Source of the DNA: an uncultured Granulosicoccaceae bacterium
GTDB lineage: Bacteria > Pseudomonadota > Gammaproteobacteria > CALCKW01
Reading direction: 5' to 3'
DNA length: 48,417 nucleotides
NCBI GenBank assembly: GCA_937925815.1
Contig: CALAMQ010000066.1
Span: forward strand, 1 to 48,417
Shown one piece after another: positions 1 to 48,417 of the stretch. Positions within the stretch are counted from its first letter, which is position 1; every line of letters begins with the position of its first letter. The position numbers and the translations under genes are program-made. The notes below the pieces were generated by a model. That model was given only the letters and a program-made list of their open reading frames with translations, made no database searches and was not told where the DNA came from.

Positions 1-269
1 GGGCTGGTCCATTGCTCGACGAAGGCATCGCTCAGGCAATCGTGCAAGATGACACCGTGGCAGCCGACCGCGTGCAAGCTCTCGTACCACACTGCTATGC
101 GGTCAAATTCATCCGGTTTTGCAAGTCCGGGTATCTCACGCCTGGCGCCACCGGCGCGCGCCCGAAAATGGGTCTTGATGTGTTTCAGGAGGTTGGTCTT
201 GCGCTTGGCTCGCGCCTGCGGGTCTGGTCGCGTGGTGAAATAGGTGGTCAACACCGTGTCGTGGTGCAT
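1..269 (-). CDS. Unrecognised protein of a glycan cluster (N-terminal part only)
   Basis: Only the first 89 codons are in the window; the gene continues beyond the left edge. It starts at an ATG that shares one base with the stop of the upstream acetyltransferase gene (TAATG), which argues for translational coupling and for this start. The visible protein begins MHHDTVLTTYFTTRPDPQ, has a basic stretch around residues 22-45, and then a segment WYESLHAVGCHGVILHD that looks like a beta strand ending in an acidic residue. I do not recognise the family with certainty. Its place in a surface-polysaccharide gene group and the look of the N-terminus would suit a glycosyltransferase-like enzyme, but that is inference. 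Confidence 0.6.
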   Translation of the reverse strand, partial: MHHDTVLTTYFTTRPDPQARAKRKTNLLKHIKTHFRARAGGARREIPGLAKPDEFDRIAVWYESLHAVGCHGVILHDCLSDAFVEQWTS

Positions 270-835
270 TAATCGTTGTCCTTGTTCTGGTCACCCAATG
301 CGCCCTGCGCTGACGCGTCATCGCCCCCGTCGAGCCGCCGGATCACTTTTGCTGGCACACCGGCCGCCACCGTGTAGGGCGGCACATCGTGGGTGACCAC
401 GGAATTGGCGCCAATCACACAGTGCTTGCCAATTGTTACACCGGGCATGATCGCAACCCCGATCCCAATCCACGTGCCCCGTCCAATGTGAACCGGCCCG
501 ATGGAGTGCGACTGGTGCCGAACAGGGTACGTGGCGTCGGGCAGCGTGTGGTAGCTCTCGGTGATAAACACGCGCTCAGAAATCAGCACGTCGTCTTCAA
601 TCGTGATGCTGCTGCCAACGCCAGAGAGGCCGAAATAGCGCCCAATGGAGACGTTCTGGCCAATCTGCACCGCACACTCTGGTCCAACCGTAAACCACGC
701 GTGCTGTCGAATTTTGCTACCCGCACCGACCCGAATTCGGTTGACCGATTCCAGATTGCGAAACGGCCGCTCAATTTTGAATCCCTCACGGCGCTGACGG
801 CGACCAAAGGCGAGGTGTGCAAAAAGACTGGCCAA
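269..835 (-). CDS. Left-handed beta-helix (hexapeptide repeat) acetyltransferase
   Basis: Predicted cytoplasmic O- or N-acetyltransferase of the WcaF/maltose-acetyltransferase group, 188 residues, which would transfer acetyl from acetyl-CoA to a sugar or nucleotide sugar. The sequence shows repeating hexapeptides such as VQIGQNVSIGRYFGL, IGRGTWIGIGVAIMPGVTIG and HCVIGANSVVTHDVP, followed by the typical closing segment VAAGVPAKVIRRL. A catalytic histidine is plausible in the ESYHTL segment. It lies 14 bases after the FkbM-type methyltransferase and is coupled by TAATG to the next gene. The acceptor cannot be read from the sequence; modification of an O-antigen or exopolysaccharide unit is inferred from the neighbours. 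Confidence 0.85.
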   Translation of the reverse strand: MASLFAHLAFGRRQRREGFKIERPFRNLESVNRIRVGAGSKIRQHAWFTVGPECAVQIGQNVSIGRYFGLSGVGSSITIEDDVLISERVFITESYHTLPDATYPVRHQSHSIGPVHIGRGTWIGIGVAIMPGVTIGKHCVIGANSVVTHDVPPYTVAAGVPAKVIRRLDGGDDASAQGALGDQNKDND

Positions 836-849
836 TTCACACCACCCAA

Positions 850-1599
850 TCAGGCGCGAGCGTAATGGCGGTGTTCATCGGACTTCCGGGTGTGCGTCCA
901 GCAACGGGAATAGCCGTGGCGCGAAAACCAGGTCTCTATCAATTCACCGTCGGGCATGCGGTCCGCGCCACCTTTGGTATGAACCTCCACAAACACGTGC
1001 GCCGGCGGGTGCGACTCAAACAGCGACGCCATGCCGCTCAGCACCAGCCCTTCAGCGCCCTCAACATCAATCTTCACCAACGTCGGCCAGACGCCATGTT
1101 GTTCACAAAAGTCACTCGCGCGCATCACGGGCACGGTTTCCTGCCCGGTTGCTTTGTGGTCTGTTGAGATGGAGTGACGCCCGTCGCCCGTCTCACCGTG
1201 GGTGTAGAGCGTTGCGTCGCCAGTGACATCGCCGAGCGCAAGGCGGTGAGGATTGAGGATGTCCTCGCAGCCGTTTAACGCGATGTTCCGCTGCAACTTG
1301 GCAAAATTCCGGCTCTCAGGTTCAAAGCAGTGCACACAGCCTGGGCGCTGCCCGGCGTCGCTTGCATTGAGCAACAACGAGATCAAGCCGATATTGGCAC
1401 CGATATCAAACACCACGGCGTCCGGACCGCAATGCTCGCGCACCCGTGAGACCAAATCCGATTCTTTACGGATGGCGTTGACACGTCGCCATTCCCGCAA
1501 TGAATTCACATCCATGGTGAGCGCCGCGCCCATGACGTTCACCGTTCCGGTGACGGAGCGGCCAAGGAGCGAATTGACAAGCACGGTCAGCCTGTTCAT
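850..1599 (-). CDS. FkbM-family SAM-dependent methyltransferase
   Basis: A 249-residue methyltransferase of the FkbM type, common in polysaccharide and natural-product clusters, where it O-methylates sugars. Motif I is visible as VVFDIGANIGLISLLL, followed by CFEPES (motif II acidic residue) and the family hallmark LVKIDVEGAEGLVLSGM further on. The frame is open 60 codons upstream, but that part lies inside the ligase gene. The internal ATG gives an exact ATGA overlap with the ligase stop and starts a normal MNRLTVLVNSLLGR N-terminus, so I chose it. The substrate is unknown; methylation of an O-antigen or capsule sugar is inferred. Confidence 0.85.
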   Translation of the reverse strand: MNRLTVLVNSLLGRSVTGTVNVMGAALTMDVNSLREWRRVNAIRKESDLVSRVREHCGPDAVVFDIGANIGLISLLLNASDAGQRPGCVHCFEPESRNFAKLQRNIALNGCEDILNPHRLALGDVTGDATLYTHGETGDGRHSISTDHKATGQETVPVMRASDFCEQHGVWPTLVKIDVEGAEGLVLSGMASLFESHPPAHVFVEVHTKGGADRMPDGELIETWFSRHGYSRCWTHTRKSDEHRHYARA

Positions 1600-2936
1600 G
1601 ACACGGGGTCTCGTTGAAGGTGTGGGTCGCGCGCAGACGGTGCGCGCTCTGAGGTGCACTGGCGAATGACAAACGCCGCCAACGCCATCAGCCAAATGAT
1701 AGCAAAACGTTGATCTGACCAATGCAGGTGCGTCATCGGCAGCGACCACACCGTGAGCGCTGCGGTGTACAGCAAACACTTGAGCGCGATCACGCGCTCG
1801 AGCGTCCCGTGCCGTTCACGCGCCCGCCACACGTACCATGCAAGCATTAAAAAGAGCGCGTAGATCAACAACCAGCCCACCGCGCCCAACTCGACCAAAA
1901 ATTCGAGGTGGGTGCTGTGCAGGTGCGGGTGAATATGAAAATCGGGATCAGACAACAACAACGAGCGCGCGGCATTGGGGCCGTGGCCAACAATCTGGTG
2001 GCTGTGCCAGTGATCGACACCAAACGCGAAGAGGTGCACGCGCCTGGCAAAAAACACATCGCGGTCACGCGGCAACTGACTGGTGTCAAAGGTCAGCGCG
2101 AAGTCCACATTGGTGCCGCGCACCAAGCGCCGGTCCAGCAGGTCTTTGTTGAGGTAGCTAAACGCCGCACCGACAACAAGCGTCACCGCAATTGCGCCAA
2201 ATGCAATGGCCCGGGTGCGCCCACGGGTGCGCCACAGCACCACCAACACGGCGAGGCCAAAAGTGCCTGCGGTGCAGATCCACGCGGTGCGTGACCCAGA
2301 GGTCAGCACCGCTTGGAGCAACAATAAAATCGCAAATACCACCGCCGCTCCCACCGCGATCCGCCGCACACGGCCAACACGGCTCTGCACCGTGAACACG
2401 GCGATACAGCAAGCTGAGATCAGCGCCAACATGCCCTGCATGCCAAAGGAGGTATAGTACTTGCCAAAACCGTATTGCTTTGGCGAGAACAGTGTCGTCT
2501 CAAGTGAGCCGTAGTCGATGTTGGTCACGATCCGCAACAGCACCGCGCCAACGGGCAACCACATCACCCAGAGCATGCGATCACGCAAGTGAAAGAAGAC
2601 GGCCGAGAGCGGAATAAACAACAGGAATTCGAGAAAATGGCCGGTGCCTGCAAGGACGTCGGCAGGTGGCACCTGTCCCCGAGCCGCGGCGAAAACCGCT
2701 GAGACCAAAACCCACACAGCAAAGCCGTAGGCCACAAGCTCAATAGCGCGGGGTAACTTGGGTACAATGCTGTCACGCTGCCGCCACAACCACAGCAGCA
2801 TCAAGACGTAGCCGACAAAAAACACCACCGTCTTGGAGCGGTAGGTCATCGCAAACAAAAACACACCGGTCCAGAGCAGGGCCGCTTCCGGCAACGCATG
2901 AGACGTTGGTCGGTTTTTGGCGTCTGTCACATTCAC
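1596..2936 (-). CDS. O-antigen ligase family membrane protein (WaaL-like)
   Basis: Polytopic inner-membrane protein of 446 residues with about ten hydrophobic segments. It matches the O-antigen ligase/polymerase (Wzy_C) family, which transfers undecaprenyl-linked glycan to lipid A-core in the periplasm. A large periplasmic loop lies between about residues 270 and 350 and holds the characteristic GHGPNAARSLLLSDP and HPHLHSTHLEFLVELGAVG segments, with the conserved histidine before the final membrane helices. It heads a leftward group with the methyltransferase and acetyltransferase (ATGA overlap at its stop). A Wzy polymerase would look similar; the ligase call is favoured by the H-x-H-x-H-S-T-H loop but is not certain. 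Confidence 0.8.
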   Translation of the reverse strand: MNVTDAKNRPTSHALPEAALLWTGVFLFAMTYRSKTVVFFVGYVLMLLWLWRQRDSIVPKLPRAIELVAYGFAVWVLVSAVFAAARGQVPPADVLAGTGHFLEFLLFIPLSAVFFHLRDRMLWVMWLPVGAVLLRIVTNIDYGSLETTLFSPKQYGFGKYYTSFGMQGMLALISACCIAVFTVQSRVGRVRRIAVGAAVVFAILLLLQAVLTSGSRTAWICTAGTFGLAVLVVLWRTRGRTRAIAFGAIAVTLVVGAAFSYLNKDLLDRRLVRGTNVDFALTFDTSQLPRDRDVFFARRVHLFAFGVDHWHSHQIVGHGPNAARSLLLSDPDFHIHPHLHSTHLEFLVELGAVGWLLIYALFLMLAWYVWRARERHGTLERVIALKCLLYTAALTVWSLPMTHLHWSDQRFAIIWLMALAAFVIRQCTSERAPSARDPHLQRDPVS

Positions 2937-3001
2937 GTCATTGGCCCGATCGAGTTTGCCACGGCTGTAAATTGTAGAGCACCACCCCGGCTCAGCTCAC
3001 C

Positions 3002-3337
3002 TCAACTATCTGGCAAATTCTTCGGCGTGTAGATCGGGCTTGGAAAGGCGGTGATGTTGTCTTTGCTGATTTCGGTCAAGCTCGCGGTTCCGCGCTTTTC
3101 AACGCGGTCGATGCGCAGAATCGCGTGCATAGGCACCCAGGTCTGCTCAACCCCTTGAAATTCGCCTTTGAGCTTCTCTTCCGCCGGATCAACCACCACG
3201 CTGGTGGTCTCGCCAAAGACAAAATCCCGCAGCACGACGAAGCCGTAGAGGTCCGCTTGGAACACCTCGCGGACATAGACCTCCATGAGCTGGTTCTGGT
3301 TGACGAATTTAACGCGGTATAAGTGGTCTTTGCTCAT
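3002..3337 (-). CDS. DUF1820 family protein
   Basis: Conserved 111-residue gammaproteobacterial protein of unknown function. The family pattern is clear: an N-terminal YRVKFVNQNQLMEVYVREV, then QADLYGFVVLRDFVFGE, VVVDPAEEKLKGEF and PMHAILRIDRVEKRG. No signal peptide or membrane segment is visible, so it is probably cytoplasmic. The start overlaps the stop of rluB by ATGA, so it is probably translated together with the pseudouridine synthase. The C-terminal 20 residues after the family core are less conserved in type. No function is assigned. Confidence 0.88.
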   Translation of the reverse strand: MSKDHLYRVKFVNQNQLMEVYVREVFQADLYGFVVLRDFVFGETTSVVVDPAEEKLKGEFQGVEQTWVPMHAILRIDRVEKRGTASLTEISKDNITAFPSPIYTPKNLPDS

Positions 3338-4182
3338 GAGGGTTTTTGGCGTTTGGACGGCCGCGGCGCGCGCCGTTTGGGTTGTGTGTCGGCGGTGCGC
3401 TGTCCGCGCGGTGGTTGTTTTTTTACAAGGGATAAATTTTCTGATTGCTCGCGGCCAACGGCTTTGAGCAACGCAGATAAGTCATCACCCTTGAGGAGGT
3501 CATATTTCCCTCTCGCGAGCCAGCGCGGCAATGATACAGGTCCGTACTGAATCCGCGTCAGGCGGCTCACCACCATGCCCTGTGACTCCCACAAGCGCCT
3601 GACTTCGCGGTTGCGCCCCTCGCGCAGGGTCACGTGGTACCAGGTGTTGCTGCCCTCGCCACCTGCGGCCGTGATGGTGTCAAACGAGGCCAGGCCGTCG
3701 TCGAGTTCGACACCGGCGAGCAGCGCCTTCAATGCATCGTCCGCCACTTCACCGTGCACCCGCACCGCGTATTTGCGAACCAACTCAGACGACGGGTGCA
3801 TCATGCGGTTGGCGAGCTCACCATCGTCGGTGAAGAGCAGCAGGCCACTGGTGTTGATGTCGAGTCGGCCGACCGCCACCCAGCGGCTGTTGTGCAACGC
3901 GGGCAGTTTGTCGAACACCGTCTGGCGCCCCTGTTCATCATCACGCGTACACACCAGCCCCACAGGCTTGTGGTAAAGCATCACACGCGCCGGTGCGCGA
4001 CCGCGGTCAACCACTTGGTGGTGCACCCCGCGCACGGTTACCCAGTCGCGAGCACCGACCTTGGCCCCGAGCTCGGCGCGCTCAAAATTGACGCGCACGT
4101 CGCCGTCACGGATCCATTGCTCAAGCGCACGGCGCGAGCCAAATCCGCAAGACGCGAGCAATTTCTGCAGTCGTTGGGCCAT
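3334..4182 (-). CDS. rluB: 23S rRNA pseudouridine synthase RluB
   Basis: RsuA/RluB-family enzyme that isomerises a uridine of 23S rRNA (U2605 in Escherichia coli) to pseudouridine. The protein (282 residues) has an N-terminal S4 RNA-binding domain beginning AQRLQKLLASCGFGSRR. The catalytic aspartate is Asp108 in GRLDINTSGLLLFTDDGELA, and a later segment reads HVTLREGRNREVRRLWESQG. The C-terminus is a basic tail rich in Arg, Lys and Pro, as is usual for RluB. The frame is open 35 codons upstream, but the internal ATG at the S4 domain matches family starts. RsuA and RluE are the alternatives; the S4 domain together with the basic tail favours RluB. Confidence 0.9.
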   Translation of the reverse strand: MAQRLQKLLASCGFGSRRALEQWIRDGDVRVNFERAELGAKVGARDWVTVRGVHHQVVDRGRAPARVMLYHKPVGLVCTRDDEQGRQTVFDKLPALHNSRWVAVGRLDINTSGLLLFTDDGELANRMMHPSSELVRKYAVRVHGEVADDALKALLAGVELDDGLASFDTITAAGGEGSNTWYHVTLREGRNREVRRLWESQGMVVSRLTRIQYGPVSLPRWLARGKYDLLKGDDLSALLKAVGREQSENLSLVKKQPPRGQRTADTQPKRRAPRPSKRQKPS

Positions 4183-4208
4183 GTGAAGCACTCTTGGGCA
4201 AGGCGCGC

Positions 4209-4325
4209 ATGATAGCAACGATTGCACCCGTCCCGTGCGATCCATGTGACTCCAGCTCAGGCGTCCACGCAGTTTCAAGGCGAGCACTGCAGGCTTTCGT
4301 CAGCACAATCCAAAGCCGGTATCAT
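4209..4325. promoter_or_regulatory. Divergent rluB/moaB promoter region
   Basis: The 187-nt gap between the divergent rluB and moaB starts holds two TATCAT elements in opposite orientation. Towards moaB, a -35-like TCGTCA (4297-4302) is separated by 17 nt from TATCAT (4320-4325), about 45 nt before the ATG; this pairing is fair (4/6 and 5/6 matches to sigma-70). Towards rluB, TATCAT lies at 4214-4209 but no good -35 precedes it. Assignment is by eye only. Confidence 0.35.
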
Positions 4326-4369
4326 GCTCTGGCTGCACACCAACCCTCAGCGCCACACTGCCACATGCC

Positions 4370-4894
4370 ATGTCAGAACCAAGCCGGCCGTTCCTGCCAC
4401 TCAATATCGCAGTTCTCACCGCCTCAGACAGCCGCACCGAAGCCAATGATGCATCGGGCTCGCTGTTGCTGGGCCGACTTAACGACGCCGGGCACACCGG
4501 CTGCGACAAACAAATCGTGCCAGATGACATCTACCGCATTCGAGCCGTGGTAAGCGGCTGGATCGCCGACCCCGAGATTGACGTGGTCATCACAACCGGT
4601 GGCACCGGTGTGACCGGCCGCGACGGCACACCCGAGGCGGTCGCCCCGTTGCTCGACAAACAACTCGATGGCTTTGGAGAGATGTTTCGCATGCTGTCGT
4701 TTGAAGAGATCGGCAGCTCGACCCTACAATCGCGCGCGCTTGCAGGCGTTGCCAACGGCACCTACCTCTTTGTCTTGCCGGGTTCGCCGAGCGCGTGCGC
4801 GACAGCGTGGGATCGCCTGATCCTGAGCCAGCTCGACAACCGCACCCTGCCGTGCAACCTGCCGATGTTGATGCCTCGGCTCAAGGAGCGCTAG
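4370..4894 (+). CDS. moaB: Molybdenum cofactor biosynthesis protein MoaB
   Basis: MoaB/MogA-family protein of 174 residues acting in molybdopterin metabolism, where the family binds or adenylylates molybdopterin. Visible motifs are [14 protein letters not shown] at the N-terminus, [20 protein letters not shown] in the middle, [16 protein letters not shown], and [13 protein letters not shown] near the end, all standard for the family. It is cytoplasmic and stands alone: the upstream gene is divergent and the downstream protease starts about 107 nt away. MogA has the same fold; length and the PGSPSA region fit MoaB better. No other molybdenum cofactor gene is in the window. Confidence 0.9.
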
Positions 4895-5001
4895 AGCCGC
4901 GTTTGGATAAGCGCGTCATCGCAGACGACACGCAGTAACCGACCACACTCAGATCGCCTGTCGCGGTGCACATCGGCACCCCGATTGCACTGCATCTGGG
5001 C

Positions 5002-6420
5002 ATGGACAAACCACGCCCGCGTATCAGGCCTTTTCGCCAATGTCTTGGCACCCGAGGCCGCCTCATTTGTACCGCGTTGCTCTCAGTCGGTGTTGGGCTG
5101 CAGAGCGATGCCGCACACGCGCGCGTCGAGCAACCCCGTGCCGCACGAGTGATCCAAGCGCCCATGGCCACGGCCCACGCGACCCCCATCGCCCGCAAAG
5201 CGCTGACCTTCAACGCCGCCATTCCAGGCGAGCTCGGCGACGACATCGACGATGACCCCTTGCTCTCAGACCAATGGGCTCTGACCGATCCCGCGACCAA
5301 CCCCGGCGGCGCCCAGCTGCTAGACGCCTGGCAATCCGATCTCGCGCAGAGCCGCGTCACAGTCGCGGTGGTCGACAGTGGCGTGGTGTTGACCCACCCC
5401 GATCTTGGCAACTTGTTGCCGGGCTACGATTTCATCAGCGACCCGCTAACCGGCAACGACGGCGACGGGCGCGACAACGATCCGAGCGACACCGGTGACT
5501 GGGTCTCGGCGAGTGACATCGACAGCGGCGTGGTCGACGACGACTGCCAGGTACAGTCAAGCACTTGGCACGGCACGGCCGTGACCGGCATTCTCGCCGC
5601 CACCCGGGACAACAACCGTGGCATCGCCGGGGCCGCAACGGATATCGATGTGTTGCCAGTGCGGGTGATGGGCAAGTGCGGCGGCACCGTCGCCGACCTG
5701 ACTGACGGCATCCGCTGGGCGGCCGGCCTCGATGTGCCAGGCGCCCCAGACAATCCGAACCCTGCCCAAGTGATCAATTTGAGCTTGGGCATCACTTCAG
5801 CCTGCACCACCGCATTCCAGCAGACAATTGACGACGTCACGCGCGCAGGTGCCGTGGTGGTGGTGGCCGCCGGCAACCAGGCAGCCAACATGGACATCGA
5901 GCCGCACAGCCCGGCCACCTGTGACAACGTGATCACCGTTGGCGCGGCGCGGCGCGACGGCGCGCTGTCAAGCTACAGCAGCTATGGCAGCGCGGTTGAC
6001 CTTCTCGCCCCCGGTGGCGAACCCAACGACGGCGTGATCACAACAGAGGACAGCGGCACGCGCGCGCCGGCACACACCGAAGACTATGGTCGGCGCTACG
6101 GCACCAGCATGGCAACGCCGCACGTGAGTGCGACGGTTGCGATGATGATCGCGGTCAACCCCTTGCTCAGCGTCGATGACATCGCGCAGCACTTAGCCGA
6201 CTCGAGCACGCCCACGACGTCGGCCTGCAGCGGCTGCGGCGCGGGTTTGCTCAATGCCGAGAATGCCGTCCTGGCCGCCGCCGGCGCGCCGACAACCGGC
6301 GCCCTGAGTGCCGACACCGCACTCAAGAGCGGCGGTCCGGTGTCGCCGTTGCTGTTAATCGGGTTGTGGCTACTCGCTCGCTTTGCAGGCCGCGAATCAG
6401 TCAGTCGAATTCGGCACTGA
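5002..6420 (+). CDS. Secreted subtilisin-like (S8) serine protease with GlyGly-CTERM-like tail
   Basis: Predicted exported peptidase of 472 residues. An in-frame GTG lies 12 codons upstream; I chose the ATG because it begins a Sec-type signal peptide ending near DAAHA. The catalytic triad is visible as Asp125 (VAVVDSGVVLTHPDL), His190 (WHGTAVTGI) and Ser369 (YGTSMATPHV), with the oxyanion Asn292 in AAGNQ. Six cysteines after the signal suggest disulfides. The last 30 residues read as two glycines, a hydrophobic helix (PLLLIGLWLLARFAG) and a basic end, which resembles the GlyGly-CTERM surface-sorting signal cut by rhombosortase. No rhombosortase gene is in the window. The 3' end overlaps truD tail to tail by 24 nt. 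Confidence 0.9.
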   Translation: MDKPRPRIRPFRQCLGTRGRLICTALLSVGVGLQSDAAHARVEQPRAARVIQAPMATAHATPIARKALTFNAAIPGELGDDIDDDPLLSDQWALTDPATNPGGAQLLDAWQSDLAQSRVTVAVVDSGVVLTHPDLGNLLPGYDFISDPLTGNDGDGRDNDPSDTGDWVSASDIDSGVVDDDCQVQSSTWHGTAVTGILAATRDNNRGIAGAATDIDVLPVRVMGKCGGTVADLTDGIRWAAGLDVPGAPDNPNPAQVINLSLGITSACTTAFQQTIDDVTRAGAVVVVAAGNQAANMDIEPHSPATCDNVITVGAARRDGALSSYSSYGSAVDLLAPGGEPNDGVITTEDSGTRAPAHTEDYGRRYGTSMATPHVSATVAMMIAVNPLLSVDDIAQHLADSSTPTTSACSGCGAGLLNAENAVLAAAGAPTTGALSADTALKSGGPVSPLLLIGLWLLARFAGRESVSRIRH

Positions 6421-7428
6421 AGCGTCTTCAAACTCGCCAATTTCCTGAAGCACAGCGGTCGCGAATTGCCCAGGGCGCAGGGTAAAGGTGAGTCGCGCTG
6501 TGCTGTGATCGTCGCTCAGCGTCGCTTGCAAATCACTCGGACACACGCGAAGCGGCCGCCGTTCAGCCCGCAGGCCGTGCTGTTCCAAGCCGTCCATCAA
6601 CGCGCTTTCATCTGCGAGCAACGCGCGTTCGCGGGCCGCGCATTGTCCATCGCGCGTGGCCTCGCCTCGCCCCCACATCGGGCCAGTGGGGTGCACGTCA
6701 GCCGATGCAACACGCGCACAGATCGCGTCATCCGCAGTTTCACAATAAAATACGCTGCCCGAACCATCGAGGTTGAGAATGTCGCCATCGACAGCCGTGT
6801 TCCATGTGCCTTGTGCGACGCGTTGCATCAAAAATTGGTTAAAAAGATGCGACCGGGCCGCTGAGAGCAGGAAGCTGCGCTGATCCCGCCGCACGCGACC
6901 GCCGCTCTCGAACCACTCGCGTGCGCGGGCCAGGTTGCCACCGTCGCGGCCAAATCGCTGCGCGCCAAACCAATTTGGGCAGCCGTGCTGCGCGATGGCC
7001 TCGCAGCGCGCCAAGAAACCCTCTGCGCCGGCATCAATTGCGAGCTGTAATTCGAAGTGGTTAGCACTGTGCGCCCCGAGCCGCAGCTTGCGGTGATGCC
7101 GAGCCACCGTCTGTACCTCAACCCCCTCTGGCGGTGACAGGTCGCTTGGCGACACGTGCCTCGGCACGCTGAACCACTGACGACAGCGTGCATGCCGGTC
7201 TTTTTGTCCACAATAGCCGACATCACGCGGCGCCACACCGGTCTCACGCGCCAACCAGCGCGCAACCCACGCCGTGTTTTGTCCAATTTTCTCAACCTCT
7301 ATGAGGCTGTGTTCGCCCTCGCCACTGGGTGATTCGCGCAATTGCTCAAGCACCACAAAGTGCTCTGGACGGAGGCGAAACCGCCCTAAACAGGGTTCGC
7401 CAATGTGTGCGCGCGCGAGTTCAGGCAT
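6397..7428 (-). CDS. truD: tRNA pseudouridine(13) synthase TruD
   Basis: TruD makes pseudouridine at position 13 of tRNA. The 343-residue protein shows RLRPEHFVVLEQL near the start, the catalytic aspartate Asp77 in GYCGQKDRHARCRQWFS, ARHHRKLRLGAHSANHFEL, CPNWFGAQRFGRDGGNL, and RSFLLSAARSHLFNQFL, all conserved in the family. The frame is open 16 codons upstream; I took the internal ATG because it aligns with the E. coli N-terminal length before the conserved PEHFVV segment. The gene's end overlaps the convergent protease gene by 24 nt. In E. coli truD sits in the surE region; here it has no such neighbours. Confidence 0.92.
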   Translation of the reverse strand: MPELARAHIGEPCLGRFRLRPEHFVVLEQLRESPSGEGEHSLIEVEKIGQNTAWVARWLARETGVAPRDVGYCGQKDRHARCRQWFSVPRHVSPSDLSPPEGVEVQTVARHHRKLRLGAHSANHFELQLAIDAGAEGFLARCEAIAQHGCPNWFGAQRFGRDGGNLARAREWFESGGRVRRDQRSFLLSAARSHLFNQFLMQRVAQGTWNTAVDGDILNLDGSGSVFYCETADDAICARVASADVHPTGPMWGRGEATRDGQCAARERALLADESALMDGLEQHGLRAERRPLRVCPSDLQATLSDDHSTARLTFTLRPGQFATAVLQEIGEFEDASVPNSTD

Positions 7429-7543
7429 GTGGTTGTCTCTCAAGCGTGGAGATCCGATATCAAAGTGGTCTACCATGATGCCATCTGAGACTGTCCGAGC
7501 CCTGACAACTTTTGCGCAGCAACGGCACTGACATACCCATTTG

Positions 7544-7559
7544 CTACGTGAACACGTGG
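7544..7559. promoter_or_regulatory. Near-perfect palindrome in truD/ydcH intergenic region
   Basis: CTACGTG-AA-CACGTGG is an inverted repeat with 6 of 7 arm positions matching around a 2-nt centre, in the 177-nt divergent gap between truD and the YdcH-like gene. The size and AT centre would suit a dimeric repressor site, but no regulator is suggested by neighbours and no clear -35/-10 pair was found beside it. Confidence 0.3.
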
Positions 7560-7605
7560 CAACCCACCAAGCGCTTGCGTCGCGATATCACTGGGAACAT
7601 GCAGT

Positions 7606-7812
7606 ATGGATGAAAGCCAACGCGAGCAGCTTCGCCTGCTGGTCACAGAGCTTCACCACGAACACAGTGACCTTGATTTGGTGATCAGGACGCTATCGAC
7701 CCAGACCGCAACCGACCAACTGCAACTGCGGCGCTTGAAGAAGCGCAAGTTGATGCTCAAAGACCAGATCGAGAAGATCAAAAGCCAACTCATCCCAGAC
7801 TTAAACGCATGA
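7606..7812 (+). CDS. YdcH family (DUF465) small coiled-coil protein
   Basis: A 68-residue, highly charged helical protein. The hallmark of the YdcH/DUF465 family is present in the second half: LRRLKKRKLMLKDQIEKIK followed by a short tail, with HEHSDLDLVIRTLS upstream. It is predicted to be a cytoplasmic coiled coil; the family has no settled biochemical role. It is followed 15 nt later by the MBL-fold hydrolase gene, so the two may be co-transcribed. Confidence 0.85.
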   Translation: MDESQREQLRLLVTELHHEHSDLDLVIRTLSTQTATDQLQLRRLKKRKLMLKDQIEKIKSQLIPDLNA

Positions 7813-7827
7813 GCAACCGGAGTTTTA

Positions 7828-8457
7828 ATGCGCCACGAAATTGTAATCGTCACGCCGTTTCAGCAAAACTGTACTTTGCTGTGGTGCGAGCACACTTTAA
7901 AAGGCGCGGTGGTTGATCCCGGCGGCGATCTGCCCACCGTCTACGCAGCCATTGAACAGGCTGGTATTGAAATCGAGTCCGTGCTTCTCACCCATGGACA
8001 CATCGATCACGCAGGCGGCGCGCGCGAGTGTGCGAGCGCGCTCGGCGTCAACATCGTCGGTCCACACAAAGACGATGCGCCGCTGCTAGACGACCTCGCA
8101 TCCCAAGCTGAGATGTTTGGCTTTCCGCCAGTCAAAGGCGTAGAACCGGACCAGTGGCTTGAGGAAGGCGACGTGATCACGCTCGGCGAAGTGAAACTCG
8201 AAGTGATACACACACCCGGGCACGCGCCTGGTCACGTGTCATTTTACGAGCGTCGCTCGCGCATCCTGCAAAGCGGTGACGTCATCTTCAATGGATCGAT
8301 TGGCCGCACAGATCTGCCCGGTGGCAACCACGCGCAGCTGCTCAACACCATCCGCGAAAAAGTGCTGCCTCTTGGTGACGAGGTGTATTTCATCCCCGGC
8401 CACGGACCGAGCGGCACGCTCGGGCACGAGCGACAAACCAACCCGTTCTTGCGCTAG
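7828..8457 (+). CDS. MBL-fold metallo-hydrolase (glyoxalase II-like, YcbL type)
   Basis: A 209-residue metallo-beta-lactamase-fold hydrolase. The binuclear metal site is visible: THGHIDHAGG (His56, His58, Asp60, His61), HTPGHAPGHVSF, SGDVIFNGSIGRTDLPGG and IPGHGPSGTLGHERQTNPF. The short length and the NGSIGRTDLPGG and closing TNPF segments match the YcbL subgroup rather than true glyoxalase II, which carries an extra C-terminal helical domain. YcbL-type proteins are cytoplasmic thioester hydrolases in vitro; the physiological substrate here is unknown. It sits between the YdcH-like gene and the HIT gene with short gaps. Confidence 0.88.
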   Translation: MRHEIVIVTPFQQNCTLLWCEHTLKGAVVDPGGDLPTVYAAIEQAGIEIESVLLTHGHIDHAGGARECASALGVNIVGPHKDDAPLLDDLASQAEMFGFPPVKGVEPDQWLEEGDVITLGEVKLEVIHTPGHAPGHVSFYERRSRILQSGDVIFNGSIGRTDLPGGNHAQLLNTIREKVLPLGDEVYFIPGHGPSGTLGHERQTNPFLR

Positions 8458-8474
8458 GCACCACGCTTACGGAC

Positions 8475-8879
8475 ATGGCATTCACGCTTCACGAGGCCAT
8501 TGCGCGCGATTCATTGCTGGTGTCGCGCGAGGCCAATATTCAAATTCGGCTACAAAATCACGCAGCCGTGCCGTGGTTGGTGCTGGTACCGGAACACACG
8601 GGTGCGGTGGAGTTGATCGACCTGCCAGACACCGAGCGCGCGCAATTGCATCTGCTGCAAGACCGCGTGAGTCGCATCTTGCTCAACGCCGCCCGAGCAC
8701 ACAAGCTCAATGTCGCTGCCATTGGCAACATCGTGCCGCAGCTGCACATTCACTGCATTGGGCGTTTCACAGACGACCCACACTGGCCCGGTCCCGTATG
8801 GGGTCACCCGCTACAGCCCTACCCCGACCCTGAACTTGCAGTCAACGCGTGGCGCGCGCATTTGGCTGAGGCACCCTAG
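8475..8879 (+). CDS. HIT (histidine triad) family protein
   Basis: A 134-residue HIT-domain protein, a family of nucleotide-binding hydrolases and transferases. The motif region reads NIVPQLHIHCIGRFTDD. The first histidine of the classical H-x-H-x-H triad is replaced by glutamine, a pattern known in a HIT subgroup, while the two catalytic-region histidines remain. LVLVPEH is the early substrate-pocket strand. It follows the MBL hydrolase by 17 nt. Its TAG stop overlaps the stop of the convergent 55-codon gene in the palindromic CTAG. The exact substrate is not evident. Confidence 0.85.
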   Translation: MAFTLHEAIARDSLLVSREANIQIRLQNHAAVPWLVLVPEHTGAVELIDLPDTERAQLHLLQDRVSRILLNAARAHKLNVAAIGNIVPQLHIHCIGRFTDDPHWPGPVWGHPLQPYPDPELAVNAWRAHLAEAP

Positions 8880-9043
8880 CGACCAACCAAACTCGCGAGT
8901 TTGCCGGCGAGCAAAATAACACCCAGCGCGGCTGCGAAAAACAACGCGTCAGTTTCTATCGCAGCGCGAAGTGGCCGCCACACCGCAATCACAACCAGTG
9001 CCGCGACCGAGAAGGCAATGCGCCGTCGGCTCTCTGGGCTCAT
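8876..9043 (-). CDS. Short membrane protein downstream of acpS
   Basis: A 55-codon gene that size-limited gene finding would miss. Its ATG overlaps the acpS stop as ATGA, and its TAG ends inside CTAG, sharing four bases with the stop of the convergent HIT gene, so it exactly fills the gap. The protein begins [19 protein letters not shown], a basic N-terminus followed by a hydrophobic helix. A second hydrophobic stretch, ALFFAAALGVILLAGKL, comes near the end, so two membrane helices are likely. I do not recognise the family. Coupling to acpS and coding-like composition support it being real. Confidence 0.55.
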   Translation of the reverse strand: MSPESRRRIAFSVAALVVIAVWRPLRAAIETDALFFAAALGVILLAGKLASLVGR

Positions 9044-9429
9044 GCGTCACCCTCCGCCACCACAAAGGCCACTACCGTGTCCTCTTCGTCCGTGATGCTC
9101 AAGTGCCAGTTTGAAATTCCAAGACCGCGAGCCTTGTCCAGTGCCCGGCCCGAGACCGATAGCAGCGGGCGACCGTGCTCGCCACGTTGAACGCAAAAAT
9201 CTTTCATTGCCACGCCATCGCGAATGGCCGTGCCAAGCGCCTTGGCTGCAGCCTCTTTGGCAGCAAAGCGCTTGGCCATAAAGGCGTCGGCGCGCGATGC
9301 GCTGAGCGCAGAGAAGTCGCGCAATTCGTCTGCACTCAAGATGCGCTCGGCGAAGCGCGTTGGAAACCGCTGGCACACACTGCGAATTCGAGAGATTCGG
9401 GTCACATCGACACCGATGCCACGGATCAC
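9040..9429 (-). CDS. acpS: Holo-[acyl-carrier-protein] synthase
   Basis: AcpS transfers 4'-phosphopantetheine from CoA to the serine of acyl carrier protein. The 129-residue protein has the family signature [14 protein letters not shown] with metal-binding Asp8, and [14 protein letters not shown] with Glu59. It starts with GTG, overlapping the pdxJ stop as GTGA, and its own stop overlaps the 55-codon membrane gene as ATGA. The pdxJ-acpS pair is a common gammaproteobacterial arrangement. PanB and PanC, encoded further right in the window, lie upstream in the CoA pathway that supplies its substrate. Confidence 0.93.
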
Positions 9430-10160
9430 ACCATGGCCCTCGCGCTCTGCATACAGTGTTTCATGTCGCGAACCGCTGTGTTCAGGCCTGAGAACACAGC
9501 ATCTGCGATCAACGCGTGACCAATGTTGAGTTCGTGAATCTGTGGGATACGCGCTATCGGCGCGACATTGCGCTTATGCAAGCCATGCCCCGCGTTGACA
9601 ATCAAACCAAGTCCGTCCGCCAAATTGGCAGTGTGACTCAGACGCGCAAGTTCATCGGCCATATCCAAACCGGCTTCAGCATAGGCACCGGTGTGTAACT
9701 CAACCACCGGCACGCCAACCGCGCAGCTCGCCTCGATCTGGGCCGCATCGGGATCAATGAAGAGCGACACACGAATGCCAGCCTCAGCTAATTGGCCGCA
9801 GAAATCGGTCAGCTGGCTGCGATTGCGCACGACATCAAGACCGCCTTCAGTGGTCAATTCCTCGCGACGCTCTGGCACCAAGCAGACGTCAGCAGGCTGG
9901 ATTCGCAGCGCGATCTCGAGCATTTCCTCTGTCGCAGCCATTTCAAAATTCAGCTTCGACTGTGTCATCTCAGCCATGCGTTCGATGTCACGGTCGACGA
10001 TGTGGCGGCGGTCTTCACGCAAGTGCATGGTGATACCGTCGGCGCCGGCTTGCTCAGCCACGAGGGCTGCGTGCACCGGACAGGGGTAGTTGGTGCCACG
10101 CGCCTGCCGCAGGGTTGCAACATGGTCCACGTTCACGCCAAGATAAATTTGTCGAGTCAT
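9426..10160 (-). CDS. pdxJ: Pyridoxine 5'-phosphate synthase
   Basis: PdxJ condenses 1-deoxy-D-xylulose 5-phosphate with 3-amino-2-oxopropyl phosphate to give pyridoxine 5'-phosphate, the last ring-forming step of vitamin B6 synthesis. The 244-residue protein shows [71 protein letters not shown] and VELHTGAYA, with [13 protein letters not shown] near the end, all standard. The start was taken at [10 protein letters not shown]; the 19 upstream in-frame codons have no family counterpart. It follows ygfX by about 75 nt and overlaps acpS. A dxr gene, whose enzyme uses the same deoxyxylulose substrate, lies at the right of the window. Confidence 0.95.
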
Positions 10161-10235
10161 TTCATCGTCCAAAAAGTCACGGCTCTCGCCGGCATAAACT
10201 GCTGTGTATTCACACACCTGCCCGCGGCAGGTTTC

Positions 10236-10640
10236 TCAAGGGGTGCTCGCGCGCAAACGCACACGCAAGCGCCTAAAGGTATCGTCATCGACACTGTCAT
10301 GCGCAATGGGCACACGCCATCGCGTGCCCGTGTCTGATTCTTCTAAATGCAATATGACAAGCCGTTGACTCTCAAAGGTCGCGGGCTGCATCGCGGCGTT
10401 TTGCAAGGTGTTCCGCCAAATAGTGCCTTCGACCGCGCCGTCCTCTCGCCAGACCAAGGTTGCCGGCCGGCGCACCCAGAACAGTGCCGAGCCAAGTGAG
10501 ATCAACAACAGCGCAAACACCAGCGCCGTGGTGGGCCGATCTGCACCGGCAAGCAAGGCGAGCACAGCCAGCGCCCCGTGCACTGCCGTTAGCGCAGCAC
10601 GCAAGATCACCGAGCCTTTGAGCTCAAGATGCAACGGCAC
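10236..10640 (-). CDS. ygfX: YgfX family membrane protein
   Basis: A 134-residue protein with two adjacent hydrophobic segments near the N-terminus (about residues 12-30 and 36-52) and a hydrophilic C-terminal half ending DSVDDDTFRRLRVRLR, the pattern of YgfX/CptA. The frame is open upstream to an ATG, but that stretch lies inside sdhE. A GTG at 10640, overlapping the last 17 nt of sdhE, gives a protein of the family's usual 135 residues, so I chose it. In E. coli, ygfX is likewise encoded directly after sdhE; it has been described both as a toxin and as an accessory of the SdhE system, and its role is not settled. Confidence 0.72.
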   Translation of the reverse strand: MPLHLELKGSVILRAALTAVHGALAVLALLAGADRPTTALVFALLLISLGSALFWVRRPATLVWREDGAVEGTIWRNTLQNAAMQPATFESQRLVILHLEESDTGTRWRVPIAHDSVDDDTFRRLRVRLRASTP

Positions 10641-10866
10641 TGCGGATGCTTTGAACGACACGGTCACGTTCCGGGTTGTCTGAGGACTGGCCAGCCAATA
10701 ACAGCCCAGCGAGATCGGGGTCATCCATGTCGAGCAGTTCAAGGAAATGTGCCCGCTCAGCTTCACTCGCGCTGTCGTAGTGGCGGTCGAGCCACGCGGT
10801 CAAAACCACGTCCAGTTCTTTCATGCCGCGCCGGCAACGCCAGCGCAATCGGGAGACTTCGCCCAC
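10624..10866 (-). CDS. sdhE: FAD assembly factor SdhE
   Basis: An 80-residue SdhE (YgfY) protein, which helps attach FAD covalently to the SdhA subunit of succinate dehydrogenase and to related flavoproteins. The diagnostic N-terminal segment RLRWRCRRGMKELDVVLTAW (with the RGxxE-type patch) and the later LLDMDDPDLAGLL are present. It begins with GTG. It is encoded 59 nt after the PHP-domain phosphatase and overlaps the ygfX reading frame by 17 nt. The sdhCDAB genes themselves are not in the window. Confidence 0.9.
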   Translation of the reverse strand: MGEVSRLRWRCRRGMKELDVVLTAWLDRHYDSASEAERAHFLELLDMDDPDLAGLLLAGQSSDNPERDRVVQSIRSAVAS

Positions 10867-10925
10867 GGCTATCAGTCCAGATCAAAATGTGAGTGTAGCG
10901 CTTTCGCCTGACGAGGCCGCGAAGG

Positions 10926-11672
10926 CTAGACGACCAAGTCGATTGCCGGCGCTTCAAAGAGCGGCGCGACAATGCGCCAGGGATTGTCGAAAACGAGATC
11001 CGAGACGCGGCTCGACCCGATCATTTTCTCGATCACGCGCCCACCGGGCCCAAGGGCGGGGGGGCGAAAGCGCGTGTTGTGCGTGTCAGACGCCAGCGCG
11101 TACACCAGCTTGTCTTCCACCATGCGCCGACCAACTTGCTGGGCGATCGGACCAAAGCCGCCAACCATGGCGGCGGCTGTGAGTTGAAACAGGCAGCCAA
11201 GGTCGGCGAGTTCCCGCAAGCGTTTGTAGTTGTTCATGATTTCGCGGTTGCGTTCAGGGTGCGCAATCAACGGTACGATGCCGCGTGTCACCAACCAGCG
11301 CACGACATTCACAGCTTCAGTGGGCAAATGGGTGTGGGGAAACTCCACCAACATCACCGGCTGGCCGTCGTATTCGCCAAGCCAGGGGATTTCGTCGCGC
11401 TCAACCAACTCAACGGTGTCTAGACCCACGCGCACTTCGGCTGATACCGCCAGGCGAATACCGCTCGCTTGCTCGAGTTCGACGCGTGTGGCGTTGAAAA
11501 CCTGACAGATTCCCGCCTGTGTATTGGGGAATTGCGCTGGGTTCATGTGCGGGGTGGCCACGATGTGCGTCGTGCCGGCAGTCGCTGCAGCCTTGAGCAG
11601 ATCACGCGCCTCGCCCAGTGTCGACGGGCCGTCGTCGATTCCAGGGAGTATGTGTGCGTGTAGATCGATCAT
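10926..11672 (-). CDS. PHP-domain tyrosine-protein phosphatase (CpsB/YwqE-like)
   Basis: A 248-residue PHP-fold metal-dependent phosphatase related to CpsB and YwqE, which dephosphorylate bacterial tyrosine kinases that control polysaccharide export. Metal-binding motifs are visible: DLHAHILPGIDDGP at the start, HIVATPHMNP, LVEFPH, PLIAHPERNREIM, and LASDTHNTRFRPP. The frame continues 33 codons upstream, but DLHAH is normally at the extreme N-terminus, so I used the ATG just before it. No tyrosine kinase or Wza/Wzc-like gene lies beside it, so its target is not apparent; the glycan genes at the left edge are the nearest candidates. Other PHP phosphoesterases are possible. Confidence 0.82.
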   Translation of the reverse strand: MIDLHAHILPGIDDGPSTLGEARDLLKAAATAGTTHIVATPHMNPAQFPNTQAGICQVFNATRVELEQASGIRLAVSAEVRVGLDTVELVERDEIPWLGEYDGQPVMLVEFPHTHLPTEAVNVVRWLVTRGIVPLIAHPERNREIMNNYKRLRELADLGCLFQLTAAAMVGGFGPIAQQVGRRMVEDKLVYALASDTHNTRFRPPALGPGGRVIEKMIGSSRVSDLVFDNPWRIVAPLFEAPAIDLVV

Positions 11673-11807
11673 GGTTTTCCCAACAGCACAGCAGCGGTGT
11701 GCACAGAGACGGTTGGACCGCGCTGATTCAACAGCATAACACCAGTGTGGCAGAGCCCAGAAACCGTGCAATGCCTGTGCCCTGGTCCTGACACGCGCCT
11801 CGCGCCC

Positions 11808-11993
11808 TCAGCGCGCCTCGGTTTTGGTCGCACCACACCGCTTGCAGCGCGAGCGCGTGACCAGTTTGCCCTTTTTGGCGTCAAACGGCGTGCCCGCCTC
11901 GGCTTGCCATTTGTGAAAGCCACTTTTGCACAGCGTCAATCCCTCGGCGCGTTTTGAGGCGCTGGGTCGCTTGAATGGCACTATTTTCGCCAT
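11808..11993 (-). CDS. Small conserved Cys-pair protein
   Basis: A 61-residue basic protein starting MAKIVPFKRPSASKRAEG, with one cysteine in LTLCKSGFHKWQ and a Cys-x-x-Cys knuckle in RSRCKRCGATKT. Three cysteines and a histidine could hold a zinc ion. It resembles a short conserved hypothetical protein seen in gammaproteobacteria; I know of no function. It is divergent from the VanZ-domain gene with a 100-nt gap. Cytoplasmic location is likely because no hydrophobic helix is present. Confidence 0.68.
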   Translation of the reverse strand: MAKIVPFKRPSASKRAEGLTLCKSGFHKWQAEAGTPFDAKKGKLVTRSRCKRCGATKTEAR

Positions 11994-12040
11994 AAAAGGG
12001 TGTTACCGGTGGCTTACATTACACTCTAGGTTGCCACAGT

Positions 12041-12054
12041 CGGTGGTACCACCG
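12041..12054. promoter_or_regulatory. Perfect 14-bp palindrome upstream of the VanZ-domain gene
   Basis: CGGTGGTACCACCG reads identically on both strands and lies 39 nt before the VanZ-domain gene start, in the divergent gap. A half-site-like ACCGGTGG is found about 35 nt further left. It could be an operator for either divergent gene or a short RNA hairpin; neither is proved. Confidence 0.35.
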
Positions 12055-12093
12055 CCAACAGCTCCTTCTCGCTTGAATACCAACAGACAGACC

Positions 12094-13188
12094 ATGCCGC
12101 GCCAACACCGCAAATCGCTCTCTCTCGCCATGCTGCTGGCTCTGTTTGCCGCGTTAACGGCTGGCACCTTCATCGTCGGGAACACCGTTTCGCGTTACGA
12201 GAACACCACCGGCAATCTCGCGGCGAATTTTCCGGGGGCACCCGGCGAGCAAGTGATCAGCGAAAATTGGAAACGGGTTGAGCGCCTAGACGGCGTGAGC
12301 TTTGACGACAACAGCCTGACCGTCAGCCGACAATCGCCCGGCTTGAGCTGGGGTGAAGTGCGCTACCCGTTGCCCGCCCCAAGCGCCGATCGCGCCACCC
12401 AATTGCTCGCCAGCGGCACCATGTCTAGTCGCGATGTCGTTGTGGGTGAGGAGAACTGGCACATTGCCCTCTTTGGGGTGTTTTTCTACGACGAAAACAA
12501 CGACCGCATCAAACAGGCGGGTAAGACCGTGCAAGCCCTTGCGGGTGACGCCTCTGCGCTCCACTACGAACGCTCCATGCCCGTGCCGGCGCACGCCACG
12601 CAAGTGGGCGTGTTACTTCGCCTGTTCGAGACCACAGGCTCTGCCACGATCAGTAATCCGTCCGCCGTCTTGGTCAAACCTTGGCAGGGGTTCAACGGCG
12701 TGTTGCTGGCGCTTGCCACGGTCTGGGGACTTTTTGCCTTGACGGTGCTCTACACCCTCGCAGTGCGGGGCTCTCTGTTGGTGGCACTGGTGCCACTGGC
12801 AGTCACTGCTGCGATCTTGATCGGTGTGTCCCTGCCCGGCGACCACATGCGGTCATTGCTGTTGCCCATTTTCAGCGCCGCCCAAGGCATCCTGCCTGGC
12901 GACATGAGTTTTGGTCTGACCAACATTGCCAAACTCGGTCACGCTGTGGGTTTTGCCGCACTCGCTTTCCTCGCGCTCGCATTGCGGCGGGCTGTCGGTG
13001 CGACGGTGCTCGGCATCATCTGGTTTCTGGTGCTGCTGGCCATTGCGACCGAGTCTGGCCAGCTTTTTCTAACCGGTCGCAGCGGTCGGCTTGCGGACAT
13101 CGGAATCGACTTGGCTGGTGCGGCTGTCGGCGGACTGATTTTCGCCTGCCTCGCGCTCGCCATGCTGCCGTTTCGCAAACGCCAATAA
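12094..13188 (+). CDS. VanZ-domain membrane protein with periplasmic region
   Basis: A 364-residue inner-membrane protein. An N-terminal signal anchor (SLAMLLALFAALTAGTFIV) is followed by about 180 hydrophilic residues predicted to be periplasmic, perhaps a beta-rich domain. Four or five membrane helices follow. The C-terminal part carries the VanZ-like motif set KLGHAVGFAALAFL, ATESGQLFLTGRSG and RLADIGIDLAGAAVGG, with the conserved His, Glu/Gln and Asp-x-x-x-N/D residues. The function of VanZ-like domains is not settled; some affect glycopeptide sensitivity or envelope assembly. The frame is open 56 codons upstream, but that part lies opposite the small Cys protein gene, so the ATG before the anchor was used. 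Confidence 0.8.
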   Translation: MPRQHRKSLSLAMLLALFAALTAGTFIVGNTVSRYENTTGNLAANFPGAPGEQVISENWKRVERLDGVSFDDNSLTVSRQSPGLSWGEVRYPLPAPSADRATQLLASGTMSSRDVVVGEENWHIALFGVFFYDENNDRIKQAGKTVQALAGDASALHYERSMPVPAHATQVGVLLRLFETTGSATISNPSAVLVKPWQGFNGVLLALATVWGLFALTVLYTLAVRGSLLVALVPLAVTAAILIGVSLPGDHMRSLLLPIFSAAQGILPGDMSFGLTNIAKLGHAVGFAALAFLALALRRAVGATVLGIIWFLVLLAIATESGQLFLTGRSGRLADIGIDLAGAAVGGLIFACLALAMLPFRKRQ

Positions 13189-13407
13189 CCTGCCCCGCTA
13201 GCCGATTTTGGCTGCCGATGTATCACTGTCGTAACACCTGCTGACGCAAAGTCCGCAGTGCGTGGAACTGCTTCACAGCTTTTGCGCAGCGATTTGGAAA
13301 TGACGCACAAATTGTCGGATATTAGTGCCACGTTTCCGTCCACGTCTGGTGGGTATATCACCTGCCCACGTAGTCGAGCGCGACCACCAGTCTGTGTAAG
13401 GCTAATC
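13189..13407. other. Intergenic region with three CCACGT copies
   Basis: No convincing gene was found in this 219-nt stretch between the VanZ-domain gene and the small candidate gene at 13408; with that candidate discounted the gap is 368 nt. It holds three same-strand copies of CCACGT at 13328, 13340 and 13366. The first two are 12 nt apart, about one helical turn. A clear sigma-70 promoter was not recognised. Confidence 0.3.
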
Positions 13408-13560
13408 ATGACCACAACCCAGCAGTCTATTCAATCACCACACGACAACTGTGCAGGGGCGCCCAGCGCACCGGCCAAAGTCGTGATGTGGTCTAGCGCA
13501 GCGGTTGTCAATCTCGACGCCAGCACGCCACCACCAAGCCAAAGGCAAAGTGCACCATGA
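13408..13560 (+). CDS. Candidate 50-residue leader gene, unrecognised
   Basis: A 50-codon frame beginning MTTTQQSIQSPHDN, with an AAGG ribosome-binding element six bases before the ATG (13398-13401). Its TGA overlaps the start of the coiled-coil gene as ATGA, the coupling style seen throughout the window. The product is hydrophilic, rich in Ser, Ala, Pro and Gln, has no signal or membrane helix, and I do not recognise it. It could be a small coupled protein or a chance open frame in the leader of the downstream gene. Confidence 0.3.
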   Translation: MTTTQQSIQSPHDNCAGAPSAPAKVVMWSSAAVVNLDASTPPPSQRQSAP

Positions 13561-14924
13561 GTTTTCTCTTCACAGAAATTTCCGTCAGCCTGTTTATCGC
13601 GTTTTTGCTCGGTTGCATTTTGACTTGGTTATGGCGCGGTCATCAGATGAGAAAACGGGTCGACCAAGCCGAGAACGACGCCCTGCAACGCGGTCGATTG
13701 GACATCGCCAATTTGCGCACCGAGCTCGAAGAGAGTCACCAGAGCGTCGGCGCCCTGCAGGCTGACAACACCTTGCTCAAAGCGCAGTTGAACACCTCGC
13801 CGAAACCCACCATCACCTCAGACACAGAATCCAAACCCAGCGCGCCACAGCAGCTCGCTGAATTGGAGGCGCGCTACGCAGCGCTGCGCAGTCGTTGGGA
13901 GCGCGAGCGGACCCAGTTTGCCCAGCTTGTGATCAACAAAAACAAGCGTATCGCCGAACTCGAACAACAGGGTCCGAGTGAAGACCAAGCGGTCATTGAA
14001 GACGGCACGGCTGAGCACAGTGTGTACGACGACCGAAACTACAGCCGCCAGCAGCTCGAAGCGATGTTGGTGGACATGCGCGCCCAAGTTGCTGAACAAG
14101 AATCTGAGTTGGCCGAGCTGCGCTCTAAACAACAACCAGATCCAAGCGCATCACCCGCCATCGCGCGCTTGTCAGGAATAGACAGCGGAGCGATGCTCTC
14201 TGGCATGGTCGACCGCGATCTCGCCTCACAACCAGACGGTTCAAGGCTGATTGAGGTTGAGCGGGAGCGTGCGAACCTCTTACACCGAATCAGCGAACTG
14301 AACGGGTTGCGTGCAAGCGATGCAGAACACACGGCTGCATTGCAAAAGGACCTCGACTCGCTGCGCGACGAGGCGCAAAGCCAGGCGCAAGAGACCGACG
14401 AGCTGCGAGCACAGTGCGCGCGATTAAACGACGACATCGCGTCCATGCAATCTCTGCTCGATGCGACAACTGCCGAGCGAGATCAGGCACTCGCCGTAGA
14501 CGCGGCGCCCACACTCGCCCCGGCGGTACCGCTGGCAGCCTTGGGCGGTTTGCGTGGCGACACCGGGACATTGCAATCTGATCTGAGCACCGTGCAATCG
14601 GAATTGCAGACCACGAGACGCGAGCTCGAATCACGCGACCAGCAACTGCGCTGGGCACACTCGGAACTCGACGAATTGCGTCCGCTGCAACACCAGCTGA
14701 CCAACCTGCGCAGCAGCCTCAGTGAATTGATCGCGCGTGACGAAAACGGTGAACACGACGCGCAAACCAGCGACGAGCTCGAGTCCCTGCGCACGCGGCT
14801 CGCCAAACTGCAAGCCGACAGCAAGATCAACCTTGAGCGCAAAGAGCAGTACTACCAAAACCTGCTGCGAGAAAAGTCTGCACTGATCGCCCGCTTACAG
14901 CGTGAGAGCGAAGCCGAGTCCTGA
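13557..14924 (+). CDS. Membrane-anchored coiled-coil protein, function unknown
   Basis: A 455-residue protein with a single N-terminal membrane helix (SLFIAFLLGCILTWLWRG) and then an almost continuous, Glu/Gln/Leu/Arg-rich heptad-like region predicted to be a long cytoplasmic coiled coil. The coiled coil is broken by an Ala/Pro-rich linker around residues 315-330 (DAAPTLAPAVPLAALGGL). The C-terminus returns to coiled coil and ends in charged residues. No enzymatic motif is visible. The architecture is like scaffold or septation-associated proteins, but I cannot assign a family. It may be translated with the 50-codon frame just upstream. Confidence 0.75.
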   Translation: MSFLFTEISVSLFIAFLLGCILTWLWRGHQMRKRVDQAENDALQRGRLDIANLRTELEESHQSVGALQADNTLLKAQLNTSPKPTITSDTESKPSAPQQLAELEARYAALRSRWERERTQFAQLVINKNKRIAELEQQGPSEDQAVIEDGTAEHSVYDDRNYSRQQLEAMLVDMRAQVAEQESELAELRSKQQPDPSASPAIARLSGIDSGAMLSGMVDRDLASQPDGSRLIEVERERANLLHRISELNGLRASDAEHTAALQKDLDSLRDEAQSQAQETDELRAQCARLNDDIASMQSLLDATTAERDQALAVDAAPTLAPAVPLAALGGLRGDTGTLQSDLSTVQSELQTTRRELESRDQQLRWAHSELDELRPLQHQLTNLRSSLSELIARDENGEHDAQTSDELESLRTRLAKLQADSKINLERKEQYYQNLLREKSALIARLQRESEAES

Positions 14925-14940
14925 ATTCAGGCCCTCGGCT
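14912..14940. terminator. Hairpin at the convergent coiled-coil/pgl junction
   Basis: AGCCGAG (14912-14918) pairs with CTCGGCT (14934-14940), and the 12-bp palindrome CCTGAATTCAGG (14920-14931) fills the centre, giving a strong interrupted hairpin that contains the stop codon of the coiled-coil gene. It sits exactly between convergent genes, where a bidirectional terminator is expected. No T-tract follows on either strand, so it is not a classical intrinsic terminator. Confidence 0.4.
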
Positions 14941-14950
14941 CAATCTGGTC

Positions 14951-15634
14951 TCAGGGCGCCCACCACACCACCGGCGCGCTGTGACGCGTCAGCACACTCG
15001 CAATCGGCGGTGGCGCTGACGCCACCATCCCACGCTCGAGCACGTCGAGCTTCTCGTCCCCGGTGATCAACACCCAGAGGTTGCTCGCGTTGCCAAGCGC
15101 CTCAGCCGACAGCGACAGTCGCGCCGTGGGTTGAGACGGCGGGCGCGCTGGCACACACAGCGCCGCGGCGTCGGCGAGTCCCTCTGCGATGTTGGGCATG
15201 TCCGGGAACAGCGACGCGGTGTGGCCGTCGGTGCCCATGCCGAGCAACGCAACATCAAAGGGCTGAGAGAGCGACGACACACGCGCCACAGCAGCCGCTA
15301 CACCCTCTTCAGGTGACGCCTCATCGCCCTTTAGCAACACCGCGTTGGCCGCCGCCGCGTGGCCCACGAACAACGACTCACCGAGCATTTTCTGGTTGCT
15401 CGCCTCGTCTCGATCGTCGACCCAGCGTTCATCGCTGAGCAACACATCAACCTGTGCCCAGGCGAGCTCACGCGTGGCAAGCTCTGCGAAGCACGCTTGA
15501 GGCGAGCTTCCACCGGGCACCACCAAGCTTGCCCGTGACCGCGCGCCAAGCGCTTCAGTGATTGCCGAGGCGATGCCGTCGGCTAGCGCGATGGCGAGTT
15601 CAGCGCGGGATTCAAATCGTTTAATCTCGACCAT
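14951..15634 (-). CDS. pgl: 6-phosphogluconolactonase
   Basis: Pgl (DevB type) hydrolyses 6-phosphogluconolactone to 6-phosphogluconate in the oxidative pentose phosphate and Entner-Doudoroff pathways. The 227-residue protein shows SLVVPGGSSPQACFAEL, VLLSDERWVDDRDEASN, FDVALLGMGTDGHTASLFPD, and PTARLSLSAEAL, all family hallmarks. It lies one base after the stop of the LpxL-type acyltransferase gene, so it is probably co-transcribed with it. The usual partners zwf and edd are not in the window, which is a little unusual. Cytoplasmic. Confidence 0.93.
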   Translation of the reverse strand: MVEIKRFESRAELAIALADGIASAITEALGARSRASLVVPGGSSPQACFAELATRELAWAQVDVLLSDERWVDDRDEASNQKMLGESLFVGHAAAANAVLLKGDEASPEEGVAAAVARVSSLSQPFDVALLGMGTDGHTASLFPDMPNIAEGLADAAALCVPARPPSQPTARLSLSAEALGNASNLWVLITGDEKLDVLERGMVASAPPPIASVLTRHSAPVVWWAP

Positions 15635-15635
15635 G

Positions 15636-16562
15636 TTAAGTCTCTCTATAGGGATCAGGGTCAGTCGGCTGCACGGGCTTAAAGCGCCGGTGCATCCAGA
15701 AGTATTCGCTCGGTTGGCGGCGGATCATGGTTTCGAAATGGGCATCGAGCTGCGTTGTGACCGCGCTGGCGTCACCGCTGAGTGCCTCGGTCGGCGGGTT
15801 GATGGTCACCACCAGCTGGCCGTTCTCCTCACGGTGAATATCCACAAACAAAACCCGCGCATCGAGTTTCTCGAGCAGCCAGGCGGTGGCACGGCTCGAC
15901 ATCACCGGTTGCGCAAAAAAACGCGATTCAACTGCGGCGTGCCGGGCGACAACGCTCTGATCAGGCACCCACCACACCGAGCCCCGGTCTCTGAGCGTGC
16001 GCACAAGCTTGCGGGTCTGGTGCCGCTCGATGACCGACTTGGCAAACCGCAACCGCTTTGCCACTTCGAAGCGTTCAAAGTGCGGATTTTTCGCGCGTGC
16101 ATAAAACGCCGAGAGCGGCGCGTGCTGGCAGAGCGCCAGACCAACCAACTCGATCGACATCATGTGCGGCGTGGTCAGCAACACCGGATGGGTGAGACTG
16201 ACCGCTTGCCAATTCTCCAAACCGACGATCTTCACTCGCCGCTTGGCAAAGTCCACTGGGCCAAACCAGAGCTTGCCGGTTTCCAGTAACGACAGGGCCA
16301 GACCGTCAAAGCAGTCACTGACGACACGTTCGCGTGCTGCCGCTGAGAGCTCTGGCAACGCGCGCGCGAGATTGACCTCAACCACGCGACGGCGGCGCGG
16401 GACCGACCGGCGCATCACCCAACCCAGCGCACGACTCACACTGGGCCAGCTGCGCTCAGGCAAGCTCGACAGTACCCGGATCGCAGCCAGGCCCAGTAAC
16501 AACGGCCAAGCCGTCGGGTCCAACAGCGGTAGGGTCGCGGGCGCGGCGCCTGTGGGTTTCAT
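15636..16562 (-). CDS. LpxL/HtrB-family lipid A acyltransferase
   Basis: A 308-residue inner-membrane acyltransferase of the LpxL/LpxM family, which adds a secondary acyl chain to Kdo-lipid A from acyl-ACP. An N-terminal hydrophobic segment (about residues 17-33) anchors it. The catalytic His-x4-Glu motif is TTPHMMSIELVGL (His133, Glu138). The later GSVWWVPDQSV, SSRATAWLLEKLDARVLFV and YFWMHRRFKPVQP segments are typical; the last is the usual W-x-H-R-R-F/W-K ending. Whether it is LpxL or LpxM, and which chain length it uses, cannot be told. It is divergent from a glycosyltransferase and upstream of pgl. Confidence 0.88.
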   Translation of the reverse strand: MKPTGAAPATLPLLDPTAWPLLLGLAAIRVLSSLPERSWPSVSRALGWVMRRSVPRRRRVVEVNLARALPELSAAARERVVSDCFDGLALSLLETGKLWFGPVDFAKRRVKIVGLENWQAVSLTHPVLLTTPHMMSIELVGLALCQHAPLSAFYARAKNPHFERFEVAKRLRFAKSVIERHQTRKLVRTLRDRGSVWWVPDQSVVARHAAVESRFFAQPVMSSRATAWLLEKLDARVLFVDIHREENGQLVVTINPPTEALSGDASAVTTQLDAHFETMIRRQPSEYFWMHRRFKPVQPTDPDPYRET

Positions 16563-16676
16563 GGATGCCTACAAGAAAATACAATTGGGGGGCGCACACT
16601 GCTCCGCGCCCGCGCATGATAGCGGACCGACCACGCACCGTCACACTCCCACCCAAGGACCTCACCGGACCACCCC

Positions 16677-17570
16677 ATGGCCTCTGATCTCTCAATGTGG
16701 CTCTACAACCGCTGTGTCGTCAGCTTGATAGGGTCTGTGTTACCCGTGCGCTGGTTTGGCCCCGAGCCACCGCCCGAGGCCGAGCTCACCAAGGCAGGCG
16801 AGCCGATGAAAATCGAGATCGTCGCGCACTGTTGGCAGTACGCGCACATGCTCGCCTACCAACTGCAGTCCGTCTGGGAGCACACACCCGACTCCGTCCA
16901 GTTAACCTACACGCTGTATTACTCGCCCGAAGACCGCGCCACCGCAGCGCTGATTGCCCACTACAACACTCTCAAATCAGACCACCTGCACTGGAACTGG
17001 CAGCCAATTGAAGCAACCGAATTGAAGCGACGCGCGATTGGGCGCAACCGCAGTGCGCTGGCGACCACGGCCAATTGGATATGGTTTGCCGATTGCGATC
17101 TGATTTTCCACCGCAACTGTATTGCAAGCTTGGATAACACTCTGCGCAAGCGCGCGCTGCGTCTCGCCTACCCGGCGAGCGAATGCATCACCGCCCTATT
17201 GCCGCCAGAGGACGCGATGCTGCACGTCGACCCAGGCGTGACACCGCAACCAATCATCGACCCGCAGCGTTTCTCGGGTTCGCCCATCCACAAGGCCAAG
17301 GGCGCGTTTCAAATAGTCCACGGCGACGTGGCGCGGCAGTGCGGCTACTGCCCACACCTTGGCCCCTACCAACGCCCGACGTCGCACTGGCGCAAAACCT
17401 TCGAGGACACGGCCTTTCGAAAATTGATCAAAGATCAAGGCACACCGGTGGATATCGTCGGGCTGCACCGCATACGCCACCAAGAGAAAGGGCGGTACCG
17501 CGGCGGCAGCGCCGTTGCTCGAATATTGAGCCGCGTGCGCACCACAATCCGTGCAACGCGTGGCAATTGA
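16677..17570 (+). CDS. GT-A type glycosyltransferase
   Basis: A 297-residue predicted glycosyltransferase. After a weakly conserved N-terminal stretch with a hydrophobic segment (WLYNRCVVSLIGSVLPV), the catalytic domain begins near residue 44 with MKIEIVAHCWQYAHMLAYQL. The metal/nucleotide-sugar Asp-x-Asp motif is visible in NWIWFADCDLIFH. A later segment KAKGAFQIVHGDVARQCGY resembles the acceptor-side part of galactosyltransferase-like proteins. Translation may instead begin at the ATG at 16806. Its position beside kdtA, kdkA and the LpxL-type gene suggests a role in LPS core assembly, but sugar and acceptor are unknown. Confidence 0.75.
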   Translation: MASDLSMWLYNRCVVSLIGSVLPVRWFGPEPPPEAELTKAGEPMKIEIVAHCWQYAHMLAYQLQSVWEHTPDSVQLTYTLYYSPEDRATAALIAHYNTLKSDHLHWNWQPIEATELKRRAIGRNRSALATTANWIWFADCDLIFHRNCIASLDNTLRKRALRLAYPASECITALLPPEDAMLHVDPGVTPQPIIDPQRFSGSPIHKAKGAFQIVHGDVARQCGYCPHLGPYQRPTSHWRKTFEDTAFRKLIKDQGTPVDIVGLHRIRHQEKGRYRGGSAVARILSRVRTTIRATRGN

Positions 17571-17572
17571 GT

Positions 17573-17595
17573 TGCGCTGCTTACACCTCAGCGCA
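17573..17595 (+). terminator. Hairpin after the glycosyltransferase gene
   Basis: TGCGCTG and CAGCGCA form a perfect 7-bp stem around a 9-nt loop, starting three bases after the glycosyltransferase stop codon. No T-tract follows directly; a run of T residues is found only about 65 nt later. It may weaken read-through into kdtA or stabilise the transcript end. Confidence 0.3.
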
Positions 17596-17765
17596 GTCCC
17601 AAGACGCAAGCACGCGCCGCAGGATACTCGGTGGACATTGGGTACACTGCGCAGACCTTTTTTGCAGGTTCCTGTACTCAACACCGAGCTGCCAATGGCC
17701 ACACCTCGGCGCGAGTCCCGCGCGCTATGACGCCCACTGAGCCCCGCAAGCACACGAGCGCGACA

Positions 17766-19016
17766 ATGCCGCTGCGCTACCGGCTACTTTGCCGACTGGC
17801 TTGGCCGATCTTGCTGTGGATGAGCTGGCGCCAGGGTGTCAAAGCCGACGACAGCACCCTGTTGCCGCAGCGTCTGGCGCGTGCCCCGCTGCCCGGCGCT
17901 GTCGACATCTGGGTGCATTGCGCGTCGGTGGGTGAAGTGGTGACCGTCGCGCCGCTGGTAGACGTGCTGCTCGATCAAGGACACCGCGTGGCTTTGAGCG
18001 TGGTCACACCGACTGGAGCCGCAACCGCACGCAAGCGCTTTGGTGAGCGCCTCAGCGTTTGTTACCTGCCAATCGACTCGGCACGCGGCTGCGCGCGCTT
18101 CTTCGCGGCGCTCAAGCCCCTCCTTGGCATTGTGGTCGAGACAGAAATCTGGCCGCATCTCCTCAACGCGGCGAAGCGTGCTGGTGTCACGCTTGCGGTG
18201 GTCAACGGGCGACTCAGTTCCCGCACGCAAAACCCGCCCGCACTGTTGCGCCCTGTTCTTGAGCACGCGGTTTCCCAACTTGATTGCGTGCTCGCGCGCA
18301 ACGCGGCCGACGCCGACGCCTGGCAAACGCTAGGTGTTGACCGCGCACGCATCAGGGTGAGCGGCAATTTGAAATTTGCCGGACTCGCGGGTCTTGCATC
18401 AGACCCGCCGCGTTTGCACGACGCGCCCTATTGGCTCGCCGCCTCCACCCACGCAAGCGAGGAACGCGATATCGCGCGCGCGTGGTTGGCAACCCCAGCA
18501 CCGCGGTCCCACGTCTTGGTTATTGCACCGCGCCATATCGCACGCACACCAGAGATCAAAGCCGAACTCGAGGCACTCGGGGCGAAGGTTGCATTATTCA
18601 GCAACGCGGATGCAATGTCTGACCACAATGACATCGTGCTCGCCGACAGTTTCGGCGACCTCAACGCGTGGTATGCCCACGCTGACGCGGTCTTTGTCGG
18701 TGGTTCTTTCGCACCCGTTGGCGGCCACAACTTGCTCGAACCCGCGGTGCACGCGCGCTTTATCACCACCGGTCCTGTGCTGCACAATTTCAAGGAGGAA
18801 GCCGCACTCTTGAGCCAAGCGTCAGGCTTGACCACGGTTGATGACGCCACCGACTTAATTGAGCGCATCAGCCGTGCACTGACCGATGCTCAGACCCGGA
18901 AACAACAAGGGCTGAACGCGCAACGCGCGGTCAGCACCGTTGACGGCGTACTCGCGCGCTACACCGCTGAAATTGACGCGCTGTACGCACGTTCAAATTC
19001 TGACCAACCGGACTGA
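17766..19016 (+). CDS. kdtA: 3-deoxy-D-manno-octulosonic acid (Kdo) transferase
   Basis: KdtA (WaaA) transfers Kdo from CMP-Kdo to the lipid A precursor. The 416-residue protein has an N-terminal membrane anchor (LLCRLAWPILLWMSW), then the catalytic-base motif VHCASVGEVVTVAPLV (Glu57). These are followed by VVTPTGAATARKRFG, VVETEIWPHLL, VVNGRLSS and SGNLKF, and in the second domain VIAPRH, FVGGSFAPVGGHNLLEPAVH with the sugar-nucleotide loop, and HNFKEEA. In-frame ATGs at 17631 and 17727 are possible starts; I used the one just before the anchor. The 3' end overlaps kdkA by 58 nt on the opposite strand. Pairing with a Kdo kinase suggests a monofunctional enzyme (inference). Confidence 0.93.
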   Translation: MPLRYRLLCRLAWPILLWMSWRQGVKADDSTLLPQRLARAPLPGAVDIWVHCASVGEVVTVAPLVDVLLDQGHRVALSVVTPTGAATARKRFGERLSVCYLPIDSARGCARFFAALKPLLGIVVETEIWPHLLNAAKRAGVTLAVVNGRLSSRTQNPPALLRPVLEHAVSQLDCVLARNAADADAWQTLGVDRARIRVSGNLKFAGLAGLASDPPRLHDAPYWLAASTHASEERDIARAWLATPAPRSHVLVIAPRHIARTPEIKAELEALGAKVALFSNADAMSDHNDIVLADSFGDLNAWYAHADAVFVGGSFAPVGGHNLLEPAVHARFITTGPVLHNFKEEAALLSQASGLTTVDDATDLIERISRALTDAQTRKQQGLNAQRAVSTVDGVLARYTAEIDALYARSNSDQPD

Positions 19017-19666
19017 CTGAATACGCCTTTGCGGTGAAGCGAACGCTTGAGTCGCGCACAATTGGCCGCCTGCCACCGGCGGTTTTGGCGGCGAAACTGG
19101 CACCGATCAAAGTCGATCATGTACCACCGCCCGCGACTGATCAGCAGATTGTCGACATTGAGATCGACATGGTCCAGTCCTGTATTATGAAAATTTGCCA
19201 CCGTCTTCGCAAGCGAAGACCAGTCCACCTCTTGGTTGTGCCGAAGCTTTTCACCTAAGCTCTCGGCATCGGGTAGACGCGCTGTCAACAGCGCCGCTTG
19301 GTAGCGCCAAGCGCGCCGTGTAAAACCGGCGGCGAGCGGCTTGGCAACGGGCAAGCCGAGTTGCCAAAGGCGGCAGCTCAGCTGCCACTCGCGCCACGGC
19401 CGGGTACGCGCGAAACCGAAATACAAAAAACTCGACGCTGAGAACCTCGCCGGCAGCCCGCCGCGCCGGTAGTGGCGCAACACCGCATCCTGCCCGCCGA
19501 CGTTGATCCGCCAGGCACTGCCCCGGCCGAGACCAATCCGCTCAGCATCGCTGCTTGGCTCAAAACACTGCGCTGCGTGACAGTCCGCAAGTTCGTCCAC
19601 AGACCACCAGCGCCACGGGCCTTGGGTGCGCACAATCGCTTCGAAATTTGACGGACTCGGTGCCAC
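18959..19666 (-). CDS. kdkA: Kdo kinase
   Basis: KdkA phosphorylates the Kdo residue of Kdo-lipid IVA on the cytoplasmic face of the inner membrane, using ATP. The 235-residue protein shows a Gly-rich nucleotide loop IGLGRGSAWRI, the diagnostic AVLRHYRRGGLPAR, GLPVAKPLAAGF, the kinase catalytic loop HVDLNVDNLL and metal-binding MIDFDRCQF, then NCARLKRSLHRK. The frame is open far upstream, but a GTG at 19666 gives the family's usual length of about 235-241 residues. The last 58 nt overlap the end of kdtA head-on, while the conserved C-terminal W-x-x-F-x-x-A-Y pattern lies inside the overlap, so both ends look real. Confidence 0.9.
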   Translation of the reverse strand: MAPSPSNFEAIVRTQGPWRWWSVDELADCHAAQCFEPSSDAERIGLGRGSAWRINVGGQDAVLRHYRRGGLPARFSASSFLYFGFARTRPWREWQLSCRLWQLGLPVAKPLAAGFTRRAWRYQAALLTARLPDAESLGEKLRHNQEVDWSSLAKTVANFHNTGLDHVDLNVDNLLISRGRWYMIDFDRCQFRRQNRRWQAANCARLKRSLHRKGVFSQSGWSEFERAYSASISAV

Positions 19667-19838
19667 GTGTCGACTCGGCAAAGTGGCGAGTGTAACAGCC
19701 GCCCCACGCTCGTAATCCACTGATCTCAGCCGCGCGCAGACGCAAGCCAAGGCCGCGCGCAAAAGAAGCTCAAAAAAGCCATAGCGAACCGCCAATACCG
19801 CTGCTAGTCTTGCCGCACCTTCAGGCGCGGTGTTCGCC

Positions 19839-21113
19839 ATGGCCGTCTTTTTGCGCAACACGTGGCCCCTGCTTCTCGGCATGCTGCTGATCATGCTGGG
19901 CAACGGCCTGCAAGGCACACTCATCGGTGTGCGTGGCTCGATTGAGAGCATGGACCCGAGCATGCTCGGCTACGTCATGGCGGGGTACTTCGTCGGCTTC
20001 CTCGGCGGCTCCCAAATCACACCGCTATTGCTGAGACGGGTCGGCCACGTGCGCGTGTTTGCGGCGCTCGGCTCACTGGTCTCGGCGGCGTTCATTCTCT
20101 ACGCGGCTTGGATCAATCCCTATTGGTGGATCGCGTTGCGCATTGTCGTCGGCTTTTGCATGTCCGGCGTCTACGTTGTGGCTGAGAGCTGGTTGAACGA
20201 CTCGGCGGACAACGAGACGCGAGGCAAAGCGCTGTCGCTGTACTTGATTGTGCAGATGGCGGGCATCGTCTTGGGCCAGGTGATGCTGAACGCCGCTGAC
20301 CCCGCGGGCTACGGCTTGTTCGTGCTGATTTCCGTGCTGGTCTCAGTGTCCTTCGCACCCATTTTGCTGACCGCCACCGCGACACCGGTGTTCGAGACTT
20401 CACGCCCGATGAGCTTGCTTGAGCTCTACCGCGCCTCACCGCTCGGTTGCGTTGGCTCCTTTGCACTGGGCGGTGCGTTTGCAGCGCTCTTCGGTATGAG
20501 CGCGGTCTACGCCACCGAGCGCGGATTCAGCCTCACCGAAGTTTCAACCTTTATCACCGCGATCTACGTCGGTGGCATGTTGCTGCAATACCCGGTCGGC
20601 TGGTTGTCCGACCGCATTGATCGACGCCTGCTGATCATTGCGGTGACCGCCATTTGTGCCGCCGCCTGCGCGGCGGTCTTCTACATCGAGAACAGCTTCA
20701 CCAACTTGCTGGTGATCGCCTTTATTCTCGGCGGTACCACCAACCCGCTCTACTCGCTGTTGATCGCCTACACCAATGACTTTCTCGAAAACGATCAAAT
20801 GGCCGCGGCGAGCGGCGGCTTGATCTTCATCAACGGTGTCGGCGCCATGGCGAGCCCGGTGATCGTCGGTATGATTATGACAACCGCGGGGCCGAACGGC
20901 TTCTTTGCATTTGTTGGTGTGCTGATGTCTGTGGTCGCGGTGTACGGCATGTACAGGATGACCCAACGCGCCACCGCCGATGACACTGGCCCATTTGTGA
21001 ACGTGCCCTCTCGGATGTCACCCGTGGCGGTTGAAATTGCAACCGAGATCGCCATCGAGGAAGCAGAATTACTCGAGGAAAACGCGCTCGACGAGCCGGA
21101 CGCTCAACCGTGA
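19839..21113 (+). CDS. MFS transporter (YcaD-like)
   Basis: A 424-residue major facilitator superfamily protein with twelve predicted membrane helices. Motif A-like sequences appear after helix 2 (LLLRRVGHVRVF) and helix 8 (LSDRIDRRLLI), and VVAESWLNDSADNETRGKALS lies in the central part of the first half, a hallmark of the YcaD/putative-transporter subgroup. The C-terminal 45 residues are an acidic cytoplasmic tail (EIATEIAIEEAELLEENALDE). The ATG is preceded by an in-frame GTG three codons earlier. It is divergent from kdkA and convergent with the MttB-family gene. Substrate unknown. Confidence 0.85.
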   Translation: MAVFLRNTWPLLLGMLLIMLGNGLQGTLIGVRGSIESMDPSMLGYVMAGYFVGFLGGSQITPLLLRRVGHVRVFAALGSLVSAAFILYAAWINPYWWIALRIVVGFCMSGVYVVAESWLNDSADNETRGKALSLYLIVQMAGIVLGQVMLNAADPAGYGLFVLISVLVSVSFAPILLTATATPVFETSRPMSLLELYRASPLGCVGSFALGGAFAALFGMSAVYATERGFSLTEVSTFITAIYVGGMLLQYPVGWLSDRIDRRLLIIAVTAICAAACAAVFYIENSFTNLLVIAFILGGTTNPLYSLLIAYTNDFLENDQMAAASGGLIFINGVGAMASPVIVGMIMTTAGPNGFFAFVGVLMSVVAVYGMYRMTQRATADDTGPFVNVPSRMSPVAVEIATEIAIEEAELLEENALDEPDAQP

Positions 21114-21129
21114 CACCTGAGGCCACGCA

Positions 21130-22689
21130 TCACACAAACACTTCGAGCTCGGGCTCGGCGGTGCCAAGCACGGCTTTGCGGCGCGCGACGTAATCCTGCA
21201 TTGCCTCACGGCGTGCGACGTCGAGTGGCGGTGCTTCAAATTCATTGACCATGCGCTGCCAGATGGCGGTTGCGCGTTGGGTCGCGTCCTCAGCACCTGC
21301 TAACTGCCAGTTCTCGTGGTTTTGCCAATCGCTGAGCATGGGCTCGTAGAAGGCGGTTTTGTAGCGCGACATGGTGTGCGCGGCGCCAAAAAAGTGCCCA
21401 CCCGGCCCAACCTCACGCATCGCGTCCAATCCGATCTCCTCGCGGTTGACCACAATCGGCTGCAACGCGGCGTGCAGGTGCTGCAACATCTCGACGTCCA
21501 CCACCACTTTCTCAAAGGACGCAACCAAGCCCCCCTCGAGCCAACCGGCCGCGTGGTAAATGAGGTTGCCGTGGCCCATGACCGCACCCCACAGTGCCAT
21601 CTGCGTCTCGTACACGGCCTGGGCGTCGACGCAATTGCTCGCGTTGCAGGCACTGGTGCGGTACGGCAGGTTGTAGCGGCGCGCGAGCTGACCGCCTGCG
21701 ATATTGGCAAGGCTGTTCTCCGGTGTGCCAAAAGCCGGCGCACCCGAGCGCATGTCGACGTTGGAGGTAAATCCGCCGTAGACAACCGGTGCACCCGGTC
21801 GCACCAATTGAGTGAGCGCAATGCCAAGCAAGGCCTCGGCGTTTTGCTGCACCAGCGCACCTGCGAGCGTCGCTGGGGTCATCGCCCCCATTAAGGTAAA
21901 CGGCGTGACCACGGTCGCCTGTCCAAGTTTCGCCATTTGCATGAGACCGTAGGCCATCGCGTCGTCGAGCTTGCGCGGCGAATTGACATTGATATTGGTC
22001 AGCACCGAGGGGCTGTCAGCGAGAGCATCCACAGGCAAGCCACGTGCAATGGCGCACAACGACACCGCATCAGCCGCGCGCGCGGCACCGATGCCGGTTG
22101 CGAGAAACACTTTGTCGGAGAGTGTGAGGTTGGCAAAGGTGGTGTCGAGGTGGCGCGTGTTGGCCGGCAGGTCCGTCGGCGCGATCGCCTGATTGCCAAA
22201 AAACGAGATCGCATTAAAACTCTGTCCGAGCTTGATCAGTGTCTCGTAGTCAGCGTAGTTGCCGGGCCTGCGCCCACGCATGCGGTCGTGCACGTTCGGG
22301 GGGCCTGACACCAAACCAAAGTGGATGAGGTCGCCGCCAACCTCAATTGAGCGTTCAGGGTTTCGCGCGTGCAGCTCAAAGCGTGCTGGCGCCGTTGAGA
22401 TCAGCTGCATGATCAGCTCGCGGTCTAGCCGCACGATCCCGTCTTCAACCGTGCACCCGGCCTCGCGAAATAGGCGCAGCGGCTCGGAGCCGAGCACTTC
22501 AATGCCCTGTTCCTCGAGAAGCTCGAGCGAGGCCTCGTGGATCAATTCAAGCTGCTCTTCATCGAGTGCTGCAATGGGTGCAAAGCGGTTGCGCAGTGCA
22601 CCGAATGCGATTTGCGGCAGCGACCGCGTAGTGACCAGCGTGTCATCGCGGCGACGGCGACGGCGACGGCGACGGCGTTCTGTACTCAC
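21130..22689 (-). CDS. Trimethylamine methyltransferase (MttB) family protein
   Basis: A 519-residue TIM-barrel methyltransferase of the MttB superfamily, whose members move methyl groups from quaternary or tertiary amines to a corrinoid protein. Family segments include LIHEASLELLEEQGIEVLG, IHFGLVSGPPNVHDRMRG, PLRYRTSACNASNCVDAQ-type sequence after GGQLARRYNLPYRTSACN, and VGPGGHFFGAAHTMSRYKTAFYEP. There is no in-frame amber codon, so it is of the non-pyrrolysine type, like glycine betaine demethylases. An AGAGGA site eight bases before a GTG at 22689 decides the start. Residues 5-14 are ten arginines. No corrinoid protein or reactivase gene is in the window; the substrate is unknown. Confidence 0.85.
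   Translation of the reverse strand: MSTERRRRRRRRRRDDTLVTTRSLPQIAFGALRNRFAPIAALDEEQLELIHEASLELLEEQGIEVLGSEPLRLFREAGCTVEDGIVRLDRELIMQLISTAPARFELHARNPERSIEVGGDLIHFGLVSGPPNVHDRMRGRRPGNYADYETLIKLGQSFNAISFFGNQAIAPTDLPANTRHLDTTFANLTLSDKVFLATGIGAARAADAVSLCAIARGLPVDALADSPSVLTNINVNSPRKLDDAMAYGLMQMAKLGQATVVTPFTLMGAMTPATLAGALVQQNAEALLGIALTQLVRPGAPVVYGGFTSNVDMRSGAPAFGTPENSLANIAGGQLARRYNLPYRTSACNASNCVDAQAVYETQMALWGAVMGHGNLIYHAAGWLEGGLVASFEKVVVDVEMLQHLHAALQPIVVNREEIGLDAMREVGPGGHFFGAAHTMSRYKTAFYEPMLSDWQNHENWQLAGAEDATQRATAIWQRMVNEFEAPPLDVARREAMQDYVARRKAVLGTAEPELEVFV
22651..22674. repeat. Hexanucleotide tandem repeat encoding poly-arginine
   Basis: Four perfect tandem copies of GCGACG (plus strand), continued by GCG, lie inside the 5' end of the MttB-family gene and make up most of its ten-arginine tract (22648-22677). 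The unit is six bases, so gain or loss of copies would add or remove two arginines without shifting the frame. Confidence 0.85.
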
Positions 22690-22771
22690 AACAGCAATCC
22701 TCTGACGGTGACTCAATGCGCAGTCGCGCGCCACCCTCAGACCACCTTACAGCAAGCCTGCCCCCGGGTCT

Positions 22772-23837
22772 CTAGCCGCGTAGCACCGCTTCCACCAAAG
22801 CCAGGCCCAAGCTCGATGTGGTGGCGCCGCCTCCCATATCCGGGGTCAGTTCAGTGCGCGCGGCCAGCACCTCTTCTATGGCACCGAGAATCGCGTCGTG
22901 CGCCGCAGCGTGGCCGAGGTGGTCGAGCATCATCGCACCTGCCCACACCATGCCAATGGGGTTGGCAATGCCACGACCCGCAATGTCCGGCGCCGAGCCA
23001 TGTACCGGTTCAAACATCGACGGGTGCACGCGCTCGGGGTTGAGGTTGGCACTTGGCGCAATCGCGATGGTGCCGGTCACGCCGGGCCCGAGATCAGAGA
23101 GGATGTCACCAAAGAGGTTGGAGGCGACGATGACGTCAAATTGGGACGGCCGATTCACCAAGTGGGCGCAGAGAATATCAATGTGGTACTGGTCGGTCGC
23201 AAGATCCGGGATAGTCTGCAGCCACGGCGGCAAAGCGCTCGTCCCAAAATGGCATGGTGTGGATGATGCCGTTGGACTTGGTGGCCGAGGTCACACAGCT
23301 CGCGTTCTGTCGCGTGGCGAGCTCAAAGGCATAGCGCATGACCCGGTCACAACCACGCCGCGAAAAAGTCGCTTGATGAAACGCCATCTCGTGATCGGTG
23401 CCCGCGTTGACGCGCCCTCCGACATTCGAGTACTCGCCTTCGACGTTCTCGCGCACCACGTAAAAATCAATGTCACCGGGTCGCGCGTTCGCAAGCGGAC
23501 ACGGCAGCCCGTCAAACAAACGCACTGGCCGCAGATTCACATACTGATCAAACTGCCGGCGAATCGGGATCAACAAACCCCACAGCGACTCGTGATCCGG
23601 CACACCGGGGAAGCCCACGGCGCCAAGGTAAATGGCGTCAAAGTCCGCAAGCGTCTCCAAGCCATCGCTTGGCATCATCGCGCCGTGTCGGTGGAAGCGC
23701 TCACAGCCCCAATCGAAGTGCTCGTACTCGAGTGCGATGCCAAATTTCTCAGCGGTCGCATCGAGCACCCGCAGGCCCTCTGGCATCACTTCTGTGCCAA
23801 TGCCGTCGCCTGCGATCACCGCGATTCGATGCTGCAT
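22772..23837 (-). pseudogene. dmlA: D-malate/tartrate dehydrogenase, broken by a one-base frameshift
   Basis: NAD-dependent beta-decarboxylating dehydrogenase of the DmlA/TtuC group, which oxidises D-malate or tartrate. The first frame (23837-23178) carries IAVIAGDGIGTEVMPEG, DQYVNLRPVRLF, FYVVRENVEGEYSNVGGR and SATKSNGIIHTMPFWDER. The second (down to 22772) continues YHIDILCAHLVNRP, VIVASNLFGDILSDLGPG, SANLNPE and FEPVHGSAPDIAGRGIANP. The two join if one G is removed from GGG at 23208-23210: codon 209 onward then reads YPDLATDQ, as in the E. coli protein, giving 354 residues. Nothing else is damaged. It starts six bases after panC. Either a recent inactivation or a sequencing/assembly error; the active-site residues are split between frames. 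Confidence 0.88.
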
Positions 23838-23843
23838 GGTACT

Positions 23844-24710
23844 TTAGTCCGGGGTTGCGTCGGCTACGCGCAGGTTATCAATCAACCGCGCCTTGCCAAG
23901 CTGTGCGGCCACCAACACAACCCAGGCATCAGGGCCTTCGTCGTCGTGCGGCGGTTCGAGATCGAGGGTGCTGCGCACAGTGACGTAGTCGGGCTCAAAA
24001 CCCGCATCTGCCAGTCGCTGTGCCGCGCTGCGTTCAAGCTCAGCGAATTCGCGTTCACCCTGCTGCAGCGCGTGCGCGACCGCCCGCAAGGTGCGGAGAA
24101 TTTCCGCCGCTTTGTCGCGCTCGGTGTCAGTGAGGTAACCGTTGCGCGAGCTGCGCGCCAGACCGTTCGCCTCGCGCGAGGTGGCAGCGCCAATAACTTC
24201 AACGGGCAAGTTCAGGTCTGCCGCCATACGCTTGACCACCAACAACTGCTGAAAATCTTTCTCACCAAACACTGCGACGTGAGGCTGCACCAAGTTGAAG
24301 AGCTTGCACACCACGGTTGCCACGCCGACAAAATGGCCGCGTCGGTGCGCGCCTTCGAGGATGTCGGTGATGCCCGGCACATCGACAGTGGTCGCGTGCG
24401 CCATGCCGCGCGGGTAGATCATGGTGTCGCTGGGCACAAACAGCGCGTCAGCACCCAGTGCACGGAGCTTCTCCATGTCCTCTTCTAGCGTGCGCGGGTA
24501 ACGCTCGAGGTCCTTGCTCTGATCAAACTGCAAGGGATTGACATAGATACTGCAAATGGTTCGGTCGCACTGCGCCCGCGCGCGATCGAGCAGTGACAAA
24601 TGGCCGTCGTGCAAATTGCCCATGGTTGGCACATAGCCCACCGTCTGTCCGGCATCGCGCCAGGTTTTGCGCAACGCGCGCATCGCCTCAATGGAATCTA
24701 CGATGTCCAC
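23844..24710 (-). CDS. panC: Pantothenate synthetase
   Basis: PanC joins pantoate and beta-alanine with ATP to form pantothenate. The 288-residue protein shows GYVPTMGNLHDGHLSLL with the catalytic His34 and His37, CSIYVNPLQFDQSKDLERYPR, VFGEKDFQQLLVVKRMAADL and the KMSKS-like LARSSRNGYLT. The open frame extends 67 codons upstream into panB. The chosen GTG lies four bases after the panB stop and gives the family's normal length, with GAG in the panB end as ribosome-binding element. It is cytoplasmic and forms an operon with panB; the frameshifted dehydrogenase follows six bases after its stop. panD is not in the window. Confidence 0.95.
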   Translation of the reverse strand: MDIVDSIEAMRALRKTWRDAGQTVGYVPTMGNLHDGHLSLLDRARAQCDRTICSIYVNPLQFDQSKDLERYPRTLEEDMEKLRALGADALFVPSDTMIYPRGMAHATTVDVPGITDILEGAHRRGHFVGVATVVCKLFNLVQPHVAVFGEKDFQQLLVVKRMAADLNLPVEVIGAATSREANGLARSSRNGYLTDTERDKAAEILRTLRAVAHALQQGEREFAELERSAAQRLADAGFEPDYVTVRSTLDLEPPHDDEGPDAWVVLVAAQLGKARLIDNLRVADATPD

Positions 24711-24714
24711 GCGC

Positions 24715-25530
24715 TTACTCGAAGGCGTACTCGGCAGTGGGGAAGCTGCCGTCTGTGACCTGCGTGACGTAGTCCTGGACTGCCTGCTCAATGCCCGTGG
24801 CACCGGCCATAAAATTCTTGGAAAAGCGGGTGCGCTTGCCAGGTGCAATGTCGAGGATGTCGTAGAGCACCAAAATCTGACCGTCGCAATCGGGGCCAGC
24901 ACCAATCCCAATCACCGGCACGCTGGCTGCGCGGGTAATTTCCGCCGCGAGCGCCATCGGCACGCACTCGAGCAGCAAGATATCAGCGCCGGCGCGTTCG
25001 AGCGCAAGCGCATCTTCACGCAGTTTCAGGGCGGTCTCATCGTCGCGACCTTGCACGCGGTAACCGCCGATTTTGTGCACCGCTTGCGGCGTCAAACCAA
25101 GGTGGGCACACACTGGAATACCGCACTCGCTCAAGCGCTTGACCATGTCGAGCTGGAGTTCGCCCCATTCGAGCTTCACCACCTGTGCGCCACCCTCTTT
25201 CATCAGGCGTGCGGCGTTGGCGAGGCACAACTCGGGTGTGGCGTAACTCATGAACGGCATGTCCACCATGAGCATCGGACGCTGCATGCCGCGCGCCACC
25301 AGCTGACTGTGGTAAATCATGTGATCCATGGTCACCGGGATGGTGGTTTCGATCCCCTGTACCACCATGCCGAGCGAGTCGCCGACCAACACCACATCGA
25401 CTCCGGCGCGATCGAGCACACCGGCAAACGCCGCGTCGTAGGCTGTCAGACACGAAAAACGCCGCTGTTCAGCCTTCATTTTTTGGAGTGTTGCCACCGT
25501 GACGGCACGATTACTCGCTTGTGCGCTCAT
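24715..25530 (-). CDS. panB: 3-methyl-2-oxobutanoate hydroxymethyltransferase
   Basis: PanB converts 2-ketoisovalerate to ketopantoate using methylene-tetrahydrofolate, the first committed step to pantothenate. The 271-residue protein shows FSCLTAYDAAFA, VVLVGDSLGMVVQG, MLMVDMPFMSYATPE, VCAHLGLTPQAVHKIGGY, LLECVPMALA and IGIGAGPDCDGQILVLYDI, covering the metal and substrate residues of the family. An AGGAG site just before the ATG at 25530 fixes the start. It is preceded by the DUF2520 gene (75 nt) and followed almost directly by panC. Confidence 0.95.
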   Translation of the reverse strand: MSAQASNRAVTVATLQKMKAEQRRFSCLTAYDAAFAGVLDRAGVDVVLVGDSLGMVVQGIETTIPVTMDHMIYHSQLVARGMQRPMLMVDMPFMSYATPELCLANAARLMKEGGAQVVKLEWGELQLDMVKRLSECGIPVCAHLGLTPQAVHKIGGYRVQGRDDETALKLREDALALERAGADILLLECVPMALAAEITRAASVPVIGIGAGPDCDGQILVLYDILDIAPGKRTRFSKNFMAGATGIEQAVQDYVTQVTDGSFPTAEYAFE

Positions 25531-25605
25531 TGGCTCCTCGCCTTGCAACCCGCAAACGCGTCATTGTTGCCCACCACGTGCAAGCACGCCAGTGTCAAGG
25601 CCTTA

Positions 25606-26493
25606 TCAGGACAGCAATTTTCTCAGTTTGTCGGCGGAGTCGCGGTCGAGGCCGGGTGCGATATCGAGTAATCGCGTGCTCAAACTGCGGTAAATCAGTG
25701 CCGCAGACGGGTCGCGTTGGTCGAGCTCTGAGAGGTGCGCCGCAACGGTGCCGAGGTCGCCTCGCGACACCGGTCCACTCAGGGCCTGCGCCGAGCCAGA
25801 CGCACCGACGTTCGCGACCACCCCACCGGCGAGATCGGCAAAGAGCGCCCGCGCTGTCGCCTCTGGTACTCCTGCAGCGCACCAAGTCTCAATCGCTGCA
25901 TCCGCCAGCGCAACGATGGCGTTTCCGGCGAGAGACGCCGCGCCGTGGTAAGCGGTTTTGGCGCTGGCATCAACCGCAAAACACCGCCCACCGAGGCCGC
26001 TAAAGAGCGTATCCAGGCACGCCACACCCCCCGGATCGCCCTCGAGCGCGCACCACGTCTGACCAAAAGCCAACGCGGTATCGAGCGCCGGGAAGCTGCG
26101 CATGGGGTGACCGCTTGCAACCGAGAATCCGCGCGCGCGCAGCGCCTTGAGCGCAGAACTACTGCGCGATCCGGCGAAATGCACAGCAAGCCCTGTGGCT
26201 CGATCAGCTTGCGCCTGTGCGATGTGCGCTGCCACGTCCTCTAGCGTGTCGTCCGGGGTCGCGACCAGCCACAGGTCGACCTTCGGCACCTCAGTGGCGG
26301 AGAGATAGGTGCCACAGCGCAACTGTTCAGCCACCGGGTGCGGCGCTGAGCGCGCGAGCACCGCCTCAACGCGCAACAAGCCCGCCGCTTGCCACGCAAG
26401 GGTAAGCGAGCCGCCTGCGCGCCCCGGGCCGACCAAACACGCGCGCAGCGGTTCGCCACCGCGTTCTATGTCATCACTGCCAACCGCTGTCAT
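25606..26493 (-). CDS. Rossmann-fold/DUF2520 protein, candidate ketopantoate reductase
   Basis: A 295-residue protein with an N-terminal NAD(P)-binding Rossmann domain ([21 protein letters not shown], then [16 protein letters not shown]) and a C-terminal helical DUF2520 domain ([38 protein letters not shown]). In between, SGHPMRSFP is the conserved linker of the family. It resembles a 6-phosphogluconate dehydrogenase-type reductase. Because it heads the panB-panC run and no panE is seen nearby, reduction of ketopantoate to pantoate is an attractive role; an unrelated alternative ketopantoate reductase (PanG) is known in Francisella. That role here is inference. Confidence 0.82.
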
Positions 26494-26570
26494 GTCCGGC
26501 CTCTACACCGTCTGCGCCAAGGCATATATCCTGCTCGCAGCAAGGCAATCCCACAACCGCCGCGACTGCA

Positions 26571-27008
26571 ATGTCACACATTTTTGCCACACGCCGTCAC
26601 CTCGTCCGCTTGCTCGCGCTGCCGGCTGTGGGCGCTGGCTTGTCGTTGGCGTCAAACGCTGAATCTAACCCGTTATTCACTGCGGTGTCCGAGCGCGGCC
26701 ACTTTGAAGTCAGTGCCGCGCCGCAAGATCAGCTGCTGCCCATCGGCACGCTGCACACCTGGACGGTGCAACTGCTCGACGTCTCTGGACGGCCGCTTGG
26801 CAACGCGGCGCTCGCGGTCGGCGGTGGCATGGCCGCACACGGGCACGGACTGCCGACCCGCCCTGTGGTCACGCCCACCGATCGCGTCGGTGAATTCCGT
26901 GTCGAGGGAATCAAATTCAACATGGCCGGCAGCTGGACGCTGCGCTTTGGCATCGAACACGGCACAACGCGTGACATTGCCGAGATCACATTTGATGTCG
27001 ACTTCTAA
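26571..27008 (+). CDS. YtkA/FixH-like exported protein
   Basis: A 145-residue exported protein. Residues 1-30 form a signal peptide with a twin-arginine-like motif ([13 protein letters not shown]), so Tat export is possible. The mature part is a single beta-sandwich-like domain with the pattern [32 protein letters not shown] and [17 protein letters not shown]. This is typical of YtkA/FixH-like proteins; the GGGM-x-x-H-x-HG segment with Met and His residues would suit metal (copper) binding. It overlaps the cytochrome c peroxidase gene by 14 nt, so the two are probably made together and act in the periplasm. Exact role unknown. Confidence 0.8.
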
Positions 27009-28236
27009 GGCCTTAGCACTGGTCACGCTGTTTTGCGCAGCAATGGACAGCGCGAGCGCCACGCCATGGGAGTGGACCGCGCGCGAGGTTCGCGTGCTCA
27101 AGAGTTTCTCGCTCAGCGCACTGGGTGATCCGCCACCGTCGCCCGGCAACCGCTGGGCAGATGATCCAGGCGCCGCGACGCTCGGTGAAGCGATCTTTTT
27201 TGACCCGTCCTTCAGTGCAAACGACCAACTCTCCTGCGCAAGCTGCCACGCACCAGACTTGGATTTCGCTGACGGTCTCACGCGCGCGCAGGGCTTGGGC
27301 GCTGGCAACCGCAACACCCCAACCATCACCGGCACCGCGTGGAACACCTGGTTTTACTGGGACGGCCGGCGCGACTCGCTCTGGGCACAGGCCCTGATCC
27401 CGTTTGAAGCGCACAACGAGATGGGCTCAGACCGTTTGTCCGTTGTCCGCAATGTGGCATCAAGCCACACACTCACCGCGAACTACGAAGCTGTTTTTGG
27501 ACCCTTGCCAGAATTTGACGATATCGCAGTGGCGCGCGCGAGCCCGCTCGCGGACGCAGCCCTGCGTGACAGCTGGTACCGCTTGAATTCTGAGCAGCAA
27601 CGGCGAATCAACACCGTGTTTGTGAACATCGGCAAAGCGGTCGCGGCCTGGGAGCGCACGCAGCATTTCAAGCCCAGCGCATTCGATAGCTATATCGACA
27701 GTCTTGACGCGCTAGGTGAGACCGAGAACACCCCCGAGATCAGCGACGACATCAAAGCAGGCGCCAGGCTGTTCATGGACGCTGATACCACGCAGTGCTT
27801 GCAATGCCACAACGGCCCGACCTTAACTAACGGTGGATTTCACAACATTGGCACTGGCAACTTCGACGGCGACATGCTCGATTTCGGCCGCGTATTTGGC
27901 TTGCAAGCGGTGTTGATGGATGAGTTCAATTGCCTCGGTCCCTACAGCGACGCCGCACCCGAGGATTGCACCGCATTGCGTTTTCTGAATCGCGGACACC
28001 ACATCCCGCTTGAGGGTGCGTTCAAAACACCGTCACTGCGCGGCGTCGACGGCACTGCGCCCTACTTTCACGATGGCTCGGCTGCGACGCTAAAAGATGT
28101 GATGCAGCACTACAATCGTCCGCCAGACACAGCCAAGGTCGGTGAACACGAGCTCAACGCACTTGAGCTAACCGACACCGACATCGAGTCCTTGGTCGCT
28201 TTCATGCAGGCGTTGACCAAGGCTGCCACCGACTGA
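26995..28236 (+). CDS. Di-heme cytochrome c peroxidase / MauG family protein
   Basis: A 413-residue periplasmic protein with a Sec signal peptide ([17 protein letters not shown]) and two heme c sites: CASCH (Cys81, Cys84, His85) and CLQCH (Cys268, Cys271, His272). Other family segments are [55 protein letters not shown] and [10 protein letters not shown]. Bacterial cytochrome c peroxidases reduce hydrogen peroxide; MauG relatives oxidise partner proteins. Which applies here is not clear. The open frame extends 202 codons upstream, but that part is out of frame with the YtkA-like gene. The ATG at 26995 begins the signal peptide and overlaps the partner gene. Confidence 0.88.
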
Positions 28237-28250
28237 GCACAGCGCGAATT

Positions 28251-28601
28251 TCAACGCGAGCGTTGCGGGTCACTCTCAACCGCTGGATCAGCTCGCTGGG
28301 CGCCCGCCGCGGCAATTGGCAAGGGCGCTGTGGCGTCGAGAAATTCCCGCACCATCGGCGGTGAGATGGCGTAGAACCCCATGAGGATGCGGTCCGCCCA
28401 CGGCAGCTTGCTGCGAAACCAGGTAATCAACCGACCGAACCACAGCACTTCATTGGTCACAAGCGCCATACCGACAAGCAGAAAAAACCATCCAAGTGGC
28501 ACGGGCAGTGGCACTAAGATCGCGCCTAACAGCAACGACAACAGGCCGAGTATCAGCCGCCCCACGCGTGGTCGCCGCCGGGTCAATCGCATGCTAGGCA
28601 C
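28251..28601 (-). CDS. Small membrane protein (PGPGW-like)
   Basis: A 116-residue protein with a basic N-terminus (RLTRRRPRVGR), two closely spaced hydrophobic segments (LILGLLSLLLGAILVPL and LGWFFLLVGMALVTNEVLW) and a cytoplasmic-looking tail with Ala and Pro. The PLPVPLGW turn between the helices resembles the PGPGW family of putative transmembrane proteins, whose function is unknown. A second in-frame ATG three codons later could be the true start. It is convergent with the peroxidase gene and divergent from tmcA. Confidence 0.65.
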   Translation of the reverse strand: MPSMRLTRRRPRVGRLILGLLSLLLGAILVPLPVPLGWFFLLVGMALVTNEVLWFGRLITWFRSKLPWADRILMGFYAISPPMVREFLDATAPLPIAAAGAQRADPAVESDPQRSR

Positions 28602-28712
28602 GCCGGCACAGACCGGCCCCGCAGGCTGAATTCACCAAACTGACACACGCGCGACTCCGAGAGAAACCTAAGGGTGGGTTGCAAAGACTAGCGGGTTTCG
28701 TACCTGCCGCCA

Positions 28713-28741
28713 TTCACCCGATACCGGCCACGTGGTGTAAT
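28713..28741 (+). promoter_or_regulatory. Predicted sigma-70 promoter of tmcA
   Basis: TTCACC (28713-28718) and TGTAAT (28736-28741) are separated by exactly 17 nt, with 4/6 and 5/6 matches to the sigma-70 consensus. Transcription would start near 28748, giving a leader of about 20 nt before the GTG of tmcA. It would drive the whole four-gene operon that ends with the SPL-like gene. Confidence 0.45.
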
Positions 28742-28766
28742 AGCCCGACTCCGGACCAAAGCCGCC

Positions 28767-30569
28767 GTGCACACCCATTCATCACCCCATCCGACGCCCA
28801 GCACCGACTCCTCACAATGCTGGCGTAAGCTCACCGTGATCACGGGGACTGCCGCCGCATGCCGTCTGCACGCGCAACGGACGCTCGCAGCTGTTGACCA
28901 AAAGCGCTGGGTTGGCGACAACACGCCAGATACCTTTGAAGGGGTGTCGATGCGCGGGGCCAAACGCTGGCTTGGCAGCGAATGCGATGCACTGGTATTC
29001 GATGCCCACGATGGGTTTGACCCGGACGCACTGGGGGCTGCCGCGGGCACAGTGCGCGCCGCTGGCAGTCTGCTGCTGCTCACGCCTCCGCTCGGCGAGT
29101 GGGCCACACTTGCCGACCCAGTCAACGACCGCGTTGCGGTGCACGGCACCACTGTCGATCACTCGCGCTATCTCGCACGGTGCGCGCGGTTGCTGCCAAC
29201 ACTGCCCTGCGATCTGCGCGACGCCGACTCAGATCCGGTACCGGAACCGGGACCGAAACCCAAGGTTCCAGCTCCACCATCAAACCATGACAACGGCCCA
29301 GGTCGGCCCACCGCCGACCAACAACAGCTTATTGACAGCATCATTGACGACTTGAGCGCACCCGGTGCATGCGCGACCGTTGTTCAGGCCGACCGCGGCC
29401 GGGGCAAGTCGGCGGCACTCGGGCAACTGGCGGCCGCCTTGGCGAAGTGCGGACGCCGTGTCACGGTTACCGCACCGCGACGCTGCGTCTGCGACACCTT
29501 GTTTAAACACGCCGCGCAGCACTGGCCCACAGGCCAGAAAGTATCAGACTTGGCTTTTATAGCACCCGATCAAGCGCACACCATTGAGAACCCAGACGTT
29601 TTGCTGGTTGACGAAGCGGGCGGTTTGCACCTGGGATTGACACGGAAACTATTGCAACACTGGCAGAAAGTGGTATTTGCAGGCACTGTTCACGGGTACG
29701 AAGGCGCGGGGCGAGGTTTTCGCACGCGCTTTGAAACACTGATCAGCGGCCTGCCCCACCGCACGCAAGAGCACACGCTGACAGTCCCGTTGCGTTGGCC
29801 AGAAAATGACCCACTGGAGACAAGCGTCAATACACTGTTGATGCTGGATGCTGAGTGCAGCACAACTGGCGATCAATCCAAATGCAGATGGCTGGACCGC
29901 GACGCGCTGTCTGCTGACGAAACACCGCTGCGGGCGCTGTACGCGCTGCTGGCCACAGCCCATTACCGCACCCGCCCGCTGGACCTTCGCCAACTGCTAG
30001 ACGGCCCGAATTTGCGCATCGCGGTGATAGAGCAAGGTGGCCAGCCAACGGCGGCTGCGCTGGTCGCCGACGAAGGTGAATTTACCGACCGTTCATTGGT
30101 TGACGATATCGCCGCTGGCAAGCGGCGACCGCGCGGTCACTTGCTGCCCCAACTGTTGACTTGGCAATACCAAGAACACGCAGCATGCGAGCAGCGCTGG
30201 TGGCGCGTCGTGCGCATTGCGGTGCACCCTGATCGGCAACGCAATGGCTTGGGCAGCGAACTGCTCGCGTGGCTGCGTTCCGAGGCCACATCACAGTCTG
30301 TGGACGCTCTTTGCACAAGCTTCGGCGCAGACCCAACGGTGCTGCCATTTTGGCAGCGCGCGAATTTCTCGCCGGTCTATCTTGGGCACGTGCGTGAAGC
30401 GACAAGCGGTGCGTTTGCGCTTGCGATGGTGCACCCACTGAGCCAGCGTGGGCACGATCTGCACAGGCGGGTGTCGTTCGCGTTCAAGGCGCACCGACAG
30501 ACACGTGTCGGCATTGAATCGTGGTTGAACCACTATTTTGCAAGCCTGGATGACAGCCGTGAAAACTGA
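28767..30569 (+). CDS. tmcA: tRNA(Met) cytidine acetyltransferase TmcA
   Basis: TmcA makes N4-acetylcytidine at the wobble base of elongator tRNA-Met, using ATP and acetyl-CoA. The 600-residue protein has, in order, an N-terminal Rossmann-like domain, and a helicase-like domain with Walker A DRGRGKSAALG (about residues 209-219), Walker B LLVDEAGGLHL and motif VVFAGTVHGYEGAGRGF. A GNAT domain follows, with VVRIAVHPDRQRNGLGSELL and FGADPTVLPFWQRANF. The C-terminus is short compared with the 671-residue E. coli enzyme, and a Pro-rich linker sits near residue 160. Start codon is GTG. The end overlaps the next glycosyltransferase gene by 20 nt. Confidence 0.92.
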   Translation: MHTHSSPHPTPSTDSSQCWRKLTVITGTAAACRLHAQRTLAAVDQKRWVGDNTPDTFEGVSMRGAKRWLGSECDALVFDAHDGFDPDALGAAAGTVRAAGSLLLLTPPLGEWATLADPVNDRVAVHGTTVDHSRYLARCARLLPTLPCDLRDADSDPVPEPGPKPKVPAPPSNHDNGPGRPTADQQQLIDSIIDDLSAPGACATVVQADRGRGKSAALGQLAAALAKCGRRVTVTAPRRCVCDTLFKHAAQHWPTGQKVSDLAFIAPDQAHTIENPDVLLVDEAGGLHLGLTRKLLQHWQKVVFAGTVHGYEGAGRGFRTRFETLISGLPHRTQEHTLTVPLRWPENDPLETSVNTLLMLDAECSTTGDQSKCRWLDRDALSADETPLRALYALLATAHYRTRPLDLRQLLDGPNLRIAVIEQGGQPTAAALVADEGEFTDRSLVDDIAAGKRRPRGHLLPQLLTWQYQEHAACEQRWWRVVRIAVHPDRQRNGLGSELLAWLRSEATSQSVDALCTSFGADPTVLPFWQRANFSPVYLGHVREATSGAFALAMVHPLSQRGHDLHRRVSFAFKAHRQTRVGIESWLNHYFASLDDSREN

Positions 30570-31404
30570 CGTCAGCGTCATCATTCCAACCCACAATCGC
30601 CGCCACACGCTTGCGACCACACTCGAATCCGTGGCCAGCCAATCGCATGCGGCGGCCGAAGTTATCGTGATCGACGATGGCTCGAGCGACGGCACTGCAA
30701 CGTGGCTACGCAAGGCATGGCCGAGCGTGACGCTGATTGAACAAGCCAATTCAGGCGTGAGCGCCGCGCGCAACCGCGGCATTGAAAGTGCGACGTCCAC
30801 CTGGATTGCGCTGCTCGACTCCGACGACGCCTGGGCGCCTGCGAAACTCGCGCGGCAATTCGAGGCACTAGCCGCCGAGCCCATGCACCGGCTCTGCCAC
30901 TGCGATGAGTTGTGGTTTCGATGCGGCGTGCGCGTCAACCCCAAAGTACGCCACCGCAAAAGTGGCGGCCACATTTTCGAGGCCTGTCTGCCACTGTGCG
31001 CGATCTCCCCCTCGGCGGCACTGATTCGGGCCGATGTGTTCGATGATATCGGTCATTTCGACGAATCACTGCCCGCGTGCGAAGATTACGATTTCTGGTT
31101 GCGCTTCTGCGCGCGCGAGCCCGTGCTGTTTGTCGACGAAGCGCTGGTGATCAAGACCGGGGGCCACAGCGACCAACTCTCACGACGCTATCCCGCCATG
31201 GACCGCTACCGTATACAGGCACTGATGACCCTGCTCGAACACACCCCACTCGGCGACACACAGCGCGCGGCGGCCGTGGCCACCTTGCGAGAAAAGATCG
31301 CCGTCTACGGTGCCGGCGCGCGCAAACGCGGTCGCGGCGACGAAATTGATGCCCTGCAAAGCCGCTTTGAGGCCCTGATTGGAGACTCACCTCCGTGCTC
31401 GTGA
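30550..31404 (+). CDS. Family 2 glycosyltransferase
   Basis: A 284-residue GT2 enzyme with the standard fold: DVSVIIPTHNRRHTLATTLE at the start, VIVIDDGSSDGTATWL, NSGVSAARNRGI, and the catalytic Asp-x-Asp region in WIALLDSDDAWAP. Later, FDESLPACEDYDFWLRF carries the conserved acidic base and ED-x-D-F-W motif. It is soluble or peripheral, with no membrane helix. The ATG at 30550 overlaps tmcA by 20 nt; another start lies four codons upstream. Donor and acceptor are unknown. Its place between tmcA and an unknown gene is unusual for a glycosyltransferase. Confidence 0.88.
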   Translation: MTAVKTDVSVIIPTHNRRHTLATTLESVASQSHAAAEVIVIDDGSSDGTATWLRKAWPSVTLIEQANSGVSAARNRGIESATSTWIALLDSDDAWAPAKLARQFEALAAEPMHRLCHCDELWFRCGVRVNPKVRHRKSGGHIFEACLPLCAISPSAALIRADVFDDIGHFDESLPACEDYDFWLRFCAREPVLFVDEALVIKTGGHSDQLSRRYPAMDRYRIQALMTLLEHTPLGDTQRAAAVATLREKIAVYGAGARKRGRGDEIDALQSRFEALIGDSPPCS

Positions 31405-32057
31405 TTGATGTGCAATCGCGCTTGACGCGCCCTGATGACGCGCAGGTGATCGCGCTCGATCCCACCGCGTCGCTCGAACGCGTGTGCACTGACCTAGACG
31501 ACGCGCTCGCGCAGAGCACCCCGGCAGACAACAGCGCCTATCTCGTGATCACGCAAGACCCCAATTGGGCGCACGACAGCGATCAGCCACAGTTGGTCAA
31601 TTGCATCGCATCGGACGGGGACACACGGTACCCGCAGATCCATTTTCGAAGCCCGCTCGCGCAGACTGCGCTGCGCCGGCCCACGGACACCGCGCGCGTG
31701 ATAGCCATCTACGACAAGCTGATTCGGCACCAAGCAGCTGAGCTCGTGCAGTGTGTCGTCGCGCCACCAAACGCACAGCCGGCGACTATTCAGGCTGCAC
31801 TTGAGGTACTGGCGACCGCCATGAACCCACTGCGCGAGGCCAAGCCAAGCGTCGTGCCTGAAGATGTCCTCAACGCGCTGTCTGAGGGAATTCACTACAC
31901 CCACAGTGACAGCCTGCAACTCGCACGGCTGTGCAGCCGTTACCACGCCTTGTTCAAACGATGGCCAACCGCCTCAAAGGCACGTCAGTCCACAGCGCGC
32001 GCCACCCTCAAATACCTTGAATCTGAGATCGAGTCTTTTAAGTTGGCCTTCCAGTGA
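31395..32057 (+). CDS. Unrecognised 220-residue protein in the tmcA/SPL operon
   Basis: A 220-residue protein beginning (GTG start) MLVIDVQSRLTRPDDAQV. It overlaps the glycosyltransferase by 10 nt and the SPL-like gene by four bases (GTGA), so it is surely translated with them. The first half looks alpha/beta with short strands (AYLVITQDP, RVIAIYDKLI); the second half is mostly helical, with YLESEIESFKLAFQ at the end. There is no signal peptide or membrane helix, and only a few scattered cysteines (positions 31, 70, 119, 180). I do not recognise a family or a catalytic motif. A partner of the radical SAM protein is a fair guess from coupling only. Confidence 0.75.
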   Translation: MLVIDVQSRLTRPDDAQVIALDPTASLERVCTDLDDALAQSTPADNSAYLVITQDPNWAHDSDQPQLVNCIASDGDTRYPQIHFRSPLAQTALRRPTDTARVIAIYDKLIRHQAAELVQCVVAPPNAQPATIQAALEVLATAMNPLREAKPSVVPEDVLNALSEGIHYTHSDSLQLARLCSRYHALFKRWPTASKARQSTARATLKYLESEIESFKLAFQ

Positions 32058-33076
32058 TTGAGTCTGTCTACGTTGAAGCGGAAGTGATGGATCACCCACG
32101 CACGCGTGAGGTGCTCGCGCGGCTGCCGCGCGCGACGGTGCACACCATCGAGCGCTACGGCGAGCTCTTCAACCGCAAGCGACAAAACTTCCGCCTGCAA
32201 AAACAACAGCCAGCGTTGATTCTCGCGCGCAAGCACGCCAACCACGTGCTCGCAGCGCCACCGGAATACAACATCGGCGGGCAGCACAACTTCTACTTCA
32301 GCCACCTGCTCAACTGCGTCTACGACTGCCGCTACTGCTTTTTGCAGGGGATGTTCAGAAGCGCCAACTACGTCCTCTTCGTCAACTACGAGGACTTCTT
32401 TGAGCGCATCGCGGCAACGCAGCGGGAATTGACCACACCGGGTTGGTACTTCTCAGGCTACGACTGCGACTCGCTCGCGCTCGAACCCTGGAGCGGCTTT
32501 GCGGTTGAAGCAATCAACTGGTTCAGACAGCACCCCGACTGCCACATCGAACTGCGCACCAAGAGCACGCAGATACGCGGCTTGCTCAAGCAACCTGCCA
32601 TCGACAACGCCGTGGTTGCTTTCAGCCTCGCGCCGGACCCAATAGCCCGCGCGCTCGAGCACAAAGCGCCAAGCCTGCAAAAACGCCTGGACGCGCTCCG
32701 CCAATTGGCCGATGCCGGCTGGCGTATCGGGTTGCGCTTTGATCCCGTGATCTGGGCGGAGAACCACGAGCAACTGTACGGCGACTTCTTCACAGCGGTC
32801 TTCAACGCGCTGCCGGTGGACGCGGTGCACTCGGTCAGCTTGGGCGGCTTCCGACTGCCAACCGACTTCATGAAGACCGTCACCAAGTTGCACCCGGAAG
32901 AGCCACTGTTTGCCATGCCGATGTCAACCAGCGACGGCATGGTGTCAGTTGAATCACAACGCGAACAAACGCTGCTGCGCTACTGCCGCGACCGCATTCT
33001 CGCGCACCTACCAGACGACCGCTTCTACCCCTGCCAAGCCATTGACGACAGCGTCGAGCCGCTTAAGGACGGCTGA
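32054..33076 (+). CDS. Spore photoproduct lyase-like radical SAM protein
   Basis: A 340-residue radical SAM protein similar to spore photoproduct lyase (SplB), which repairs the 5-thyminyl-dihydrothymine lesion in spore DNA. The iron-sulfur motif is Cys-x3-Cys-x2-Cys in LLNCVYDCRYCFLQGMF (Cys88, Cys92, Cys95). Other family segments are SHLLNCVYDCRYC flanks, YFSGYDCDSLALE, IELRTKSTQI, VAFSLAPDPIARALEH and IGLRFDPVIWAENH. Nothing suggests a spore-forming host, so the lesion or substrate may differ. It begins with GTG, overlapping the unknown gene. The 3' end overlaps the convergent YdjM-like gene by 14 nt. Confidence 0.87.
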   Translation: MIESVYVEAEVMDHPRTREVLARLPRATVHTIERYGELFNRKRQNFRLQKQQPALILARKHANHVLAAPPEYNIGGQHNFYFSHLLNCVYDCRYCFLQGMFRSANYVLFVNYEDFFERIAATQRELTTPGWYFSGYDCDSLALEPWSGFAVEAINWFRQHPDCHIELRTKSTQIRGLLKQPAIDNAVVAFSLAPDPIARALEHKAPSLQKRLDALRQLADAGWRIGLRFDPVIWAENHEQLYGDFFTAVFNALPVDAVHSVSLGGFRLPTDFMKTVTKLHPEEPLFAMPMSTSDGMVSVESQREQTLLRYCRDRILAHLPDDRFYPCQAIDDSVEPLKDG

Positions 33077-33791
33077 CCAGCCCGTTGAACCACACGCCCT
33101 CTGGCAACAGAATGCCGCGAAAGGCCCCGAGCAAATCTTGCTGGACAAAAAGATCCAACAACGGTCTTGGATCAGGTGCAACCGCTACCGCCACCGCCAG
33201 CAGCGCCCATGTCAACGCCGTGGTGAAATAATTTCGACGGTCAAAGAGTTTCATTGCGGTGCCAAAAGAGCGCTTAATTCGGCGGCCGGTGATGTTGACG
33301 CTGACCAATTCGTCGAGCGCAAGGTGTTGCAGATAGGCCAAGCTCACAACCAGGCCGTAGAGCGTTGCGATAAACGCCGTTTGCGCAAACAGCGCGTGCA
33401 GCACGTTTGCGGTTAACACACCCGCGAGCAAAGCCGCCGGCACCGAGTGATACATCCCGCGGTGAACGGTAATCGCAGCAAAGAGGTGCGCGAAGGCCAC
33501 CCTCGTGACAACGTAGAGCACCAGCCACAAGATCACGCTCTCGGCAATCGACAAACGGTTGGCCACGGCAAACACCGAGGCGAAGGCGAGCAACACAGCG
33601 AGCACGCTAAAGGCGATGTTCACAGGCGTGCTGCGCTCGGCGTCGAGGTCAGGCGCAAGACCGCCGGCGGTGCCGAGCACAAAGCACAGTGTCGCCTCGG
33701 CGGGTTCAATGTGGCCGAGCGCCAGAAGACCGGTTGCGATCATGCCGCTCTGCACCGCTGCCGCTGAAAAATGGGTATTGAAATTGGCCAC
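33063..33791 (-). CDS. YdjM-family membrane-bound hydrolase
   Basis: A 242-residue inner-membrane protein of the YdjM/LexA-regulated hydrolase-like family. It starts MANFNTHFSAAAVQSG with the conserved Asn-x-x-Thr-His, followed by GLAPDLDAERSTP (Pro-Asp-x-Asp metal-binding region) and HRGMYHSVPAALLAG, where the two histidines complete the putative metal site. AYLQHLALDELVSVNITG adds a third cluster. Five or so membrane helices are predicted. In E. coli ydjM is induced by DNA damage; I saw no clear LexA box (CTGT-N8-ACAG) upstream here. It is convergent with the SPL-like gene and divergent from alr. Confidence 0.82.
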   Translation of the reverse strand: MANFNTHFSAAAVQSGMIATGLLALGHIEPAEATLCFVLGTAGGLAPDLDAERSTPVNIAFSVLAVLLAFASVFAVANRLSIAESVILWLVLYVVTRVAFAHLFAAITVHRGMYHSVPAALLAGVLTANVLHALFAQTAFIATLYGLVVSLAYLQHLALDELVSVNITGRRIKRSFGTAMKLFDRRNYFTTALTWALLAVAVAVAPDPRPLLDLFVQQDLLGAFRGILLPEGVWFNGLVSRP

Positions 33792-33864
33792 TGACTGTCT
33801 CCAAGCACCGATCGCCGCGCTGTGTCCGCGACCGGATGGCGCGAATCAGAACCACGGCACCGGG

Positions 33865-33894
33865 TTATCTGATAAATTGCAATTCAAGTATAGA
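33865..33894 (+). promoter_or_regulatory. Possible alr promoter
   Basis: An AT-rich island in a GC-rich region carries a -10-like TATAGA (33889-33894), 24 nt before the alr ATG. A weak -35-like TTATCT (33865-33870) stands 18 nt upstream. The 10-bp palindrome AATTGCAATT (33875-33884) lies in the spacer and could bind a regulator. Confidence 0.35.
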
Positions 33895-33917
33895 TCCGAC
33901 CCCGCCGGCCCAGATTC

Positions 33918-35069
33918 ATGGACCTCTTAACAGCGACCTCACTGCCCGCCAGTCAACCCCGGCCGACGCATGTGAAGGTGGACCTCGACGCCATCACGCA
34001 CAACTACAACGCCCTGCAACTACACAGCGGCGTGAAGGTAATGGCTGTGCTCAAGGCCAACGCCTATGGCCACGGAATTGGTGTTGTCGCCCGTCACCTC
34101 GAAGCGGCAGGCGCGAGCGCCTTTGGGGTTGCCTACCTCGAGGAAGCGCTGTTGGTCCGCGCGCTCGGCGTTAAGACGCCCATCCTCGTCTTTGGCGGCG
34201 TGGTCACGCCACAAATACCGGATTTTTTGCGCCATGACATTCAACTTGCAGCGTCATCAGTTGAGAAGCTCGAGCACATTAACCGCGTGGCGGCTGAACT
34301 CGGGGTACGCGCCAAAGTGCACCTCAAAATCGACACGGGCATGGAGCGTATCGGCACGCACTATTACAATTGCGGCCCGCTTTTCGACGCCGCCAAACAC
34401 TGCACCGAGTGCGACGTCGAAGGCGTCTATACACACCTCGCCAACGCAGACTCCGAGGACCTCGCCCACACGCACGTGCAGCTTGAGCGCTTCAATACCT
34501 GCGTATCAGCGCTGGCAGACACGCTTGGCTTTATGCCAGTTCGACATGTTGCCAACTCCGCTGCAACGATTGGCCTTTACGCCGCGCACTGCGACATGGT
34601 GCGCTCGGGCCAGGCACTCTATGGCGCACTGCCCGCGCCACATCTGGCTGGGCGCGTGCCGCTTAAAGCCGCACTTGAGTGGCAGTCGAGCGTGGTGTTT
34701 TTCAAGGTGGTCAAACCCGGTCACCCGGTCAGCTACGGCTCGACCTGGGAGACCGAGCGGAACACTCGCGTGGTCACGGTGCCAGTTGGCTACGCCGACG
34801 GCTACCCCAGGCGATTGTCAAACCAAGGCGAAGTCGTCATACGCGGCAAACGCTATCCCGTGATCGGCCGCGTGTGCATGGATCAGATTATGGTGGACAT
34901 AGGCGACGACGAAGCTTGGAATGGCGACCCAGTCACATTAGTTGGACCGGGCTTACCGGTCAGCGATGTGGCCAGACTTGCCGACACCATCGCGCACGAC
35001 ATTCTCTGCGGCATCAGTGCCCGCGTACCGCGTTTCTACCACCGATCAGGCCAGCCCGTGCAACCATGA
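33918..35069 (+). CDS. alr: Alanine racemase
   Basis: PLP-dependent racemase that makes D-alanine for peptidoglycan. The 383-residue protein shows the PLP lysine in VMAVLKANAYGHG (Lys46), KVHLKIDTGMERIGTH, VRHVANSAAT, MVRSGQALYGALP, the second catalytic tyrosine region HPVSYGSTWET, PVGYADGYPRRLSN and RVCMDQIMVDIG. It is a two-domain cytoplasmic enzyme of usual length. The stop overlaps the lpxB start as ATGA. It could be the constitutive Alr or the catabolic DadX; linkage to an envelope gene and lack of dadA favour the biosynthetic role. Confidence 0.94.
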   Translation: MDLLTATSLPASQPRPTHVKVDLDAITHNYNALQLHSGVKVMAVLKANAYGHGIGVVARHLEAAGASAFGVAYLEEALLVRALGVKTPILVFGGVVTPQIPDFLRHDIQLAASSVEKLEHINRVAAELGVRAKVHLKIDTGMERIGTHYYNCGPLFDAAKHCTECDVEGVYTHLANADSEDLAHTHVQLERFNTCVSALADTLGFMPVRHVANSAATIGLYAAHCDMVRSGQALYGALPAPHLAGRVPLKAALEWQSSVVFFKVVKPGHPVSYGSTWETERNTRVVTVPVGYADGYPRRLSNQGEVVIRGKRYPVIGRVCMDQIMVDIGDDEAWNGDPVTLVGPGLPVSDVARLADTIAHDILCGISARVPRFYHRSGQPVQP

Positions 35070-36205
35070 CCTTCACTGTAATGATAAGCGCCGGCGAGGC
35101 CAGCAGCGACCTGCACGCCGCCAATGCGTTGCGCGCCTTGCACGCTCAGGGAATTGAACCTGAGACTTTTGGCATGGGTGGCACGGGATTACAGTCGCTC
35201 GGGATGACGCTCGATGTCGACAACCGCGAGCTCGCGGTCATTGGGATTGTCGAGGTGCTCGCACGCTACCCCGAGTTCCGACGCAAGCTCGCGCTGCTGC
35301 GCGAGCGACTGCGTGAGCGCAAACCCGATCTTCTGATGCTGGTCGACTACCCAGACTTCAATCTCAAGCTTGCTGAGACCGCGGTTGCACTCGGTATTCC
35401 AGTGTTGCATTACGTCAGCCCACAGATCTGGGCGTGGCGTGCCGGGCGCATCAAGCGCATTGGCAGCTTGGTGTCGCACATGGCGGTGCTCTTTCCCTTC
35501 GAGACCAAATACTACGAGGCCGAGGGCATACCGGTCACGTACGTCGGCCACCCTTTGATGGACGAAGTGCCACGCGATCTCACGGTCAGTGGCTGCCGGG
35601 AGGCGCTCGGTGTGGCGCAGGACGCGCGGGTGGTCGGACTGCTGCCGGGCAGTCGCCACGGTGAATTGCGCCGGCTGTTGCCGTTGCTGCTCGACAGCGC
35701 CAGCGCCTTGCTCGCGCGAGATCCAGGCCTGCAATTTTTATTGCCCCTCGCCGATGCCCTTGACCCAGAATTGCTCGACGCCTACCCCGCACTCGGCGAA
35801 CTGCCGATCACCGTCACCCGCGGTGACACCCACCGCACTGTCAAAGCCTGCGACGCGGTTGCAGTGGCCTCGGGCACCGCGACCTTGGAAGTGGCCTTGC
35901 TCGGTGTGCCGATGGTGATCGTCTACAAAGTCCAACCGATCAACTACGCGATTTTGTCGCGGCTGATTCGCATCGAGCACGTGGGCCTTGTGAATATTGT
36001 CGCCGAGCGCGGCGTGGTCACCGAGCTGCTGCAACACAAAGCCACCCCGGGTGCTGTGTGTGAGGCTGTCAGCGCACTGCTTGAAAACGAAACCCACCGC
36101 GCTCAGGTGATTGCGGACTTGCACACCGTATCCGAGCGCATGGGCGCCCCCGGCGCGTCTGCACGGGTCGCGGCACTGATGCACTCACTGGCAACGGCGT
36201 CTTAG
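35066..36205 (+). CDS. lpxB: Lipid-A-disaccharide synthase
   Basis: LpxB condenses UDP-2,3-diacylglucosamine with lipid X to form the lipid A disaccharide, at the inner membrane. The 379-residue protein (GT19) shows MISAGEASSDLHAANALRAL, LMLVDYPDFNLKLAE, HYVSPQIWAWRAGRIKRI, FETKYYEAEGIPVTYVGHPL, GLLPGSRHGELRRLLPL, and ASGTATLEVALLGVPMVIVYK, all standard. The frame runs on upstream across alr, but ATGA overlap with the alr stop and the family N-terminus set the start. In most relatives lpxB follows lpxA on the same strand; here it converges with lpxA and overlaps it by four bases. Confidence 0.95.
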   Translation: MTFTVMISAGEASSDLHAANALRALHAQGIEPETFGMGGTGLQSLGMTLDVDNRELAVIGIVEVLARYPEFRRKLALLRERLRERKPDLLMLVDYPDFNLKLAETAVALGIPVLHYVSPQIWAWRAGRIKRIGSLVSHMAVLFPFETKYYEAEGIPVTYVGHPLMDEVPRDLTVSGCREALGVAQDARVVGLLPGSRHGELRRLLPLLLDSASALLARDPGLQFLLPLADALDPELLDAYPALGELPITVTRGDTHRTVKACDAVAVASGTATLEVALLGVPMVIVYKVQPINYAILSRLIRIEHVGLVNIVAERGVVTELLQHKATPGAVCEAVSALLENETHRAQVIADLHTVSERMGAPGASARVAALMHSLATAS

Positions 36206-37002
36206 TCGGCTTTGGTGTCCTGACGCGTGTTGTGCCGCACCACACCTCGGGTGCTCGCGGCGACAAACTGCACAAAATGCGCAACGTCGGGCTGTTCTGC
36301 GGCAAGCGGTTCGAGCGCCGTCATCGCCTGCTGCCGATCCCCGTGGTCTCGAATCAAGCTGTTATAAGCTTGCTTGAGACCAGACAGGGTCTCGCGCGCA
36401 AAACCCTTGCGCCGCAAACCCACGGTGTTGATGCCGCGCGCCTTGGCGAAGTTGCCAGACACCAAGGTGAACGGCGCGACATCGCAGTTTATCGCCGAAC
36501 CCATCCCAGCAAAGCTGTGACGGCCTATGCGGCAAAACTGGTGCACCAGTGAAAAACCCGCGAGCGTCGCGTGGTCTTCGACCACCACATGCCCCGCGAG
36601 GGACGCGCCGTTGGAGAACACCACGTGGCTGCCGACCTGACAGTCGTGCGCGACGTGGGTGTAGGCCATCAGCAGATTGTGGTCACCAAGACGGGTGAAA
36701 CCACCACCCTGTTCGGTGCCGCGGTTGACCGTGGCGTATTCGCGTATGGTGTTGTGGTCGCCGATCTCAAGCCAGGTCTGCTCGCCGTCGTATTTGAGGT
36801 CTTGCGGTGCGCCGCCGACCGACGCGAAGGCGTGAATGCGGTTGTGCGCACCGATGCGCGTCGGGCCTTCGAGCACCACGTGCGGGTCAATTACGGTGTG
36901 CGGTCCCAGGCTGACGTTGGCGCCAACCACGCTGTAGGCACCCACGTCACAGCTGGGGTCCACCTTAGCGCTCTCATCAATAACTGCCGTTGGGTGGATC
37001 AC
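36202..37002 (-). CDS. lpxA: UDP-N-acetylglucosamine acyltransferase
   Basis: LpxA adds the 3-hydroxyacyl chain to UDP-GlcNAc, the first step of lipid A synthesis. The 266-residue protein is a left-handed beta helix starting [20 protein letters not shown], with [31 protein letters not shown], the catalytic histidine in [17 protein letters not shown], and the helical C-terminal domain after [13 protein letters not shown]. The GTG start overlaps the fabZ stop as GTGA; 28 further upstream in-frame codons lie within fabZ and were not used. The stop overlaps the convergent lpxB stop. Confidence 0.95.
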
Positions 37003-37436
37003 GCGGGCTTGTCCTGTACCGCGATCATCAAGTCCGCTGTTGCGGCGGTCTCTCCATCGACCGTAGCGCGCCCGGCAAATTTCCATATGCCGCGCCGAGA
37101 CTTCTCGACAGTCACCTCGAGCAACAATTGATCGCCTGGCACCACTTGGCGTTTGAAGCGAGCGTTGTCGATGCCAACGAACAAATAGAGCTCACCAAGC
37201 GGACCGCCGTCCTCGGCCCTAAAGGCGCACAGGGCCGAGGCCTGCGCGAGGGCCTCGAGAATCAACACACCGGGGAATATAGGCAAATCAGGAAAGTGGC
37301 CCTGAAACTGGGGCTCGTTTGCGCTGACATTCTTCACCGCTTTGATGGACTGCCCAACCTCAATTTCGAGCACGCGGTCTACCAACAAGAACGGGTAGCG
37401 GTGAGGCAAGTGTTTCAGGATTTCTGTCAATTCCAT
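36999..37436 (-). CDS. fabZ: (3R)-hydroxymyristoyl-ACP dehydratase
   Basis: FabZ dehydrates 3-hydroxyacyl-ACP in fatty-acid elongation. The 145-residue hotdog-fold protein shows [19 protein letters not shown], the catalytic histidine in [20 protein letters not shown] with the partner Glu, and [22 protein letters not shown]. Three starts are possible within 12 nt (GTG 37448, ATG 37445, ATG 37436). The last aligns with the Pseudomonas N-terminus and leaves AAAGG upstream at a usable distance, so I chose it. It lies between lpxD and lpxA as in E. coli. Confidence 0.95.
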
Positions 37437-37520
37437 TGGGCTCATCACCTTTGAGTTTACCGGGCAGATATTTCGATCAACCCTGTCACAGTATAGAGAG
37501 TGCCGGCAGCAGGACGTCGA

Positions 37521-38516
37521 TCAGCGACGCCGGTCCAGCTGTCGAAAGCGTGCGACCAGCCGCCGCCAAACGCGCACTGGCATCACCGGCATCACCGAGG
37601 CGTAAACGCCTCTCTCGCGGATCGAGCCCGAGACAACCGAATGGCCCATCAGCACCACATCGTCAGCGATATCCAAGTGGCCGAGCACGGCACTGTGACC
37701 ACCAATTTGAACCCGCGCACCAATCTTGGAGCTGCCCGCGACGCCAGTGCAGCCGGCAATGGCAGCGTTCGCACCGATTTCGACGTTGTGTCCGATTTGA
37801 ATTTGGTTGTCGAGAATGACGCCGTCTGCGATGACCGTGTCACCAATTGCGCCGCAATCAATGGTTGTGTTGGCACCGACCTCAACGCGGTCACCGATCC
37901 GCACGCTGCCAATCTGCGCAATTTTATGCCAAGCCTGATCAGTGTCCGGTGCAAATCCGAATCCATCGCTGCCAACAACAGCGCCACTGCTGAGAACGCA
38001 GTCTCGACCAATCGAGACGCCATCGTGCAAGACAACCCTTGGATCGAGCACCGTGCCGTCTCCAAGCGTGACACCCTCACCGATCACGCAGTGCGCGCCA
38101 ATGACGCAGTTCTCGCCAACTCGGCTGCCCGCACCGACAACGGCAAAAGCCCCAACGTGTGCGGACGCTGCGATCTTGGCTTCAGGGTCAATCAGCGCTG
38201 TCTGATGCTGGCCGGCCGGCGGCGCCGTGCGTGGGTAGAGCAGCTGACTCAGCCGCGCGTAGGCAAGGTACGGCGCGTCGCTGAGCAACTTGGCACCACT
38301 GAATTGATCGCGGTGGGCTGACGACATCAACACTGTGCCGGCACACGTGGTTGCGAGTTTTGGCAGGTATTTTGGGTCGGCGACAAAGGCGACATCCGTG
38401 CCGGATGCAGCCTCCAGCGTATTGAGCCCACACACCGGTGTCTGCGCGTCGCCGTCGACTTCGAGTGACAGCCGCTCGGCAATCTCACCGACGGTTGTGA
38501 CAACCGCACGCACCAC
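37521..38516 (-). CDS. lpxD: UDP-3-O-acylglucosamine N-acyltransferase
   Basis: LpxD adds the second 3-hydroxyacyl chain, to the 2-amino group of the glucosamine, in lipid A synthesis. The 331-residue protein has an N-terminal uridine-binding domain (VAFVADPKYLPKL, YLAYARLSQLLYP) and then a long hexapeptide beta helix with SDGFGFAPD, QIGSVRIGDRVEVGANTTID, the catalytic-histidine segment DNQIQIGHNVEIG and GHSAVLGHLDI. The open frame extends upstream inside skp. The GTG chosen follows the skp stop by one base; the next GTG codon is equally possible. Length is close to the usual 340. Confidence 0.94.
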   Translation of the reverse strand: MVRAVVTTVGEIAERLSLEVDGDAQTPVCGLNTLEAASGTDVAFVADPKYLPKLATTCAGTVLMSSAHRDQFSGAKLLSDAPYLAYARLSQLLYPRTAPPAGQHQTALIDPEAKIAASAHVGAFAVVGAGSRVGENCVIGAHCVIGEGVTLGDGTVLDPRVVLHDGVSIGRDCVLSSGAVVGSDGFGFAPDTDQAWHKIAQIGSVRIGDRVEVGANTTIDCGAIGDTVIADGVILDNQIQIGHNVEIGANAAIAGCTGVAGSSKIGARVQIGGHSAVLGHLDIADDVVLMGHSVVSGSIRERGVYASVMPVMPVRVWRRLVARFRQLDRRR

Positions 38517-38517
38517 C

Positions 38518-39018
38518 TCAGTTTTGCTCGCGCAATTGCTGCAAGATGCGTTCGGTGACGTTGACGCGGTCGCTCGCAAACACAACGCCCTCGGTGAGCA
38601 GCACGTCGAAGCCTTGCGCGGTCGCAAAATCCGCAACCGATTTCAGAATGTCCTCTCGCACGTTGCGAAGCTCAATGTTGCGCTGGACGTTGAGGTCCTC
38701 GCGAAAGGCTTGTTCTGCACGCACGAGACGGCGTTCAATCTCCACAATCCGCCGCTGCAACTCAGTGCTTCGCTCGGCGTCGTCTTCGACCTCTGCGGCT
38801 TCTTCACGCAAGGCGTCGAGCAGCTGGCGGGTCTCAGTGACCTCCCGCTGCCGCGGTTGGAACTCGATTTCCAAACGCTCTGTCGCGGCTTCAGCTTGCG
38901 GCGAATTGTCGATCAGGTAGCCCACATCCACCACGCCGATGCGAGCGCCATCAACGCCGAAAGCCGGCCCACACAGCGCGCCGACAGCAAGCGAAATGAT
39001 CAGAAATAATCGCGTCAT
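38518..39018 (-). CDS. skp: OmpH/Skp periplasmic chaperone
   Basis: Skp is a trimeric periplasmic holdase that carries unfolded outer-membrane proteins from the Sec translocon to BamA. The 166-residue precursor has a signal peptide (RLFLIISLAVGALCGPAFG), then a short beta segment IGVVDVGYLID, a long charged helical-hairpin region (roughly residues 38-125) and the closing DFATAQGFDVLLTEGVVFAS strand pair typical of the family. An in-frame GTG four codons upstream is an alternative start. It sits between bamA and lpxD, the conserved order. Confidence 0.9.
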   Translation of the reverse strand: MTRLFLIISLAVGALCGPAFGVDGARIGVVDVGYLIDNSPQAEAATERLEIEFQPRQREVTETRQLLDALREEAAEVEDDAERSTELQRRIVEIERRLVRAEQAFREDLNVQRNIELRNVREDILKSVADFATAQGFDVLLTEGVVFASDRVNVTERILQQLREQN

Positions 39019-39087
39019 CGGTGATGGCACAGGTGTTGGACAAGATCCTCAGTCTACCACCTCATCGACACTGCTGAGAGCTTGGTA

Positions 39088-41388
39088 TCAGAAGGATATG
39101 TTGAATTGAAAACGCTCGAGATCATCACCAGCTTGGCGCTCAAAAGGCCAGGCAAGGCTGAACTGCAGCGGCGCTATGGGCGAGAACCAGGTCAGGCCGA
39201 CACCGTAACTCAGGCGCAGATCTGAGGCATCAAAACTGTCAAAGTCGGTGAACACATTCCCCGCGTCGATAAACATGCCCATTCGCACGCGACGGGGCGC
39301 GAGCGAGTCGCTGTTATCGTCTGTGAATGGCGGGGGAAACAAGACCGCGAGCGTGCCGAGCGCGCGGAAGTCGCCGCCAGCTGCGTCACCTTCGGAATCG
39401 CGCGGCCCGAGGCTCTGGCCACGAAAGCCACGTACCGAGTCCACACCGCCGGCAAAGTAGCGGTCGTAAAAGGGCAAATTCTCAAAGGCGTCGCCGTAGC
39501 CCTGTCCGTAGTCAGCTTCTAACTCAAGTGACAAAACCGTTTCACCAAACAATGGCTTGTAGGCTTCAAAGCCATAACCAAGCTTGTAATATGGGTAATC
39601 GTGGTTTGGCGCCCCACCCTCTAGATTGAGTCGGTGAATGGTGCCGTCAGACGTGAAAGCCAAGCGATCTCGGGTGTCAAAGGTGTAGCCAAGAGTCAGA
39701 TTCAACCCTGAAAAGCGATCGCCGTGATCCGCCAAAAAGTCGGTGATCTCATCCGATGAGGAGTCAGTCTCGTCGATTTGTATGGAGTCGTAGCCCCAAC
39801 CCAGTCGCAAGGTTGAATACTCGCTGCGCGGTATGCCATAAGTTGCGCCCAGCCCCCATGAGTTGGCAACCCACTTTGAGGTGGTCTCCACATTGTCCGT
39901 GTCCGTCTCGCGCCAATTCGCCGACAAGGTCCGGCTGATGCCGTCGTCGGTGTAGTAGGGCTCGGTCAGTGACAGACTGTAGTTTTCGGTGGTCGCCGAG
40001 CGCGAGAAGCTGAGCTTGACGTTATTCCCCGTGCCGAAGGCGCTGTGCACATCGAGGTTCAGCGAATACTGGGCGCCATTGGATCCGTAACCGACGGACG
40101 CGCTGAAATTGCCAGGCCCACCCTCTGAGAGTGTGACTTGCACGTCGAGCAAGTCGTCTCGCCCGGTGACTCGGTCAGTGCGGATGGTGACGCGGTCGAC
40201 AAAGGGCAGCCGTTGTATGCGCTCGCGGGATCGACGCAACAGCGATGGCGAAAACAAACTGCCTTCTACAATGCGCATCTCGCGGCGGTAAATTTCGTCG
40301 CGGTTGCCGACATTGCCAATAAACTGAATCCGCCGAATGTAAAAACGCTGGCCGCCAGTCACAATGAAATTCAGGTCGACGGTTCGCGCATCGCTGTCCT
40401 CGTCTGTCGAGATGGCGATCTCTGGGAAGGCGTAGCCGTCCTCGCCCAGCCGATCGCTGATCGCCTGCTGACTCGCACTGACTTGCTGGCGCGAAAAAAT
40501 CTCACCAGAGGTCACTGTGAGCGCGTCGAGTAGGTCTTCGCGCGGCACGCGAAAGTCACCACCGAGCCGCACTGCACCGAGTGTGTAAACCGGACCCTCG
40601 TCGAGGGTGATGGTGATGAATATGTCTTCGGGACGCTCGCCGAGTGAAACTTGGGTCGAGACAATCTCAAATTTGAGATAACCGCGGTTGCGGTAGAAAG
40701 CCTCTAAGCGTTCGATGTCGCCGTCAAGTGAGGCTTTGTTGTAGCGATCTCGGCTGCTGAATGGATTCCAGGGGCGTGCACGCAATTCAAACAGGTCGAG
40801 CAGTCGATCCTCGGCAAAACTGTCATTGCCGACAATATGAATATCGCGGATTTCAGCGCGCACACCTTCGGTGATGGTGATCGCGACTTCGACTTCATTT
40901 TTGTTTAGCTCGACGATTTCGGTGTCGACATCAAGGCTGTAATAGCCTTGATCGAAATAGACGTTGCGGATTTCACGGTCGACCGAATCAAGGGTCGAGC
41001 GGTTGAACAACCTACCGCGCACCAGACCTATGCTGCGCATCCGATCTTGCAAGGTGTCGGAGTCTATTGCGTCATTGCCGTCAATTGAAAATTCAGCAAT
41101 CGCCGGGCGTTCGTCCACCGCAACGACCAAAGTGTCTGCATCGCGTCGCAGGCTGACATTGTCAAAGAGGCCGGAGTCGAATACCGCGCGGATGATGCGG
41201 CCAGTGTCTTGATCAAGGTCGATTGCGTCCCCTTCTCGAACCGGCACGTAGTTGAGGACGGTGCCTGTGCTCACACGTGAATTGCCGACGACCTCGATAC
41301 GTTCGACGCGCATCGTCTCGGCTTGCAACGCGACGGAGGCGCCGAGCAAGGTGAGCGCCGTCAACACGCGAGCAAGCTGTTTTGTCAT
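39088..41388 (-). CDS. bamA: Outer membrane protein assembly factor BamA
   Basis: BamA is the Omp85-family core of the beta-barrel assembly machine. The 766-residue precursor has a signal peptide (VLTALTLLGASVALQA). Five POTRA domains follow (about residues 23-420), beginning MRVERIEVVGNSRVSTGTVL, and then a 16-strand barrel with the conserved GGVDSVRGFRGQSLGPRD loop. It ends with phenylalanine (QFNISF), the terminal beta-signal recognised by the Bam complex. A GTG three codons upstream is an alternative start. It lies in rseP-bamA-skp-lpxD order, with a 108-nt gap after rseP. Confidence 0.96.
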   Translation of the reverse strand: MTKQLARVLTALTLLGASVALQAETMRVERIEVVGNSRVSTGTVLNYVPVREGDAIDLDQDTGRIIRAVFDSGLFDNVSLRRDADTLVVAVDERPAIAEFSIDGNDAIDSDTLQDRMRSIGLVRGRLFNRSTLDSVDREIRNVYFDQGYYSLDVDTEIVELNKNEVEVAITITEGVRAEIRDIHIVGNDSFAEDRLLDLFELRARPWNPFSSRDRYNKASLDGDIERLEAFYRNRGYLKFEIVSTQVSLGERPEDIFITITLDEGPVYTLGAVRLGGDFRVPREDLLDALTVTSGEIFSRQQVSASQQAISDRLGEDGYAFPEIAISTDEDSDARTVDLNFIVTGGQRFYIRRIQFIGNVGNRDEIYRREMRIVEGSLFSPSLLRRSRERIQRLPFVDRVTIRTDRVTGRDDLLDVQVTLSEGGPGNFSASVGYGSNGAQYSLNLDVHSAFGTGNNVKLSFSRSATTENYSLSLTEPYYTDDGISRTLSANWRETDTDNVETTSKWVANSWGLGATYGIPRSEYSTLRLGWGYDSIQIDETDSSSDEITDFLADHGDRFSGLNLTLGYTFDTRDRLAFTSDGTIHRLNLEGGAPNHDYPYYKLGYGFEAYKPLFGETVLSLELEADYGQGYGDAFENLPFYDRYFAGGVDSVRGFRGQSLGPRDSEGDAAGGDFRALGTLAVLFPPPFTDDNSDSLAPRRVRMGMFIDAGNVFTDFDSFDASDLRLSYGVGLTWFSPIAPLQFSLAWPFERQAGDDLERFQFNISF

Positions 41389-41496
41389 GCTATTCACTTG
41401 ATCCAGACAAAGCCGCCGTGTGGCCCAATGCCACCGGCTGAGGGAAAGTTTAGAAGAAATGCCGCTGGCCGTATAACCGCCACACGCACATCCCCG

Positions 41497-42876
41497 TCAG
41501 CCGACCAATCGCAATATGTCGTTGTAGAAGGCCAGACCCATGAGCCCAGCGAGCAAAGCCAAGCCGATCTGCTGGCCGATGAGCTGCGAGCGCTCTGACA
41601 GTGGCGAACCTTTGATCGCCTCAACTGCGAGAAACAACAGGTGCCCACCGTCGAGCACTGGCACCGGCAGCAGGTTTAACACAGCCAGACTGACGCTGAT
41701 CAGGGCGATGAATTTCAGGTAGTGGTCAATGCCAACGCTCGCCGACTGTCCGGCAAACTGGGCAATGGTCAGGGGCCCACTGACATTCTCAAGCGCCGCC
41801 TGACCGGTGACGAGTTTGACAATCATCTGCACCGTCAAAGTCGTCATGTTCCATGTCTCGGCGACTGCTTTGCCGATGGCGTCGAGTGGCCCGTGTCGGT
41901 CCACAGACTGCAAAGTGGCCATCGCGTCCAAGTAGTCTTGATCGGCTTTCGCCGACGCGCCGATAAAACCGAAGCGGTTGTCGCCCTCGCCGCGCACGCC
42001 GGGGATCAGGGTCAGCTCCTGGCGCGCGCCGCTTCGCTCAATCTCGAGCCGCAGCGGCACACCGGGGTTGCCACGGATGTGTTGCACCCAGTCGCCCCAG
42101 TTGGTCACAGCTTGCCCTTCGACAACGAGGATGCGGTCACCGCTTTGCAATCCCGCAGCCGCAGCCGCCTCACCGGGGCTGACTTCGTCAATCACTGGTG
42201 CCAGTGGTGGCAACCAGGGCCGCAGGCCGGCGTCAGCGACGATGTCGCGCCCGTGTTCTAGCGTGCCTTTGGCATCGACCATGAGTTGGATATCGCCACT
42301 CACGCCGTTGCCGTCGCGCACACGCAACACCACAGCTTCATCTGGCGAGGCGAGCGCGCTGTCTAGCATAGCGAGCCTGACGCTCTCCCAACTCGCGGTG
42401 TCCCGTCCGCCGACAGCCACGATCTCAGTCCCTGCCACAACACCGGCCTGCGCGGCGGCAGAGCCTTCCACGGGCGTGTCGAGTCGTGGCGCGAGCCCGG
42501 AGATACCGATGACAAACATCAACCAATAGGCTGCAATGGCGAGCAGGAAGTTAGCTATTGGACCCGCGGCGACGATGGCTGCGCGGGTTGCGACACTCTG
42601 GCGATTGTAGGCCGCCGCTGCCTCGGTCTCGGGCACCTCGCCCTCTCGCTCGTCGAGCATTTTGACGTAGCCGCCGAGCGGGATCATGGCGATCACGTAT
42701 TCGGTGCCGTCGGCGCCAACGCGTTTCCACAGCGGTTTGCCAAATCCCACGGCGAAGCGCAGTACTTTCACACCCAGCTTGCGTGCAGTCCAAAAGTGGC
42801 CGTATTCGTGAATTGCGACCAACACACCGAGCGCAACAATAAACGCGGCGGCGTAAAAGAGGGTATTGCCAATCAT
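41497..42876 (-). CDS. rseP: Site-2 protease RseP
   Basis: RseP is the intramembrane zinc metalloprotease that cleaves anti-sigma factor RseA in the envelope stress response. The 459-residue protein has the zinc motif HEYGH (His23, Glu24, His27) in its first helix, then MIPLGGYVKMLDE, two PDZ domains (about residues 120-290), and the membrane-embedded NLLPVPVLDGGHLLFL motif with the third metal ligand. Its ATG overlaps the dxr stop as ATGA. No sigma-E or RseA gene is in the window. Confidence 0.95.
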   Translation of the reverse strand: MIGNTLFYAAAFIVALGVLVAIHEYGHFWTARKLGVKVLRFAVGFGKPLWKRVGADGTEYVIAMIPLGGYVKMLDEREGEVPETEAAAAYNRQSVATRAAIVAAGPIANFLLAIAAYWLMFVIGISGLAPRLDTPVEGSAAAQAGVVAGTEIVAVGGRDTASWESVRLAMLDSALASPDEAVVLRVRDGNGVSGDIQLMVDAKGTLEHGRDIVADAGLRPWLPPLAPVIDEVSPGEAAAAAGLQSGDRILVVEGQAVTNWGDWVQHIRGNPGVPLRLEIERSGARQELTLIPGVRGEGDNRFGFIGASAKADQDYLDAMATLQSVDRHGPLDAIGKAVAETWNMTTLTVQMIVKLVTGQAALENVSGPLTIAQFAGQSASVGIDHYLKFIALISVSLAVLNLLPVPVLDGGHLLFLAVEAIKGSPLSERSQLIGQQIGLALLAGLMGLAFYNDILRLVG

Positions 42877-44069
42877 GAGCTGAGCACCGAGCAGTGTTGT
42901 AGTTGCGCGCTGGCCACACGGCGAGCAGACGCATCGGCGTCAATCACCGCTTCAAGCGAGTGCGCGGCTCGCGCTTCCACGCGGTTCAAGGTGTGATCAA
43001 CGATATCCATCATGGTTCGAAACGGGATCTGATTGTCGAGAAATCCCTGCACTGCAATTTCGTTGGCGGCGTTGAGTATGGCAGTGGCTGTGCCACCGGC
43101 CTTGGCCGCGTGTCTCGCCAAGCCGAGCGCTGGAAAGCGTTTGTCGTCCGGTGCCTCGAAATCGAGCCGCGCAAGTGCGACCAAATCAAGCGCTTGCGCA
43201 CCGCTGTCGATGCGCTCTGGCCAGGCGAGCGCGTGGGCAATTGGTATGCGCATATCGGCCGCACCGAGCTGCGCCAACAGCGAGCCGTCACGGTAGCGCA
43301 CCAACGAGTGCACCGTGCTCTGCGGGTGGACCACGACGTCGATATCGTCCACCGAAATATCGAACAAAAAACTCGCCTCGATCACTTCGAGCCCCTTGTT
43401 CATCAGGCTCGCCGAGTCGATAGAAATTTTTGGCCCCATCTGCCAGCGCGGATGCGCCAGCGCTTGCGCCGGTGTCACCGCGTCGAGTTCCGCGAGACTC
43501 CACTGGCGAAAGGGACCGCCCGAAGCCGTTAACACGATGCCAGAGACGCCGGTTGTGCACACGCCAGAGGCCTGCTGTGGCAGGCATTGGAAAATCGCGT
43601 TGTGCTCGCTGTCGATCGGCAATAAAGTCGCGCCACACTGCGCAACTTCGTCGAGCAACAGTCTGCCGGTCATCACGAGCGATTCCTTGTTGGCGAGAAG
43701 CACCCGCTTGCCTGCCCGCACCGCCGCCAGCGTCGGTCGCAACCCGGCCGCACCTGTAATCGCCGACATCACAACGTCAGCACCGCCCTCGGTCGCCACG
43801 GCGACTTGCCCGTCGAGCCCAGTGAGCACTTGCGTAGAACTGCTCACCGCTTGCAGCTGTAGCTGTAAGTTCTGCGCGGCCTCTGCGTTCTCCAGTGCAA
43901 CAAACTCTGGGTGAAAACGCTGACAGAGACTGAACATCAGCTCAACACTCTGACCCGCGCTCAGCGCTACCACGCGGTAGCGCTCGGGATGGCGGGCAAT
44001 GACGTCAAGCGTGCTGCTGCCAATTGAACCCGTTGCACCGAGCACACTGATGCCGACTCGTTCGTCCAC
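42873..44069 (-). CDS. dxr: 1-deoxy-D-xylulose 5-phosphate reductoisomerase
   Basis: Dxr (IspC) converts deoxyxylulose 5-phosphate to methylerythritol 4-phosphate with NADPH, in the non-mevalonate isoprenoid pathway. The protein shows ISVLGATGSIGSSTLDVI, VLLANKESLVM, LLPIDSEHNAIFQCL, LTASGGPFRQW, ISIDSASLMNKGLEVIEA and VVHPQSTVHSLVRYRDGS. Upstream starts exist inside cdsA; the GTG at 44069, two bases after the cdsA stop, gives 398 residues, the same as E. coli. The isoprenoid product chain leads to UppS encoded just upstream. Confidence 0.94.
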   Translation of the reverse strand: MDERVGISVLGATGSIGSSTLDVIARHPERYRVVALSAGQSVELMFSLCQRFHPEFVALENAEAAQNLQLQLQAVSSSTQVLTGLDGQVAVATEGGADVVMSAITGAAGLRPTLAAVRAGKRVLLANKESLVMTGRLLLDEVAQCGATLLPIDSEHNAIFQCLPQQASGVCTTGVSGIVLTASGGPFRQWSLAELDAVTPAQALAHPRWQMGPKISIDSASLMNKGLEVIEASFLFDISVDDIDVVVHPQSTVHSLVRYRDGSLLAQLGAADMRIPIAHALAWPERIDSGAQALDLVALARLDFEAPDDKRFPALGLARHAAKAGGTATAILNAANEIAVQGFLDNQIPFRTMMDIVDHTLNRVEARAAHSLEAVIDADASARRVASAQLQHCSVLSS

Positions 44070-44071
44070 TC

Positions 44072-44875
44072 CTACACCAACACAGCTGGGCACAGCGCGA
44101 TGAACACCGGCACTGAGGCGAGCAAGCTGTCGATGCGGTCGAGCACACCGCCGTGACCGGGCAACACCCAGCCACTGTCCTTAACTTTGGCGGCGCGCTT
44201 TAAAGTGCTTTCAAAGAGATCGCCTGCAACTGAGAACACCGCTGCCAACACTGAAGCAACCACCCACGTGACGGGCTGCTGTTGTGCAATCTCAAAAAAC
44301 GGCATGACCGCAAGCGACAGCAACACCACACACACCAAACCGCCGACCAAGCCTTCGACAGATTTACCGGGGCTCAGCGTGGGCGCGAGCTTGTGCCGAC
44401 CGAAACGGCGGCCGGCGAAGTAAGCACCAATGTCAGCGGCCCAGGCGATTGCAAGCACATAGAGTAACAACCAGCTGCTGTTGGCCTGCACCAAGACATC
44501 GAGCACGCACACAACAATTAGAAGTGAAAACACCGTCAGCGCTGTCCAGCGCTGTGGCGAGCCCGGCAAACTGCCGCGCTCGAGCCAAATTAACCACACC
44601 ACGAGCCCAATCCAGCTCACCGCCGCGAGCCTCGCAAGCCACAGTGCAGCCTCCGGTGTGATGAGCTGCATTGCCAATAGTGCAACCACTGACACCGCCA
44701 CTGCACACATCCAGCTCAATTGTTTGGACCAATTTTGCAGCTGCGCGCACTCCTGCGCGGCAAACAGACAGACGACTGCCATCAACACTGAAAAATACAA
44801 GGGCGGCAAAAAGAACAACGTCGAGAGCACCACAGCCACGAGCACCAGTGCTGTGATTACACGCTGTTTAAGCAC
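44072..44875 (-). CDS. cdsA: Phosphatidate cytidylyltransferase
   Basis: CdsA makes CDP-diacylglycerol from phosphatidate and CTP at the inner membrane, feeding phospholipid synthesis. The 267-residue protein has about seven membrane helices. It carries the family signature across FSVAGDLFESTLKRAAKVKD and PGHGGVLDRIDSLL, with the metal-binding Asp residues. LSPGKSVEGLVGGL lies before it. The GTG start overlaps uppS by eight bases and is preceded by GAGG at good spacing; an upstream ATG lies within uppS and was not used. Confidence 0.94.
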   Translation of the reverse strand: MLKQRVITALVLVAVVLSTLFFLPPLYFSVLMAVVCLFAAQECAQLQNWSKQLSWMCAVAVSVVALLAMQLITPEAALWLARLAAVSWIGLVVWLIWLERGSLPGSPQRWTALTVFSLLIVVCVLDVLVQANSSWLLLYVLAIAWAADIGAYFAGRRFGRHKLAPTLSPGKSVEGLVGGLVCVVLLSLAVMPFFEIAQQQPVTWVVASVLAAVFSVAGDLFESTLKRAAKVKDSGWVLPGHGGVLDRIDSLLASVPVFIALCPAVLV

Positions 44876-45623
44876 CGCCGACCGCCTCGACTTGCTCGCC
44901 GGTCTGCCCAAACCGGCGCTGGACCCGGTTAAAGCTTGCGATCGCAACGTCGAATTCCTCGGCGCCGAAGTCCGGCCACATGCAGGCGGTGAAATGAAGC
45001 TCGGTGTACGCCAATTGCCAAATCAAAAAATTCGAGATTCGCACTTCACCACCGGTGCGAATAAAGAGGTCGGGTTCGGGCAGATCACCGAGGCACACGT
45101 GGCGCTGAAACAGCCCGGCGTCGATGGCATCGGGTTCGAGTTCACCGCGACGCACTTGCTCTGCCAGTGACTTTGCGGCCTGCACGATGTCCCAACGCCC
45201 ACCGTAGTTGACGGCGATGTTCAAGTTCAGCTTAGTGCCGGCGCTGGTGTCTTCAACCGCTCGCGCCATCGCTTGCTGCAAGGCTGGAGACAGTTGTGTA
45301 ACGTCACCGACAAAGCGCAATCTGACGCCATATTTCACAAGGTCTTTGACTTCGTTGCGCAATGCCCTGAGAAACAACGTCATCAACACGTTGACCTCTT
45401 CAACGGGCCTTGACCAATTCTCGCTGCTGAACGCAAACAGCGTGAGATTGGGTATGCCAAGTCGCACACAGTGCTCCACAGCGGCGCGCGCTGCACGGGC
45501 ACCCCGGCGATGACCGTAGGTTCGGGGTTTGCCGCGTTGTTTTGCCCACCGACCGTTGCCGTCCATGACAATGGCTACATGCTGAGGCATGGGTGTCACT
45601 TGTGGCGCAGTGTCAGAAGACAT
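44868..45623 (-). CDS. uppS: Undecaprenyl diphosphate synthase
   Basis: UppS adds eight isopentenyl units to farnesyl diphosphate to form the C55 carrier used for peptidoglycan and O-antigen export. The 251-residue protein shows HVAIVMDGNGRWAKQRG with the catalytic Asp, GHRRGA, LFAFSSENWSRP, LNIAVNYGGRWDIV, and LFIRTGGEVRISNFLIWQLAYTEL. It is cytoplasmic. It follows frr by 46 nt and overlaps cdsA. The carrier it makes serves the O-antigen ligase encoded at the left of the window. Confidence 0.95.
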   Translation of the reverse strand: MSSDTAPQVTPMPQHVAIVMDGNGRWAKQRGKPRTYGHRRGARAARAAVEHCVRLGIPNLTLFAFSSENWSRPVEEVNVLMTLFLRALRNEVKDLVKYGVRLRFVGDVTQLSPALQQAMARAVEDTSAGTKLNLNIAVNYGGRWDIVQAAKSLAEQVRRGELEPDAIDAGLFQRHVCLGDLPEPDLFIRTGGEVRISNFLIWQLAYTELHFTACMWPDFGAEEFDVAIASFNRVQRRFGQTGEQVEAVGGA

Positions 45624-45669
45624 CAGGCCTTAAATCCGAGGTAGGTGGACAACAAGATTTGCATCCTGG

Positions 45670-46227
45670 TCACACTTCCATGAGGTCTTTTTCTTTCTCC
45701 GCCAACGCCGCATCAACTTCCTTAACGAAGCGGTCAGTCAGCGCTTGCACATCATTTTCGGCACGGCGCAGTTCGTCTTCTGAGATCTCCTTTTCCTTTT
45801 CGAGCTCTTTGAGGTCGCCGTTGGCGTCTCGGCGAATGTTGCGTACTGCAACCTTGCCACCTTCGGCCTCGGCGCGAACGACTTTAACCAAGTCCTTACG
45901 TCGCTCTTCAGTGAGCGGTGGCAACGGAATGCGAATCACCGTGCCAGCGGTGTTTGGGTTGAGCCCGAGGTCGGAGTCGATGATCGCTTTCTCGACCGCA
46001 GACACCATGCTCTTCTCCCACGGGTTAACCATCAGGGTGCGTGCATCTTCAACCGAGACATTGGCCACTTGGTTGAGCGGCGTCTCCGAGCCGTAATACT
46101 CGACCACTAAGCCGTCGAGCAAACTCGCGTGCGCACGACCCGTGCGAATGCGAGTGAATTCTCTCTTCAATGCCACGATGGACTTTGCCATGCGTGACTC
46201 TGCATCCTGGAGGATGTCGTCAATCAT
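45670..46227 (-). CDS. frr: Ribosome recycling factor
   Basis: Frr splits the post-termination ribosome together with EF-G. The 185-residue protein has the same length as in E. coli. It shows the family pattern [78 protein letters not shown] and the C-terminal helix [16 protein letters not shown]. It follows pyrH by seven bases. Confidence 0.96.
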
Positions 46228-46234
46228 TGCTGTG

Positions 46235-46966
46235 TTACCTCACCGTTGTACCGACCGTACCACCACACACCACGCGGATCATTTCACCGGGTGTGTTCAA
46301 ATTGAATACGCGAAGCGGTATTTCGTTGTCACGACACATCACCAACGCTGTTGTGTCCATCACACCCAGTTTGCGGGTGATGGCCTCATCGTATGACAAT
46401 TCATCAAACAACACCGCGTCAGGGTTTCGGGCCGGGTCTGAGTCGTAGATGCCGTCCACTTTCGTCGCCTTAAGCATTACGTCCGCGCCGATTTCAGTCG
46501 CGCGCAGGGACGCAGCTGAATCGGTTGTGAAGAACGGGTTACCCGTGCCGGCAGCAAATATCACCACACGCCCTTTTTGCAGGTGGCGCACAGCGCGACG
46601 CTGAATGTAATCCTCGCACACGTCATTGATTCGAAGTGCTGACATCACCCGACTGAAAACGCCAAATTTCTCGAGCGAATCCTGCATCGAGAGGCTGTTG
46701 ATCACCGTTGCCAGCATGCCGATGTGGTCACCGGTCACGCGCTCCATACCGGCCTCAGCGAGGCCCGCACCGCGGAAAATATTGCCCCCGCCGATCACCA
46801 GCGCGACTTCAACGTCCATGTCATTGAGCGATTTGATCTCTTGGGCAATTCGGCGAATAAACGCTGGGTCAATCCCGTAATCCCCATCCCCCATTAACGC
46901 CTCACCGCTCAGCTTGAGGAGAATGCGTTTGTAGACTGGCTTGTCGACTGGATTCGCGTCTGACAT
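46235..46966 (-). CDS. pyrH: UMP kinase
   Basis: PyrH phosphorylates UMP to UDP, controlling pyrimidine nucleotide supply. The 243-residue hexameric amino-acid-kinase-fold enzyme shows [34 protein letters not shown]-type sequence in [37 protein letters not shown], and [21 protein letters not shown] site five bases before the ATG at 46966 fixes the start; 13 upstream codons in frame were not used. A terminator separates it from tsf, so it probably has its own promoter. Confidence 0.96.
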
Positions 46967-47018
46967 GGATGCCTCAGTGTATTGGTTACCGCCGCGTCGC
47001 GGCATTCAGACAAGTATG

Positions 47019-47051
47019 GACAAAAGAAAGGCCGGCGCAAATGCCGGCCTT
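47019..47051 (-). terminator. Intrinsic terminator of the rpsB-tsf operon
   Basis: AAGGCCGGC (47028-47036) and GCCGGCCTT (47043-47051) form a perfect 9-bp stem with a 6-nt loop. Read leftward, the stem is followed by TCTTTTG, a T-rich tail. It lies 19 nt after the tsf stop codon and before pyrH, as expected for a rho-independent terminator. Confidence 0.85.
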
Positions 47052-47069
47052 GATCTGAGGCGTTGACGG

Positions 47070-47960
47070 TCAGCCGTCGCCCTTGGCAGTGGCCATGACT
47101 TCTGCTGCAAAGTCTTCCTGCTTTTTCTCAATGCCCTCGCCCACTTCAAAGCGCACAAACTCAGTCACAGAGGCAGACGCGCCGTCGAGCAACTTGCCCA
47201 CTGTCTGGTCAGGGTCTTTCACAAAAGCTTGACCGACGAGCGTGATCTCTGCGAGATACTTGCGCATGCGACCGTCGACCATCTTCTCGATGATCTCGTC
47301 GGGCTTGCCGCTCTCTTTGGCTTCAGCGACAAGAATGCCGCGCTCTTTCTCAAGCGTCTCAGCTGGCACACCATTGGAATCAACACACACGGGATTGCTG
47401 GCCGCGACGTGCATTGCAATGTCTTTAGCCAGATCACCGCTGCCGCCACTGATCGCAGCGACCACGCCGATGCGGGCGCCGTGCAGGTAGACACCGAGGT
47501 TGCCACCCTCTGGCGCGCTCACACGCACCGCGCGGCGAACCTGAATGTTCTCACCGATTTTCGCGACCATTGCCTGGCGCACATCGGTCAGCGCATCGCC
47601 GCCGAATGCTGCGACCGGCGAGGCGTTGAGCACCTCGAGATCATCGCCGCGCTCGAGCACGGTCTGCGCAACGGCGTCTGCGAAGGCGATGAAGTCATCA
47701 CCCATCGACACAAAATCCGTCTCGCAGTTGACTTCGACCATCGCGATGGCGCTGCCGTCTTCTGAGGTCGCGGTGACAACTTTGCCTTCCGCTGCAGTGC
47801 GACCGGATTTCTTGTCAGCCTTGGCCAGACCGGAGATACGCATGTTCTCAACGGCCTTTTCCATGTCGCCGCCGGCTTCAACCAGGGCCTTCTTACACTC
47901 CATCATGCCAGCGCCAGTGCGCTCACGGAGTTCTTTGACTTGAGATGCGGAGATTTGCAT
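47070..47960 (-). CDS. tsf: Elongation factor Ts
   Basis: EF-Ts exchanges GDP for GTP on EF-Tu. The 296-residue protein shows the family start [19 protein letters not shown] continuing to [18 protein letters not shown], the signature [14 protein letters not shown], and the coiled-coil and C-terminal modules down to [22 protein letters not shown] site a few bases before the ATG decides the start; 14 upstream codons in frame were excluded. It follows rpsB by about 100 nt and ends at the terminator. Confidence 0.96.
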
Positions 47961-48012
47961 CGTCTTCCTCGTATGATTTGTGGGCCGTTGGCAGTGTGGC
48001 AACGGCGCGTTC

Positions 48013-48046
48013 GCGAGGGCCTGTACAGGTGTTGTACAGACCTCGC
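48013..48046 (-). promoter_or_regulatory. Long hairpin in the rpsB-tsf spacer
   Basis: GCGAGG (48013-48018) and CTGTACA (48021-48027) pair with TGTACAG (48033-48039) and CCTCGC (48041-48046), giving 13 bp with a small asymmetric bulge and a 5-nt loop. No T-tract follows on the minus strand, so it is more likely an attenuator, processing or stability element between rpsB and tsf than a full terminator. Confidence 0.6.
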
Positions 48047-48059
48047 CAGGTGTGTTGAC

Positions 48060-48417
48060 TTACTCGGCTTCTGGCGCGGCTGCAGGTGCCGCTGCCTCTT
48101 CCACGAAGTCGTCGTCACGGCCGCCGGATTTGGCGGTTTTCGCGTCCTGGATTGCCTCGGCCGCGGCCCCAGTGAACAGCTTGATTGCGCGCACGGAGTC
48201 GTCGTTACCTGGCACCACGTAATCAACCGGTGCTGGGTTGCAGTTGGAATCCACGATGGCGATGACCGGGATACCGAGCTTGCGGGCTTCAGCGATCGCG
48301 ATTTTCTCGTGCTCGATATCGATCACGAACAGTGCGTCGGGCAGGCGCTCCATGTCTTTGATGCCGCCCAAGCTGGTCTCGAGCTTGTTGCGCTCACGCG
48401 TCAGATCGAGGAATTCT
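48060..48417 (-). CDS. rpsB: 30S ribosomal protein S2 (C-terminal part)
   Basis: Only the last 119 codons are in the window; the start lies beyond the right edge. The visible part matches S2: [60 protein letters not shown] and [17 protein letters not shown]. The end is an acidic, Ala-rich extension ([13 protein letters not shown]). S2 is needed for S1 binding to the small subunit. It is followed by tsf, the conserved order. Confidence 0.95.

Follow-up and report, generated by a model that had tools for sequence, protein, structure and literature searches.

A co-inherited gene module joins a spore photoproduct lyase-like radical SAM enzyme to a nucleosidase-fold protein, a GT2 glycosyltransferase and an SDR

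Annotations of spore photoproduct lyase (SPL) in non-sporing bacteria are widely taken to denote DNA repair. Apart from MTA/SAH nucleosidase (MTAN), the closest described systems fall into two sets. The first comprises SplB (TIGR04070/PF20903), for which the roles of an essential cysteine and of Y98 (Gt) have been reported (PMC3742179), and the "spore photoproduct lyase family protein" of TIGR03886. The second comprises systems in which the protein classes discussed below work together: the HpnH/HpnG/HpnI steps of hopanoid side chains (PMC12583986), involving a radical SAM enzyme, a PNP-superfamily adenine-removing enzyme and a GT2-type transferase; the MqnB/MqnE pair of menaquinone synthesis, a radical SAM enzyme with a PNP-fold protein; and AprD4/AprD3, a radical SAM dehydratase and an NADPH-dependent reductase acting on a sugar (PMC5461906). 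Here, we compare with these systems a locus in a window of 48,417 nucleotides (the whole stretch of DNA analyzed), which contains the following features:

28767..30569, + strand: tmcA (tRNA-Met cytidine acetyltransferase-like; PF05127 2.8e-42, PF13718 3e-24), a neighbor in the window's genus only
30550..31404, + strand: GT2 glycosyltransferase, module member (ATG start, TTG at 30538 possible; PF00535 3.7e-30)
31395..32057, + strand: X220, predicted diverged and reduced member of the MTAN/futalosine-hydrolase-fold X family (GTG start; without the catalytic E, ME and SD motifs of intact X)
31842..32054, + strand: C-terminal helical domain of X220, HYTHS...LxRLCxRYHAL, its best conserved part
32054..33076, + strand: SPL-like radical SAM enzyme, module family 1 (GTG start; PF20903 7.1e-17)
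32315..32338, + strand: CxxxCxxC cluster motif CVYDCRYC, SPL-like residues 88-95 (C88, C92, Y94, C95 and F96 each in 50/50)
32450..32473, + strand: FSGYDCDS motif, SPL-like residues 133-140 (Y136 49/50, D137 50/50, C138 46/50, D139 50/50)
33063..33791, - strand: YdjM-like membrane protein, convergent (PF04307 28.4 bits against a cut-off of 29), in this genus only

As the initial annotation stated, the tmcA, GT2, X220 and SPL-like genes all run rightward and overlap, by 20, 10 and 4 nt as read directly from the sequence. The fair promoter that it placed before tmcA was not recovered: the scan gave one site in 5.5 kb, located inside tmcA, where 1.0 is expected.

The SPL-like enzyme shares with SplB a radical SAM core whose CxxxCxxC [4Fe-4S] motif is kept, the SAM-binding tyrosine (Y96 Gt), and the conserved Lys170 and Asp139, and the SPL of the PDB is its only solved relative found by sequence (family profile against 4k9r, 4.6e-19). 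It differs in score, with 79.5 bits against a curated cut-off of 400 for TIGR04070 and, within the same superfamily, 58.9 bits against 437.55 for TIGR03886. It also differs in phylogeny: the SPL-like proteins form their own clade with support of 100/98, which leaves the enzyme outside true SPL yet still among the SPL-like radical SAM enzymes in the broad sense. The position of the SPL catalytic cysteine (C141 Bs / C140 Gt), the conservation of which the initial annotation had put forward as a check, is occupied by Tyr136 in 49 of 50 sequences and by His in the remaining one; a cysteine two residues further on, Cys138 (46/50), is Thr/Thr/Ala in Fusobacterium and gut homologs. The place of the radical-relay tyrosine (Y99 Bs / Y98 Gt) is taken by Phe96 in all 50, the Fusobacterium and gut homologs having Tyr. 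Given that the hydrogen-donor cysteine has become Tyr and its partner tyrosine Phe, classical repair of the spore thymine lesion (5-thyminyl-5,6-dihydrothymine) by the SPL-like enzyme appears unlikely, and the earlier suggestion that this enzyme may have another job is probably right.

The product of the third gene has no Pfam or NCBIfam match and had been described as an unknown protein. Comparison with intact relatives, which we call X, aligns it instead with a nucleosidase-fold family. Intact X proteins (~270 aa) keep the catalytic residues E13, E135 and D160, the equivalents of MTAN-type E12, E174 and D197, in 41 of 41 sequences, and the AlphaFold model of one of them (L012) matches MTAN 3dp9 (E 1.6e-13, TM 0.53-0.69). 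Their best NCBIfam matches are futalosine hydrolase first (L007, 2.8e-11), followed by MTAN and HpnG, all below the curated cut-offs (43.6 of 124.7 bits, 36.7 of 169 and 21.7 of 187, respectively), and X differs from MTAN additionally by an extra C-terminal helical domain. An hhalign comparison of X220 and its two genus relatives with intact X gives a probability of 96.7 and E 3.4e-10, and against the intact-X profile X220 matches in the C-terminal helical domain only (E 2.8e-6). The ME and SD motifs are absent from X220 and both relatives (L002, L003) in the alignment, by which the catalytic residues of X220 have been lost. These comparisons indicate that X220 probably belongs to the MTAN/futalosine-hydrolase-fold family, from which it has diverged with loss of the active site. 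The AlphaFold model of X220 (pLDDT 83) has weak Foldseek matches in the PDB, to pyrrolidone carboxyl peptidases (E 0.006) and MTAN (E 0.25); its structure alone does not identify the fold.

X is a genuine partner of the SPL-like enzyme, as the initial annotation suggested for the 220-residue protein, and related genomes have the pair as well. Among 369 gammaproteobacterial genomes, X is carried by 62 of the 63 with an SPL-like enzyme and by 1 of the 306 without (Fisher p ~2e-68, phylogeny ignored). The two genes adjoin in 43 of 48 informative loci, defined as those with enough flank, with a spacing of -20 to +8 nt, and in Fusobacterium vincentii (L098) they are fused into a protein of 623 aa with an SDR gene next door. 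Human gut contigs show the orders X-SPL-SDR and SDR-X'-SPL. One of these (L099) has also lost X catalysis while keeping the SPL-like enzyme and the SDR, so that catalytic loss has occurred twice, there and in three species of the window's genus, with the SPL-like enzyme kept both times.

Gene order, co-occurrence, fusions and enzyme swapping extend this pair to a co-inherited module, GT2-X-SPL-SDR, of which the GT2, X220 and SPL-like genes of the window are the genus version. GT2 orthologs adjoin X in 33 of the 48 loci with enough flank. They lie elsewhere in the genome in 13 of 18 genomes in which they are non-adjacent or at a contig edge (same-level controls, 0/21). X is fused to GT2 in three genomes (G077, G204, G306) of a lineage distinct from that with the X-SPL fusion, and GT2-X-SDR operons are retained where a second SPL-like family replaces the SPL-like enzyme. 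The GT2-X-SPL packing is conserved across many families and thus reflects more than chance. The initial annotation had the GT2 gene and its overlap right and passed over its membership in the module; the SDR, a further member, is absent from the window. Roughly a sixth of the gammaproteobacteria sampled carry the module, which also exists in Fusobacterium and in gut bacteria; we found no paper on it, and it is previously unnamed. Its composition varies. One family (G199, G302, G068) lacks GT2, and no GT2 was observed close to the cassettes of Fusobacterium and gut bacteria; many cassettes whose X is intact have no SDR gene beside them, and the three genomes of the window's genus that carry X220 yielded no SDR ortholog. 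Coupled loss of X catalysis and the SDR was rejected as a rule: the window's genus loses both, yet in L099 the SDR persists although X is reduced, and the SDR is absent from many loci in which X is intact. The flanks of L060, L066, L070, L055, L090 and L091 contain no recurring gene hinting at an acceptor, and the module is not accompanied by any acceptor gene.

The outer genes of the locus are not part of the module. Both tmcA and the YdjM-like gene adjoin cassettes only in loci of the window's genus. Of the linkage first claimed for tmcA, the overlap with GT2 stands and functional membership does not; TmcA is a genus-level neighbor (NCBIfam TmcA model 4.2e-108, yet 362 bits against a cut-off of 700 bits). 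The YdjM-like gene, a convergent neighbor, had been read as a hint of DNA damage; its Pfam match falls just below the cut-off, LexA-like boxes in the window number 16 against 17.9 expected, and no damage-linked neighbors were found among module loci. A mobile or viral origin was also rejected, as viral_contigs contains no relatives of the module and the matches in the plasmid and phage collection consist of a Fusobacterium replicon of 2.1 Mb and of faecal contigs that are unverified.

We tentatively favor, as the most likely role of the module, a pathway that makes or modifies a small molecule or lipid and in which radical chemistry, adenine removal, reduction and glycosylation occur in series. 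The SPL-like enzyme would generate a 5'-deoxyadenosyl radical and couple it to, or use it on, an acceptor; X, acting as an MTAN/futalosine-hydrolase type enzyme, would then remove adenine from the adenosyl-bearing intermediate, the SDR would reduce the freed sugar carbonyl (or a ketone) and GT2 would attach a sugar. We infer the order of these steps, their chemistry and the acceptor. Since one lineage has a fusion of X with the radical enzyme and another a fusion of X with the glycosyltransferase, the substrate of X presumably lies between these two enzymes. The window's genus, in which the catalytic residues of X have been lost and an SDR ortholog was not recovered, is expected to have a shortened pathway with X220 serving as a non-catalytic subunit. 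The logic would be that of the hopanoid HpnH-HpnG-(reductase)-HpnI series and of MqnE-MqnB in menaquinone synthesis. The hopanoid series is a parallel by protein class, not by orthology, and differs in that the module's radical enzyme is SPL-like; the partner of X likewise distinguishes the module from MqnB/MqnE, as does the presence of GT2. AprD4/AprD3, compared by enzyme class, resembles the module in pairing a radical SAM enzyme with a reductase, to which the module adds a nucleosidase-fold protein and GT2. Several observations run against a serial pathway: X catalysis has been lost where the SPL-like enzyme is kept, contrary to what an obligatory X step predicts, GT2 is missing in some lineages, the SDR is beside only part of the cassettes, and no acceptor gene accompanies them.

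The alternative that survives best, which we give a realistic though less than even chance, is that GT2 makes a glycosylated substrate on which the SPL-like enzyme carries out a radical dehydration, an epimerization or another C-H reaction, that the resulting ketone is reduced by the SDR, and that X, docked to the radical enzyme, only clears inhibitory 5'-deoxyadenosine. The MTAN fold and catalytic residues of X suit this role, 5'-deoxyadenosine inhibits radical SAM enzymes and is removed by MTA nucleosidase/phosphorylase (PMC8102628), and AprD4/AprD3 is a precedent for a radical SAM enzyme and NADPH-reductase acting on sugars. A by-product scavenger would also tolerate the two losses of X catalysis, and a further MTA/SAH nucleosidase is present in the genome from which the window comes (TIGR01705, 254 bits over a cut-off of 152). 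However, X is almost confined to SPL-like and GT2 genes rather than accompanying radical SAM enzymes generally, by-product clearing does not explain the X-GT2 fusion, and the difference in canonical MTAN between genomes with the module (0/49) and the others (25/320) is not significant (p 0.06). X as a replacement of housekeeping MTAN was rejected on the same counts, MTAN being rare elsewhere too. Modification of a nucleoside in RNA, for example tRNA, is improbable: it would explain tmcA as the first gene and its overlap with GT2 in this genus, but the linkage is absent outside the genus and MTAN-type enzymes act on free nucleosides. Repair of a DNA lesion other than the spore photoproduct with X220 as partner, the view of the initial annotation, draws on the superfamily, core and SAM-binding tyrosine common to SPL and is rejected as very improbable on the replaced catalytic residues, a co-inherited company that points to metabolism, and the lack of damage-linked neighbors or an excess of LexA-like boxes.

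Returning to the serial pathway, we consider it possible rather than probable that the module represents an undescribed adenosyl-radical pathway of SPL-family enzymes, in which an acceptor receives the 5'-deoxyadenosyl group, the adenine is cleaved off, and the sugar is reduced and then glycosylated. Such a pathway would have emerged in, or spread through, Gammaproteobacteria, Fusobacteriota and gut bacteria, with interchangeable SPL-like enzymes and a dead nucleosidase twice kept as a structural subunit. One whole clade and two more SPL-like groups, without the SPL hydrogen-donor residue, are tied to GT2, a nucleosidase-fold protein and an SDR, which defines a specific group of four enzymes and makes a search for their product feasible. 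With the nucleosidase dead in two independent cases, the role of the partner protein can be tested. The annotation of many genomes would be corrected, and the repertoire of radical SAM enzymes would grow.

Four genes on the forward strand overlap in succession, by 20, 10 and 4 nt when read directly in the window, just as the initial annotation had placed them:

28767-30569, forward strand, tmcA
30550-31404, forward strand, GT2
31395-32057, forward strand, X220
32054-33076, forward strand, SPL-like (SPL, spore photoproduct lyase) radical SAM protein

Pfam and NCBIfam searches name the families of TmcA, GT2, and the SPL-like protein but give no family name for X220. The promoter proposed before tmcA was not recovered: the single consensus site in 5.5 kb, where 1.0 is expected, lies inside tmcA. 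The window genome is a 3.56-Mb draft of 183 contigs (99% complete) with relatives labelled Granulosicoccaceae and Arenicellaceae; tmcA adjoins the cassette (the local module genes) only in the window's genus, and its membership in the module is ruled out on that basis. Upstream, 26389-28236 holds a di-haem cytochrome c peroxidase/MauG-type gene (PF03150, 1.6e-37), within whose region a YtkA-like ORF (26571-27008) occupies another frame.

Ten public draft genomes were compared together with three congeners, and the gene ahead of the SPL-like one is nearly always there. In distant genomes this gene encodes a protein of ~270 aa (X) that matches PF01048 (4.4e-8 in L006) and also futalosine hydrolase/MTAN; an AlphaFold model of one intact X matches MTAN structures (E 1.6e-13), and all 41 intact sequences carry the catalytic residues E13, E135, and D160. 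In an alignment to the ~270-aa X, the N-terminal Glu and the DME and VSD motifs are absent from X220 and its counterparts in two congeners, and the C-terminal helical part is retained. Profile-profile comparison of these three genus members with intact X gives a probability of 96.7 (E 3.4e-10), and the X220 AlphaFold model (pLDDT 83) finds weak matches only, to pyrrolidone carboxyl peptidases (E 0.006) and then MTAN (E 0.25).

X and the SPL-like enzyme are a genuine pair. Profile searches of 369 gammaproteobacterial genomes, which are drafts with mechanical gene calls, place the SPL-like protein (E < 1e-137) at 50 sites in 49 genomes from 29 families, a wide gap separating these from other SPL-like proteins (1e-48 and weaker). 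X adjoins it in 43 of the 48 loci with enough flank, packed in every case (spacing -20 to +8 nt). Non-adjacent X is found elsewhere in the same genome in 5/6 cases, one of the six being a cassette cut by a contig end; the sole genome without it is 82% complete. X accompanies any SPL-like enzyme in 62/63 genomes versus 1/306 without one (p ~2e-68, by a test that ignores phylogeny). In Fusobacterium vincentii the two form one 623-aa protein, followed by the reductase SDR, and two faecal contigs have the gene orders X-SPL-SDR and SDR-reduced X-SPL. Co-occurrence in related genomes, adjacency, and fusion thus bear out the earlier suggestion that the 220-residue protein is the partner of the SPL-like enzyme. 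One draft genome (G318) has two SPL-X cassettes (L076, L084). Two faecal 'Bacteriophage sp.' records (L099, L109), whose cassettes sit among ordinary bacterial genes, may be pieces of bacterial chromosome, and the 2.1-Mb F. vincentii 'plasmid' (L098, NZ_CP084075.1) is, judged by size, probably chromosome.

The module extends beyond this pair to GT2 and SDR. GT2 directly precedes X in 33/48 loci, and SDR follows the SPL-like gene in 33/50. Among 18 genomes in which GT2 is non-adjacent, split off, or cut by a contig end (one of the 18, G236, has it as a spaced neighbour), at least 13 encode an ortholog with E < 1e-110; none of the 21 controls does, their best match being 3.6e-48. No SDR ortholog was found at E < 1e-30 in the window genome and two congeners, and a search of a literature collection with few subscription journals found no paper on the module. 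A second SPL-like family, of ~430 aa, at times occurs in the same taxonomic family as the first (f10, f43, f110, f154); the genomes that carry it have GT2-X-SDR operons with the SPL-like gene elsewhere or convergent. In genomes that carry a third group, the X domain and GT2 are joined in a single protein of ~495 aa:

L120, L128, L130, L131, L133, L136: GT2-X-SDR operons, X without C-terminal domain, ~430-aa SPL-like protein
L140, 2728-4209: X-GT2 fusion, third SPL-like group
L141, 2778-4262: X-GT2 fusion, third SPL-like group
L142, 2564-4066 (minus strand): X-GT2 fusion, third SPL-like group

Judged by its residues, the SPL-like enzyme is probably not a spore-lesion repair enzyme. In SPL, a Cys gives back hydrogen, Tyr98(Gt) is its pair, and another Tyr binds SAM (PMC3742179). 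The Cys, whose conservation the initial annotation proposed to check, is not conserved, its position being Tyr in 49/50 cassette proteins; that of Tyr98(Gt) is Phe in 50/50, and the SAM-binding Tyr is retained. Lacking the Cys/Tyr98(Gt) pair, these proteins are not expected to carry out the chemistry described for SPL. A Cys two residues past the catalytic position occurs in 46/50 and is absent from the Fusobacterium and gut relatives, with which the cassette proteins form a clade separate from true SPL and from TIGR03886 proteins (support 100/98, with a warning from the tool that long branches join there). A Roseomonas plasmid (L111:1480-3598) carries two overlapping tandem TIGR03886 SPL-family genes, one with Cys at the catalytic position of SPL and the other with Glu.

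In the menaquinone pathway, MqnE and MqnB pair adenosyl-radical addition by a radical SAM enzyme with adenine removal by a PNP-fold enzyme. In the hopanoid route, HpnH/HpnG likewise add an adenosyl radical (radical SAM) and remove adenine (PNP fold), and the route then passes through an unidentified reductive step, giving BHT, before it reaches the glycosyltransferase HpnI (PMC12583986). The enzyme classes are those of the module (radical SAM, PNP-fold, SDR, GT2). By this analogy, our best reading, held tentatively, is a pathway in which the SPL-like enzyme would add an adenosyl radical to an acceptor, X would remove adenine from the adenosyl-bearing intermediate, SDR would supply the reduction before the glycosyltransferase step, and GT2 would add a sugar, as HpnI does. 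One lineage has X fused to the radical enzyme, and another has it fused to the glycosyltransferase; the X-GT2 fusion and strict co-inheritance support this pathway over its main rival, a credible but somewhat doubtful one, in which X merely clears 5'-deoxyadenosine while the radical enzyme and SDR act as AprD4/AprD3 (PMC5461906, PMC8102628). Loss of catalysis by X with the SPL-like enzyme kept, in the window's genus and in the gut contig L099, speaks for such clearance. Repair of some other DNA lesion with X220 as partner is very improbable, since the company of GT2 and SDR favours metabolism. The window genome encodes a separate MTA/SAH nucleosidase, and therefore either the adenosyl pathway or 5'-deoxyadenosine clearance could tolerate an X220 without catalytic residues.
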